The position numbers and the translations under genes are program-made. A DNA stretch of 43,429 nucleotides from an uncultured Gammaproteobacteria bacterium (GTDB lineage: Bacteria > Pseudomonadota > Gammaproteobacteria > Enterobacterales > Psychrobiaceae). Below, in pieces: positions 1 to 43,429 of this stretch. Within the stretch, counting starts at the first letter, position 1. The number at the start of each line of letters is the position of its first letter. Below the pieces are notes generated by a model. The model was not told where the DNA came from. It made no database searches and saw nothing but the letters and a program-made list of their open reading frames with translations. The DNA is taken from NCBI GenBank assembly GCA_913060565.1, contig CAJXRU010000017.1, positions 1-43,429 of the forward strand. The letters run 5' to 3'.

Positions 1-49
1 ATCTACACTATCCTCTTCGTCGGCAGCGTCAGATGTGTATAAGAGACAG
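1..49. other. Illumina Nextera i5 adapter (artefact)
   Basis: Bases 9-16 (TATCCTCT) match the S503 i5 index as I remember it. Bases 17-30 are the read-1 linker (TCGTCGGCAGCGTC) and 31-49 are the 19-base Tn5 mosaic end AGATGTGTATAAGAGACAG. This is library DNA left on the contig end, not genome. It truncates the first gene. Confidence 0.98.
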
Positions 50-567
50 ACATTATTGGTATTTTAGAAAAGTGCCATAATGATGGCGCCGTCTTATACA
101 TAATGGGAAATGGTGGTAGTGCAGCTACTGCATCGCACATGGCAAATGACTTCTCGGTTGGATTAAAATTAAGAGATATTAGAAATTTTAATGTTCAAAG
201 TTTGTCAGATAATACGCCGGTGTGTTCTGCTATTGCTAATGATATAGGCTATGAAAATGTATTTTATGCTCAGTTAAAACATAAATTAAAACCGCAAGAT
301 GTGGTGATAGCTATTTCTTGCAGTGGTAATAGTGAGAACATTATCAAAGCAAGTCGATATGCAAAAGAAGTTGGTGCGTCTTTGATAGGAATGACAGGCT
401 TCGATGGTGGAGAATTAAAAGCACTCAGTGACGTTAATTTTCATATAAAAACAGATCAAGGTGAGTATGGATTAGTTGAAGACGCTCATATGATTTTAGA
501 CCATGTAATTTATAACTATTACGTTTCCCAAAAGATTGAAAATAAATCGACTTACGTACTCAAATAA
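50..567 (+). CDS. SIS-domain phosphoheptose isomerase-like protein, 5' truncated
   Basis: This is a sugar isomerase (SIS) protein of the GmhA family, whose classical members convert sedoheptulose 7-phosphate to D-glycero-D-manno-heptose 7-phosphate in the cytoplasm. The reading frame is open from base 52, directly after the adapter, so the N-terminus is missing; the ATG at 103 is internal to the fold. Visible motifs are GNGGSAATASHMAND, the phosphate-binding ISCSGNSENI, and VEDAHMILDH near the C-terminus. By eye, the E. coli GmhA metal-site E65 and Q172 correspond to D and E here, while the two histidines are kept. That suggests a capsule or flagellin-type subgroup rather than the housekeeping LPS enzyme. 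The stop lies one base before the next start, so it opens (in this window) the glycan operon. Family is firm, substrate is not. Confidence 0.85.
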
Positions 568-568
568 T

Positions 569-1585
569 ATGCTAAGAATTGGAATCGCTGGCTTTGGTAA
601 AATGGGAAAGATCAGAGCTGAAACAGTGTTTAAAAATCCCCAAACAAGCTTAGTAGCAATATATGAGCAAAGCACAATAACTGACAATATTCTGCTAACT
701 GAAGACGTGAAAATTTGTGATTCATTTGAACAACTTTTATCGCAGCAGCTTGATGCTATCTTTATATGCGCTTTTAATAACGTGGCTGCTGACTATACGA
801 AACGAGCCTTATTGAAAGGTATTCATGTTTTTTGTGAAAAGCCACCAGCTCAAAATACTGCGGAGCTTCAAACTGTAATCGACGCTCAAAAGTTATCTCC
901 TAAGATTTTAAAATATGGATTTAACCATCGACTTCATTACAGTGTTATGCAAGCTAAAAAGTTAATTGACAGCAATGAAATGGGGCGACTTCTTTGGATT
1001 AGAGGTGTATACGGTAAAGCTGGTAGCATTGACTATCACGATAACTGGCGAAACTATAAGAATTATTCTGCTGGTGGAATCTTGATGGATCAAGGCATTC
1101 ATATGCTTGATTTATTTCATCACTTTACCGGGCGAAATTTTGATGTTGTTTCTAGCGAATTATCAGCAGCTTTTTGGGATGTCAAAGTTGAAGATAATGC
1201 ATTTGTAACGCTAAAAAGTGATAATGTTATTGCTACACTTCATTCTAGTGCAACGCAGTGGCGTCACAAGTTTCTCATGGAAATGTGCTTTGAAAATGGC
1301 TTTATCAATCTCGATGGTATTTTATCTGATTCTCGAAGTTACGCGCCTGAGACATTAATAATTGCTAAGCGCGAATTCGAAGATGTGACTTTCGCCATGG
1401 GAAAGCCTGCTGAAAATACCATATGGTTTGAGAATGATGATAGCTGGACATTAGAACTTGATGAGTTTATTGGTGCTATTGAAAATAAATCTGTAGTGCC
1501 TAATGGGACCAGCGAAGACGCTTATAAAGTATTAGATTTAGTCGAACGAATTTATGAACACAGTGGCTTTTATCATGAAAAATAG
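569..1585 (+). CDS. Gfo/Idh/MocA family NAD(P)-dependent sugar dehydrogenase
   Basis: A 338-residue cytoplasmic oxidoreductase of the glucose-fructose/inositol dehydrogenase family, which oxidises or reduces a sugar or cyclitol hydroxyl. The N-terminal Rossmann fold has GFGKMG at about residues 9-14. The family signature CEKPPA follows, with the conserved lysine, and the C-terminal domain carries MDQGIHMLDLFHH with the D-x3-H active-site pair. The ATG at 569 is chosen over an upstream in-frame TTG because it lies just after the previous stop and puts the Rossmann strand at the N-terminus. Its end overlaps the SDR start by 11 bases. Proximity to a sugar-phosphate cyclase makes a cyclitol or heptulose substrate possible, but this is inference. 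Confidence 0.88.
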   Translation: MLRIGIAGFGKMGKIRAETVFKNPQTSLVAIYEQSTITDNILLTEDVKICDSFEQLLSQQLDAIFICAFNNVAADYTKRALLKGIHVFCEKPPAQNTAELQTVIDAQKLSPKILKYGFNHRLHYSVMQAKKLIDSNEMGRLLWIRGVYGKAGSIDYHDNWRNYKNYSAGGILMDQGIHMLDLFHHFTGRNFDVVSSELSAAFWDVKVEDNAFVTLKSDNVIATLHSSATQWRHKFLMEMCFENGFINLDGILSDSRSYAPETLIIAKREFEDVTFAMGKPAENTIWFENDDSWTLELDEFIGAIENKSVVPNGTSEDAYKVLDLVERIYEHSGFYHEK

Positions 1586-2240
1586 AAAGACTGTGTTAAT
1601 CACGGGTGCAAGTCGCGGGATCGGAAAAGCAATTGCAGATAAACTGCTCACCAATTGGAATGTCCTTACGCCAACTAGGCAAGAATTAGATTTGGCTGAT
1701 ACTAATTCAATCGCTGATTTCTTCAAGAAGAATAATCAACCTATAGATGCTTTGGTAAATAATGCTGGAATCAATATTATTAAATCAACGTCCGATATTA
1801 CTGTGAGTGATTTGCGCTTGATTAATCAAATAAACCTAGAGGCCCCTTTATTACTTTCACAATATTGTATGAAATATATGAAGGAAAGAGGTGAAGGGAA
1901 AATAATTAATATTAGTTCTATTTGGGGACTATGTTCAAAGTCTCATCGTGCTCTGTACAGCTCAACAAAAACAGGTCTAATAGGGCAAACACGAGCCTTA
2001 GCAAAAGAGCTTGCGCCCTATAACATTCTCGTTAACTCTGTATGCCCGGGGTTTACAAATACGGAATTAACCGCATCATCATTGAATAATGCACAATTAG
2101 AAAAGTTACTTGAACAGGTTCCGCTATCTAGATTGGCAGAGCCTGAAGAGATAGCTTCACTCGTAGAGTTTTTGGTCTCACCTTTAAATACCTATATTAC
2201 AGGTCAAGCAATCGCTATTGATGGAGGCTTCACAGCGTGA
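1575..2240 (+). CDS. Short-chain dehydrogenase/reductase
   Basis: A classical SDR of 221 residues. It has the TGASRGIG cofactor loop at the N-terminus, VNNAGIN, the catalytic serine in NISSIWG, the YSSTK catalytic Tyr-Lys pair, and the C-terminal GQAIAIDGGF seen in 3-oxoacyl-ACP-reductase-like SDRs. It probably reduces or oxidises a keto group on a sugar or cyclitol intermediate. The ATG at 1575 overlaps the preceding gene and begins directly before the first beta strand (MKNRKTVLITG). The stop overlaps the next start, so translation is probably coupled. The fold and chemistry are clear; the substrate cannot be read from the sequence. Confidence 0.9.
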   Translation: MKNRKTVLITGASRGIGKAIADKLLTNWNVLTPTRQELDLADTNSIADFFKKNNQPIDALVNNAGINIIKSTSDITVSDLRLINQINLEAPLLLSQYCMKYMKERGEGKIINISSIWGLCSKSHRALYSSTKTGLIGQTRALAKELAPYNILVNSVCPGFTNTELTASSLNNAQLEKLLEQVPLSRLAEPEEIASLVEFLVSPLNTYITGQAIAIDGGFTA

Positions 2241-3313
2241 ATGAATTACTAATACATTCAAATATCCACCCTTATAAAGTTTCTTTTGAACCTGACTTTT
2301 CGTTTGTCTCAACATTAATTGAACAAGAAAATGCAGTTTTTATTATTGACCGTATCGTGTTTAAACAATATGAATATGAGTTTTCATCTATTTCGCCCGA
2401 GAGATTGTTGTTAATTGATGCTGTTGAAGAGAACAAAACATACGATTTCGTTAGTAAATTGTATGAGTTTCTGATGTCGCTTAACTGTAAAAAAAATGCA
2501 CACCTAGTATCGATTGGTGGAGGAATTATTCAAGATATTAGTGGTTTTACAGCTTCAACATTATATCGGGGCGTTCATTGGACGTTTATTCCAACAACGT
2601 TACTGGCACAAGCTGATAGCTGCGTAGGCAGTAAAACTTCATTAAATTTTGGCCGTTTCAAAAATATAGTTGGTTCGTTTTATCCTCCTCACCAAATTCA
2701 TATTTGTAGTCAATTTCTTGATAGTCTTTCTGAGCATGAAATTAATAGCGGGTGTGGTGAAATTATTAAATTTATGTTGCTAGATGATCGACATAATATC
2801 TGTTTAGAGTTTATTGAAAAAACTGTACTTAACGCTGTAAATTCAGGGGATTTCCTACCAGCATTGGAACAAAGTTTAGGCGTAAAACAATCGTATATAA
2901 AGCAAGATGAATTTGATACAGGAAAACGCAATTTGTTTAATTATGGCCATTGTTTTGGGCATGCTTTGGAATCTTCATCTGATTTTAGAATTCCCCATGG
3001 GATCGCCGTAATATACGGAATGATTTTTGCTAATATTGTTGCAATGTCACGTGGGTTGGTGACACAAGCCCAATGTAAATTATGGCGCAATACGCTTTTT
3101 GACAAACATTTAAGCTTAGTGCCACTAGAGAGTGAGTTGGATAAAACCAAAATTATTAATGCATTAAAAAATGATAAGAAGCGCATTGGGGAGTTTTTAA
3201 CGATGATTATTCCGTCGTCGAAAACAGTCGATGCAATTAAAATAAACGATCTTACTGAACAAGAAGTGTTAGTGGCACTTGATATATTTTTGAAGGATGT
3301 AGTGAATTTATGA
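2237..3313 (+). CDS. 3-dehydroquinate synthase-like sugar-phosphate cyclase
   Basis: A 358-residue member of the sugar-phosphate cyclase superfamily (AroB, 2-epi-5-epi-valiolone synthase and 2-deoxy-scyllo-inosose synthase types). It shows GGGIIQDISGF (94-104), PTTLLAQADS (119-128), NFGRFKNIVGSFYPP (137-151), E175 in CGEIIK, RNLFNYGHCFGH (231-242) and PHGIAV (253-258). E175, H238 and H254 fit the three metal ligands. It starts with GTG overlapping the SDR stop, nine bases after a clear GGAGG. Its place among sugar-nucleotide genes argues against a housekeeping shikimate role. The NF-G-x-x-KN stretch recalls heptulose-phosphate cyclases, and the nearby GmhA-like isomerase also works on C7 sugar phosphates. 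A cyclitol product is therefore plausible, but a diverged AroB-type reaction cannot be excluded. Confidence 0.85.
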   Translation: MNELLIHSNIHPYKVSFEPDFSFVSTLIEQENAVFIIDRIVFKQYEYEFSSISPERLLLIDAVEENKTYDFVSKLYEFLMSLNCKKNAHLVSIGGGIIQDISGFTASTLYRGVHWTFIPTTLLAQADSCVGSKTSLNFGRFKNIVGSFYPPHQIHICSQFLDSLSEHEINSGCGEIIKFMLLDDRHNICLEFIEKTVLNAVNSGDFLPALEQSLGVKQSYIKQDEFDTGKRNLFNYGHCFGHALESSSDFRIPHGIAVIYGMIFANIVAMSRGLVTQAQCKLWRNTLFDKHLSLVPLESELDKTKIINALKNDKKRIGEFLTMIIPSSKTVDAIKINDLTEQEVLVALDIFLKDVVNL

Positions 3314-4248
3314 AGATTGCAGTAACTTCCAAAGCTTTTGCAGCGAATGAGCCTTTAGTTACGCTGTTAAAGCAGAGCTTTCCCGATTGTAAGTTCAATA
3401 CTACTGGAAAATTATTAAACGATGAGCAGTTGGTTGAATTCGCAAAGGACTGTGATGGCATGATTTTAGCGCTAGAAAATATAGACGATGATGTCTTAAG
3501 GCAACTTCCGAATTTAAAGGCGATCGCTAAATACGGCGTTGGTTTAGATAATGTAGATCAGTCAGCTTGTAAGTTAAATAACGTCGCGCTCTTATGGACT
3601 GCTGGAGTGAATAAAGGATCTGTCGCAGAGATGGCGCTTGGTTTTATGCTGATGCTTAAGCGTCAATTATGGGGTGGTGCTAATTTATTAGCTCAAGGAA
3701 ACTGGAAAAAAGATGGCGGTCAGTCTCTATATCATTCAACAGTGGGGATTATCGGGCTAGGTAACATCGGGAAAGAAGTCGTTAGGTTACTTGCTCCTTT
3801 TGATTGCCGTATTTTGGTCAACGATATTGAATATGATGAGGCCTTTATAGAGCAGCACAAGCTAAATAAAGTGTCGAAAAAAGAACTGGTATCACAAGCC
3901 GACATTATCACGCTGCATACTCCTCTGACGGATAAAACAACCTATTTAATTGATGATGATGTATTGGAGTGCTGTAAAAATGATGCGCTTATTCTTAACA
4001 CTGCTCGGGGCGGTTTGATTGATGAAAAAGCGTTAAAACGTGCGTTGCTTGAAAAAAGAATTGGCGGTGCGGCAATTGATGTTTATGAGCAGGAGCCCCC
4101 AACTGATTTGGCCTTTTTAGAAATAGATAATTTAATTACTACACCACATATTGGTGGAAATTCAGCTCAGGCAGTTTATGCCATGGGAGAGTCGTCAATA
4201 GTTAATTTAAGGAATTACTTTGAAAATAGTAGCAATGATACCTTGTAG
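3310..4248 (+). CDS. D-2-hydroxyacid dehydrogenase (phosphoglycerate dehydrogenase-like)
   Basis: A 312-residue NAD-dependent D-isomer-specific 2-hydroxyacid dehydrogenase, interconverting a 2-hydroxy and a 2-keto acid. The nucleotide-binding loop is GLGNIG (149-154). The catalytic trio is R233 (NTARGG), E262 (YEQEPP) and H280 (TTPHIGG). It is about 100 residues shorter than E. coli SerA and lacks the C-terminal ACT regulatory domain, so it need not serve serine synthesis. It overlaps the cyclase stop by 4 bases and the following TTG-started cytidylyltransferase by 29 bases. In this operon it may make or consume an acid side chain or a keto-acid form of the sugar; that role is inferred. Confidence 0.88.
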   Translation: MKIAVTSKAFAANEPLVTLLKQSFPDCKFNTTGKLLNDEQLVEFAKDCDGMILALENIDDDVLRQLPNLKAIAKYGVGLDNVDQSACKLNNVALLWTAGVNKGSVAEMALGFMLMLKRQLWGGANLLAQGNWKKDGGQSLYHSTVGIIGLGNIGKEVVRLLAPFDCRILVNDIEYDEAFIEQHKLNKVSKKELVSQADIITLHTPLTDKTTYLIDDDVLECCKNDALILNTARGGLIDEKALKRALLEKRIGGAAIDVYEQEPPTDLAFLEIDNLITTPHIGGNSAQAVYAMGESSIVNLRNYFENSSNDTL

Positions 4249-4915
4249 GTTAGGTAGTCAACGAATTAAGCATAAAAATTTACGACTACTTGAAGGTAAG
4301 ACGCTAGCGCAATGGGTAGCAAAAACGTGTAAAGAAACTGGCCTCTTTAGCGATATATATATCAATTCTGAAAGTGATGTTTTTAACGCTATGGCTCAAG
4401 ATAGTGGTATAAAGTTTTATCAACGCCCTGCACACTTATCGACTAATTCAGCGACAAATGATGAATTTTCATTAGACTTTATGAAAAATATTGATTGTGA
4501 TGTATTAGTTCAGGTAAACCCTACCTCACCGTTTACAACAGCTGACGACATCATCAATGTAGTTAAAATGTATAAAGAGCAAGATTGTAAGACTGTACAC
4601 ACAGTAAAAAATGAACAAATAGAAGGGTTGTTTCAAGGGAAACCATTAAACTTTGATGAAACTAAACCTATGCCTCCATCTCAGGAGTTGGTGCCAGTTC
4701 AAATTTTTGCCTCATCGATTATGTTATGGGATGTCCCAGTGTTTAAGAAGAATATGAAAAATCTTTCGTGTGCAGTGTATGGCGGAGAAGATAAAATAGG
4801 CTATTACCCAGTGAAAGGTGCTGCATCTTTAGATATTGATAATGAAGAAGACTTCGAAATGGCAAGTGTAATTGCTGCTTCAAAAAAACAGGAACCGACG
4901 TATTATGAAAAGTGA
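4220..4915 (+). CDS. NeuA-type CMP-sugar cytidylyltransferase (first of two in operon)
   Basis: A 231-residue member of the acylneuraminate cytidylyltransferase family, which couples CTP to a keto-sugar acid to give a CMP-sugar for a glycosyltransferase. The N-terminal nucleotide-binding motif is present in altered form, IPCRLGSQRIKHKN, with the R-x-GS-x-R and KN positions kept. NPTSPF and DIDNEEDFE near the end are also typical. The start is TTG at 4220, six bases after AAGGA. The next in-frame ATG (4235) would cut into the first beta strand. It differs clearly from PseF at 14271 and from the second copy at 11627, so it probably activates a different sugar. Confidence 0.85.
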   Translation: MKIVAMIPCRLGSQRIKHKNLRLLEGKTLAQWVAKTCKETGLFSDIYINSESDVFNAMAQDSGIKFYQRPAHLSTNSATNDEFSLDFMKNIDCDVLVQVNPTSPFTTADDIINVVKMYKEQDCKTVHTVKNEQIEGLFQGKPLNFDETKPMPPSQELVPVQIFASSIMLWDVPVFKKNMKNLSCAVYGGEDKIGYYPVKGAASLDIDNEEDFEMASVIAASKKQEPTYYEK

Positions 4916-5327
4916 TGCTGATGTACCGAATATATTAAAAGCCGACGGAGTCGCGCAAAGTTTTTTTGAGAATGCAAATCAATCAGTAACTAATATACCT
5001 GAGTTGATTAAAAAATATGGCACCGATTCGTCATGGTCTCACACGTTAGTTAACTCAGAATCAAATTCTTCGACGTTGATTTGTCAGCTACCAGGTGAGG
5101 GGAACCGCCGACATCATCATCCTGACTGGAACGAGTGGTGGTTTATCGTCCAAGGTACTTGGATATGGGAAATTGAAGGGAAAGAAATGCATGTTTCTGC
5201 AGGGGATTTTGTGTTTATTGAAAAGCACAAAAAGCACAAGATAACTGCTGCTGGAGATAAGGCTGCTCTTCGAATTGCCGTTAGTAGATATGATGTTGAA
5301 CATGTATATGACGACGGTGATTACTAA
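4905..5327 (+). CDS. Small cupin-domain protein
   Basis: A 140-residue single-domain cupin. The first cupin motif reads RRHHHPDWNEWWFIVQG, giving histidines and a glutamate as likely metal ligands. The second is GDFVFIEKHKKHKI. The layout recalls small cupins such as 3-hydroxyanthranilate dioxygenase-like proteins and sugar epimerase/isomerase cupins, but the reaction cannot be assigned. The ATG at 4905 lies inside the cytidylyltransferase end (11-base overlap), with AGGAA upstream. The next gene begins immediately after its stop. It probably acts on an intermediate of the same sugar or its acyl group. Confidence 0.75.
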   Translation: MKSDADVPNILKADGVAQSFFENANQSVTNIPELIKKYGTDSSWSHTLVNSESNSSTLICQLPGEGNRRHHHPDWNEWWFIVQGTWIWEIEGKEMHVSAGDFVFIEKHKKHKITAAGDKAALRIAVSRYDVEHVYDDGDY

Positions 5328-6461
5328 ATGAAAACGTTGTTTAAGTTAAAACCAAATTTGATGCGTTCGAAAGGTTCACGGCTATTTGATGAGGTTAGTG
5401 ATTCCTATTTCATAGATTTATTTTCTATGTACTCTTCATTACCTCTAGGCTACAACCACGAGGCCTTTGATGGTGATTTTGAAACTGAAGCGTTAGTGCT
5501 CGCCAAGCATAGACTATGTTCAAATGCATTTGAATTTGAAATTGTTAATAGACTTAAACAGGCCTTGGCGGAAGTTACTTTTGCCAAGGAATATCATTTT
5601 TGTTGCACTGGTGCATTAGCAATTGAATCTGCTATCAAGCTTGCGATAGATAACAAAATAGTGGAGAACCCGAGAGTAATATCAATTACTAATTCATTTC
5701 ATGGTGTCAACAGTTGGGGTTTTACAACAAGCAGAGTGGGTGTAACTGAAAAACGGCTGTTGAATTACCCACAGCTTGAATGGCCGAATCTGACCATAGA
5801 AAACGCAATCGAATACTTAAAATCACAAGATTTGCGCAATGTTGTTGCTGTGGTTGTTGAACCTATTCAGTGCACTAGTGGTGATATTTATTTGTCCCCT
5901 GATTCAATTCGAGAACTACGTAATCTTTGCAGACAAAACAAGGTTTGTTTTATTTTGGACGAAATTCAAACAGGATTTGCTACAACGGGAAGGTATTGGT
6001 ACTACGAGCATTTAGGCATTGAACCAGATCTATTGGTTTTTGGTAAAAAATCTCAAGTTTGTGGTGTCGCGATGTCGATTGAATATGAAAATATCTATCG
6101 AGAATCATACCAAAAGTTACAGGTGACTTTTGATGGTGATTTGTTAGATATGTTGCGATGTATCTATCTAATTAATCACATCAAATCTCATCGAGTATTA
6201 GAACGCGTGTCAGATAATCAAAAACTGTTCCATAGATTATTATCACCAATGGTTGAAAACTATCGTGGTATCGGCCATTTGATCGCATTTGATTTCGAAA
6301 CAACGTCAAAAAGAGACCGTTTTGTGTGTCAATGTTTATCTGAAGGGCTATTAGTTAATAGAGCTGGAGAGTTCACTATTCGATTACGTCCAAACCTTGC
6401 TATTGGCGAGGAAACAATCGAAACGGTTATCAAGATAATGAAAGGACAGCTATGCGATTAG
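5328..6461 (+). CDS. Class III PLP aminotransferase, lysine 6-transaminase-like
   Basis: A 377-residue fold-type I aminotransferase. The phosphate loop is CCTGALAIESAIK (92-104), followed by SFHG (123-126), EPIQ (178-181), LDEIQTG (210-216) and FGKKSQVCG (238-246), with the PLP lysine most likely K240. The FGKKxQVCG block and the C-terminal RLRPNL most resemble L-lysine 6-transaminase rather than glutamate-1-semialdehyde or ornithine enzymes. The family is usually nearer 450 residues, so this copy is compact. It follows the cupin with no spacer and overlaps the next gene by 10 bases. It probably installs an amino group on a terminal aldehyde or ketone of the sugar, cyclitol or side chain. The exact substrate is unknown. 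Confidence 0.82.
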   Translation: MKTLFKLKPNLMRSKGSRLFDEVSDSYFIDLFSMYSSLPLGYNHEAFDGDFETEALVLAKHRLCSNAFEFEIVNRLKQALAEVTFAKEYHFCCTGALAIESAIKLAIDNKIVENPRVISITNSFHGVNSWGFTTSRVGVTEKRLLNYPQLEWPNLTIENAIEYLKSQDLRNVVAVVVEPIQCTSGDIYLSPDSIRELRNLCRQNKVCFILDEIQTGFATTGRYWYYEHLGIEPDLLVFGKKSQVCGVAMSIEYENIYRESYQKLQVTFDGDLLDMLRCIYLINHIKSHRVLERVSDNQKLFHRLLSPMVENYRGIGHLIAFDFETTSKRDRFVCQCLSEGLLVNRAGEFTIRLRPNLAIGEETIETVIKIMKGQLCD

Positions 6462-7417
6462 AAGAATGGATTCAACGTCATACTAACGGTGCTGGTGTAT
6501 ATTTAGCTCCTCAAAATGACTGTACGGTTAATGTTTTTTCCTTTTTGAAGGAAAAAGACTTTTTTTGCGAAGGGTTTATCGATTCATTTAAGCAAGGCTC
6601 AGCAATAATTCACCCTAATGAATTACCTAATGAGTCAACAGTTCTAATCTATAGCCCAAATTATTGGCGTGATATTATTTCCAGTACCAGAAATTCACGT
6701 CATTTCCTGCTTATCGAAAAGCACCATGATTTTCACGTTGTGAGTATTGATGATTTTGATGGTGAATTTCCCGTGATGAATTTTAATTCATTAATATCTC
6801 AAAAGCATTTTTGGGAAAATCATATGCGTAATTATCTTGATGCAGGAGGAGATATTAATGAGTATGGTTTTAGCTGGGGAGATCCTGAAGATGCGAACGA
6901 CGAACTCGGAAATTATGCAAGTATTTCTCAGGAACTACTTGCAGAAATCGGTGCTGAAGATCATGTCGTTGAATTAGGTGCTCTTAGCGGTAAGTGGACG
7001 AAATACTTACTCAGCGCGAATAAAGTCACTTGTGTCGACATTAATGCACTCAGTGAAAAAATAATTCGAGAGCGATATCTATCTCAAAATGAAAAAATTG
7101 ATTTTTATTTATCTCGTGGCAATGAACTTCAAGGCCTCGAAGATAAGTCTGTTGATTACTTGTTTTGTATAGATACCTTAGTGCGATCGAGTGAGGCCAT
7201 CATAGTTGACTATATCAATGAGACTCGGCGCGTGTTAAAGAGAGGTGGAAAAGCACTGATTCATCTTCCTGCCACTGATATTGAACAATGCGCTGCCAGA
7301 GGATTTACAATGTTGGATATTGATAAGTTGAAATTTAAAAGCTTAAGTGGCTTTCAGGACTTCAAAATTGATAGTGAATCGATAAAACACGGTGTGTTAT
7401 TACGATTAAAAAAATAG
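6452..7417 (+). CDS. Fusion: unrecognised N-terminal module + class I methyltransferase
   Basis: A 321-residue protein. Residues about 15-100 form a module I do not recognise, with A19-P20, FIDSFKQG (42-49) and YSPNYW (67-72). The same landmarks occur in the proteins at 10510 (+) and 14278 (-). Residues about 150-321 are a SAM-dependent methyltransferase, with motif I VVELGALSG (172-180), an acidic residue in VTCVDIN (192-198), LFCIDTL, and VLKRGGKALIHLP. It probably methylates the operon's sugar or an intermediate. The ATG at 6452 overlaps the aminotransferase end by 10 bases. The methyltransferase call is good; the role of the N-terminal module is unknown. Confidence 0.75.
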   Translation: MRLEEWIQRHTNGAGVYLAPQNDCTVNVFSFLKEKDFFCEGFIDSFKQGSAIIHPNELPNESTVLIYSPNYWRDIISSTRNSRHFLLIEKHHDFHVVSIDDFDGEFPVMNFNSLISQKHFWENHMRNYLDAGGDINEYGFSWGDPEDANDELGNYASISQELLAEIGAEDHVVELGALSGKWTKYLLSANKVTCVDINALSEKIIRERYLSQNEKIDFYLSRGNELQGLEDKSVDYLFCIDTLVRSSEAIIVDYINETRRVLKRGGKALIHLPATDIEQCAARGFTMLDIDKLKFKSLSGFQDFKIDSESIKHGVLLRLKK

Positions 7418-7426
7418 AGTATATTA

Positions 7427-9265
7427 ATGAAAATAATAGGAATATCTGGCCTGTTTCATGATGCTGCTGCTGCTGCTGTTGTCGATGGTAAGGTCGTTGC
7501 TGCTGCTCAGGAAGAGCGCTTTACAAGACTAAAGCATGATGCAAATCTTCCTGTAAACTCGATTAAATTTTGTTTGCAATTTATTGGCTGTGAATTGGAG
7601 GACTTGGATGCCATAGTATTTTATGATGACCCGCTTCTTAAATTGGAACGCTGTTTAGCCATCGGTAGTATGTCGAAGTCTGACAACAGTGAATTGCTAT
7701 CAGACTTACTTGAAGAGCACTTAACTCATAAACTTTGGGTAGAAAACTTGTTGCGTGAAGAGTTTCAACAATCCCTAGGTAAGCTTGATAGACTTTTATA
7801 CTCTAAGCATCACCATTCTCATGCCGCAAGTGCTTTTTATCCTTCACCATTTGAAAGCTCTGCTATTTTGGTAATTGACGGTGTGGGGGAATGGGCAACA
7901 ACTTCAATAGGCTTTGGTAAAGGAAAAGATATAGAATTTATCAAAGAACTGAAGTTTCCGCATTCTTTGGGTCTGTTATACAGCGCGTTTACTTACTATT
8001 GTGGCTTTAAGGTAAACTCTGGTGAGTATAAGTTAATGGGGCTCGCGCCATACGGTCAGCCTACCTATGTAGAAAAAATTGAGCAATATTTAATTCGCTT
8101 CAATGATGATGGCTCATTTGAATTAAACATGGAATATTTTGGTTTTGTCGATAATCAGCAAATGATTAATGATGCTTTTTGCGAAGTGTTTAATGAGCCA
8201 ATTCGTACACCAGAGTCAGAATTAACACAATTTTATTTAAATATCGCGGCATCTATACAAATTGTGCTTGAGAAAGCAGTATTGAGACTGTGTGAGGCAA
8301 CTAGGAGATTCACTAAATGTGATAATCTCGTATTAGCTGGCGGAGTTGCACTTAATTGCGTTTCTAATAGTAAAATTTTAAAGTCTGGAATATTTAAAAA
8401 TATTTGGATACAGCCCGCTGCGGGTGATGCTGGAGGTGCTTTGGGAGCAGCGCTCATCACCTATCACCAATATTTTAATCAGCAGCGATATCTTAATTCC
8501 TGCTTAGGTGACAGCCAGAACAATTCTCTTTTAGGACCAGAGTATAGCCAGCGTGACATTGTTCATTATTTGAATGCGGTTCAAGCAAAATATGAAGTTT
8601 TCTCTAATCGGGACGAATTAAATAGAGAAACTTGCAGATTGTTGTTAGAAGAAAAAGTGATTGGATATTTTGATGGTCGGATGGAGTTTGGCCCAAGAGC
8701 ACTAGGGAGTAGATCAATCATCGGTATTGCGTCTTCGAAAAATATGCAGTCAAAGATGAATCTAAGGATAAAGTATAGGGAATCGTTTCGACCTTTCGCA
8801 CCTATAGTAGCCCAAAAAAATGCACATAAATTCTTTCAAAATGGTTTTGAAAGTCCTTATATGCTATTGGTCGATGACTGCAAAGACGAATTAATCATTA
8901 AAGACTACAATATCCCTAAAGTTGAGAGTGAATCTGACTTGTACACATGGGTAAACTCTCCGAGATCTATAATCCCGTCTGTCACGCATATAGATTATAG
9001 CGCTAGAGTTCAGACGATTAGTCAAAAACAAGAGCATCATTTTTATAGCTTACTTGAAGAATTAGAAAAGCATACAGATACCCCGGTCCTAATTAACACC
9101 TCCTTTAATGTTAGAGGCGAGCCAATAGTTTGTAATCCACAAGATGCTTATGAGTGCTTTATGAATACTGATATGGATATACTTATTTTAGGCGATGTAT
9201 TGTTAAAAAAGAAAAATAATTTACACAATGAACCATCCAGTAAGGGAGCGCATAAACTTGATTGA
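7427..9265 (+). CDS. NodU/CmcH family carbamoyltransferase
   Basis: A 612-residue O-carbamoyltransferase of the NodU/CmcH/TobZ family, which transfers a carbamoyl group from carbamoyl phosphate (through an ATP-dependent adenylate) to a hydroxyl of a sugar or cyclitol. The N-terminal ASKHA/Kae1-like part begins GISGLFHDAAAA and contains KHHHSHAASAFYPSPF and DGVGEW, then MGLAPYG and LAGGVALNCVSN. The C-terminal half has YFDGRMEFGPRALGSRSI, RPFAPIV and LINTSFNVRGEPIVC. Length is normal and all landmark motifs are intact. It starts ten bases after the methyltransferase and overlaps the small gene that follows. It probably decorates the glycan made by this operon. Confidence 0.93.
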   Translation: MKIIGISGLFHDAAAAAVVDGKVVAAAQEERFTRLKHDANLPVNSIKFCLQFIGCELEDLDAIVFYDDPLLKLERCLAIGSMSKSDNSELLSDLLEEHLTHKLWVENLLREEFQQSLGKLDRLLYSKHHHSHAASAFYPSPFESSAILVIDGVGEWATTSIGFGKGKDIEFIKELKFPHSLGLLYSAFTYYCGFKVNSGEYKLMGLAPYGQPTYVEKIEQYLIRFNDDGSFELNMEYFGFVDNQQMINDAFCEVFNEPIRTPESELTQFYLNIAASIQIVLEKAVLRLCEATRRFTKCDNLVLAGGVALNCVSNSKILKSGIFKNIWIQPAAGDAGGALGAALITYHQYFNQQRYLNSCLGDSQNNSLLGPEYSQRDIVHYLNAVQAKYEVFSNRDELNRETCRLLLEEKVIGYFDGRMEFGPRALGSRSIIGIASSKNMQSKMNLRIKYRESFRPFAPIVAQKNAHKFFQNGFESPYMLLVDDCKDELIIKDYNIPKVESESDLYTWVNSPRSIIPSVTHIDYSARVQTISQKQEHHFYSLLEELEKHTDTPVLINTSFNVRGEPIVCNPQDAYECFMNTDMDILILGDVLLKKKNNLHNEPSSKGAHKLD

Positions 9266-9566
9266 TTCTAAAAAAATAGTATTGGACTTCGTAAAACGAC
9301 ACAATATCGAATTTAGTAATCTAGAGCGTAAATGTGTCTATAGCTCGACTGAATTTTCCACACCAGAATTTAAAGCTTTGAGCAAAGCTGATTTTGAAAA
9401 AGCCAATAATAAGGATATTCAGAGTTTTTTATTTGATTACTTACAGAATAGAAATGAAGGTATTAGCGAAGAGTTTTTAAAAGAGTTACAAGAGCTAATT
9501 TTAGTTTTAAAGGAACGTGATTTACGTACACTTTCGTCTCCATCAGCATTTGTTTATACGCTTTAG
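9258..9566 (+). CDS. Small protein of unknown function following the carbamoyltransferase
   Basis: I do not recognise this protein. It is small, charged and probably soluble, with no signal peptide or membrane segment. Residues are mostly helix-formers with a Lys/Glu-rich C-terminal half. Two starts are possible: ATG at 9228 (112 residues, 38-base overlap with the carbamoyltransferase) or TTG at 9258 (102 residues). I prefer TTG because AAGGGAG lies nine bases upstream, and other genes here use TTG after good ribosome sites. The stop is eight bases before the SGNH gene. It may be a partner of the carbamoyltransferase or an acyl-carrier-like helper, but no Asp-Ser-Leu carrier motif is visible. 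Confidence 0.6.
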   Translation: MIDSKKIVLDFVKRHNIEFSNLERKCVYSSTEFSTPEFKALSKADFEKANNKDIQSFLFDYLQNRNEGISEEFLKELQELILVLKERDLRTLSSPSAFVYTL

Positions 9567-9574
9567 GGAAATTC

Positions 9575-10495
9575 ATGGAAGAGCAAATTCAACAAACAAT
9601 TATAACAGGTATAGACCCTCATATAGGCTATAACTATTCTCGTGGTAGTGACTTTCCTCTGATGGTTGGCGAATCATTTCACAATGGATATATCAAACTT
9701 AATACGTCAGACAATACGAGTAATGGTATTGCTGTATTAGGCGGCTCTACTAGTGACATCTCATATGACGGCAGTTGGTTAAGGCCTTTTCGAGAATTAT
9801 TATCTAAAAATGGTTTTGATGTTCCTTTGTTTTCCGGGGCTGTGTCTGGCTACTCTTCAAATCAAGAGGTTTTTAAACTGATCAGAGATATCTTGCCATT
9901 ATCACCTAAAATTGTTATTTCTTTTAATGGTGTTAATGATTTGTGGCATATCCAATCAACTAGCCCAACTCATCCAATGGTTCATTCTTATCAAAATAGA
10001 CTCTTTCAGCATTTACTCCCAAACAAAAATACTGAAAAAGAACAATTTTTTGATAGCTTTAAGAATGTTAGCGGAGCCGTCGCCTTTAATGACAATTATC
10101 CACTGTCCTCAGTTAATTTGGGAACTCAGAGTAAGCTAACACCTAGTCAGAACTGGTATAAAAACAGCCAGTTGATGTATGCAATTTGTAAACAATTTAA
10201 TATTCAATATATTAATATATTACAACCCGTGATAGGTGCTGGAGCATATCATTTGAACGAAATTGAAAAGAAATTTTTTGAGCAAAAGTGCCGCGAATGG
10301 GTTGGGTATGAACAGGCAATTAAAGATTTTTTTTATGATGCGAGGAGTTATGCAACCAGCCATGAATATATACACGATTTTGTAGATATTTTTTCAGATT
10401 GTAGAGATATGTATGGAGATATTAGGCATCCTAATAAAAGTGGCAATGAGATAATTGCGCAGGCCGTTTCATCATTGATTTATCCACATTTATAA
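9575..10495 (+). CDS. SGNH/GDSL-type hydrolase or acyl esterase
   Basis: A 306-residue cytoplasmic SGNH-fold protein. Block I is AVLGGSTSD with the nucleophile serine in place of GDS. The block II glycine falls in FSGAVSGYSSNQE, block III is SFNGVNDLW with the asparagine, and block V is DIRHPNKSGN with the Asp and His. There is no signal peptide, which argues against a secreted lipase and for removing or transferring an O-acyl group on the sugar being built. It lies between the small unknown gene and the DUF115 gene with short spacers, so it probably belongs to the same transcript. Family is well supported, substrate is not. Confidence 0.8.
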   Translation: MEEQIQQTIITGIDPHIGYNYSRGSDFPLMVGESFHNGYIKLNTSDNTSNGIAVLGGSTSDISYDGSWLRPFRELLSKNGFDVPLFSGAVSGYSSNQEVFKLIRDILPLSPKIVISFNGVNDLWHIQSTSPTHPMVHSYQNRLFQHLLPNKNTEKEQFFDSFKNVSGAVAFNDNYPLSSVNLGTQSKLTPSQNWYKNSQLMYAICKQFNIQYINILQPVIGAGAYHLNEIEKKFFEQKCREWVGYEQAIKDFFYDARSYATSHEYIHDFVDIFSDCRDMYGDIRHPNKSGNEIIAQAVSSLIYPHL

Positions 10496-10509
10496 GAAGA
10501 GCATAACTA

Positions 10510-11616
10510 ATGAGAGAATTTAGGAGTAATGCTCCAAACGTCTTAGAATATAGTAGGGTTTTATTTGCTCCTGCATCAGAATTGACCTTAGAACTCCAAA
10601 AACATCTAGTTGATGAGTTTAATATCACTAGTATTGGCTTTATCGATAAGTTCAAACAAGGAAAATCAATTTTTGATTCAGTCAATGGATTAAGTTTTGA
10701 TTTCGTTATCGTCGCTAGCCCAAACTATCAAATTGAAATACTTAAAAATTTTCCTTTTACAGATCTTTACTATGTTGAATATAGATCTGTCAGTCGCTTT
10801 TATGACTTTAAACGTTTATCTTGTGCTCGACATTTCTTAATAAAGCAAAATATTCAATTTTATGAATGGTTTAGGGGAAATTTTCTAGCAAAACTTCAAG
10901 AGCTAAAGCATATAAAAAGAGGTTTTGCGTTAAAACAATATAAAAATACGCATCTGGGGAAACGTGCATTTATATTAGCGAATGGACCGAGCTTGAATAC
11001 TAATGATATAGAAAAAACTAAGAATGATATTAGTTTTGCGGCAAATAAGATTTGGCTTACTTTTGAAGATACCGATTTTAGACCGACTTATTATTGCGTA
11101 ACTGATTACTTAGTTATGACTCAAAATTATTCTCAAATCGCAAAATTAGAATCTGACGGTAAATTCTTTCCAGATTATTTTTTGCCGCCAGTTCTGCCTA
11201 AATTAAATAATGTGCACTACTTTGATTGCTTATCAGAGATTACAAGTGACATACATCTTGAAAAAGGAATTTATCCGGGGCATACAGTCATATTTACGAT
11301 GATTATGTTAGCTATTTATATGGGAATTAAAGAGATATACCTAATAGGCTTGGACCATAGATTTTTGATACCAAAAAATTTTATAGGGCGTGATACTGAG
11401 GAGCCTATTGTCAGTGAAGGTGAGGTAAACCATTTTCATCCTGATTACAGAAAACCTGGAGAAAAGTGGGCTCAGCCACAAATGGAAGAACTGACACAAG
11501 CATTTATAAACGCAAAAGAAATTGCAAAAGTTAACGATGTTGAGATCTTAAATGCGTCTCGATATTCTGAATTAACTGTTTTTCAACGCGTTTCTTTTGA
11601 TGAAATAGATTTTTAA
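10510..11616 (+). CDS. Fusion: unrecognised N-terminal module + DUF115/Maf-like domain
   Basis: A 368-residue protein. Residues about 12-100 repeat the module of the 6452 protein (AP 20-21, GFIDKFKQG 43-51, ASPNY 69-73). Residues about 148-350 look like the DUF115 / MptE-like domain shared with Maf (motility-associated factor) flagellin glycosyltransferases: AFILANGPSLN (153-163), then a GIYPGHTVIFTMIML helix and EIYLIGLDH. Known Maf proteins carrying this domain are needed to attach nonulosonic acids to flagellin. This copy is much shorter than full Maf proteins. It is therefore a candidate glycosyltransferase for the operon's CMP-sugar, which is inference. It sits just before the second cytidylyltransferase. 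Confidence 0.75.
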   Translation: MREFRSNAPNVLEYSRVLFAPASELTLELQKHLVDEFNITSIGFIDKFKQGKSIFDSVNGLSFDFVIVASPNYQIEILKNFPFTDLYYVEYRSVSRFYDFKRLSCARHFLIKQNIQFYEWFRGNFLAKLQELKHIKRGFALKQYKNTHLGKRAFILANGPSLNTNDIEKTKNDISFAANKIWLTFEDTDFRPTYYCVTDYLVMTQNYSQIAKLESDGKFFPDYFLPPVLPKLNNVHYFDCLSEITSDIHLEKGIYPGHTVIFTMIMLAIYMGIKEIYLIGLDHRFLIPKNFIGRDTEEPIVSEGEVNHFHPDYRKPGEKWAQPQMEELTQAFINAKEIAKVNDVEILNASRYSELTVFQRVSFDEIDF

Positions 11617-11626
11617 GGAGCGAACA

Positions 11627-12304
11627 TTGAAAGACATCGGAAAAGTTATTATTCATATTCCAGCAAGAGGTGGGAGTAAGCGTGTACCTAGAAAAAATTT
11701 ACGCCAAATGAATGGAAAGCCGATGGTTTCATATGCTATTGAAAGTGCGATTAAGGCAGATGTTACCAATGATATATACGTGAATACTGATTGCAATGAT
11801 ATTGCGCATTATGTATTGGGAGAATATCCAATAAATGTTTATATGCGTTCAAAAAATTTAGCGACGGACAATGCTACAAGCGATGACTTTAATTTAGATA
11901 TCATTGAAAAGCTTTGTCCAGATACACTTGTTATGATTAACCCTGTGTGTCCGCTAATTACCCATGAAGATATTAGATTAGCGTTGCATCTTTATCGGGA
12001 CAGTGATTGCGATACGTTGATTTCAAGTTGTAAAACAAATATGCAGTGTTTTTGTAATGGAGAAGCTATTAATATCAATGTTGAAGAGCAATTAGCCCCT
12101 AGCCAAGAAAATAATGAAGTAATCACTTTAAATTGGGCCATTTCAGTTTGGAATGCTAAAAAGTTTAAAAACAGGATGCGTGATAGGGGGTATGCTGTCT
12201 TAGGTGAGCATCGTGTATTTTATAACATTAGCTCAATTAAAGGAGTGAAAGTTAGCAATGAAGAAGATTTTTTATTCTGTGAAAAGTTACTTCAGTTAAA
12301 TTAG
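11627..12304 (+). CDS. NeuA-type CMP-sugar cytidylyltransferase (second of two in operon)
   Basis: A 225-residue acylneuraminate cytidylyltransferase family protein with a textbook nucleotide-binding start, IPARGGSKRVPRKN. MINPVCPLI and VSNEEDFLF are further landmarks. The TTG at 11627 is the start, because AAGGAG ends six bases before it and no in-frame ATG lies nearby before the motif. It is the last gene of the plus-strand glycan operon and converges on the minus-strand fusion gene with a 54-base gap. It differs from both PseF (14271) and the copy at 4220, so it may activate a third sugar or a modified form of the same one. Confidence 0.85.
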   Translation: MKDIGKVIIHIPARGGSKRVPRKNLRQMNGKPMVSYAIESAIKADVTNDIYVNTDCNDIAHYVLGEYPINVYMRSKNLATDNATSDDFNLDIIEKLCPDTLVMINPVCPLITHEDIRLALHLYRDSDCDTLISSCKTNMQCFCNGEAININVEEQLAPSQENNEVITLNWAISVWNAKKFKNRMRDRGYAVLGEHRVFYNISSIKGVKVSNEEDFLFCEKLLQLN

Positions 12305-12358
12305 CACATAAATGTGCAGCAGCCAGAGAGTGAACTACACTTGATGCACTAAAACTTA

Positions 12359-14278
12359 TTATTTTTGTTTACATATCATCATCTGTGTTGCTTGTTCAAG
12401 ATTAGTGACACGGTGATCTACGACATCAAAAAATCTAGATACGTAGTTGTAAAACTCTTGAAAATTCCACTCTCTTTGGTGGGTCATATTTTTTGGAGGG
12501 CCAAATTTGGCTGGATCATCATCGCAGTAAACTAAATCGCGTTCTGGTGTTGACAACACTAGGTATTCAAATGATTGATTCTGTATAAACGTTAATAGTT
12601 GATCTGGATTTACTAAATGTTCAATTACGTCAGAACAGATAACTACGTCTGTAGTAAAGCTGTTATGACTTACAAAGTTTGAGGTTTTCCATTTATGATC
12701 GGGGTATTTCTGTTTCAGAATTGAGACGTTTTCAGGTAATTCATAACCAGTGGTGTCGTATTGGCTTAAGTATGTTTTCAGTTTGAACCCCGAACCACAA
12801 CCAATATCTACTACTTTGTTAAAGTTATTTCTCACCATTAACCCTAAGGCGTGTAAATAAACCTCTAATTGCCATTCGTCCTCACATTCTTGGTCGTCAT
12901 AGTGATTGTATGCGTTTCGAGCGCTATAGCGAGGATCAATTTCAAAACATTGTTCGGATGAAAAGTCGACTTTATCACGCTCGTCGAGCAAATTTTTTAT
13001 TCGATATGCGGCCAACTTAGCTGGTGGAATAGGAGATGAAATATTACATTTTTTATCTAAAAACTCGAAAGCTTGTTGTCGTATGTGTTCTTTGTTTAAT
13101 AAGCTATTGACTATTGCTTGCTTTAGTGTGTGACGATCAGATGCTATGTCGTATGCGCTCATAGGCGATTTATACAGTTTAACTGTTTCATTGTGAGGAT
13201 TGTAATAAACCACCGGCTTTCCTAGTGCCAATGATTCCAGAATTACTGTGCTAAATCGACTGATCACTATAGTATTTTTCCGAATCGTGTCATAGATATT
13301 TTCGGAAGAAACGTCATCAGAAGAAAACTTTCCGTTATCGGCGTGATGCTGAGCGATAGTGTATGGCAGGTTTAATTCATCGCACACGCTTTTTATGTCG
13401 TTGACCCAATTCTCTCTGACTTCTTCGAACGTACCATAAGTAAAGTTTACATTAATAACTACTTTATCTTGGTTAGGGAAATTAACAGTTTCTCGATACA
13501 TGTTGTACATTTTGGGTAACCCAATTATCGATGTTTTGTTCGTTTTGTGTGCTAAATGCTTTTGATCATCTCTTCCCATCAAAAGAACATGTTCGACAGT
13601 GTTGTATGCGTTACGCTCATAGTCGTAGTCGCTGTCTTCAAAATCTTCGATACCATCTACAATTCCCATGGTTAAGGCTCCCCTTTGCCTTTCTTGAGTA
13701 AGAAAGGGTCTAGCAAAACTCTGTTCCCAATCAATAGAGGCAACAGTAATACTTTTTGATATTGAGTTGGCGCTGTCTTTATGAATAACTGAAATATCTG
13801 GATTTTCTTTAAAGCCTTCGAGACTATTGCAATTTATATCCGAATCGAAATCGACCATAACACTTGATAATCCAAGCTGCTTTAACTCTCTAGCTATCAG
13901 TGACAGATCGGTGATGTTAGATTTATTAAAAGGCATTAGTAAAACGTCTACTTGGGTGTCACTGTTGAGTTTGGCAAGGTAATCATTGTATGAAATGAGC
14001 TCCTGCCCAGATTTACGATAAAGTAACACTTTTGATTTATCGAAATTTTCGGCAATTTCTTTCCAATAGTTCGGACTTTGGATGAGAACATAATCGTAAT
14101 CTTCTACTTGCTCTGGAGAAATTACACCTGGTTGTGTTTTGAAAGAGTCTACATAGGCGAGAACGTTTACATCGAGGTTTTTCACTTCATTGAAAAGGTT
14201 GACAGCTGGTGGATTATATGGGGCAACATAGACTTTGTTGCCAATTAATTCAGCAATAGATGATATTTTATTAGTCAT
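12359..14278 (-). CDS. Three-domain fusion: unknown module + GT-B-like domain + methyltransferase
   Basis: A 639-residue protein. Residues 16-100 repeat the module of the 6452 protein with identical spacing (AP 19-20, YVDSFK 42-47, SPNYW 68-72). Residues about 108-430 resemble a GT-B/CDP-glycerol-transferase-like surface carbohydrate protein, with a late block ISRFSTVILES followed by LALGKPVVYYNPH (339-362). Residues about 450-639 are a class I methyltransferase, with VVDIGCGSG (489-497), VICSDVIEHL and YLVLSTPERD. The ATG overlaps the pseF stop, so it is the last gene of the pse operon. It could transfer and methylate a sugar. It lacks the RADAS-type start of PseG, so I do not propose it as PseG. 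Confidence 0.75.
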   Translation of the reverse strand: MTNKISSIAELIGNKVYVAPYNPPAVNLFNEVKNLDVNVLAYVDSFKTQPGVISPEQVEDYDYVLIQSPNYWKEIAENFDKSKVLLYRKSGQELISYNDYLAKLNSDTQVDVLLMPFNKSNITDLSLIARELKQLGLSSVMVDFDSDINCNSLEGFKENPDISVIHKDSANSISKSITVASIDWEQSFARPFLTQERQRGALTMGIVDGIEDFEDSDYDYERNAYNTVEHVLLMGRDDQKHLAHKTNKTSIIGLPKMYNMYRETVNFPNQDKVVINVNFTYGTFEEVRENWVNDIKSVCDELNLPYTIAQHHADNGKFSSDDVSSENIYDTIRKNTIVISRFSTVILESLALGKPVVYYNPHNETVKLYKSPMSAYDIASDRHTLKQAIVNSLLNKEHIRQQAFEFLDKKCNISSPIPPAKLAAYRIKNLLDERDKVDFSSEQCFEIDPRYSARNAYNHYDDQECEDEWQLEVYLHALGLMVRNNFNKVVDIGCGSGFKLKTYLSQYDTTGYELPENVSILKQKYPDHKWKTSNFVSHNSFTTDVVICSDVIEHLVNPDQLLTFIQNQSFEYLVLSTPERDLVYCDDDPAKFGPPKNMTHQREWNFQEFYNYVSRFFDVVDHRVTNLEQATQMMICKQK

Positions 14279-14965
14279 AACTCATTTCTTTAGTTATTTT
14301 GAAAATCAATTGTGCGCGTTGCCAATCGTCGATAGTATCAATGTCTTGGGCCAAATAACTGGGGATAATAATAGGACTTGTGTTACTCGAAAAAATTTGT
14401 GCTGTCCGTAAGTATGCGTATGATGTGCCCCAATAAAATTGTCCTGCGTCATGAATCACTGTCGTTAAATCTTGAGATCGCTTGTCTATATTGTGGTCAA
14501 AAAATGGCTTAACTGAACCCGATTGTGTAATCGTTAGAGAGCGTTGAATGGGAAAATCATAATGCGTTGCAGCAAAACAGAAATCTCTTTTATATTCTTC
14601 TAAAGCCTTAAATCCGCTACGTAAATCTTTAATATCAAGCATTGGGGCTGTTGCATAAATCAAACACGCATATTCAAATTCAATTCCTTGCTCCAAATAC
14701 CACTCAATCGCATGCTTTGCTACCGCAGTCGTCCCCGTATAATCGTCAGCCAGTTCCTTGGGTCTCATAAACGGCGTTTCTGCTCCATAATTGCGTGCAA
14801 CTTCTGCTATTTCTTCATCGTCAGTTGAGACTATTACTTTATCAAATAAGCCACTTTTGATAGCCGTTTCAATAGAATATGCAATGATTGGCTTTCCGCA
14901 AAAGTCTTTAATGTTTTTTCGAGGTATGCGTTTGCTACCACCGCGTGCCGGAATTATTGCGAGAT

Positions 14966-14969
<4 letters not shown>
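14271..14969 (-). CDS. pseF: Pseudaminic acid cytidylyltransferase
   Basis: A 232-residue cytidylyltransferase that converts pseudaminic acid and CTP to CMP-pseudaminate, the donor for flagellin O-glycosylation. The nucleotide-binding motif IPARGGSKRIPRKN is at the N-terminus, followed by GKPIIAYSIETA, VSTDDEEIAEVA, ATAPML and DIDTIDDW, all typical of PseF. The ATG at 14969 overlaps the pseC stop as ATGA and has AGGA upstream; an in-frame TTG six bases earlier is less likely. Being directly after pseB and pseC fixes the assignment to the pseudaminic rather than the sialic acid pathway. Confidence 0.92.
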
Positions 14970-17166
<2,197 letters not shown>

Positions 17167-17190
17167 CTAAAACTATCAGCTACACTAGCT

Positions 17191-17204
17191 GTCAATAAAT
17201 TGAC
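17191..17204 (+). promoter_or_regulatory. FlrA/FleQ-type box in the pseB-flrA divergent spacer
   Basis: The 14 bases GTCAATAAATTGAC match the published Pseudomonas FleQ consensus (as I recall, GTCA-N-TAAA-TTGAC) without mismatch. They lie 88 bases before the flrA start and 84 bases upstream of the pseB start. A second inverted repeat, CAGCT-N5-AGCTG (17177-17191), abuts it. Binding by FlrA itself would give autoregulation and control of pseB. Binding is inferred. Confidence 0.6.
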
Positions 17205-17207
17205 TAT

Positions 17208-17216
17208 TGCTATGCT
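17208..17216 (+). promoter_or_regulatory. Candidate sigma-70 extended -10 for flrA
   Basis: TGCTATGCT fits an extended -10 (TG-n-TATnnT) located just downstream of the FlrA box, with no good -35. No sigma-54 GG-N10-GC element is visible before flrA, as expected for a class I gene. On the other strand TTGACA (17190-17195 reversed) could be a -35 for pseB, but its -10 is poor. Both are tentative. Confidence 0.3.
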
Positions 17217-17292
17217 TTAATCATGGCAGTTAGAATAACTCATAATACTAAAAATAGTAAATCACTTTGTTTTATAAAGGTAATGTCAACTG

Positions 17293-18738
17293 ATGCAAAT
17301 TTCCAACGCGATACTGGTATGTAGTTCTAACTCAGTATATTTAGAGTCGCTTTCCACCATTTTGGACTTTATTGGCGAAACCGTTATAAAAAGTAACAGT
17401 ATTAAAGAACTTGAAGCACTAATCGTTGGACAAGAAACCATTTACCGTAGTGTTATTATCGACCATCAGGTAGCAAACTTTAGTGAGAGTTTAATTACAG
17501 AACTTCCAAAGCAACCATTTTTGGTTGTTGGTGATGATGTAAGTCATTTGGCTAATAATTATTCTCATGTGATTGGTGTTCTGCCCTACGAAGTCAAATA
17601 TGCAAAATTGACCCAAGAACTTCACAATTGTCAGGACTTTTTAAATAAAAGGCCAGCGACTCATGCTGTCTCGGGCTCTTCCTCCATGTTATTTAGAAGT
17701 TTGGTTGGTCGAAGCAACAATATTCAAAATGTACGTGTGCTTATTGAACAAGTGGCTCAAACTGACGCTAATGTGTTGGTACTTGGAGAATCCGGTACTG
17801 GTAAAGAAGTTATTGCCCGTAATGTTCATTATTATTCCAAACGACGTGAAGGCCCGTTTATTCCTGTGAATTGTGGTGCGATTCCGCCTGAACTTTTGGA
17901 AAGTGAATTATTTGGCCATGAAAAAGGCGCATTTACAGGTGCTTATACTGCACGAAAAGGGCGCTTTGAACTGGCAGAAGGCGGTACGTTATTTTTGGAT
18001 GAAATTGGTGATATGCCTCAACCAATGCAGGTCAAATTATTGCGGGTTTTGCAAGAACGAACTTTTGAACGAGTTGGTGGCAATAAAACCATGACTTGTA
18101 ATGTTCGTATTGTTGCCGCAACACATCAACATCTCGAAGAGCAGATTAAAGACGGTAAATTTAGAGAAGATTTGTTCTATCGTCTCAATGTTTTTCCAAT
18201 TGATGTACCTGCACTGAGAGATCGTAAAGACGATATTCCGTTGTTATTACAAGAGTTGGTTACGAGAATGGAGTCTGCTTACAATACTTCTGTGCGCTTT
18301 ACTCAGCGTTGTATGGAGTCTCTGATGATGGCTGATTGGTCCGGTAATGTTCGTGAGTTAAGTAACCTGGTGGAACGTTTGGTTATTCTTTATCCAAATA
18401 ATCTCATCGACGTTAATGATCTACCAGCGAAATATCGTCATTTAGATGTGCCAGAATTTGAACCAGATTATCCTGAAGAAATGCAAGAACAAGATGCATT
18501 TGCTGCAATTTTTAGCGGTGAAGATGTTGTTGAGGTACCCGAAAAAACAGTGATGACAGAGTTGCCGTCTGAGGGGGTTAACCTCAAAGAAATGCTTTCA
18601 GAACTGGAAGTTGACCTGATTCGTCAAGCATTAGAGCAACAAGAATATGTTGTGTCCCGCGCGGCAGACATTTTAGGGATGCGCCGAACGACATTAGTTG
18701 AAAAAATGCGAAAATATGGCATGTCTAAAGACGGATAA
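17293..18738 (+). CDS. flrA: Flagellar master regulator, sigma-54-dependent activator
   Basis: A 481-residue enhancer-binding protein of the FlrA/FleQ family, the class I activator of the flagellar cascade. Residues 1-120 are a receiver-like FleQ domain without a convincing phosphorylation site. The AAA+ domain has Walker A GESGTGKE (165-172), the sigma-54-contacting GAFTGA (212-217), Walker [10 protein letters not shown], and the RLNVFPI region. A Fis-type helix-turn-helix ends the protein ([20 protein letters not shown]). In other polar flagellates it turns on flrBC and class II basal-body genes and binds cyclic di-GMP. It is divergent from pseB and has a FlrA box in its own upstream region. 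A methyltransferase gene follows three bases after its stop. Confidence 0.95.
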
Positions 18739-18741
18739 TTT

Positions 18742-19653
18742 ATGTTAAAACTCCCTGTTTCAGCGCGGTTATTGCAGCACATGTATCGTCGTGGCGAAAA
18801 CATCATGAGTTATCTAACGACTCATTTGAAAAAAGAACAGCAGCAACAAGAAATTATAGAAGTTGCTTATGATATGCAATCTGGTTGTTATGTAGATGCC
18901 ATGATTAATGCGCCACATTTTATTGAGTTTAAACATCGTTATATTGATGAGTTAGTGCAAGAGCTTAATCAACTAGCCCCAATAAGTTCGATATTAGATG
19001 CTGGCGTGGGCGAGGGTATAACGCTTGCTCCGTTATTAGATCAATTTCCTAAGACTGTAGAAAGTTACGGCGTTGATATCAGTTGGTCGCGTATTAATTA
19101 TGCAAAGGATTGGCTTAAGAAGCAGGGACAAACAACGACAACGCTGTGTACCGGAAACTTAACTGATTTACCTTTTGCCGATAACTCTATCGACCTCGTC
19201 TTTACTTCCCATGCTATTGAGCCAAATCATGGTAATGAGCAATCTATTATTGAGGAGCTATTTCGAGTAGCTCATAAATATGTAGTGTTATTGGAGCCAA
19301 GTTATGAATTCGCGAGTGAAGAAGCCAGATCTCGCATGGATAAGTTAGGTTATTGCCGCGCAATTGAACAGACATGTATCGATTTAGGTTATAAAATTAT
19401 TAAGCATCAGTTATTTTCTCATTCGTCTAATCCGTTGAATCCTACGGCAATTACCATTATAGAGAAGTTATCTAATATGCCTAAATCTCAACATGTAATG
19501 GCCTGCCCAGAACATAAAACACCTTTAATAAGTGGAAGCGGAGCGCTATACAGTGATGAGGGCCTTAGAGCATACCCAGTCATCGCTGGTATTCCGTGTT
19601 TACGAGTTGAAAATAGTATCTTTGCTAGCCACTTTAATAAATTTAGTGTTTAA
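18742..19653 (+). CDS. Class I methyltransferase with degenerate Trm112-like tail
   Basis: A 303-residue SAM-dependent methyltransferase inserted between flrA and flrB. Motif I is LDAGVGEG at about residues 88-95, then GVDISWSRINYA, a DLPFADNSIDLVFTSH post-motif (Methyltransf_11 style), and VVLLEPSYE. The C-terminal ~45 residues (MACPEHKTPL ... YPVIAGIPCLR) recall the Trm112/UPF0434 zinc-ribbon tail found on some surface-polysaccharide methyltransferases, but only one Cys-Pro-x-His knuckle remains. The ATG at 18742 is three bases after flrA; ATG codons at 18781 and 18805 are alternatives. Co-transcription with flrA is likely. Flagellin, its glycan or a regulator are possible targets; none is proven. 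Confidence 0.78.
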   Translation: MLKLPVSARLLQHMYRRGENIMSYLTTHLKKEQQQQEIIEVAYDMQSGCYVDAMINAPHFIEFKHRYIDELVQELNQLAPISSILDAGVGEGITLAPLLDQFPKTVESYGVDISWSRINYAKDWLKKQGQTTTTLCTGNLTDLPFADNSIDLVFTSHAIEPNHGNEQSIIEELFRVAHKYVVLLEPSYEFASEEARSRMDKLGYCRAIEQTCIDLGYKIIKHQLFSHSSNPLNPTAITIIEKLSNMPKSQHVMACPEHKTPLISGSGALYSDEGLRAYPVIAGIPCLRVENSIFASHFNKFSV

Positions 19654-19680
19654 GGTCTTGAAATGTAAGTAAATAAAACT

Positions 19681-19696
19681 TGGCACATTAGGTGCA
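19681..19696 (+). promoter_or_regulatory. Sigma-54 promoter of flrBC
   Basis: TGGCACATTAGGTGCA has GG (19682-19683) and GC (19694-19695) exactly ten bases apart, matching the -24/-12 consensus. It lies 47 bases before the flrB ATG, as expected for a FlrA-activated class II promoter. Confidence 0.85.
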
Positions 19697-19701
19697 TTCT
19701 C

Positions 19702-19733
19702 ATCAATAAATCTCAAGAAGACAATTTATTGAC
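19702..19733 (+). promoter_or_regulatory. FlrA-box pair downstream of the flrB promoter
   Basis: GACAATTTATTGAC (19720-19733) is, on the other strand, one mismatch from the FleQ consensus. ATCAATAAATCTCA (19702-19715) keeps only the left half. Both lie in the flrB leader, downstream of the sigma-54 element. Leader binding is what is known for Pseudomonas FleQ at flagellar promoters. Confidence 0.5.
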
Positions 19734-19742
19734 GAGGCTGTT

Positions 19743-20798
19743 ATGGCACCACAATTTCATCAACCAACGACACCTGGACGTATTTCACAAAATCGTCTGG
19801 CACATCTTGTTGATATTCTTCCTTCTGGTGTCATCATTCTTGATGCAAATGGTCGTGTCGAGGAAGCTAATCGTATGGCGTTAGGCTTTTTTGGTGACAA
19901 CGTAGTTGGCCAACGCTGGGCAACGGTTATTAATAGTGTATTTGAACCCCGCGCCGATGATGGTCACGAGGTCTCTCTAAAAGACGGTCGTCGTTTAAAG
20001 ATTGCTATTTCATCACTTGCCCCTGAAGATGGGCAGTTAATATTAGTGACCGATTTAACACAAACCCGTCAAATGCAAAATAATATGGCGCATATGCAGC
20101 GTTTATCTGCACTGGGTAAAATGGTTGCGTCCTTAGCACATCAAGTTCGCACTCCGTTGTCTGCAGCGATGTTGTATGCCGCTAATTTAAAAAGTAAGGC
20201 GATGACTCCGCAATCAAAAGAGCGTTTTCACGACAAATTGATGGCACGTTTAAAAGATTTAGAGCAGCAAGTAAATGATATGTTGATGTTTGCACGCAGT
20301 GATAGCGGTCAACTATCAACAGAAATTTCATTACAGGAAATCTTAAGCGAAGTTCAATCGTCCAGTGATGCCATGATGGATCAACACAAAGCAAACTTAA
20401 TGGTTACTCTCCCAGATCCTGATCTCTTAGTCATGGGTAATCGTACTGCGCTAAGTGGTGCCATCACGAACCTCATTCACAACGCTATTCAGGCTAAACC
20501 ACAAGGGTTGATGATGCATTTGATTGCAAAACGTCACGGCGACAATGAAGTAGAGATTTCATTGGTTGATAACGGCCCTGGAATTTCGGTAGCCAACCAA
20601 CAAAAGATATTTGAACCCTTTTATACGACTAAGTCACAAGGAACCGGGCTAGGGTTAGCTGTTGTCCAATCGGTGGCTAAATCACATCGCGGCCAACTTA
20701 CTTTGGTATCTAAACAGGGGCAAGGTTCGTGCTTTTCATTAATATTACCGCTACATCGAGAAGCTGCTGTTGTTGTTAAACATGCCGCTGTCGGTTAA
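19743..20798 (+). CDS. flrB: Flagellar sensor histidine kinase
   Basis: A 351-residue cytoplasmic sensor kinase (FlrB/FleS) with no membrane segment. Residues about 15-110 form a PAS domain (LPSGVIILDANGRVEEANRMA). The HisKA H-box is LAHQVRTPLSAA with phospho-acceptor H133. The HATPase domain has NLIHNAIQA, DNGPGIS, FEPFYTTKSQGTGLGL. It phosphorylates FlrC to switch on class III flagellar genes after early basal-body assembly. The start has GAGG five bases upstream. A sigma-54 promoter and FlrA boxes lie in its leader, and flrC follows 30 bases downstream. Confidence 0.95.
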   Translation: MAPQFHQPTTPGRISQNRLAHLVDILPSGVIILDANGRVEEANRMALGFFGDNVVGQRWATVINSVFEPRADDGHEVSLKDGRRLKIAISSLAPEDGQLILVTDLTQTRQMQNNMAHMQRLSALGKMVASLAHQVRTPLSAAMLYAANLKSKAMTPQSKERFHDKLMARLKDLEQQVNDMLMFARSDSGQLSTEISLQEILSEVQSSSDAMMDQHKANLMVTLPDPDLLVMGNRTALSGAITNLIHNAIQAKPQGLMMHLIAKRHGDNEVEISLVDNGPGISVANQQKIFEPFYTTKSQGTGLGLAVVQSVAKSHRGQLTLVSKQGQGSCFSLILPLHREAAVVVKHAAVG

Positions 20799-20828
20799 TC
20801 ATAGCCAGTTATTAGGAGAAATAATTCT

Positions 20829-22193
20829 ATGAATTCTCATAAAATATTAGTTGTTGAAGATGATGCTGGTTTACGTGAAGCCCTTGTCGATACCTTGATG
20901 CTGGGTGGCTATGAATGCGTTGAATGTGAAAGCGGTGAAGAAGCATTGTTAACCCTTAAAACTACACCTGTTTCTATGGTGGTATCTGATGTTCAAATGG
21001 GCGGCATGTCAGGACTCTCCTTATTGAGAAGTATAAAACTTAAATGGCCTGAGCTGCCAATGTTGTTAATGACTGCTTATGCCACCATAGATGACGCGGT
21101 GAGTGCGATGCGAGATGGCGCATCAGATTATATGGCTAAGCCATTTGCGCCGGAAGTCTTGCTTAATTTAGTGAGTCGTTATTTGCCTGTGCCAACAATT
21201 GCAACTAACGATCCCATTATTGGTGACCCAAAATCTGTCGAATTATTGGCGCTGGCGAAAAAAGTCGCTCAAAGCGACGCGTCCGTGATGATAAGTGGAC
21301 CATCAGGCTCTGGTAAAGAGGTTCTTAGTCAGTATATTCACAATCAATCAAAACGTTGTGAAAAGCCTTTTGTTGCCATTAACTGCGCCGCGATACCTGA
21401 AAATATGCTTGAATCTACTTTATTTGGTTATGAAAAAGGCGCTTTTACTGGTGCACTTCAAGCTTGTCCTGGTAAATTTGAACAAGCGCAGGGCGGTACA
21501 ATTCTGCTCGACGAAATTACCGAAATGGATATCAGCTTGCAGGCGAAGTTACTTCGTGTTCTGCAAGAAAAAGAAGTAGAGCGTTTAGGCTCACGTAAAA
21601 CAATTAAACTTGATGTACGTGTATTAGCAACATCAAACCGTGATCTACGCCAATCGGTTAAGAATAAAGAATTCCGTGAAGACTTGTACTATCGACTGAA
21701 TGTATTTCCGTTGGCATGGCCGCACTTAAAAGAGCGCCGTGGCGATATTATTCCATTGGCGGAGCACTTGCTTTCACGTCATTGGCAGCAGTCTGGCCCA
21801 GCGCCTGTTTATTCAACTGACGCTAAACTGATGTTGCAACGTCATAGTTGGCCAGGGAACGTACGTGAGTTAGACAACGTCGTGCAACGCGCGCTTATTT
21901 TGAGTAATGGTGAAGAGGTTGCGGTCAGTGACTTGATTATAGAATCATTGGACGACAGTCAAGATAGCAACGAAGATGAAACGCCAATGATGACAGCGGT
22001 TCCTAGCAATGTAGTTCATAGTGATGTTTTAGGCAACGAGCTTAAACAGCAAGAAAATCAAATTATTATTGATACATTGGCTGCGTGTAATGGTTCACGC
22101 AAGGCTGTTGCTGAAAAACTCGGGATTAGCCCTCGAACGCTGCGATACAAACTCGCAAAAATTCGCGAGCAAGGAATTGAGTTACCTGCATAA
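20829..22193 (+). CDS. flrC: Flagellar NtrC-family response regulator
   Basis: A 454-residue response regulator. The receiver domain has the acidic pocket E10-D11-D12 and phospho-acceptor D54 (VVSDVQMGG), with KPF near residue 103. The AAA+ domain has SGPSGSGKE, GAFTGA (in [10 protein letters not shown]) and ILLDEITEMD. A Fis-type helix-turn-helix closes it (GSRKAVAEKLGISPRTLRYKL). With sigma-54 it activates class III genes such as hook and flagellin genes. It shares the flrB transcript, has AGGAG ten bases before the ATG, and is followed by a strong intrinsic terminator. Confidence 0.96.
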   Translation: MNSHKILVVEDDAGLREALVDTLMLGGYECVECESGEEALLTLKTTPVSMVVSDVQMGGMSGLSLLRSIKLKWPELPMLLMTAYATIDDAVSAMRDGASDYMAKPFAPEVLLNLVSRYLPVPTIATNDPIIGDPKSVELLALAKKVAQSDASVMISGPSGSGKEVLSQYIHNQSKRCEKPFVAINCAAIPENMLESTLFGYEKGAFTGALQACPGKFEQAQGGTILLDEITEMDISLQAKLLRVLQEKEVERLGSRKTIKLDVRVLATSNRDLRQSVKNKEFREDLYYRLNVFPLAWPHLKERRGDIIPLAEHLLSRHWQQSGPAPVYSTDAKLMLQRHSWPGNVRELDNVVQRALILSNGEEVAVSDLIIESLDDSQDSNEDETPMMTAVPSNVVHSDVLGNELKQQENQIIIDTLAACNGSRKAVAEKLGISPRTLRYKLAKIREQGIELPA

Positions 22194-22214
22194 TCGCTAA
22201 ATATATCAATATCT

Positions 22215-22251
22215 AAAGCAGACTTGAACTAAGATTTAAGTCTGCTTTTTT
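22215..22251 (+). terminator. Rho-independent terminator after flrC
   Basis: An 11-base stem, AAAGCAGACTT (22215-22225) with AAGTCTGCTTT (22238-22248), encloses a 12-base loop. The right arm runs into six T (22246-22251). It ends the flrA-MT-flrBC unit before the fliE promoter. Confidence 0.9.
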
Positions 22252-22266
22252 CGTGCTCCTAATTTG

Positions 22267-22282
22267 TGGCAAGGTAATTGCT
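22267..22282 (+). promoter_or_regulatory. Sigma-54 promoter of the fliE operon
   Basis: TGGCAAGGTAATTGCT has GG (22268-22269) and GC (22280-22281) separated by ten bases. It lies 62 bases before the fliE ATG. It fits class II control of fliEFGHIJ by FlrA. Confidence 0.88.
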
Positions 22283-22306
22283 TTATCTGTCATAAATAAC
22301 GCAATT

Positions 22307-22320
22307 GCCAAAAAATTGTC
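22307..22320 (+). promoter_or_regulatory. Degenerate FlrA box in the fliE leader
   Basis: GCCAAAAAATTGTC matches 11 of 14 positions of GTCAATAAATTGAC. It sits in the leader downstream of the sigma-54 element, like the better box before flrB. A weak match on its own; its position supports it. Confidence 0.35.
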
Positions 22321-22344
22321 GTTTCAATATTCGGGAGCACAGCC

Positions 22345-22704
22345 ATGAACATCAATACAAACTCAAATGCTATGTTAAGCAACATGCAAAACATGATTGC
22401 TAAAGCGCAGATGCAAACGCCAGGCATTAACCAGCCAAACATGGGGAATATTGAAACTCGTCAGGTAACTCAGACCAATGGCAGTGATTTTGCCAGCATG
22501 CTAAAAAGTGCAGTTGATAATGTAAATGGTCTACAAAAACACTCAAAAGCATTGCAAACTGCTGTTGAAATGGGAGATCGCAGTGTCAGTATTTCAGATG
22601 CGATGATCGCTTCTCAAAAATCAAGTGTTGCCTTTAGTGCCACCGTCGAAGTAAGAAATAAATTTGTTGAAGCTTACAAAGAAATCATGAGCATGCCTGT
22701 TTAG
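22345..22704 (+). CDS. fliE: Flagellar MS-ring/rod junction protein
   Basis: A 119-residue FliE, the small protein joining the FliF ring to the proximal rod and exported early by the flagellar type III system. The C-terminal half is typical: FASMLKSAVDNVNGLQKHSKAL, GDRSVSISDAMIASQKSSVAF and VRNKFVEAYKEIMSMPV. The N-terminus is Met/Asn/Gln-rich and flexible. GGGAG lies seven bases before the ATG. It is the first gene of the operon running to fliJ, under a sigma-54 promoter. Confidence 0.95.
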   Translation: MNINTNSNAMLSNMQNMIAKAQMQTPGINQPNMGNIETRQVTQTNGSDFASMLKSAVDNVNGLQKHSKALQTAVEMGDRSVSISDAMIASQKSSVAFSATVEVRNKFVEAYKEIMSMPV

Positions 22705-22795
22705 TAAATTTTGTTAGGTAAAGTCTTTTAAATTATGACATTATTAGCAAGATAGACTACGTCTACGTAATTTTTAAATTTTGGAAGGTAATCCT

Positions 22796-24532
22796 GTGAG
22801 TCAAGCGAGTGAATCGACAGATATGATGGTGTCAGATGACCAACATCCCATCACAACTTCAAATACCGCGATACCCGATGAAAAAACCGGTGCTTTTTCC
22901 GGTTTAGGTGATGGCGAAACCATGCGCCAAATCGTTATGGTTGTTGCGTTGACCGTCTGTTTAGCTTTAGCTGTAATGGTTGTTTTTTGGGCGCAAGAGC
23001 CTGAGTATCGACCGCTAGGGAAAATGAACACAGAAGAGTTTACTACCACGTTAGACTTTCTTGACCTAAATAAATTTGACTACAAAACTGAAAACCGTGA
23101 AATTCTCGTCACCCAAGATGATTATCAAAAAATTAAGCTCGCCTTAGTTAGAGCGGGTATGGATGCGGCGCCTGCTAATGGGGACGATATCTTAATGCAG
23201 GATATGGGCTTTGGTGTCTCTCAGCGTTTAGAGCGAGAACGTCTCAAGCATAGTCGCGAAAAGCAACTCGCAAGTGCAATTAGTGAACTTAAAAACGTAT
23301 CCCGCGCTCGCGTATTACTCGCCATTCCAAAAGAAAATGTATTTTCTCGTCGTGATAAAAAGGCCAGTGCAACAGTCGTCGTTACGCTAAATCGTGGGCG
23401 TCAACTAACCCAAGGTGAAGTCGATAGTATTGTTGATATTGTGTCGTCAGCCGTGCCGTCGCTGGAACCAGGTCGTGTATCCATTGCTGACCAAGCAGGA
23501 CGTTCTTTAAAATCAGGTAACGAAGATCCTTCAAGTATTCGTAGTCGCAAAGAATTCGAGCAAGAAAAGAAACAAGAAGGTGCATATTTATCGAAAATTG
23601 ATACGATTTTAATTCCCGTTGTCGGTTTAGGGAATTACACGGCACAAGTGGATGTTTCAATGGATTTCACTGCCGTTGAAGAAACACAGCAACGCTATAA
23701 TCCTGACTTACCCGCAATACGAAGTGAACGAACGTCTGAAAACAGCAATGTTGGCAATGTTATTAGTGGTGTTGCTGGTGCTTTAAGTAATCAGCCGCCA
23801 TTGGAATCAGAAATTCCTCAACAAGCGAGTGAGCTGCAAGGTAATGAAAGTAGCAGCGGTCAGCCTGGACAATTTCAAAAAGAAGCGACTCGCAACTTTG
23901 AGTTAGACACTACGATTAGTCACATACGTCAACAAGTCGGCATTATTAAACGCGTTAGTGTGTCGGTAGCTTTAGATTATAAAACGATGCCAGCAGCAGA
24001 AGGCGGAGAGTCGACACAAGCACCTCGAACCGCTGAGGAGCTTGCAAACATTACGCGTTTATTACAAGGCAGTATAGGTTTCAATCAAGCCCGTGGCGAT
24101 GTACTCGAAGTAGTAACAACTCAGTTTTATAAAGAAGAAATTGAAGCCGCCGCAGAATTACCAATGTGGGAACAGCCGTGGTTCTGGAAACTGGTTAAGT
24201 TAGTGATGGGCGGGTTAATTATTATTGCCATTATCGCTTTCTTAGTTCGCCCAATGTTAAATCGTCTCATCTACCCTGATGCAGAAGAAGATAGCGATGA
24301 GATGAATGAAGATGATTTAGCTGACTTTGATGACCAGTTTGCATCTGACACGGTAGACATGTTGGCAGCATCGGATAGTGATTACACCTACGCTGATGAT
24401 GGTTCGATTAAAATCCCGAATCTCCATAAAGACGATGATTTATTACGAGCGGTTCGAGCATTAGTCGCCAATGAACCAGATTTATCAATCCAGGTAGTGA
24501 AAAACTGGTTATATCAAGACAGCAACAAGTAA
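22796..24532 (+). CDS. fliF: Flagellar MS-ring protein
   Basis: A 578-residue inner-membrane ring protein on which the basal body is built. The first membrane segment lies near residues 48-68 (IVMVVALTVCLALAVMVVFWA). It is followed by the ring-building motif domains of the FliF/YscJ family (QRLERERLKHSREKQLASAI, ALLAIPKE-like block). The second membrane segment is near 465-485 (LVKLVMGGLIIIAIIAFLV). The acidic C-terminal tail binds FliG. I choose GTG at 22796, seven bases after GGAAGG, over an in-frame TTG at 22781 that would overlap that ribosome site. Confidence 0.96.
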   Translation: MSQASESTDMMVSDDQHPITTSNTAIPDEKTGAFSGLGDGETMRQIVMVVALTVCLALAVMVVFWAQEPEYRPLGKMNTEEFTTTLDFLDLNKFDYKTENREILVTQDDYQKIKLALVRAGMDAAPANGDDILMQDMGFGVSQRLERERLKHSREKQLASAISELKNVSRARVLLAIPKENVFSRRDKKASATVVVTLNRGRQLTQGEVDSIVDIVSSAVPSLEPGRVSIADQAGRSLKSGNEDPSSIRSRKEFEQEKKQEGAYLSKIDTILIPVVGLGNYTAQVDVSMDFTAVEETQQRYNPDLPAIRSERTSENSNVGNVISGVAGALSNQPPLESEIPQQASELQGNESSSGQPGQFQKEATRNFELDTTISHIRQQVGIIKRVSVSVALDYKTMPAAEGGESTQAPRTAEELANITRLLQGSIGFNQARGDVLEVVTTQFYKEEIEAAAELPMWEQPWFWKLVKLVMGGLIIIAIIAFLVRPMLNRLIYPDAEEDSDEMNEDDLADFDDQFASDTVDMLAASDSDYTYADDGSIKIPNLHKDDDLLRAVRALVANEPDLSIQVVKNWLYQDSNK

Positions 24533-24542
24533 CGGATAAGAA

Positions 24543-25589
24543 ATGGCTGAAGAAATTGCAACTCAAGAAGAAAAAGAAGCGAGTTTTGACGCAAGTACCT
24601 TAACGGGTCTTGAAAAAACAGCGTTACTTTTACTCAGTTTAAAAGAAGAAGACGCTGCGAGTATCTTAAAGTCTCTTGAGCCAAAAGAAGTTCAGTATGT
24701 TGGCCAGGCAATGGCAGGATTTGAAGATTTTACGCCCGCAAAGGTGCAGGCTGTGCTACGTGTTTTCTTAGACGATATTCAAGACTTATCATCCATTGGA
24801 TTAAATTCAGAAGACTTTATTCGTAAAGCGCTCATCGAGGCCTTAGGTGAAGATAAAGCATCTAATATCATTGACCAAATTATTTTAGGTGGTAGTGCTA
24901 AAGGTCTAGAATCGCTTAAATGGATGGATGCTCGACAAGTTGCCAATATTATCGTTAGTGAGCATCCCCAAATTCAAACCATCGTATTATCTTATTTGGA
25001 TCCCGAGCAGTCTGCTGAAATATTATCGCAATTCCCGGAAAAAATTCGCTTAGATTTAATGATGCGTATTGCAAACCTTGAAGAGGTTCAACCTGCTGCA
25101 TTGCAAGAACTTAATGACATCATGGAAAAACAGTTTGCTGGTCAAGCTGGCGCACAAGCAGCTAAAATGGGCGGCTTGAAATCGGCTGCTAACATCATGA
25201 ACTACTTAGACAATAATGTTGAAGGGCAATTGATGGACTCTATTCGTGATACAGATGAAGAGATGGCACAAAAACTTCAAGATCTGATGTTTGTCTTTGA
25301 AAACCTTATTGACGTTGATGACCGTGGAATTCAGGCAATTTTACGTGATGTTCAAACAGATGACCTCATGAAAGCTCTTAAAGGTGCAGACGAAGCTCTT
25401 AAAGATAAATTCCTTAATAACATGTCAAAACGTGCTGCTGAAATGTTGGTTGATGATCTTGAAGCCATGGGGCCAATTCGCGTGAGTGAAGTTGAAGTAG
25501 CCCAGAAAGAAATCTTGGCAGTGGCTACACGCTTAGCTGACTCAGGTGAAATTATGCTTGGCGGCGGCGGCGGCGACGAGTTCTTATAA
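24543..25589 (+). CDS. fliG: Flagellar motor switch protein FliG
   Basis: A 348-residue C-ring protein that contacts FliF, FliM and the stator. The N-terminal FliF-binding domain begins LTGLEKTALLLLSL. The middle and C-terminal domains include EHPQIQTIVLSYLDP, LMFVFENLIDVDDRGIQAIL and ALKGADEALKDKFLNNMSKRAAEML, which hold the charged torque helix. The tail is GGGGGDEFL, encoded by five GGC codons; this glycine linker before DEFL is a small oddity. It is ten bases after fliF and 21 before fliH. Confidence 0.97.
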   Translation: MAEEIATQEEKEASFDASTLTGLEKTALLLLSLKEEDAASILKSLEPKEVQYVGQAMAGFEDFTPAKVQAVLRVFLDDIQDLSSIGLNSEDFIRKALIEALGEDKASNIIDQIILGGSAKGLESLKWMDARQVANIIVSEHPQIQTIVLSYLDPEQSAEILSQFPEKIRLDLMMRIANLEEVQPAALQELNDIMEKQFAGQAGAQAAKMGGLKSAANIMNYLDNNVEGQLMDSIRDTDEEMAQKLQDLMFVFENLIDVDDRGIQAILRDVQTDDLMKALKGADEALKDKFLNNMSKRAAEMLVDDLEAMGPIRVSEVEVAQKEILAVATRLADSGEIMLGGGGGDEFL

Positions 25590-25610
25590 TTGGATGATTG
25601 AGGACTGATT

Positions 25611-26552
25611 ATGTCGAACGAAGTGTATAAGCCAACGGATGAAGAACTAGAGCTACTAAAACGCTGGTATGCGCCAGATGTTGGTAAAGAGGTTGATACA
25701 GAGCGCACAAATGCATTTAGAATGAATGTTGCGGGCTTATCAAAACCAGAACCGTTGGCTGACGTTGTCGTTGATGAAAAAGAGAGCAATACATTATCCG
25801 CTCAAGCTTTAGAAGAAATTACTCAGCAAGCGCAAGCGCAAGGCTATCAAGAAGGGCTTGCTAAAGGTAAAGAAGAAGGCTTATTAAAAGGGCATCAGGA
25901 AGGTTACGATCAAGGTCTGGTGCAAGGAATAGAAGACGGCGTTAATCAAGGGCTTGAACAAGCACAACCTCAAATTGCACAGCGTGTTTCAATCATCGAC
26001 GCAATGATTACCAAACTACAGCAACCACTTTCTAGTCAAGATAAGGCAGTGGAAGATGCTTTAATTGAGTTAGCGTTAACACTCGCTAAGAAAATTGTAC
26101 ATGTTGAAATAACGCAGAGTAAGAAACCAATTATTCAAGCTGTTAGTGAAGGAATTAAAGTCATAGGTGGGGAAAGCGCCGTTAGCCTTCATGTTAACCC
26201 TCAAGATTTGGATATTATTGAAAATTTGTTTGGAGAACAACAAAGCGATAAAAGTCGCTTAACCATTGGTTCTGATCCTGCATTGAATATTGGTGATTGC
26301 TATCTCAATGCGACCAATAGTTCAGTTTCATTAAATCTAGATGAGCGAATTAATCAAGTCTTTGATGATTTCAGTAACAAAGCTGCTCCTGAATATGAAT
26401 CAACATCTCAAGTGGCTGCCGAGCATGAGCAACAAACGCTCTCGTCAACGGACATTAATGAGAACATACCGTTTGTTGAAGAACATGATGAAAGTAACAT
26501 ACAAAACAACGACGATAGACTAAATCCGTCAAGCGAAGATACTGATGTCTGA
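25611..26552 (+). CDS. fliH: Flagellar export ATPase regulator FliH
   Basis: A 313-residue FliH, which dimerises, binds and restrains the FliI ATPase and links it to the C-ring. The region near residues 75-125 shows the glycine-spaced GxxxG helix typical of FliH ([16 protein letters not shown] ... [14 protein letters not shown]). The C-terminal domain has [19 protein letters not shown] and [11 protein letters not shown]. It is longer than enteric FliH because of an acidic, Gln/Asn/Ser-rich tail after residue 250. GAGGA lies six bases before the ATG, and the end overlaps fliI by eight bases. Confidence 0.93.
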
Positions 26553-27888
26553 TCCTATTCCTATGGTGGATTGGGTTAAACAACTTGGTAAATATAATGA
26601 TCAAGTGAACCAATTCCAACCTGTTATGGCAGGGAAATTAAAACGGGTTGTGGGCTTAACTATGGAAGCGATTGGTTGTCGCGCACCGGTTGGCAGTCAG
26701 TGTAGTGTTGAAACGCTCACGGGAAACATTAATGCCGAAGTTGTTGGATTTAGCGATGATATTCTCTATCTCATGCCAAGTGAAGAAATTCACGGCGTGT
26801 TGCCCGGTGCTAAAGTCCAACCGCTTAATCATCAACAAGGCTTACCTGTAGGTCTTGAGTTATTGGGACGTGTGATTAACGGCATAGGTGAGCCACTTGA
26901 CGGTTTAGGCGCAATAAAAACTGGCACGAAGGTGTCAGGCAAGGCAACTCCCATTAACCCACTCGCTCGTCGACCAATTTCAAAGCCACTTGATGTTGGC
27001 ATTCGCGCTATCAATACGCTAATTACAGTTGGTAAAGGTCAGCGAATGGGATTATTCGCTGGTTCAGGTGTCGGAAAAAGTGTTTTACTAGGCATGATGA
27101 CTCGTGGCACCAGTGCTGATGTTATCGTTGTTGGTTTGGTTGGTGAGCGTGGGCGTGAAGTTAAAGAGTTTATTGAGGAGATCTTAGGTGAAGAAGGGCG
27201 TAAACGTTCTGTTGTCGTCGCAGCACCCGCTGACACATCACCGTTAATGCGTTTAAAAGCCTGTGAAACGTCAGTGACTATCGCTGAGTATTTTCGCGAT
27301 CAGGGGATGGAAGTTTTATTATTAATGGACTCACTCACCCGATTCGCCCAAGCGCAACGTGAAATTGCTCTCGCAATTGGTGAGCCTCCTGCCACCAAAG
27401 GATATCCGCCTTCAGTTTTTGCAAAGCTTCCACAGTTGGTTGAACGAGCTGGAAATGGTTCTGATGGACAAGGTTCGATTACGGCCTTTTATACTGTGCT
27501 AACAGAAGGGGACGATTTGCAGGATCCCATTGCTGATTCATCTCGCGCTATATTAGATGGCCATATTGTATTGTCACGTAGACTTGCTGAAGCTGGTCAT
27601 TATCCTGCCATTGATGTTGAGGCGTCAATTTCCCGTGTTATGCCGATGGTGGTGAGTGATGAACATATGCAATATGCACGCATGGTTAAACAAAACTATT
27701 CGCTGTATCAACAAAATAAAGATCTTATTGCTATTGGTGCCTATGTCGCAGGTGCAGATCCTAAAGTTGATAAAGCGATTCAATTTTATCCGGTTATTGA
27801 AGCATTTTGTCAGCAAACAATGAAAGAATCGCATCCCTATGATGAATCGTTAGTTGCCCTCACTCAACTTGGCCAAGCACTGCAATAA
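26545..27888 (+). CDS. fliI: Flagellar type III export ATPase
   Basis: A 447-residue ATPase of the F1-beta-like FliI/YscN family, powering substrate unfolding at the flagellar export gate. Walker A is GSGVGKS (173-179), the [14 protein letters not shown] block follows, Walker B is [13 protein letters not shown], and [18 protein letters not shown] and [11 protein letters not shown]-type segments are present. The ATG at 26545 overlaps fliH, and its TAA shares a base with the fliJ ATG. Length and motifs are normal. Confidence 0.98.
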
Positions 27889-28334
27889 TGGCTAACGTTA
27901 AACAACTGACTATTGTCTTAGAGATGGCTCAGAAGAAAGAACAAGACGCGCTTAAGGTTTTTAGTCAGGCTCAACAACAACTTAATCAACTCAAAGAGCA
28001 AATGGAATCACTTGTTCAATATAAGCAAGATTATTTGGCTCAAATGAAACCTGACAATATTCAACAGGTCAGTGCAGATAAATTGATTCGTTTACAGGGG
28101 TTTCTTGCTCAAATTGATCAGTCAATATTTCAACAGCGTGATGTCATTGCAAAAGCAGCGTTAGCAGTCGATGCAAGACGTGTAACCTGGGCGAAAGCAA
28201 AACAATATGCAGATTCCATTTTGTTCCTTATCGATAAGCAAAATAACGAAATCTTTTTAAAAGAAGAGAAACAGCAACAGAAAATGGCAGACGAATTTGC
28301 CATGATGTCCCATCATAGAAAACAAAGAAATTAA
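27888..28334 (+). CDS. fliJ: Flagellar export chaperone/stalk protein FliJ
   Basis: A 148-residue, Gln- and Lys-rich, almost wholly helical protein predicted to form a two-stranded coiled coil. This is typical of FliJ, the gamma-like stalk that sits in the FliI hexamer and escorts export chaperones. Sequence is weakly conserved in this family, so position directly after fliI (one-base overlap) and the coiled coil carry the assignment. It is the last gene of the fliE operon before the fliK promoter. Confidence 0.88.
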   Translation: MANVKQLTIVLEMAQKKEQDALKVFSQAQQQLNQLKEQMESLVQYKQDYLAQMKPDNIQQVSADKLIRLQGFLAQIDQSIFQQRDVIAKAALAVDARRVTWAKAKQYADSILFLIDKQNNEIFLKEEKQQQKMADEFAMMSHHRKQRN

Positions 28335-28357
28335 ACAACCTTCCATATTTGTAATCA

Positions 28358-28373
28358 TGGCTCAATATTTGCT
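28358..28373 (+). promoter_or_regulatory. Sigma-54 promoter of the fliK operon
   Basis: TGGCTCAATATTTGCT has GG (28359-28360) and GC (28371-28372) ten bases apart, 127 bases before the fliK start. It would drive fliKLMNOPQR-flhB. Confidence 0.82.
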
Positions 28374-28402
28374 TTTATTATTTGAACTGATCAGTTTATT
28401 TC

Positions 28403-28416
28403 AAATATAAATTGAC
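28403..28416 (+). promoter_or_regulatory. FlrA half-box and palindrome in the fliK leader
   Basis: AAATATAAATTGAC keeps the right ten bases of the FleQ consensus but lacks the left GTCA. A perfect 12-base palindrome, AACTGATCAGTT, lies at 28385-28396, between it and the sigma-54 element. Either could be a regulator site; both are tentative. Confidence 0.3.
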
Positions 28417-28500
28417 AAGAAACTCTAAGAATTACGTAAATTATTGTTTATTATTGTTTTAATTTTATCTCTCTGACATTGTGAGCAAGGAAATAGTCTT

Positions 28501-30405
28501 TTGGAATCATTTAATCTTATCAATTTAAATGCCAGTGTCGATAATTCGGCAACTTTTGCCGCTTCTTCAGCGTCTTCTACCGCACTTAACGGAGAAATGA
28601 GCGAGCAAGCGCAACACTTCCAGGCTGCAAATGAATTAACTTTCAATGATCACCTGACTCAATCTATCGAATCAAATAATGTTAAATTTGAAGAGCCAAT
28701 AGATGAGAAGACTAGAGCACTAATTGAACAACTGATGCGTTTGTTAAAAAATGAACAGCAGTCAAAGTCATTACGTGAAGATAGTAATGCTATTGAAGAG
28801 GCACAAGAGCTAGTTTCAAAAGATAACCTTGAAGATAGCGACAACATTTTAGCGAAACTTGAAAATATAATTGCGAGTTTATCACCGTCAAAAAGTAAGC
28901 TGCTTTCTAACTCATTAGCTGAAATAAAAGCACTAAATGGCGAATCTAATGGTGAATTGCATCGTGACAAATTAACCAAATTGATGGAGCAATTTGAATT
29001 AAACTTAGAGCGACAACTAGATAAGTTACAAGCACCAAACCAAGAATTAGCCGACATCGACATCGACATCGACATCGACATCGACATCGACAACGCTTCA
29101 ATGAACGAGCTTGAATCAATCATCAATGACGTGAAAAATTTATTGTCAAAATTAGGAGCAAGTCAAAATCAGCAGGTATCAAATGAAGAACTCGCGGCTG
29201 AATTAACCCAATTGCAAGCGCGAATTAAATCATTAAATGTTGACGATATAAGCCTTGCAGGTGTTAAAGATAACATTGAGGAACTCGTCAATGTTACCAG
29301 CGAAGGATTGTCGTTGCTTCAGGATCGTGTGTCTCAGGAACCTAATGCTCAAAAAGCACAGCAAAGCGACGGAAAAATCGTTCAAAAAATGACAGTCAGT
29401 GGTGGTGAAGAACTACTTAGCGATAAGTTACAAACATTGATTACAGAGCTGCCAGAGCAGCAACGTCAGCAATTACTTAATTTTACCTCTGAAAAGCATG
29501 AACAAGTTGTTGTTAATACGCAATCTGCTAAACAAATGCTTGCACAAATTGAAGGTAGTCGACAAAGTTTACAACAGCAAATAGACCCAAATGCCGACTT
29601 GGCAGGTGAGTTAGATCAAAGTAATGCGTCATCTCAATTGTCAATGAAAGGCAATGAAATGGACAGAGCAAGCACTGGACGTGACAACTCAATTGCTCGG
29701 GCTGCTAGTGAAAGTGAAAAACAAATCAATGTAAAAACCGCTTCAGTCGCAAGTGAACGAGAGCTTGTAAAAGGTGATGTTGTTATTGAACAAGACAAAC
29801 CAGTAACGTCAAAAGTTGATGCGTTAGTTGCGCAGCTAGAGTCGAGTTTTCGCAATAGCTCCGCAAGCACAACGCCAGCAGAAACATCTATTGGTGGCGC
29901 TGCAGCAAGAGTTGAACAACAAGTGGCCAAAGAGTTTGCTTCTAGCCAGTTAGCCGCAAACAAAGCGCCTGAAACGTTGGCGCAGCGTGTGACCTTAAAC
30001 GATAACAGTATGGCATCTCAACAACTCAAAGAGCACATGACAATGATGGCTCGTGGTGGCATCAATCATGTCGTTTTGAACCTAGATCCTGAAGAACTAG
30101 GCGCAATGTCGGTGCGCATAGTGATGCAACAAGACCAAATGAACGTTCAATTTCAGGTGAGTAATCCACAAGCAAAAGATATGTTAGAGCAGGCAATGGC
30201 AAGGCTTAAAGAGTCTCTGCAAGAGCAAGGTATTGAATTAAACCAGAGTGATGTAAAAGAACAAAACCAACAACAAAAAGAATCTCAACAAGCCCAACAG
30301 TCGAATTTATTTAGTGAGCAGGGGGAGTTTGATGATGAAGGGATCGAGCCGGTGATCTTAGTTTTGAACAAACAATCGTCCAACGGCATTGATTATTACG
30401 CGTAA
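28501..30405 (+). CDS. fliK: Flagellar hook-length control protein
   Basis: A 634-residue FliK, the secreted ruler that fixes hook length and switches export specificity through FlhB. The N-terminal ~500 residues are low-complexity, Gln/Ser/Asn/Glu-rich and poorly conserved, as is usual. The conserved C-terminal domain is visible near 510-590: MARGGINHVVLNLDPEELG, MSVRIVMQQDQMNVQFQVSN and MLEQAMARLKESLQEQGIEL. The start is TTG at 28501, eight to nine bases after AAGGAA; no ATG occurs for about 30 codons. A six-unit GACATC repeat inserts an Asp-Ile tract. It is longer than enteric FliK. Confidence 0.92.
   Translation: MESFNLINLNASVDNSATFAASSASSTALNGEMSEQAQHFQAANELTFNDHLTQSIESNNVKFEEPIDEKTRALIEQLMRLLKNEQQSKSLREDSNAIEEAQELVSKDNLEDSDNILAKLENIIASLSPSKSKLLSNSLAEIKALNGESNGELHRDKLTKLMEQFELNLERQLDKLQAPNQELADIDIDIDIDIDIDNASMNELESIINDVKNLLSKLGASQNQQVSNEELAAELTQLQARIKSLNVDDISLAGVKDNIEELVNVTSEGLSLLQDRVSQEPNAQKAQQSDGKIVQKMTVSGGEELLSDKLQTLITELPEQQRQQLLNFTSEKHEQVVVNTQSAKQMLAQIEGSRQSLQQQIDPNADLAGELDQSNASSQLSMKGNEMDRASTGRDNSIARAASESEKQINVKTASVASERELVKGDVVIEQDKPVTSKVDALVAQLESSFRNSSASTTPAETSIGGAAARVEQQVAKEFASSQLAANKAPETLAQRVTLNDNSMASQQLKEHMTMMARGGINHVVLNLDPEELGAMSVRIVMQQDQMNVQFQVSNPQAKDMLEQAMARLKESLQEQGIELNQSDVKEQNQQQKESQQAQQSNLFSEQGEFDDEGIEPVILVLNKQSSNGIDYYA
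29053..29088 (+). repeat. Hexanucleotide tandem repeat (GACATC)6 in fliK
   Basis: Six perfect GACATC units, followed by one GACAAC, encode alternating Asp-Ile. Unit gain or loss by slippage would keep the frame and change FliK length by two residues per unit. Confidence 0.97.
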
Positions 30406-30536
30406 CAGGCATGTTCTATAGGATAATTGTTTGTAGTGTGGTAGCTTTAAATCGATGATTTATCACGGGTTCAATTGCTTAACAGAGAGTGTTAGGATCA
30501 GTGGTTTAGAAATAGTTTTTGTGAAGGAATGTAAAT

Positions 30537-31073
30537 ATGGCTGAAGAAGCAGTTGAAGAAGCGCAAGGCGGTAGTAAAAAGCTACTAATTATTATTATTG
30601 CTGTTGTGGTATTGATTGCTGGTGGCGCAGGTGCTTTTTTCTTTCTATCGGGCTCAGATGAACCGACAGATCCAGAAATGTCTCTTGAAGAAGGCGCTGA
30701 GCCAGACCCTGAGATGGCTGAGGATAGTGGTGACGAAGGCGAAGCAGAAACCGGCGACGCGTTTTACGTTGGAATGCCACGTCCATTTGTTTTTAATGTG
30801 CCTGGTTATGGCAGAGACCGATTAGTACAAATTAAAGTGCAGTTAATGGTGCGAGGCGGTGAGCACGATACTATTGCCAGAAAACATATACCATTAATTG
30901 AAGATACATTACTAACAACTTTTAGCACCTCAAATGCAGAAAAGCTTTCAACTAATGAAGGCAAACAGGAGTTGCGTAAAGAATCTCTTGCTGCTGTGCA
31001 GCAGGCGCTTGAACCACTTGTTGGAAAACCTGTGGTTGAGAAAGTATTATTTATTGGATTTGTTATGCAATAA
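30537..31073 (+). CDS. fliL: Flagellar basal body-associated protein FliL
   Basis: A 178-residue single-pass inner-membrane protein that associates with the stator and supports torque. A Lys pair precedes the membrane helix at about residues 15-37 (LLIIIIAVVVLIAGGAGAFFF). An acidic Glu/Asp/Pro linker follows, then the periplasmic stomatin-like domain (RPFVFNVPGYGRDRLVQIKVQLMVRG) and the terminal VVEKVLFIGFVMQ. AAGGAA lies seven bases before the ATG. The 131-base gap after fliK has a short inverted repeat (30448-30462) but no promoter that I can defend. Confidence 0.95.
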   Translation: MAEEAVEEAQGGSKKLLIIIIAVVVLIAGGAGAFFFLSGSDEPTDPEMSLEEGAEPDPEMAEDSGDEGEAETGDAFYVGMPRPFVFNVPGYGRDRLVQIKVQLMVRGGEHDTIARKHIPLIEDTLLTTFSTSNAEKLSTNEGKQELRKESLAAVQQALEPLVGKPVVEKVLFIGFVMQ

Positions 31074-31122
31074 CTCTTAATTGAGTTATTGATGTCGTTA
31101 ACTAAGAAAGGCGGACTAAAGC

Positions 31123-32145
31123 TTGAATGATCTACTGAGTCAAGACGAAATTGATGCGTTGTTACATGGTGTAGATGACGTTGAAGAAGAAGAAGTTGCA
31201 GGAGGCGCTGGAGATAGTGCCGCTGAATATGACTTCTCTTCTCAAGATCGTATTGTTCGTGGTCGAATGCCCACCCTTGAAATGGTTAATGAGCGTTTTG
31301 CTCGCCATTTGCGCATTAGTTTATTTAACTTAATGCGCCGTACTACTGAAGTATCCATCAATGGCGTGCAAATGTTGAAGTTTGGCGAGTACATTCATAC
31401 ATTATTTGTACCGACAAGTTTGAACATGGTTCGTTTTAGACCACTTAAAGGCACCGCATTAATTACCCTTGAAGCGCGTTTAGTGTTTATTTTAGTAGAT
31501 AATTTCTTTGGTGGTGATGGTCGTTATCCTGCAAAAATTGAGGGACGTGAATTTACGCCAACAGAGCGCCGAATCATTCAATTGTTGTTAAAAATTGTAT
31601 TTGAAGATTATATGGAAGCTTGGGCGCCAGTGATGGATGTTGAGTTTGAATATTTGGACTCAGAAGTGAATCCGTCAATGGCCAATATTGTCAGTCCAAC
31701 AGAAGTTATTGTTGTCTGTTCTTTTCATATTGAACTTGATGGCGGTGGCGGTGATTTTCATATCGCGTTGCCTTATTCGATGCTTGAACCAATCAGAGAG
31801 CTATTGGATGCTGGTGTTCAATCTGATAAAGAAGATACGGATCAACGTTGGAGCGCAGCCCTTAAAGACGAAATTATGGACGTTGAAGTCGAGCTGGAAG
31901 TAGGGCTTGGTGAAGTTGATTTAACTCTGCGTAAAATCATGGAAATGAAAGAAGGCGATATTATTCCATTTGAGATGCCCGATGAGCTCGTTGTGAAAGC
32001 AGAAGAGTTGCCTTCATTTAGAGGGAAACTTGGGCAAGTTAATGATAATTATGGTCTTGAAGTAACGTCGATTATTCCGCGACCGGAATCGCAAAAGTCA
32101 GAATTTCAATTACTTCAGCGAAAAATGTCTGAAGAAAAATCGTAA
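31123..32145 (+). CDS. fliM: Flagellar motor switch protein FliM
   Basis: A 340-residue C-ring protein. The N-terminal NDLLSQDEIDALLHG is the conserved CheY-P-binding peptide. The middle domain includes LEMVNERFARHLRISLFNLMRRTTEVS and FFGGDGRYPAKIEGREFTPTERRII. The C-terminal SpoA domain binds FliN (LRKIMEMKEGDIIPFEMPDE). The start is TTG at 31123, aligning exactly with the Met that opens this peptide in relatives. The nearby ATG at 31128 is out of frame. Confidence 0.97.
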   Translation: MNDLLSQDEIDALLHGVDDVEEEEVAGGAGDSAAEYDFSSQDRIVRGRMPTLEMVNERFARHLRISLFNLMRRTTEVSINGVQMLKFGEYIHTLFVPTSLNMVRFRPLKGTALITLEARLVFILVDNFFGGDGRYPAKIEGREFTPTERRIIQLLLKIVFEDYMEAWAPVMDVEFEYLDSEVNPSMANIVSPTEVIVVCSFHIELDGGGGDFHIALPYSMLEPIRELLDAGVQSDKEDTDQRWSAALKDEIMDVEVELEVGLGEVDLTLRKIMEMKEGDIIPFEMPDELVVKAEELPSFRGKLGQVNDNYGLEVTSIIPRPESQKSEFQLLQRKMSEEKS

Positions 32146-32159
32146 GTGAGAGATAAAAG

Positions 32160-32549
32160 ATGAGTGATATGGATGATTGGGCTGACGCAATGGCTGAACA
32201 AGCCGATGCCGAGGCCGAAGAAGCACAGAAAGCGGAATTAGATCAGCTTGATGAGTCCGCTATTGGTGGTGACGGTGCATCGTCGGGTGATGAAAAACTT
32301 GATGCTATTTTAGATATTCCAGTGACTATATCAATGGAAGTTGGACGATCAAATATTACTATTCGTAATTTACTGCAATTAAATCAAGGCTCTGTTATCG
32401 AACTTGATCGTGTTGCTGGTGAGTCTCTTGATGTTCTAGTTAACGGTACCTTAATCGCCCATGGTGAAGTGGTTGTCGTCAATGATAAATTTGGTATTCG
32501 ATTAACTGATGTTATTAGTCAAACAGAACGTATTAAAAAATTACGTTAG
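32160..32549 (+). CDS. fliN: Flagellar motor switch protein FliN
   Basis: A 129-residue C-ring protein. An acidic, Ala-rich N-terminal stretch (DDWADAMAEQADAEAEEAQ) is followed by the SpoA domain: ILDIPVTISMEVGRSNITIRNLL, GSVIELDRVAGESLDVLVNG and [14 protein letters not shown]. It forms the base of the C-ring with FliM and binds FliH to dock the export ATPase. It begins 14 bases after fliM. Its end overlaps the proposed fliO start. Confidence 0.97.
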   Translation: MSDMDDWADAMAEQADAEAEEAQKAELDQLDESAIGGDGASSGDEKLDAILDIPVTISMEVGRSNITIRNLLQLNQGSVIELDRVAGESLDVLVNGTLIAHGEVVVVNDKFGIRLTDVISQTERIKKLR

Positions 32550-32934
32550 AAAGCTTAGCGCTGGATTTATAGCCAGCCTTAGTTTACCTGCCGCGGCAAC
32601 AACACTGACTGAGCCGCCAGATTTCTTACGCATGTTAATGTCGCTAATTATCGTTTTGGCGGTTATTTTCTTGCTTGCGTTTATCGTTAAAAAACTGAAA
32701 ATTACTCCCCATAGTCAAAAACATCTGCGCACAGTGGCTCAATTATCTGTTGGCACTAAAGAGCGCGTTGTGGTTGTTGAAGTTAATGGCGAGCAATTTA
32801 TGTTGGGGGTTACTAGTAACAATGTTAATTTACTCCATAAACTCGACCAACCGATTGAAAAAACGCAACTATCAGAAAGCACCGAAAGAATACCGCTGAC
32901 AATTCAGTCGTTATTGAAGAAAGGGAAGTCATGA
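32509..32934 (+). CDS. fliO: Flagellar export assembly protein FliO
   Basis: A 141-residue (at most) membrane protein that helps assemble the FliP ring of the export gate. There is a basic, signal-like N-terminal region ([19 protein letters not shown]) and one strong membrane helix at about 45-62 ([18 protein letters not shown]). A cytoplasmic FliO domain follows, with [25 protein letters not shown]. The start is uncertain: ATG 32509 overlaps fliN by 41 bases. It ends in an ATGA overlap with fliP. Family conservation is low, but position between fliN and fliP settles it. Confidence 0.9.
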
Positions 32935-33668
32935 TCAAGTATTTCATTGCTACATTAATCATGTTGGTGTCGCCAACGCTGATGGCAGATACAGGTTTGC
33001 CAGCGGTTACTGTTGTACCTAACTCTGACGGAACGCAAAGTTACAGTATAACGCTCCAGGTACTTGCCTTAATGACGGCGCTGAGTTTTATTCCCGCTGT
33101 CTTAATAATGATGACCTCTTTTACCCGTATCGTCATTGTTTTATCAATTTTAAGACAAGCAATGGGCTTGCAACAGGCACCATCTAATCAGGTCATTATT
33201 GGTCTTTCGCTATTTCTAAGCCTGTTTATCATGTCACCCGTCCTTGATAAGATTAATAACGTTGCGGTTCAACCCTATGTAAACGAGCAAGTGGATGCCA
33301 TCGCAGCGCTAAAGTTAGCACAAGGGCCCATTCGTGAATTTATGCTTTCGCAAACGCGGGAAAAAGATATAGCAACCTTTTTAGATATTGCTAACCGTAC
33401 AGACGTTGCAGCACCAGAAGACGCGCCAATGACCGTATTAATTCCAGCGTTTATTACGAGTGAATTAAAAACCGCTTTTCAGATTGGGTTTATGCTGTTT
33501 ATTCCTTTTTTGGTCATTGATTTGGTTGTTGCCAGTGTATTGATGGCGATGGGTATGATGATGTTATCGCCCATGATTGTTTCGTTGCCATTTAAACTGA
33601 TGTTGTTTGTTTTAGTTGATGGTTGGTCGCTGGTAATGGGAACACTTGCCAAGAGTTTTGGGTTATGA
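32931..33668 (+). CDS. fliP: Flagellar export gate protein FliP
   Basis: A 245-residue core export-gate membrane protein. A cleavable signal peptide is visible ([18 protein letters not shown]). The family block [25 protein letters not shown]-like region comes next, then [40 protein letters not shown] and [18 protein letters not shown]. Five copies form the FliPQR pore with FliQ and FliR. The ATG overlaps the fliO stop. Confidence 0.98.
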
Positions 33669-33692
33669 CGAGACTAGAAAAGGAGCAAATAA

Positions 33693-33962
33693 ATGTCACC
33701 TGAAGTGTTTGTCGATATATTTAGAGATGCGCTGTTCGTGGTTATGCTGCTTGTTGCGGCCATTGTTGTGCCCAGCTTAATAATTGGTTTGATTGTGGCT
33801 GTTTTTCAGGCGGCAACGTCCATCAATGAACAAACATTAAGTTTCTTACCTCGATTGATGGTGACATTATTAGCATTAATTTTTGGTGCCCATTGGCTTA
33901 CACAACAATTAATGGACTTTACTATCGGTATGATTGAAGCGATTCCTCGCGTAATAGGCTAG
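33693..33962 (+). CDS. fliQ: Flagellar export gate protein FliQ
   Basis: An 89-residue two-helix membrane protein of the FliPQR export gate. Helices fall near residues 17-40 and 55-78, with the family signature GLIVAVFQAATSINEQTLSFLPR between them. AAAAGGAG seven bases before the ATG is one of the best ribosome sites in the window, fitting the higher stoichiometry needed. It is followed three bases later by fliR. Confidence 0.97.
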   Translation: MSPEVFVDIFRDALFVVMLLVAAIVVPSLIIGLIVAVFQAATSINEQTLSFLPRLMVTLLALIFGAHWLTQQLMDFTIGMIEAIPRVIG

Positions 33963-33965
33963 CCT

Positions 33966-34751
33966 GTGACACTTTACGAGAACATCATCATGGAATGGCT
34001 TGCGGCTCACATTTGGGCATTTGCACGCGTTTCTGGGATGTTTATGGTGATGACAGTTGTTGGCAGCAATAATTTATCAACTAAATTACGGCTATTTTAT
34101 GCGTTAGCTATCACTTATTTAATTGTGCCGACAATCGGTCATTTCCCAACCGCTGATCTCTTCTCATTTTCTAGTTATATCATCGTTATCCAACAGACCT
34201 TAATTGGTGTTGCCATTGGTTTTATATCCGTTTTAGTGATGCAGTCCTTTGTTATTGCGGGCCAGGTAATAGGTATGCAAACAAGTTTAGGTTTTGCATC
34301 CATGGTTGATCCTGGCTCTGGGCAGACTGTGCCCGTTGTCGGTCAGTTCTTTTTATTACTAGCAACGTTAATGTTTTTAGCCATTGATGGCCATTTAATT
34401 ATGATAAAAATGCTAGTCATCAGCTTTGAGACGCTGCCTATCGGTGAAGTCGGATTATCGAGCGTGACACTAGAAAAAATTGCAAAATGGGGCATGTGGA
34501 TGTTTACCTCAGCACTTGCTATGTCCATTGCAGCAATGGTTGCATTACTTGTTATTAATTTCTCATTCGGTATTTTAACTCGCGCCGCGCCGCAGTTAAA
34601 TATATTCTCAATTGGTTTCCCTGTGACCATGCTTGCTGGCCTACTAGTGCTATGGCTAACCCTTGATACTGTCATGTCGCACTTTGACGCACAGTGGGCT
34701 CGCGGCATGGAAATGATGTGTAATGTTATCAATACTAAGTGTGAATTTTAA
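33966..34751 (+). CDS. fliR: Flagellar export gate protein FliR
   Basis: A 261-residue polytopic membrane protein, the single-copy component closing the FliPQR spiral. About six hydrophobic segments are visible. Landmarks are FARVSGMFMVMTVVG, IGFISVLVMQSFVIAGQVIGMQTSLGFASMVDP and APQLNIFSIGFPVTMLAGLL. The first in-frame start is GTG at 33966; ATG at 33990 (MEWLAAHIW) is an alternative that matches the usual FliR N-terminus. Neither has a strong ribosome site, so the start is uncertain. Confidence 0.95.
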   Translation: MTLYENIIMEWLAAHIWAFARVSGMFMVMTVVGSNNLSTKLRLFYALAITYLIVPTIGHFPTADLFSFSSYIIVIQQTLIGVAIGFISVLVMQSFVIAGQVIGMQTSLGFASMVDPGSGQTVPVVGQFFLLLATLMFLAIDGHLIMIKMLVISFETLPIGEVGLSSVTLEKIAKWGMWMFTSALAMSIAAMVALLVINFSFGILTRAAPQLNIFSIGFPVTMLAGLLVLWLTLDTVMSHFDAQWARGMEMMCNVINTKCEF

Positions 34752-34766
34752 GGGAGGCTGTACGTA

Positions 34767-35897
34767 ATGGCAGAAAGTGACGGCCAAGAAAAAACCGAAC
34801 AAGCCACTCCCAAGAAGCTACAGCAAGCGCGAGAAAAAGGGCAGGTCCCTCGCTCTAAAGATCTTGGCACAGCAGCCGTTTTAATCGCTTCTGCTGTTGG
34901 TATGTATATCTTCGGTAGCGCGATTGCTAGTTCTCTATTTAATGTCATGAAGCGGATGTTTTCACTTAAACGCAACGAAGCATTTGATACCAACCAATTT
35001 GGCTTAATGTGGGCGGAAGTGATGTCAACTATAGCTTGGCCAATTATTGGCTTTGTTGTCAGTCTATTTATTGCTGCATTTATTGGTAGTATCGCATTAG
35101 GTGGTTTGACTTTTAGTAGTGAAGCTATGATGCCTAAAGCATCAAAAATGAGCCCCATAGCTGGATTTAAGCGGATGTTTGGCATGCAGGCTGTTGTTGA
35201 GCTTTTGAAGTCTATTGGTAAGTTTGCGGTGATTGCCACATTAGCTTGGACATTATTGACCTTTTATTTTCCACGCATTTTGGCGTTAAGCCAAACATCA
35301 TTTCCGTTAAACGTGATTGAAGCGCTTGATATCCTTTTATGGATTTTTATTTTACTGTGCTGTTCACTATTACTTATTGCGGCAGTTGATGCGCCATATC
35401 AGATTTTTAAGCACAGTAAAGAGCTTAAAATGACGATGCAAGAAGTCAAAGATGAACATAAAAATATTGAAGGTAAACCAGAAGTTAAAGGACGACAGCG
35501 TCAACTTCAAAGAGAAGTATCCCAACGACGAATGATGCAAGATGTGCCAGAGGCCGACGTCATTGTCACAAATCCTACTCACTTTTCTGTTGCGCTTAAA
35601 TATGATGTTAATGGTTCAAGTGCACCTACCGTTGTTGCTAAAGGTGGCGACCATATGGCGTTTAGGATCCGTGAGGTTGCTCGAGAGCATGAGGTCTCTA
35701 TTGTTTCTAGTCCTGCGCTTGCACGAGCAATCTATCATACCACCGAAATTAGTGAGCCAATACCTGATGGTTTGTTCGCCGCTGTCGCACAAGTATTAGC
35801 TTATGTTTACCAGTTAGAGCAATTTAAAAAGCGCAAAGGACGTCGACCAACCAAGTTACCTAAGGAATTTGAGATCCCTGATAGTCTAAAATATTAG
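34767..35897 (+). CDS. flhB: Flagellar export switch protein FlhB
   Basis: A 376-residue export-gate protein that switches from rod/hook to filament substrates. The N-terminus GQEKTEQATPKKLQQAREKGQVPRSKD is diagnostic. Four membrane segments follow, and the cytoplasmic domain contains the self-cleaving N-P-T-H at residues 269-272 (VTNPTHFSVALKY). KGGDHMAFRIREVARE and IPDGLFAAVAQVLAYVYQL complete it. GGGAGG lies nine bases before the ATG. It is the last gene of the fliK operon. Confidence 0.97.
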   Translation: MAESDGQEKTEQATPKKLQQAREKGQVPRSKDLGTAAVLIASAVGMYIFGSAIASSLFNVMKRMFSLKRNEAFDTNQFGLMWAEVMSTIAWPIIGFVVSLFIAAFIGSIALGGLTFSSEAMMPKASKMSPIAGFKRMFGMQAVVELLKSIGKFAVIATLAWTLLTFYFPRILALSQTSFPLNVIEALDILLWIFILLCCSLLLIAAVDAPYQIFKHSKELKMTMQEVKDEHKNIEGKPEVKGRQRQLQREVSQRRMMQDVPEADVIVTNPTHFSVALKYDVNGSSAPTVVAKGGDHMAFRIREVAREHEVSIVSSPALARAIYHTTEISEPIPDGLFAAVAQVLAYVYQLEQFKKRKGRRPTKLPKEFEIPDSLKY

Positions 35898-36022
35898 TCT
35901 GATTTTTAGTCACTTGGTTATTAATAGAAAAATAGTTATTTCAGGCAACAGTTTATGTACATCGACGCTATCTTATTGTTGGTTCACACTAAAATAAAAA
36001 TTAGATTAGCTAAATTGACATT

Positions 36023-36036
36023 GTCAATAAAATGAC
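36023..36036 (+). promoter_or_regulatory. FlrA-type box upstream of flhA
   Basis: GTCAATAAAATGAC differs by one base from the FleQ-type GTCAATAAATTGAC. Here it lies about 80 bases upstream of the sigma-54 element, an enhancer-like position, unlike the leader positions at flrB and fliE. Confidence 0.5.
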
Positions 36037-36114
36037 TGACATGATGGAAGGTTGACTATTGGCTAATTGCTTGTTATTTCTATGTAATTAAACTAAAAAT
36101 CTAACTGTGTGTTG

Positions 36115-36130
36115 TGGCGCATTCATTGCA
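36115..36130 (+). promoter_or_regulatory. Sigma-54 promoter of the flhA operon
   Basis: TGGCGCATTCATTGCA has GG (36116-36117) and GC (36128-36129) ten bases apart, 76 bases before the flhA ATG. It would drive flhA-flhF-flhG-fliA and possibly the che genes. Confidence 0.87.
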
Positions 36131-36206
36131 GTGACCTCCATTTAGCACGCTATTATTCGCAAGAATTGATGGCAAATATAAGTTAGTTACCAAGGCTCAT
36201 CATTAA

Positions 36207-38315
36207 ATGGACATCAAAGCGAGATTTTCGCAAGTTATAACAGACAATCAAGCGGTCATTAAGGGCGTTGCAACGCCATTATTGGTATTAGGTGCGCTTG
36301 GCATGATTGTTTTGCCGATCCCCGCATTTTTACTCGATTCTATTTTTGTATTCAACATTTTGTTATCAATGGTGGTATTGCTCGTTGCCATTTATTCATT
36401 GCGTCCTCTTGATTTTGCTGCATTTCCTAGTGTTTTATTGATAGCCACTTTACTGCGTCTTGCGGTAAATGTTGCCTCGACTCGAATTGTATTGCTTGAA
36501 GGACATGAAGGCGGCGATGCCGCTGGTAAGGTTATTGAAGCGTTTGGTTCGGTGGTTATCGGCGGTAATTATGCCGTTGGTTTAGTCGTGTTTTTGATTC
36601 TGATCATTATTAACTTTGCGGTTGTCACTAAAGGTGCAGGGCGTATCTCGGAGGTAAGCGCTCGCTTTACGCTAGATGCAATGCCTGGTAAACAAATGGC
36701 TATCGATGCCGATTTAAATGCGGGCATTATTGATCAAGACACCGCGCGAGAGCGCCGAGCTGAGGTAACAAAGGAAGCTGACTTTTACGGGTCAATGGAT
36801 GGTGCCTCAAAATTCGTAAAAGGTGATGCCATTGCCGGCATTCTAATTTTAGTGATTAATATCATTGGTGGTTTTGTTATTGGCATGGTTCAACATGGTT
36901 TAACCATGAGCCAGGCAATCGAAATTTATACATTGCTTACCATTGGTGACGGCTTGGTTGCTCAAATACCGTCATTACTATTATCTATCGCTGCTGCATT
37001 AATGGTTACCAGACAAAATGAGTCTGAAGAGATGGGTAAAATGGTGTTTACCCAAATGCTTAGCAATCCCAAAGCATTGTTGGTAGCTGGTGGTATTTTA
37101 TTTGTGATGGGTATTATTCCAGGTATGCCAACAGTCGCATTTTTGTCAATGGCGATATTGTCATTGGGTATCGGGTATAAATTATCTCGAGATGGTAAAT
37201 CAACCACAAAAAGTGGGGAGCTTGCCACCGTTGATGGGGCGCCGGCATCCAATGCGCCACCAGAACCTGTTAAAGAGTTAGGGTGGAGTGATGTAAATCA
37301 AGTCGATGTTATTGGACTTGAAGTAGGATACCGCCTTATTCCTTTAGTGGACGTAGGTCAAAGTGGAGAATTACTTTCTCGTATTAAGGGAGTACGAAAG
37401 AAATTATCACAAGAATACGGATTTTTAGTACCTGCTGTGCACATTCGCGATAACCTTGATTTAAATGCTAATAGCTATCGAATTTCTTTAATGGGTGTGA
37501 CTATTGGTGAAGCTGAAATACGTCATGATTGTGAATTAGCCATTAATCCTGGCCAAGTGTTTGGCATGGTTGAAGGAACACCAACGACAGATCCGGCGTT
37601 TGGATTAGAAGCTGTTTGGATCGCGCCAGAACAACGTGAACATGCCCAAACACTAGGCTACACAGTAGTTGATCCTGCGACAGTTGTTGCGACTCACATT
37701 AGCCAACTACTCACTAATAATGCCGCTCAGTTGCTCGGTCATGAAGAAGTCCAAAATCTATTGGATATTCTTGAGCGACAATATCCAAAACTTGTTGAGG
37801 GCTTAGTACCAGACTTACTGCCACTGGGCGTTGTTGTGAAAGTTATGCAAAACTTACTCAATGAAGGTGTGCCAGTTAGAGATTTACGAACCATCGTTCA
37901 AACATTGGTAGAATATGGTTCGAAGAGTCAAGATCCTGACGTACTCACTGCTGCTGCGCGAATCGCACTAAAACGATTAATAGTTCAAGAAATCAATGGT
38001 ATAGAGCCTGAGTTATCTGTGATAACATTGGCCCCTGATTTGGAACAAATGTTGCACCAGACGATGCAAGCAACCGGTGGAGACGCCGGCGCTGGTATGG
38101 AGCCGGGTTTAGCGGAGCGTTTACAAAGTTCGTTAGCAACAGCAACAGAGCAATTAGAGTTAGAAGGATTGCCTGCTATCTTATTAACGTCAGGTGTATT
38201 AAGATCGACATTATCGCGGTTTGTTAAAAATACAATTCCAGGATTACGGGTACTCTCTTATCAAGAGGTTCCTGATGATAAGCAAATTAAAATTGTTAGT
38301 TCAGTTGGACAGTAA
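36207..38315 (+). CDS. flhA: Flagellar export gate protein FlhA
   Basis: A 702-residue export-gate protein forming the nonameric ring that receives substrates. The N-terminal half has about eight membrane helices and the FHIPEP region (LRPLDFAAFPSVLLIATLLRLAVNVASTR; GRISEVSARFTLDAMPGKQMAIDADLNAG). The cytoplasmic half includes VDVIGLEVGYRLIPLVD, VHIRDNLDLNANSYRI and TVVDPATVVATHISQLL. Length is normal. It starts the third sigma-54-driven structural operon; flhF follows 14 bases later. Confidence 0.98.
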   Translation: MDIKARFSQVITDNQAVIKGVATPLLVLGALGMIVLPIPAFLLDSIFVFNILLSMVVLLVAIYSLRPLDFAAFPSVLLIATLLRLAVNVASTRIVLLEGHEGGDAAGKVIEAFGSVVIGGNYAVGLVVFLILIIINFAVVTKGAGRISEVSARFTLDAMPGKQMAIDADLNAGIIDQDTARERRAEVTKEADFYGSMDGASKFVKGDAIAGILILVINIIGGFVIGMVQHGLTMSQAIEIYTLLTIGDGLVAQIPSLLLSIAAALMVTRQNESEEMGKMVFTQMLSNPKALLVAGGILFVMGIIPGMPTVAFLSMAILSLGIGYKLSRDGKSTTKSGELATVDGAPASNAPPEPVKELGWSDVNQVDVIGLEVGYRLIPLVDVGQSGELLSRIKGVRKKLSQEYGFLVPAVHIRDNLDLNANSYRISLMGVTIGEAEIRHDCELAINPGQVFGMVEGTPTTDPAFGLEAVWIAPEQREHAQTLGYTVVDPATVVATHISQLLTNNAAQLLGHEEVQNLLDILERQYPKLVEGLVPDLLPLGVVVKVMQNLLNEGVPVRDLRTIVQTLVEYGSKSQDPDVLTAAARIALKRLIVQEINGIEPELSVITLAPDLEQMLHQTMQATGGDAGAGMEPGLAERLQSSLATATEQLELEGLPAILLTSGVLRSTLSRFVKNTIPGLRVLSYQEVPDDKQIKIVSSVGQ

Positions 38316-38329
38316 CATAGAGGTTATCT

Positions 38330-39781
38330 TTGAAAATTAAACGTTTTTTCGCTAAAGACATTCGTTCAGCGCTCGATGAGATAAAAATCGCATTGGGCCC
38401 AGACGCTATTATTATGTCGAATAAAAACGTCGAAGGCGGTGTTGAAATCGTCGCTGCTATTGATGAAGATAATAATGCTGTTATTAAGAGTGCTGCACCT
38501 ACGCCAACCAATACTAATTTGAAACGACAACAGACGCCTGAACCTTCACCACCAACTTTCCAGAGCAGTGATAATAGTTGGGATACGAATAGTCGATTAG
38601 AGCGTGAATTCAATGACGATCAAGTTTCATTGTCCGGATTTCAGCAACGTCTTATCAAACAACAAGCAGAACATGCTGTATCAGAATTGACACCAGCATC
38701 ACCACCTGACTTTATGCAACAATCCCCTGCGGCAACACTTCAAACGAATAATGAAGAATTGCCAGCGTGGGCCCAAACGTTAAGTAAGCCGGCCTTTGAG
38801 CAGACCGAACAACAAGAAACACATCAGGCACAAGGGCTTAATAACATAAGCCAATCAGCTGAAAGTCCAGTTATCGAAGAATTGCGTCAAGAGATGGCGT
38901 CTATGCGTCAACTATTACAACATCAAGTTAGTAGTCTTATGACGCAAGATGCGAATCGCCGCGATCCAATTCGTCATTTATTAAATAACGAATTGGTTCG
39001 GTTAGGGTTTGATACTCATGTGGCACAACAGTTACTTATTAATATCCCGTCAAACATTGACATTGACCAAGCAAAAGACGCCTTAGCTAAAACAATGTTT
39101 GAGCGTGTGTCTTCAACACGTAACGATGTATTAGAGCAAGGTGGTGTTGTTGCGCTTTTAGGGCCAACTGGTGTTGGAAAAACAACGACCGTTGCCAAAC
39201 TTGCTGCTCGTTTTGCGATGCGCTTTGGCCAGGATCAAGTGGCGATGATTACGACAGATAGTTATCGTATCGGTGCGTATGAACAACTCAATACCTATGG
39301 CAAAATAATGGGTTGTCCTGTAACTGTTGCTAAAGATGCACAGCAACTAGCAGATGCGATCTATCAACACAGAACGAAGCGGTTAGTACTAATTGATACA
39401 GCAGGAATGGGACAACGTGACATTCGTTTGAACGAACAACTCACAACATTAATGAATTCAAGTCATGTTGCGATTCGCAGCTATTTAGTACTTCCTGCAA
39501 CAGCGCAGCGTCAAGTGCTCGAAGACGCTATAACTCAATTTAGAAAGATCCCGCTCACAGGAGCTATTGTTACCAAAATGGACGAAGCCATCGGTGCAAG
39601 CGAGATTTTAAGTGTTGCGATAGGTAATTCATTACCAATTGGTTATTTAACCAACGGTCAGCGCGTTCCTGAGGATATAGGGGTCGCGGATATCAAAAAA
39701 TTAATAGATAGTGTGGTAGATAAAATTGGCAATGAAGTCGCCAATACGTCTAATCCAGACATTGCACGATTTAACAGGTAG
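38330..39781 (+). CDS. flhF: Flagellar placement GTPase FlhF
   Basis: A 483-residue SRP-type GTPase that marks the cell pole for flagellar assembly, indicating a polar flagellum. The basic B-domain start is KIKRFFAKDIRSALDEIKIALG. A Gln/Pro/Ser-rich linker covers about residues 60-190. The NG domain has G1 GPTGVGKTT (278-286), then TTDSYRIGAYEQL, LIDTAGMGQRD and VTKMDEA. The start is TTG at 38330, six bases after AGAGG; there is no in-frame ATG that keeps the conserved KIKRFF start. Confidence 0.96.
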   Translation: MKIKRFFAKDIRSALDEIKIALGPDAIIMSNKNVEGGVEIVAAIDEDNNAVIKSAAPTPTNTNLKRQQTPEPSPPTFQSSDNSWDTNSRLEREFNDDQVSLSGFQQRLIKQQAEHAVSELTPASPPDFMQQSPAATLQTNNEELPAWAQTLSKPAFEQTEQQETHQAQGLNNISQSAESPVIEELRQEMASMRQLLQHQVSSLMTQDANRRDPIRHLLNNELVRLGFDTHVAQQLLINIPSNIDIDQAKDALAKTMFERVSSTRNDVLEQGGVVALLGPTGVGKTTTVAKLAARFAMRFGQDQVAMITTDSYRIGAYEQLNTYGKIMGCPVTVAKDAQQLADAIYQHRTKRLVLIDTAGMGQRDIRLNEQLTTLMNSSHVAIRSYLVLPATAQRQVLEDAITQFRKIPLTGAIVTKMDEAIGASEILSVAIGNSLPIGYLTNGQRVPEDIGVADIKKLIDSVVDKIGNEVANTSNPDIARFNR

Positions 39782-39789
39782 GCAGTAAA

Positions 39790-40659
39790 GTGGATCAAGC
39801 GAGTGGTTTAAGAAAAATGAATCAAAATAGAATGATTAAAGTAATTGCTGTAACCGGTGGTAAAGGAGGCGTTGGTAAAACCAATGTTTCACTGAACTTG
39901 GCAGCATCGCTAGCACAACAAGGGAAGAAGGCGTTGATTCTTGATGCCGACCTTGGCTTGGCTAATGTTGACGTTATGCTTGGCTTACGGGTGCAAAAGA
40001 ACCTTTCTCATGTATTATCCGGCGAATGCGAACTTGATGATGTGATAGTTCATGGCCCGCAAGGCGTGAGTATTATCCCTGCAACGTCCGGCTCTCAATC
40101 AATGGTTGAGTTAGATCCTGCACAACATGCAGGACTCATTCGTGCATTTAGTGAGATGAGACACGACTTTGACGTATTAATTGTCGACACAGCCGCTGGT
40201 ATTTCAGACATGGTTGTGAGCTTTGCGCGTGCCGCGCAGGACGTTATTGCGGTTGTCTGTGATGAACCCGCTTCAATTACAGATGCTTATGCTCTTATTA
40301 AGCTACTTTCTCGTGAACACGGTGTGTTTAGAGTGAAAGTTGTCGCTAATATGGTACGTAATATGCGAGAAGGGCAAGAATTATTTGCCAAGCTGACGCG
40401 TGTAACCGACCGTTTTTTAGATGTTGCATTAGAGCTAGTTGCGACGATTCCGTTCGATGAGAACGTAAGACGTTCGGTACGTAAACAAAAATTAATCACC
40501 GAGTTATTTCCTCAATCACCGGCTTCTTTAGGTTATAAAGCATTAGCCAATAAAGTGATGACATGGCCTATTCCTAATCAACCAGGCGGTCATTTAGAGT
40601 TCTTTATAGAGCAATTAGTCGAAAATCGTTTCCAACAGCGAGAAAATTCAGGTGAGTAG
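39790..40659 (+). CDS. flhG: MinD-like flagellar number regulator FlhG (FleN)
   Basis: A 289-residue MinD/ParA-family ATPase that limits flagellar number and antagonises FlrA. Its N-terminus DQASGLR fits the DQAxxLR motif known to stimulate the FlhF GTPase. The deviant Walker A is GGKGGVGKT (23-31). DADLGLANVDVMLGL, IVDTAAGISD and a C-terminal amphipathic, membrane-binding region follow. It begins with GTG at 39790, eight bases after flhF, and overlaps fliA by eight bases. Confidence 0.96.
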   Translation: MDQASGLRKMNQNRMIKVIAVTGGKGGVGKTNVSLNLAASLAQQGKKALILDADLGLANVDVMLGLRVQKNLSHVLSGECELDDVIVHGPQGVSIIPATSGSQSMVELDPAQHAGLIRAFSEMRHDFDVLIVDTAAGISDMVVSFARAAQDVIAVVCDEPASITDAYALIKLLSREHGVFRVKVVANMVRNMREGQELFAKLTRVTDRFLDVALELVATIPFDENVRRSVRKQKLITELFPQSPASLGYKALANKVMTWPIPNQPGGHLEFFIEQLVENRFQQRENSGE

Positions 40660-41368
40660 GGCAGCTGCTTATGCCAGTGCAGCGCCAACCAATGATCAAT
40701 TGGTGGTGATTCACGCTGGTTTAGTCAAAAAGATTGCACACCATTTAAAAGGTAGATTACCGGCAAATGTGTTGCTGGATGATTTAATTCAATCAGGAAT
40801 GATTGGGTTGTTGGAAGCGTCAAAGAATTTTGATGGCAGTAAAGGCGCAAGCTTTGAAACCTTTGCAGGCATTCGGATCCGCGGTGCTATGCTTGACGAA
40901 ATTCGTCGTGGTGACTGGGTTCCACGCTCAGTTCATCGCAATAGTCGTATGGTAATGAAAGCCATTGATGACTTACAAAAAGAGCTCGGTCGTGACCCCA
41001 AAGATCACGAAATAGCAGAAAATTTATCAATAAGCCTAGACGAATATGCTCAAATGCTTAATGATATATCAACAGGTAAGATAATAGGTATAGAAGATCT
41101 CGGTGTCTCAGAAGATGTTATTCATACAAGTGATGAGCATCAGGATGATTCTTTTAACCATACAGCATCAGATAAATTTCAAGGTGCATTAAGTGACGCG
41201 ATTAAGACGTTACCAGAAAAAGAAGCAATAGCACTGTCGTTGTATTATGACGAAGGGCTAAACTTAAAAGAAATAGGACAAGTTTTAGGTGTTAGTGAAT
41301 CGCGTGTAAGCCAAATCCACTCACAAGCGATGGTAAGACTTAAAAGTCGATTAAATAGTTGGACGTAA
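40652..41368 (+). CDS. fliA: Flagellar sigma factor sigma-28
   Basis: A 238-residue sigma-70 family alternative sigma factor for late flagellin and chemotaxis genes. Region 2 shows LVKKIAHHLKGRLPANVLLDDLIQSGMIGLLEA and FETFAGIRIRGAMLDEIRRGDWVPRSVHR. Region 4 ends EGLNLKEIGQVLGVSESRVSQIHSQAMVRLK. GTG at 40652 starts it inside flhG. Its usual anti-sigma factor FlgM is not in this window. cheY follows 34 bases downstream. Confidence 0.97.
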   Translation: MSRAAAYASAAPTNDQLVVIHAGLVKKIAHHLKGRLPANVLLDDLIQSGMIGLLEASKNFDGSKGASFETFAGIRIRGAMLDEIRRGDWVPRSVHRNSRMVMKAIDDLQKELGRDPKDHEIAENLSISLDEYAQMLNDISTGKIIGIEDLGVSEDVIHTSDEHQDDSFNHTASDKFQGALSDAIKTLPEKEAIALSLYYDEGLNLKEIGQVLGVSESRVSQIHSQAMVRLKSRLNSWT

Positions 41369-41402
41369 TTGCAGCTTAGCAATGTAACATTTGGAGAATA
41401 TT

Positions 41403-41789
41403 TTGGATAAAAATATGAAAATTCTTGTTGTTGATGATTTCTCAACAATGAGACGAATCATCAAGAATCTTTTAAGAGATTTAGGATTAACCAATACGCA
41501 GGAAGCTGATGATGGTCAAACCGCTTTGCCAATGCTCAAAGAAGGCGATTTTGATTTTGTAGTCACTGATTGGAATATGCCTGGTATGCAGGGTATTGAC
41601 TTACTTAAGCATATTCGTGCGGACGAAAATCTAAAGCACTTACCAGTATTAATGGTAACAGCTGAGGCTAAGCGCGAACAAATTATCGCTGCGGCACAAG
41701 CTGGCGTTAATGGTTACATCGTGAAGCCATTCACAGCTGGTACGCTTAAGGAAAAACTTGATAAGATTTTTCAGCGTATTGAATCTTAA
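41403..41789 (+). CDS. cheY: Chemotaxis response regulator
   Basis: A 128-residue single-domain receiver that binds FliM when phosphorylated and reverses the motor. The acidic pair is D11-D12 ([11 protein letters not shown]), the phosphorylated aspartate is D56 (VTDWNMPG), and T (MVTAEAK) and K (IVKPF) complete the site. The start is TTG at 41403, seven bases after GGAG, giving the usual [11 protein letters not shown] beginning. An in-frame TTG at 41391 overlaps that ribosome site and is rejected. Confidence 0.97.
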
Positions 41790-41810
41790 TTTAGCGGGCT
41801 AGGAAGACAT

Positions 41811-42548
41811 ATGACTAATAATGAGACGGCTCACATCTCGTTAGAACAAGCTCGTGAATTGGTTAGCGCCCTTGAACAAAATGATATTGCTCAGGCGAAT
41901 CAAATTGTTGAAGCAGCAAGCCAAAGAATTGAACATGAGTTGTTTGAAGGCGTAGGTAAACTTACTAGGCAGTTTCATAATTCGTTTACTCAGATGAGTA
42001 TGGACGAGAAATTTTCCTCAATGGTAAATTTATCAATTCCCGATGCAAAAGAGCGTTTGGAATATGTTGTTACGATGACAGCAGAAGCAGCGGACAAAAC
42101 AATGGACGCTGTAGATGAATGTATACCACTCGCCCAAAAGCACCAAGAAACAGTTAGAGATATTATCCCTTCTTGGGAAAGATTGAAGGACTGCAAAATT
42201 AAGGTCGGCGAATTTAAGCAATTACGCGATAAATTAGACGCTTATTTTGCTGAGTCTGTTAGTGATGCTGATGAATTAAATGTCAAACTTAATGACATTA
42301 TTTTAGCGCAGGGCTATCAAGATTTAACAGGTCAAGTACTACAGAAGATTTCTGAAATGGTCAAAAACGTTGAAGAAGATTTAATTAATCTTCTTAAGCT
42401 ATTTGGTCAACATGAGAAAAAGGAACCTGTAGATAAAGTTGATAACTGCATTGAAGCAGATGGCCCGATGGTTCCTGCAAATAAACAACATGATGTAGTG
42501 TCAGGTCAAGATGATGTTGATGATCTACTGTCAAGTTTAGGTTTTTAA
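41811..42548 (+). CDS. cheZ: Chemotaxis CheY-P phosphatase
   Basis: A 245-residue CheZ that dephosphorylates CheY-P. A long helical hairpin occupies most of the chain, with the active-site block GYQDLTGQ (168-175): D171 and Q175 correspond to E. coli D143 and Q147. A flexible acidic linker leads to the C-terminal CheY-binding helix DDVDDLLSSLGF. Presence of CheZ agrees with a gammaproteobacterium. It lies 21 bases after cheY and 14 before cheA. Confidence 0.96.
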   Translation: MTNNETAHISLEQARELVSALEQNDIAQANQIVEAASQRIEHELFEGVGKLTRQFHNSFTQMSMDEKFSSMVNLSIPDAKERLEYVVTMTAEAADKTMDAVDECIPLAQKHQETVRDIIPSWERLKDCKIKVGEFKQLRDKLDAYFAESVSDADELNVKLNDIILAQGYQDLTGQVLQKISEMVKNVEEDLINLLKLFGQHEKKEPVDKVDNCIEADGPMVPANKQHDVVSGQDDVDDLLSSLGF

Positions 42549-42562
42549 AAGGATTGTAAGCT

Positions 42563-43400
42563 ATGTCGTTTGATGTTGATGAAGATATACTCCAGGATTT
42601 TTTAATTGAAGCTGGTGAAATACTGGAGCTACTCCAAGAGCAGCTGGTTGAGTTAGAAAATAACCCTGATGATGCCGATTTATTAAATGCAATTTTCCGT
42701 GGCTTCCACACCATTAAAGGTGGTGCTGGGTTCATGGGATTAAAAGAACTCGTTGATGTATGTCACGGTGCTGAAAATATATTTGATTTATTACGGACTA
42801 ATCAACGTTCTGTAACGCCTGAGCTAATGGATGTCATTCTAGAAGGCTTAGACACCGTTAACGACATGTTTCAATTGGTTCAAGCACGTGAGCCACTTAT
42901 TCCTGCAGAGCCTCGTTTACTCGAAGAACTTGCCCGTTTAAGTCACCCAGAAGGTGCGGGTTCACAAGCTTCTGAACCAGAGCCAGAACCTGAGCCGGAA
43001 CCAGAGCCTGAACCAGAGATTAGTGCTGGTGGTGATGAAATTACAGATGAAGAATTCGAAGCGTTATTAGATGATCTTCATGGGGCAAACGGAAGTGTGA
43101 CCAATGACAGTCCTGCGAATGAAACTGTGCAGACGAACGGCAGTGATGATATCACTGACGATGAGTTTGAAGCATTATTAGATGAGTTACATGGTGCTAA
43201 AGGCCAGCCCAAAACGGCGAGTGCAGCGGTTGGTGCTTCTAATGAAATTACAGATGATGAGTTTGAAGCATTTTTAGATGAGCTCCATGGTAAAAAAGGC
43301 GCACCTTCTCCCGTTGAAAATGCCGTGTCTAAAGCGAGTGAACCGACAACATCTGCGCCTGCATCTGACGAAATTGATGATGCTGAATTTGAAGCGTTAT
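42563..43400 (+). CDS. cheA: Chemotaxis histidine kinase CheA, 3' truncated by contig end
   Basis: The first 279 codons of CheA. The P1/HPt domain has phospho-acceptor H49 in GFHTIKGGAGFMG. After residue ~137 a linker carries seven Glu-Pro units (138-152). Then come three full copies and a partial fourth of a 17-residue acidic motif ([DN]-[ED]-I-T-D-[DE]-E-F-E-A-x-L-D-x-L-H-G). P2, dimerisation, kinase and CheW-like domains lie beyond the contig. Real sequence stops at 43400; a naive translation continues into the adapter as SVSYTHLTLP, which is artefact. AAAGGA precedes the ATG. Confidence 0.95.
43034..43399 (+). repeat. Degenerate 51-base coding repeats in the cheA linker
   Basis: Copies begin at 43034, 43145, 43241 and 43367 (the last cut at 11 codons). 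The spacers between them are unequal and unrelated. Protein copies end DDLHG, DELHG and DELHG. The more variable DNA between them suggests selection on the peptide rather than recent duplication. Confidence 0.9.
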
Positions 43401-43429
43401 CTGTCTCTTATACACATCTGACGCTGCCG
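43401..43429. other. Illumina Nextera adapter, reverse orientation (artefact)
   Basis: CTGTCTCTTATACACATCT (43401-43419) is the reverse complement of the Tn5 mosaic end and is followed by GACGCTGCCG, the reversed read-1 linker. It truncates cheA and is not genomic. Confidence 0.98.

Follow-up and report, generated by a model that had tools for sequence, protein, structure and literature searches.

The question raised by this locus is why three proteins with different downstream domains should begin with the same stretch of sequence. In the window, meaning the whole stretch of 43,429 nucleotides that was analysed, open reading frames were found at 6452 (+), 10510 (+) and 14278 (-), termed proteins A, B and C here. 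In A, the N-terminal module lies at 6488..6754 (+; about residues 13-101 of 321) and a class I methyltransferase domain (PF13649/PF08241) at 6965..7264 (+; residues 172-271). In B, the module (10552..10812, +; about residues 15-101 of 368) is followed by an MptE-like/DUF115 domain (PF01973; 10894..11364, +; residues 129-285). In C, encoded on the minus strand, the module (13979..14245; about residues 12-100 of 639) was modelled by AlphaFold with a pLDDT of 85 and a pTM of 0.78. It is followed by a probable GT-B part (12971..13957, -; about residues 108-436), for which the family matches are weak and cover residues 325-436 (NCBIfam TIGR04396 and NF046086 at 1.9e-4, under their cut-offs), the bounds before residue 325 being our reading, and by a methyltransferase domain (PF13489; 12446..12832, -; residues 483-611). 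The downstream domains thus differ, as the original prediction had stated, with the GT-B assignment being the weaker one.

The module itself, of about 90 residues, is homologous in all three proteins. Its landmarks fall at identical positions in A (AP 19-20, FIDSFK 42-47, SPNY 68-71) and C (AP 19-20, YVDSFK 42-47, SPNY 68-71) and are shifted by one or two residues in B (AP 20-21, FIDKFK 44-49, SPNY 70-73), in agreement with the motif pattern that had been described. Local alignment of the first 115 residues with BLOSUM62 gave scores of 140 for A-C, 82 for B-C and 75 for A-B versus shuffle maxima of 48, 65 and 55, respectively, and for every pair 0/2000 shuffles reached the real score. Membership of the three N-termini in three different families is ruled out by these pairwise scores, and a Pfam search over the module of A, B and C returned no match at E ≤ 1. 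In a scan of the own genome with a profile built from four copies, those four and no others were recovered, at E values of 5e-34 to 2e-41 that refer to the training rows of the profile itself. The fourth copy, D, forms the N-terminus of a second MptE-like protein (PF01973 domain) on contig C101; over the module of D and of five relatives, no Pfam match was obtained at E ≤ 10. Likewise, the module was left unnamed by Pfam, NCBIfam and PDB sequence searches at the thresholds used, and four scans of viral contigs revealed no relatives.

The genomic surroundings point to pseudaminic acid (Pse). Next to C, the window contains PseF, the pseudaminic acid cytidylyltransferase (14271..14975, -; TIGR03584, 333.9 bits, cut-off 205.7), a DegT-family aminotransferase (14966..16114, -) and a Polysacc_synt_2 dehydratase (16111..17148, -), the latter two being named PseC-like and PseB-like from family and position. 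Together with the flagellar genes of the contig, this corresponds to a Pse flagellin-glycosylation locus. The fourth copy on C101 adjoins genes for flagellin, FliD, Maf and the Pse enzymes PseI, PseG-like and PseH-like, and we infer that both contigs are joined as one region. In related genomes, the module, here called AP-type, was found on TagF-like transferases and on C orthologs, and Pse-gene matches lay near it in 18/18 non-own loci found, with differing partners. Since a PseB match at E ≤ 1e-60 is present in 145/196 genomes of the family, co-occurrence at the genome level is weak evidence, and the association argument is based on the locus level. Matches regarded as chance or other were dropped from the counts, namely two RsmI-like proteins (G333, G579) as well as G079, G111, whose frame on reading looks unrelated to the module, and G258; four were dropped as GxG-type modules (G036, the second match of G063, G193 and G038). 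GxG modules are present in the same loci too, so that the association with Pse is not unique to the AP-type. In L076, L082 and L084, it is a GxG module that occupies the corresponding N-terminal slot of a second TagF-like protein, which speaks for the platform reading given below.

Profile-profile comparison of the AP-type with a varied set of GxG-type modules gave a probability of 97.2% (E 4.8e-11, 71 columns), with some GxG seeds (L013, L035) having first been met as weak AP-type profile matches and seed choice, therefore, not being blind. Among 16 control families, which included four classical Rossmann domains, none exceeded 3.2% against the module. The same GxG profile was matched by a PglD_N set at 98.8% and a Methyltransf_14 set at 99.0%; compared directly with the module by hhalign, a narrow Methyltransf_14 set gave 23% and a narrow PglD set 22%. 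All GxG figures are from runs with AP-type rows kept out, iterated recruitment admitting such rows having been set aside for drift. With the GxG profile alone, only one AP-type protein reached significance on its own, at E below 0.001 as scaled to a million sequences, and the B copy scored no better than background. Among the relatives of the GxG profile with known structures are UDP-QuiNAc dehydrogenase, WbaP, VioB and PglD-like acetyltransferases. The module being an SDR, GFO, PseB or 2-hydroxyacid-dehydrogenase domain is ruled out by profile comparison. As judged from these profiles, the module is a divergent AP-type branch of a GxG group that includes PglD_N, the C-terminal domain of Methyltransf_14 and modules of many surface-sugar enzymes. 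The earlier view of an unnamed family stands insofar as the module has no curated Pfam or NCBIfam family of its own at the thresholds used, yet it is placeable in a known group.

The suggestion of a Rossmann-like fold agrees with this kinship and with the AlphaFold model of the C module, for which the top 50 PDB matches in Foldseek were Rossmann enzymes, none of them at E ≤ 0.001. The model of B is poor (pLDDT 66) and found BRCT domains as best, not significant, matches; against viral models, no Foldseek match at E ≤ 0.001 was obtained. In the C model, AP, D44, K47 and SPNY are located at strand ends. Copies of the module share 14-34% identity with the A copy, and P, D and K remain unchanged across 19/19 rows of the alignment. 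The glycine loop after strand 1 is replaced by A-P in 19/19 rows (T-P in two), and the acidic residue after strand 2, directly following strand 38-43 of the C model, is D in 19/19 rows. Strand-end positions were more conserved than the remaining ones, with p = 0.0017 for a position set that was picked after the motifs had been seen.

Taking kinship to sugar-nucleotide-binding domains and the positions of the invariant residues together, we favour ligand recognition as the role of the module, and consider it, with a probability of roughly 45%, a sugar-nucleotide platform adapted to a new use, whose ligand would most likely be CMP-Pse or a derivative. On this reading, the glycine loop of a GxG-type ancestor was changed to A-P, the acidic residue after strand 2 was retained, and the lysine at the third position after it became fixed. 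In Pse loci, the module is joined to four kinds of enzymes, namely a methyltransferase, an MptE/Maf-like protein, a GT-B plus methyltransferase and a TagF-like phosphotransferase. There it would hold the nonulosonic acid in its nucleotide-activated state, either as CMP-Pse or already decorated, and offer this one ligand to catalytic domains of different kinds for modification or onward transfer. The module would accordingly bind CMP-Pse, and the three enzymes of the window probably handle the same activated sugar through it. Besides the poor B model, the PDB matches above E 0.001, the low direct and single-sequence scores, the seed choice and the GxG modules in Pse loci, it counts against the platform that the glycine loop, a nucleotide contact in relatives, is lost from the module, and that a donor site is already part of GT-B, TagF and Maf domains. 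A more far-reaching version, which we put forward tentatively, is that the AP-type is a new family dedicated to CMP-activated Pse, acting as a portable handle on methyltransferase, MptE/Maf-like, GT-B and TagF-like enzymes, so that one carrier-bound sugar would be recognised throughout the late decoration steps and its carboxylate or phosphate possibly read by the invariant lysine.

Of the roles originally proposed, substrate recognition thus gained support, and docking and scaffolding found none that is direct. In an unlikely alternative drawn by analogy, the module would bind flagellin or its chaperone and bring each enzyme to the protein. This would suit the Pse loci, with flagellin or other flagellar genes near the module in 4/18 non-own genomes as judged from the stretches fetched (G063, G058, G735, G094), and a parallel is FlmG of Caulobacter, a Pse transferase with an N-terminal add-on through which flagellins are bound (PMC7591256). 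However, the N-terminal domain of FlmG consists of TPR repeats unrelated to the module, making it an analogy at most; moreover, the kin of the module are sugar-nucleotide-binding domains, and its invariant residues sit at strand ends, which form the ligand site in Rossmann domains. Modules binding each other or a shared partner, thereby keeping the Pse-decorating enzymes together, would agree with the presence of four copies in this genome, three of them in the window and one on C101, but the copies are divergent and each of the 18 non-own genomes scanned has a single AP-type match; therefore, multi-copy self-assembly is not a general rule, and we regard such a scaffold as rather improbable. 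That the module is a relic of a nucleotide-binding domain, now merely aiding folding or stability, would fit the lost glycine loop and the low identity among copies but is regarded as improbable in view of the invariant P, D and K and of the strand-end conservation, albeit for positions chosen with the motifs in view.

If the sugar-nucleotide platform holds true, the module would mark enzymes acting on Pse before or during transfer, and sequence alone could then place methyltransferases, GT-B and TagF-like enzymes that are so far uncharacterised in the Pse pathway. It would also show the reuse of one recognition domain in building a tailoring pathway.

Among named systems, the Maf/MptE-like flagellin glycosyltransferases (PF01973) share the catalytic domain of B and D, but plasmid relatives of B match from residue 113 onward in 7/7 records and, therefore, are without the module. 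Methyltransf_14 (PF08484), linked to the module via the GxG profile, is collinear with it, and its D...KQG and PNY/PWN-EI stretch resemble the module. It differs in that the AP-type module is N-terminal, has lost the glycine loop and, as read from the alignments, has two fewer residues between D and K, and direct comparison was low as given above; the PF08484 model had no match over the module and none in the own genome at E ≤ 0.001. PglD_N (PF17836), linked through the same profile, is likewise a small domain, Rossmann-like as predicted for the module, with an acidic residue after strand 2 and attached to a sugar enzyme. The module differs by the missing glycine loop and by its partners, which are transferases instead of hexapeptide acetyltransferases; the PF17836 model had no match in A, B and C (E ≤ 1) or in D and five relatives (E ≤ 10). 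In a PglD relative, strand-end residues comparable to those of the module bind the UDP-sugar, its UDP part being held by Ser 11, Asp 40 and Asp 41 together with the backbone at positions 13 and 75 (PMC8040287), which speaks for the platform reading.

The window proteins at 6452 (+), 10510 (+) and 14278 (-), here A, B and C, had been predicted to begin with a common module of about 90 residues, and comparison against shuffled sequences bore this out. Local alignment of the A/B/C pairs gave scores of 75, 140 and 82, each above all 2000 shuffles of that pair, revealing one module that extends beyond the three motifs, whose positions agreed with those of the original prediction. At E ≤ 1, no Pfam family covered the module in any of the three proteins. 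With protein C as the query, the window's own genome yielded the copy in A and another one on contig C101; a four-copy profile recovered those four copies and no others. The protein on C101, D, is a second module-MptE protein, 35% identical to B.

This module is termed AP-type, for the A-P found where related Rossmann modules (GxG-type) keep a glycine loop. It was present in 6 of 295 genomes of the order sample, own genome included (G000, G057, G058, G063, G094 and G294; chance or other matches left out), and in 15 of 196 genomes of the sampled family holding Alteromonas. G193 was left out of the family count, as its match fell in the GxG module of an FkbM protein. The AP-type module was not found in any of 8 further genomes of the window's genus. 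In the class sample (369, narrow profile) nothing came up beyond the own genome apart from two chance matches; the phylum sample (349) gave, besides the own genome, three further genomes, all of the window's order. The total of 22 proteins in 19 genomes comprises A to D, two orthologs of C (in G094 and G735, the latter the same protein as that of Alteromonas arenosi over the 590 residues compared) and 16 TagF-like fusions. Pfam confirmed the TagF domain (PF04464) in 4 of these fusions; the other 12 were recognised by tblastn similarity to one of those four.

An AlphaFold model of C residues 1-105, based on an alignment with A, B and the A. arenosi locus, reached a pLDDT of 85 and a pTM of 0.78. 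Its predicted order is strand 15-19, helix 23-34, strands 38-43 and 63-66, helix 72-76, strands 84-88 and 93-96 and helix 97-104. The best 50 PDB matches listed by Foldseek were Rossmann enzymes, including 2-hydroxyacid dehydrogenases, ketol-acid reductoisomerase and adenosylhomocysteinase (E 1.5e-3 to 2.8e-2, query TM 0.46-0.56), none of them at E ≤ 0.001. A B-led model (pLDDT 66) gave no significant match, with BRCT domains topping the list. Rossmann domains bind ligands at strand ends, and in the C model AP, D44, K47 and SPNY lie where the first three strands end or just beyond. P20, D44 and K47 were invariant in 19/19 rows; SPNY, present in 8/19, is a sub-group feature. Conservation was higher at fifteen strand-end positions than at 53 others (p = 0.0017; p = 5e-5 for the six window-like rows only), the positions having been picked in both cases after the motifs were seen.

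Kinship was assessed with a GxG-type profile of seven seeds from loci of this analysis, AP-type rows excluded; the choice was not blind, two seeds (L013, L035) having first come up as weak matches of the AP-type profile. The 22-row AP-type alignment matched 37 GxG rows, from which loci fetched for Methyltransf_14 and PglD_N had been taken out with a few look-alikes of both still in, at 97.2% (E 4.8e-11, 71 columns), and the six window-like rows alone did so at 95.6%. None of 16 control families drawn from the same loci exceeded 3.2%; SDR, GFO, PseB and 2-hydroxyacid-dehydrogenase Rossmann domains are among them and were thus rejected as identities of the module. The same GxG rows were matched by the Methyltransf_14 set at 99.0% and the PglD_N set at 98.8%, but AP-type against the narrow Methyltransf_14 and PglD sets gave only 23% and 22%, which counts against kinship. 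Single-sequence scores on the GxG profile were weak: 29 of 49 AP-type ORF copies outscored the best background ORF (6.7 bits), with which B's copy tied, and one AP-type protein only (two copies, L033/L083) reached E < 0.001 at a database size of one million sequences. Phylogenetically, the 19 AP-type and 22 GxG rows compared fell on opposite sides of one branch (support 99/97), the inner forks being mostly unsettled. Since second TagF-like proteins at three loci (L076, L082, L084) carry a GxG module N-terminally, the AP-type module occupies a slot filled elsewhere by GxG modules. At the C101 locus (L070:1354-4664, -), neighbouring GT2 and HAD-like proteins, each with a C-terminal GxG Rossmann module, adjoin D with its AP-type N-terminus, so that both types lie side by side in one locus.

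The window is a glycosylation region joined to flagellar genes (FleQ-type and FlrC-like regulators, histidine kinase, FliE, FliF, FliG, FliH, flagellar ATPase and a FliK-like protein). Its pseudaminic acid (Pse) genes encode PseB-like and PseC-like enzymes and a PseF above its NCBIfam cut-off. Besides D and the GxG-ending HAD protein and GT2, C101 encodes flagellin, FliD, an 831-residue Maf, NeuB/PseI, a PseG-like protein and a PseH-like GNAT, the last two names being our reading and the PseG-like protein scoring below cut-off in Pfam. As the C ortholog and a GT2 in A. arenosi precede the same SIS-GFO-SDR-DHQS-2HADH run as that at the window start, C101 probably adjoins the window's left end; with this inferred join, all four module copies would sit in one cluster.

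The operon at 103-6461 (+) encodes a GmhA-like SIS protein, an inositol-dehydrogenase-like GFO enzyme, an SDR, an AroB-related cyclising phospholyase (TIGR04425, 411.7 bits, cut-off 400), a 2-hydroxyacid dehydrogenase, a cytidylyltransferase-like protein, a cupin and a class III aminotransferase, and looks like a cyclitol or unusual-sugar pathway. In A. arenosi and G094, relatives of much of this operon neighbour the C ortholog. Because three cytidylyltransferase-family genes occur in the region (4220-4915, 11627-12304 and 14271-14975), only the third reaching the PseF cut-off, the region may give rise to two or more CMP/CDP-activated compounds. The space between A and B holds a NodU-like carbamoyltransferase (PF02543/PF16861; 7427-9265, +) and, after it, a GDSL-type hydrolase (9575-10495).

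Stretches around the module from all 18 other genomes (16 of ~19.5 kb, one of 16 kb and one 8.4-kb contig) were searched by tblastn with window and C101 proteins. As raw counts, Pse-gene matches appeared in 16/18 first stretches and for G703 and G735 in the next stretch, ~10 kb away from the module. At least three such matches were found at 17/18 loci; the eighteenth, the 8.4-kb contig, held one PseH-like match with SDR and AMP-ligase neighbours. Near the module, flagellin or further flagellar genes were seen in 4/18 (G063, G058, G735, G094), counted on one stretch per genome with further stretches in three genomes only. Two loci (L091 in G735, L093 in G094) showed a run of several flagellin gene matches next to the Pse genes.

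No paper describing the module was found in the literature searched, nor any account there of the AP-type branch, its partner range or its link with Pse loci; the fold and the wider group are already known. Among the rival readings (structural relic, scaffold, flagellin docking), docking has its strongest precedent in the reported flagellin-binding N-terminal domain of FlmG (PMC7591256).

We tentatively favour, at a probability of roughly 0.45, a platform directed at CMP-Pse as the candidate function, on the strength of a UDP-platform analogy, the location of the partners and published findings on flagellin modification. The AP-type profile had no significant PDB match; solved relatives of the GxG profile include UDP-QuiNAc dehydrogenase (3nkl, E 6e-14), Rex (6e-6), WbaP (8e-5), VioB (8e-4) and a hexapeptide acetyltransferase (0.007). 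In the PglD relative Pcryo_0637, the N-terminal domain is described as the UDP platform, with the ribose hydroxyls near Ser 11 and Asp 40, uracil held by Asp 41 and the phosphates near the main-chain amide groups of Cys 13 and Ala 75 (PMC8040287). By analogy rather than superposition, the AP loop, D44 and the SPN loop would line a similar site. The partner enzymes, all in Pse loci, plausibly act on CMP-linked or Pse-bearing substrates. Similar mass shifts are reported for Shewanella sfmA-D mutants and led the authors to suggest that the modification is assembled before transfer (PMC3765264), and CD0244 with CDP-threonine in the C. difficile type A glycan (PMC10714395) offers a proposed precedent for TagF-like phosphotransfer in flagellin modification.
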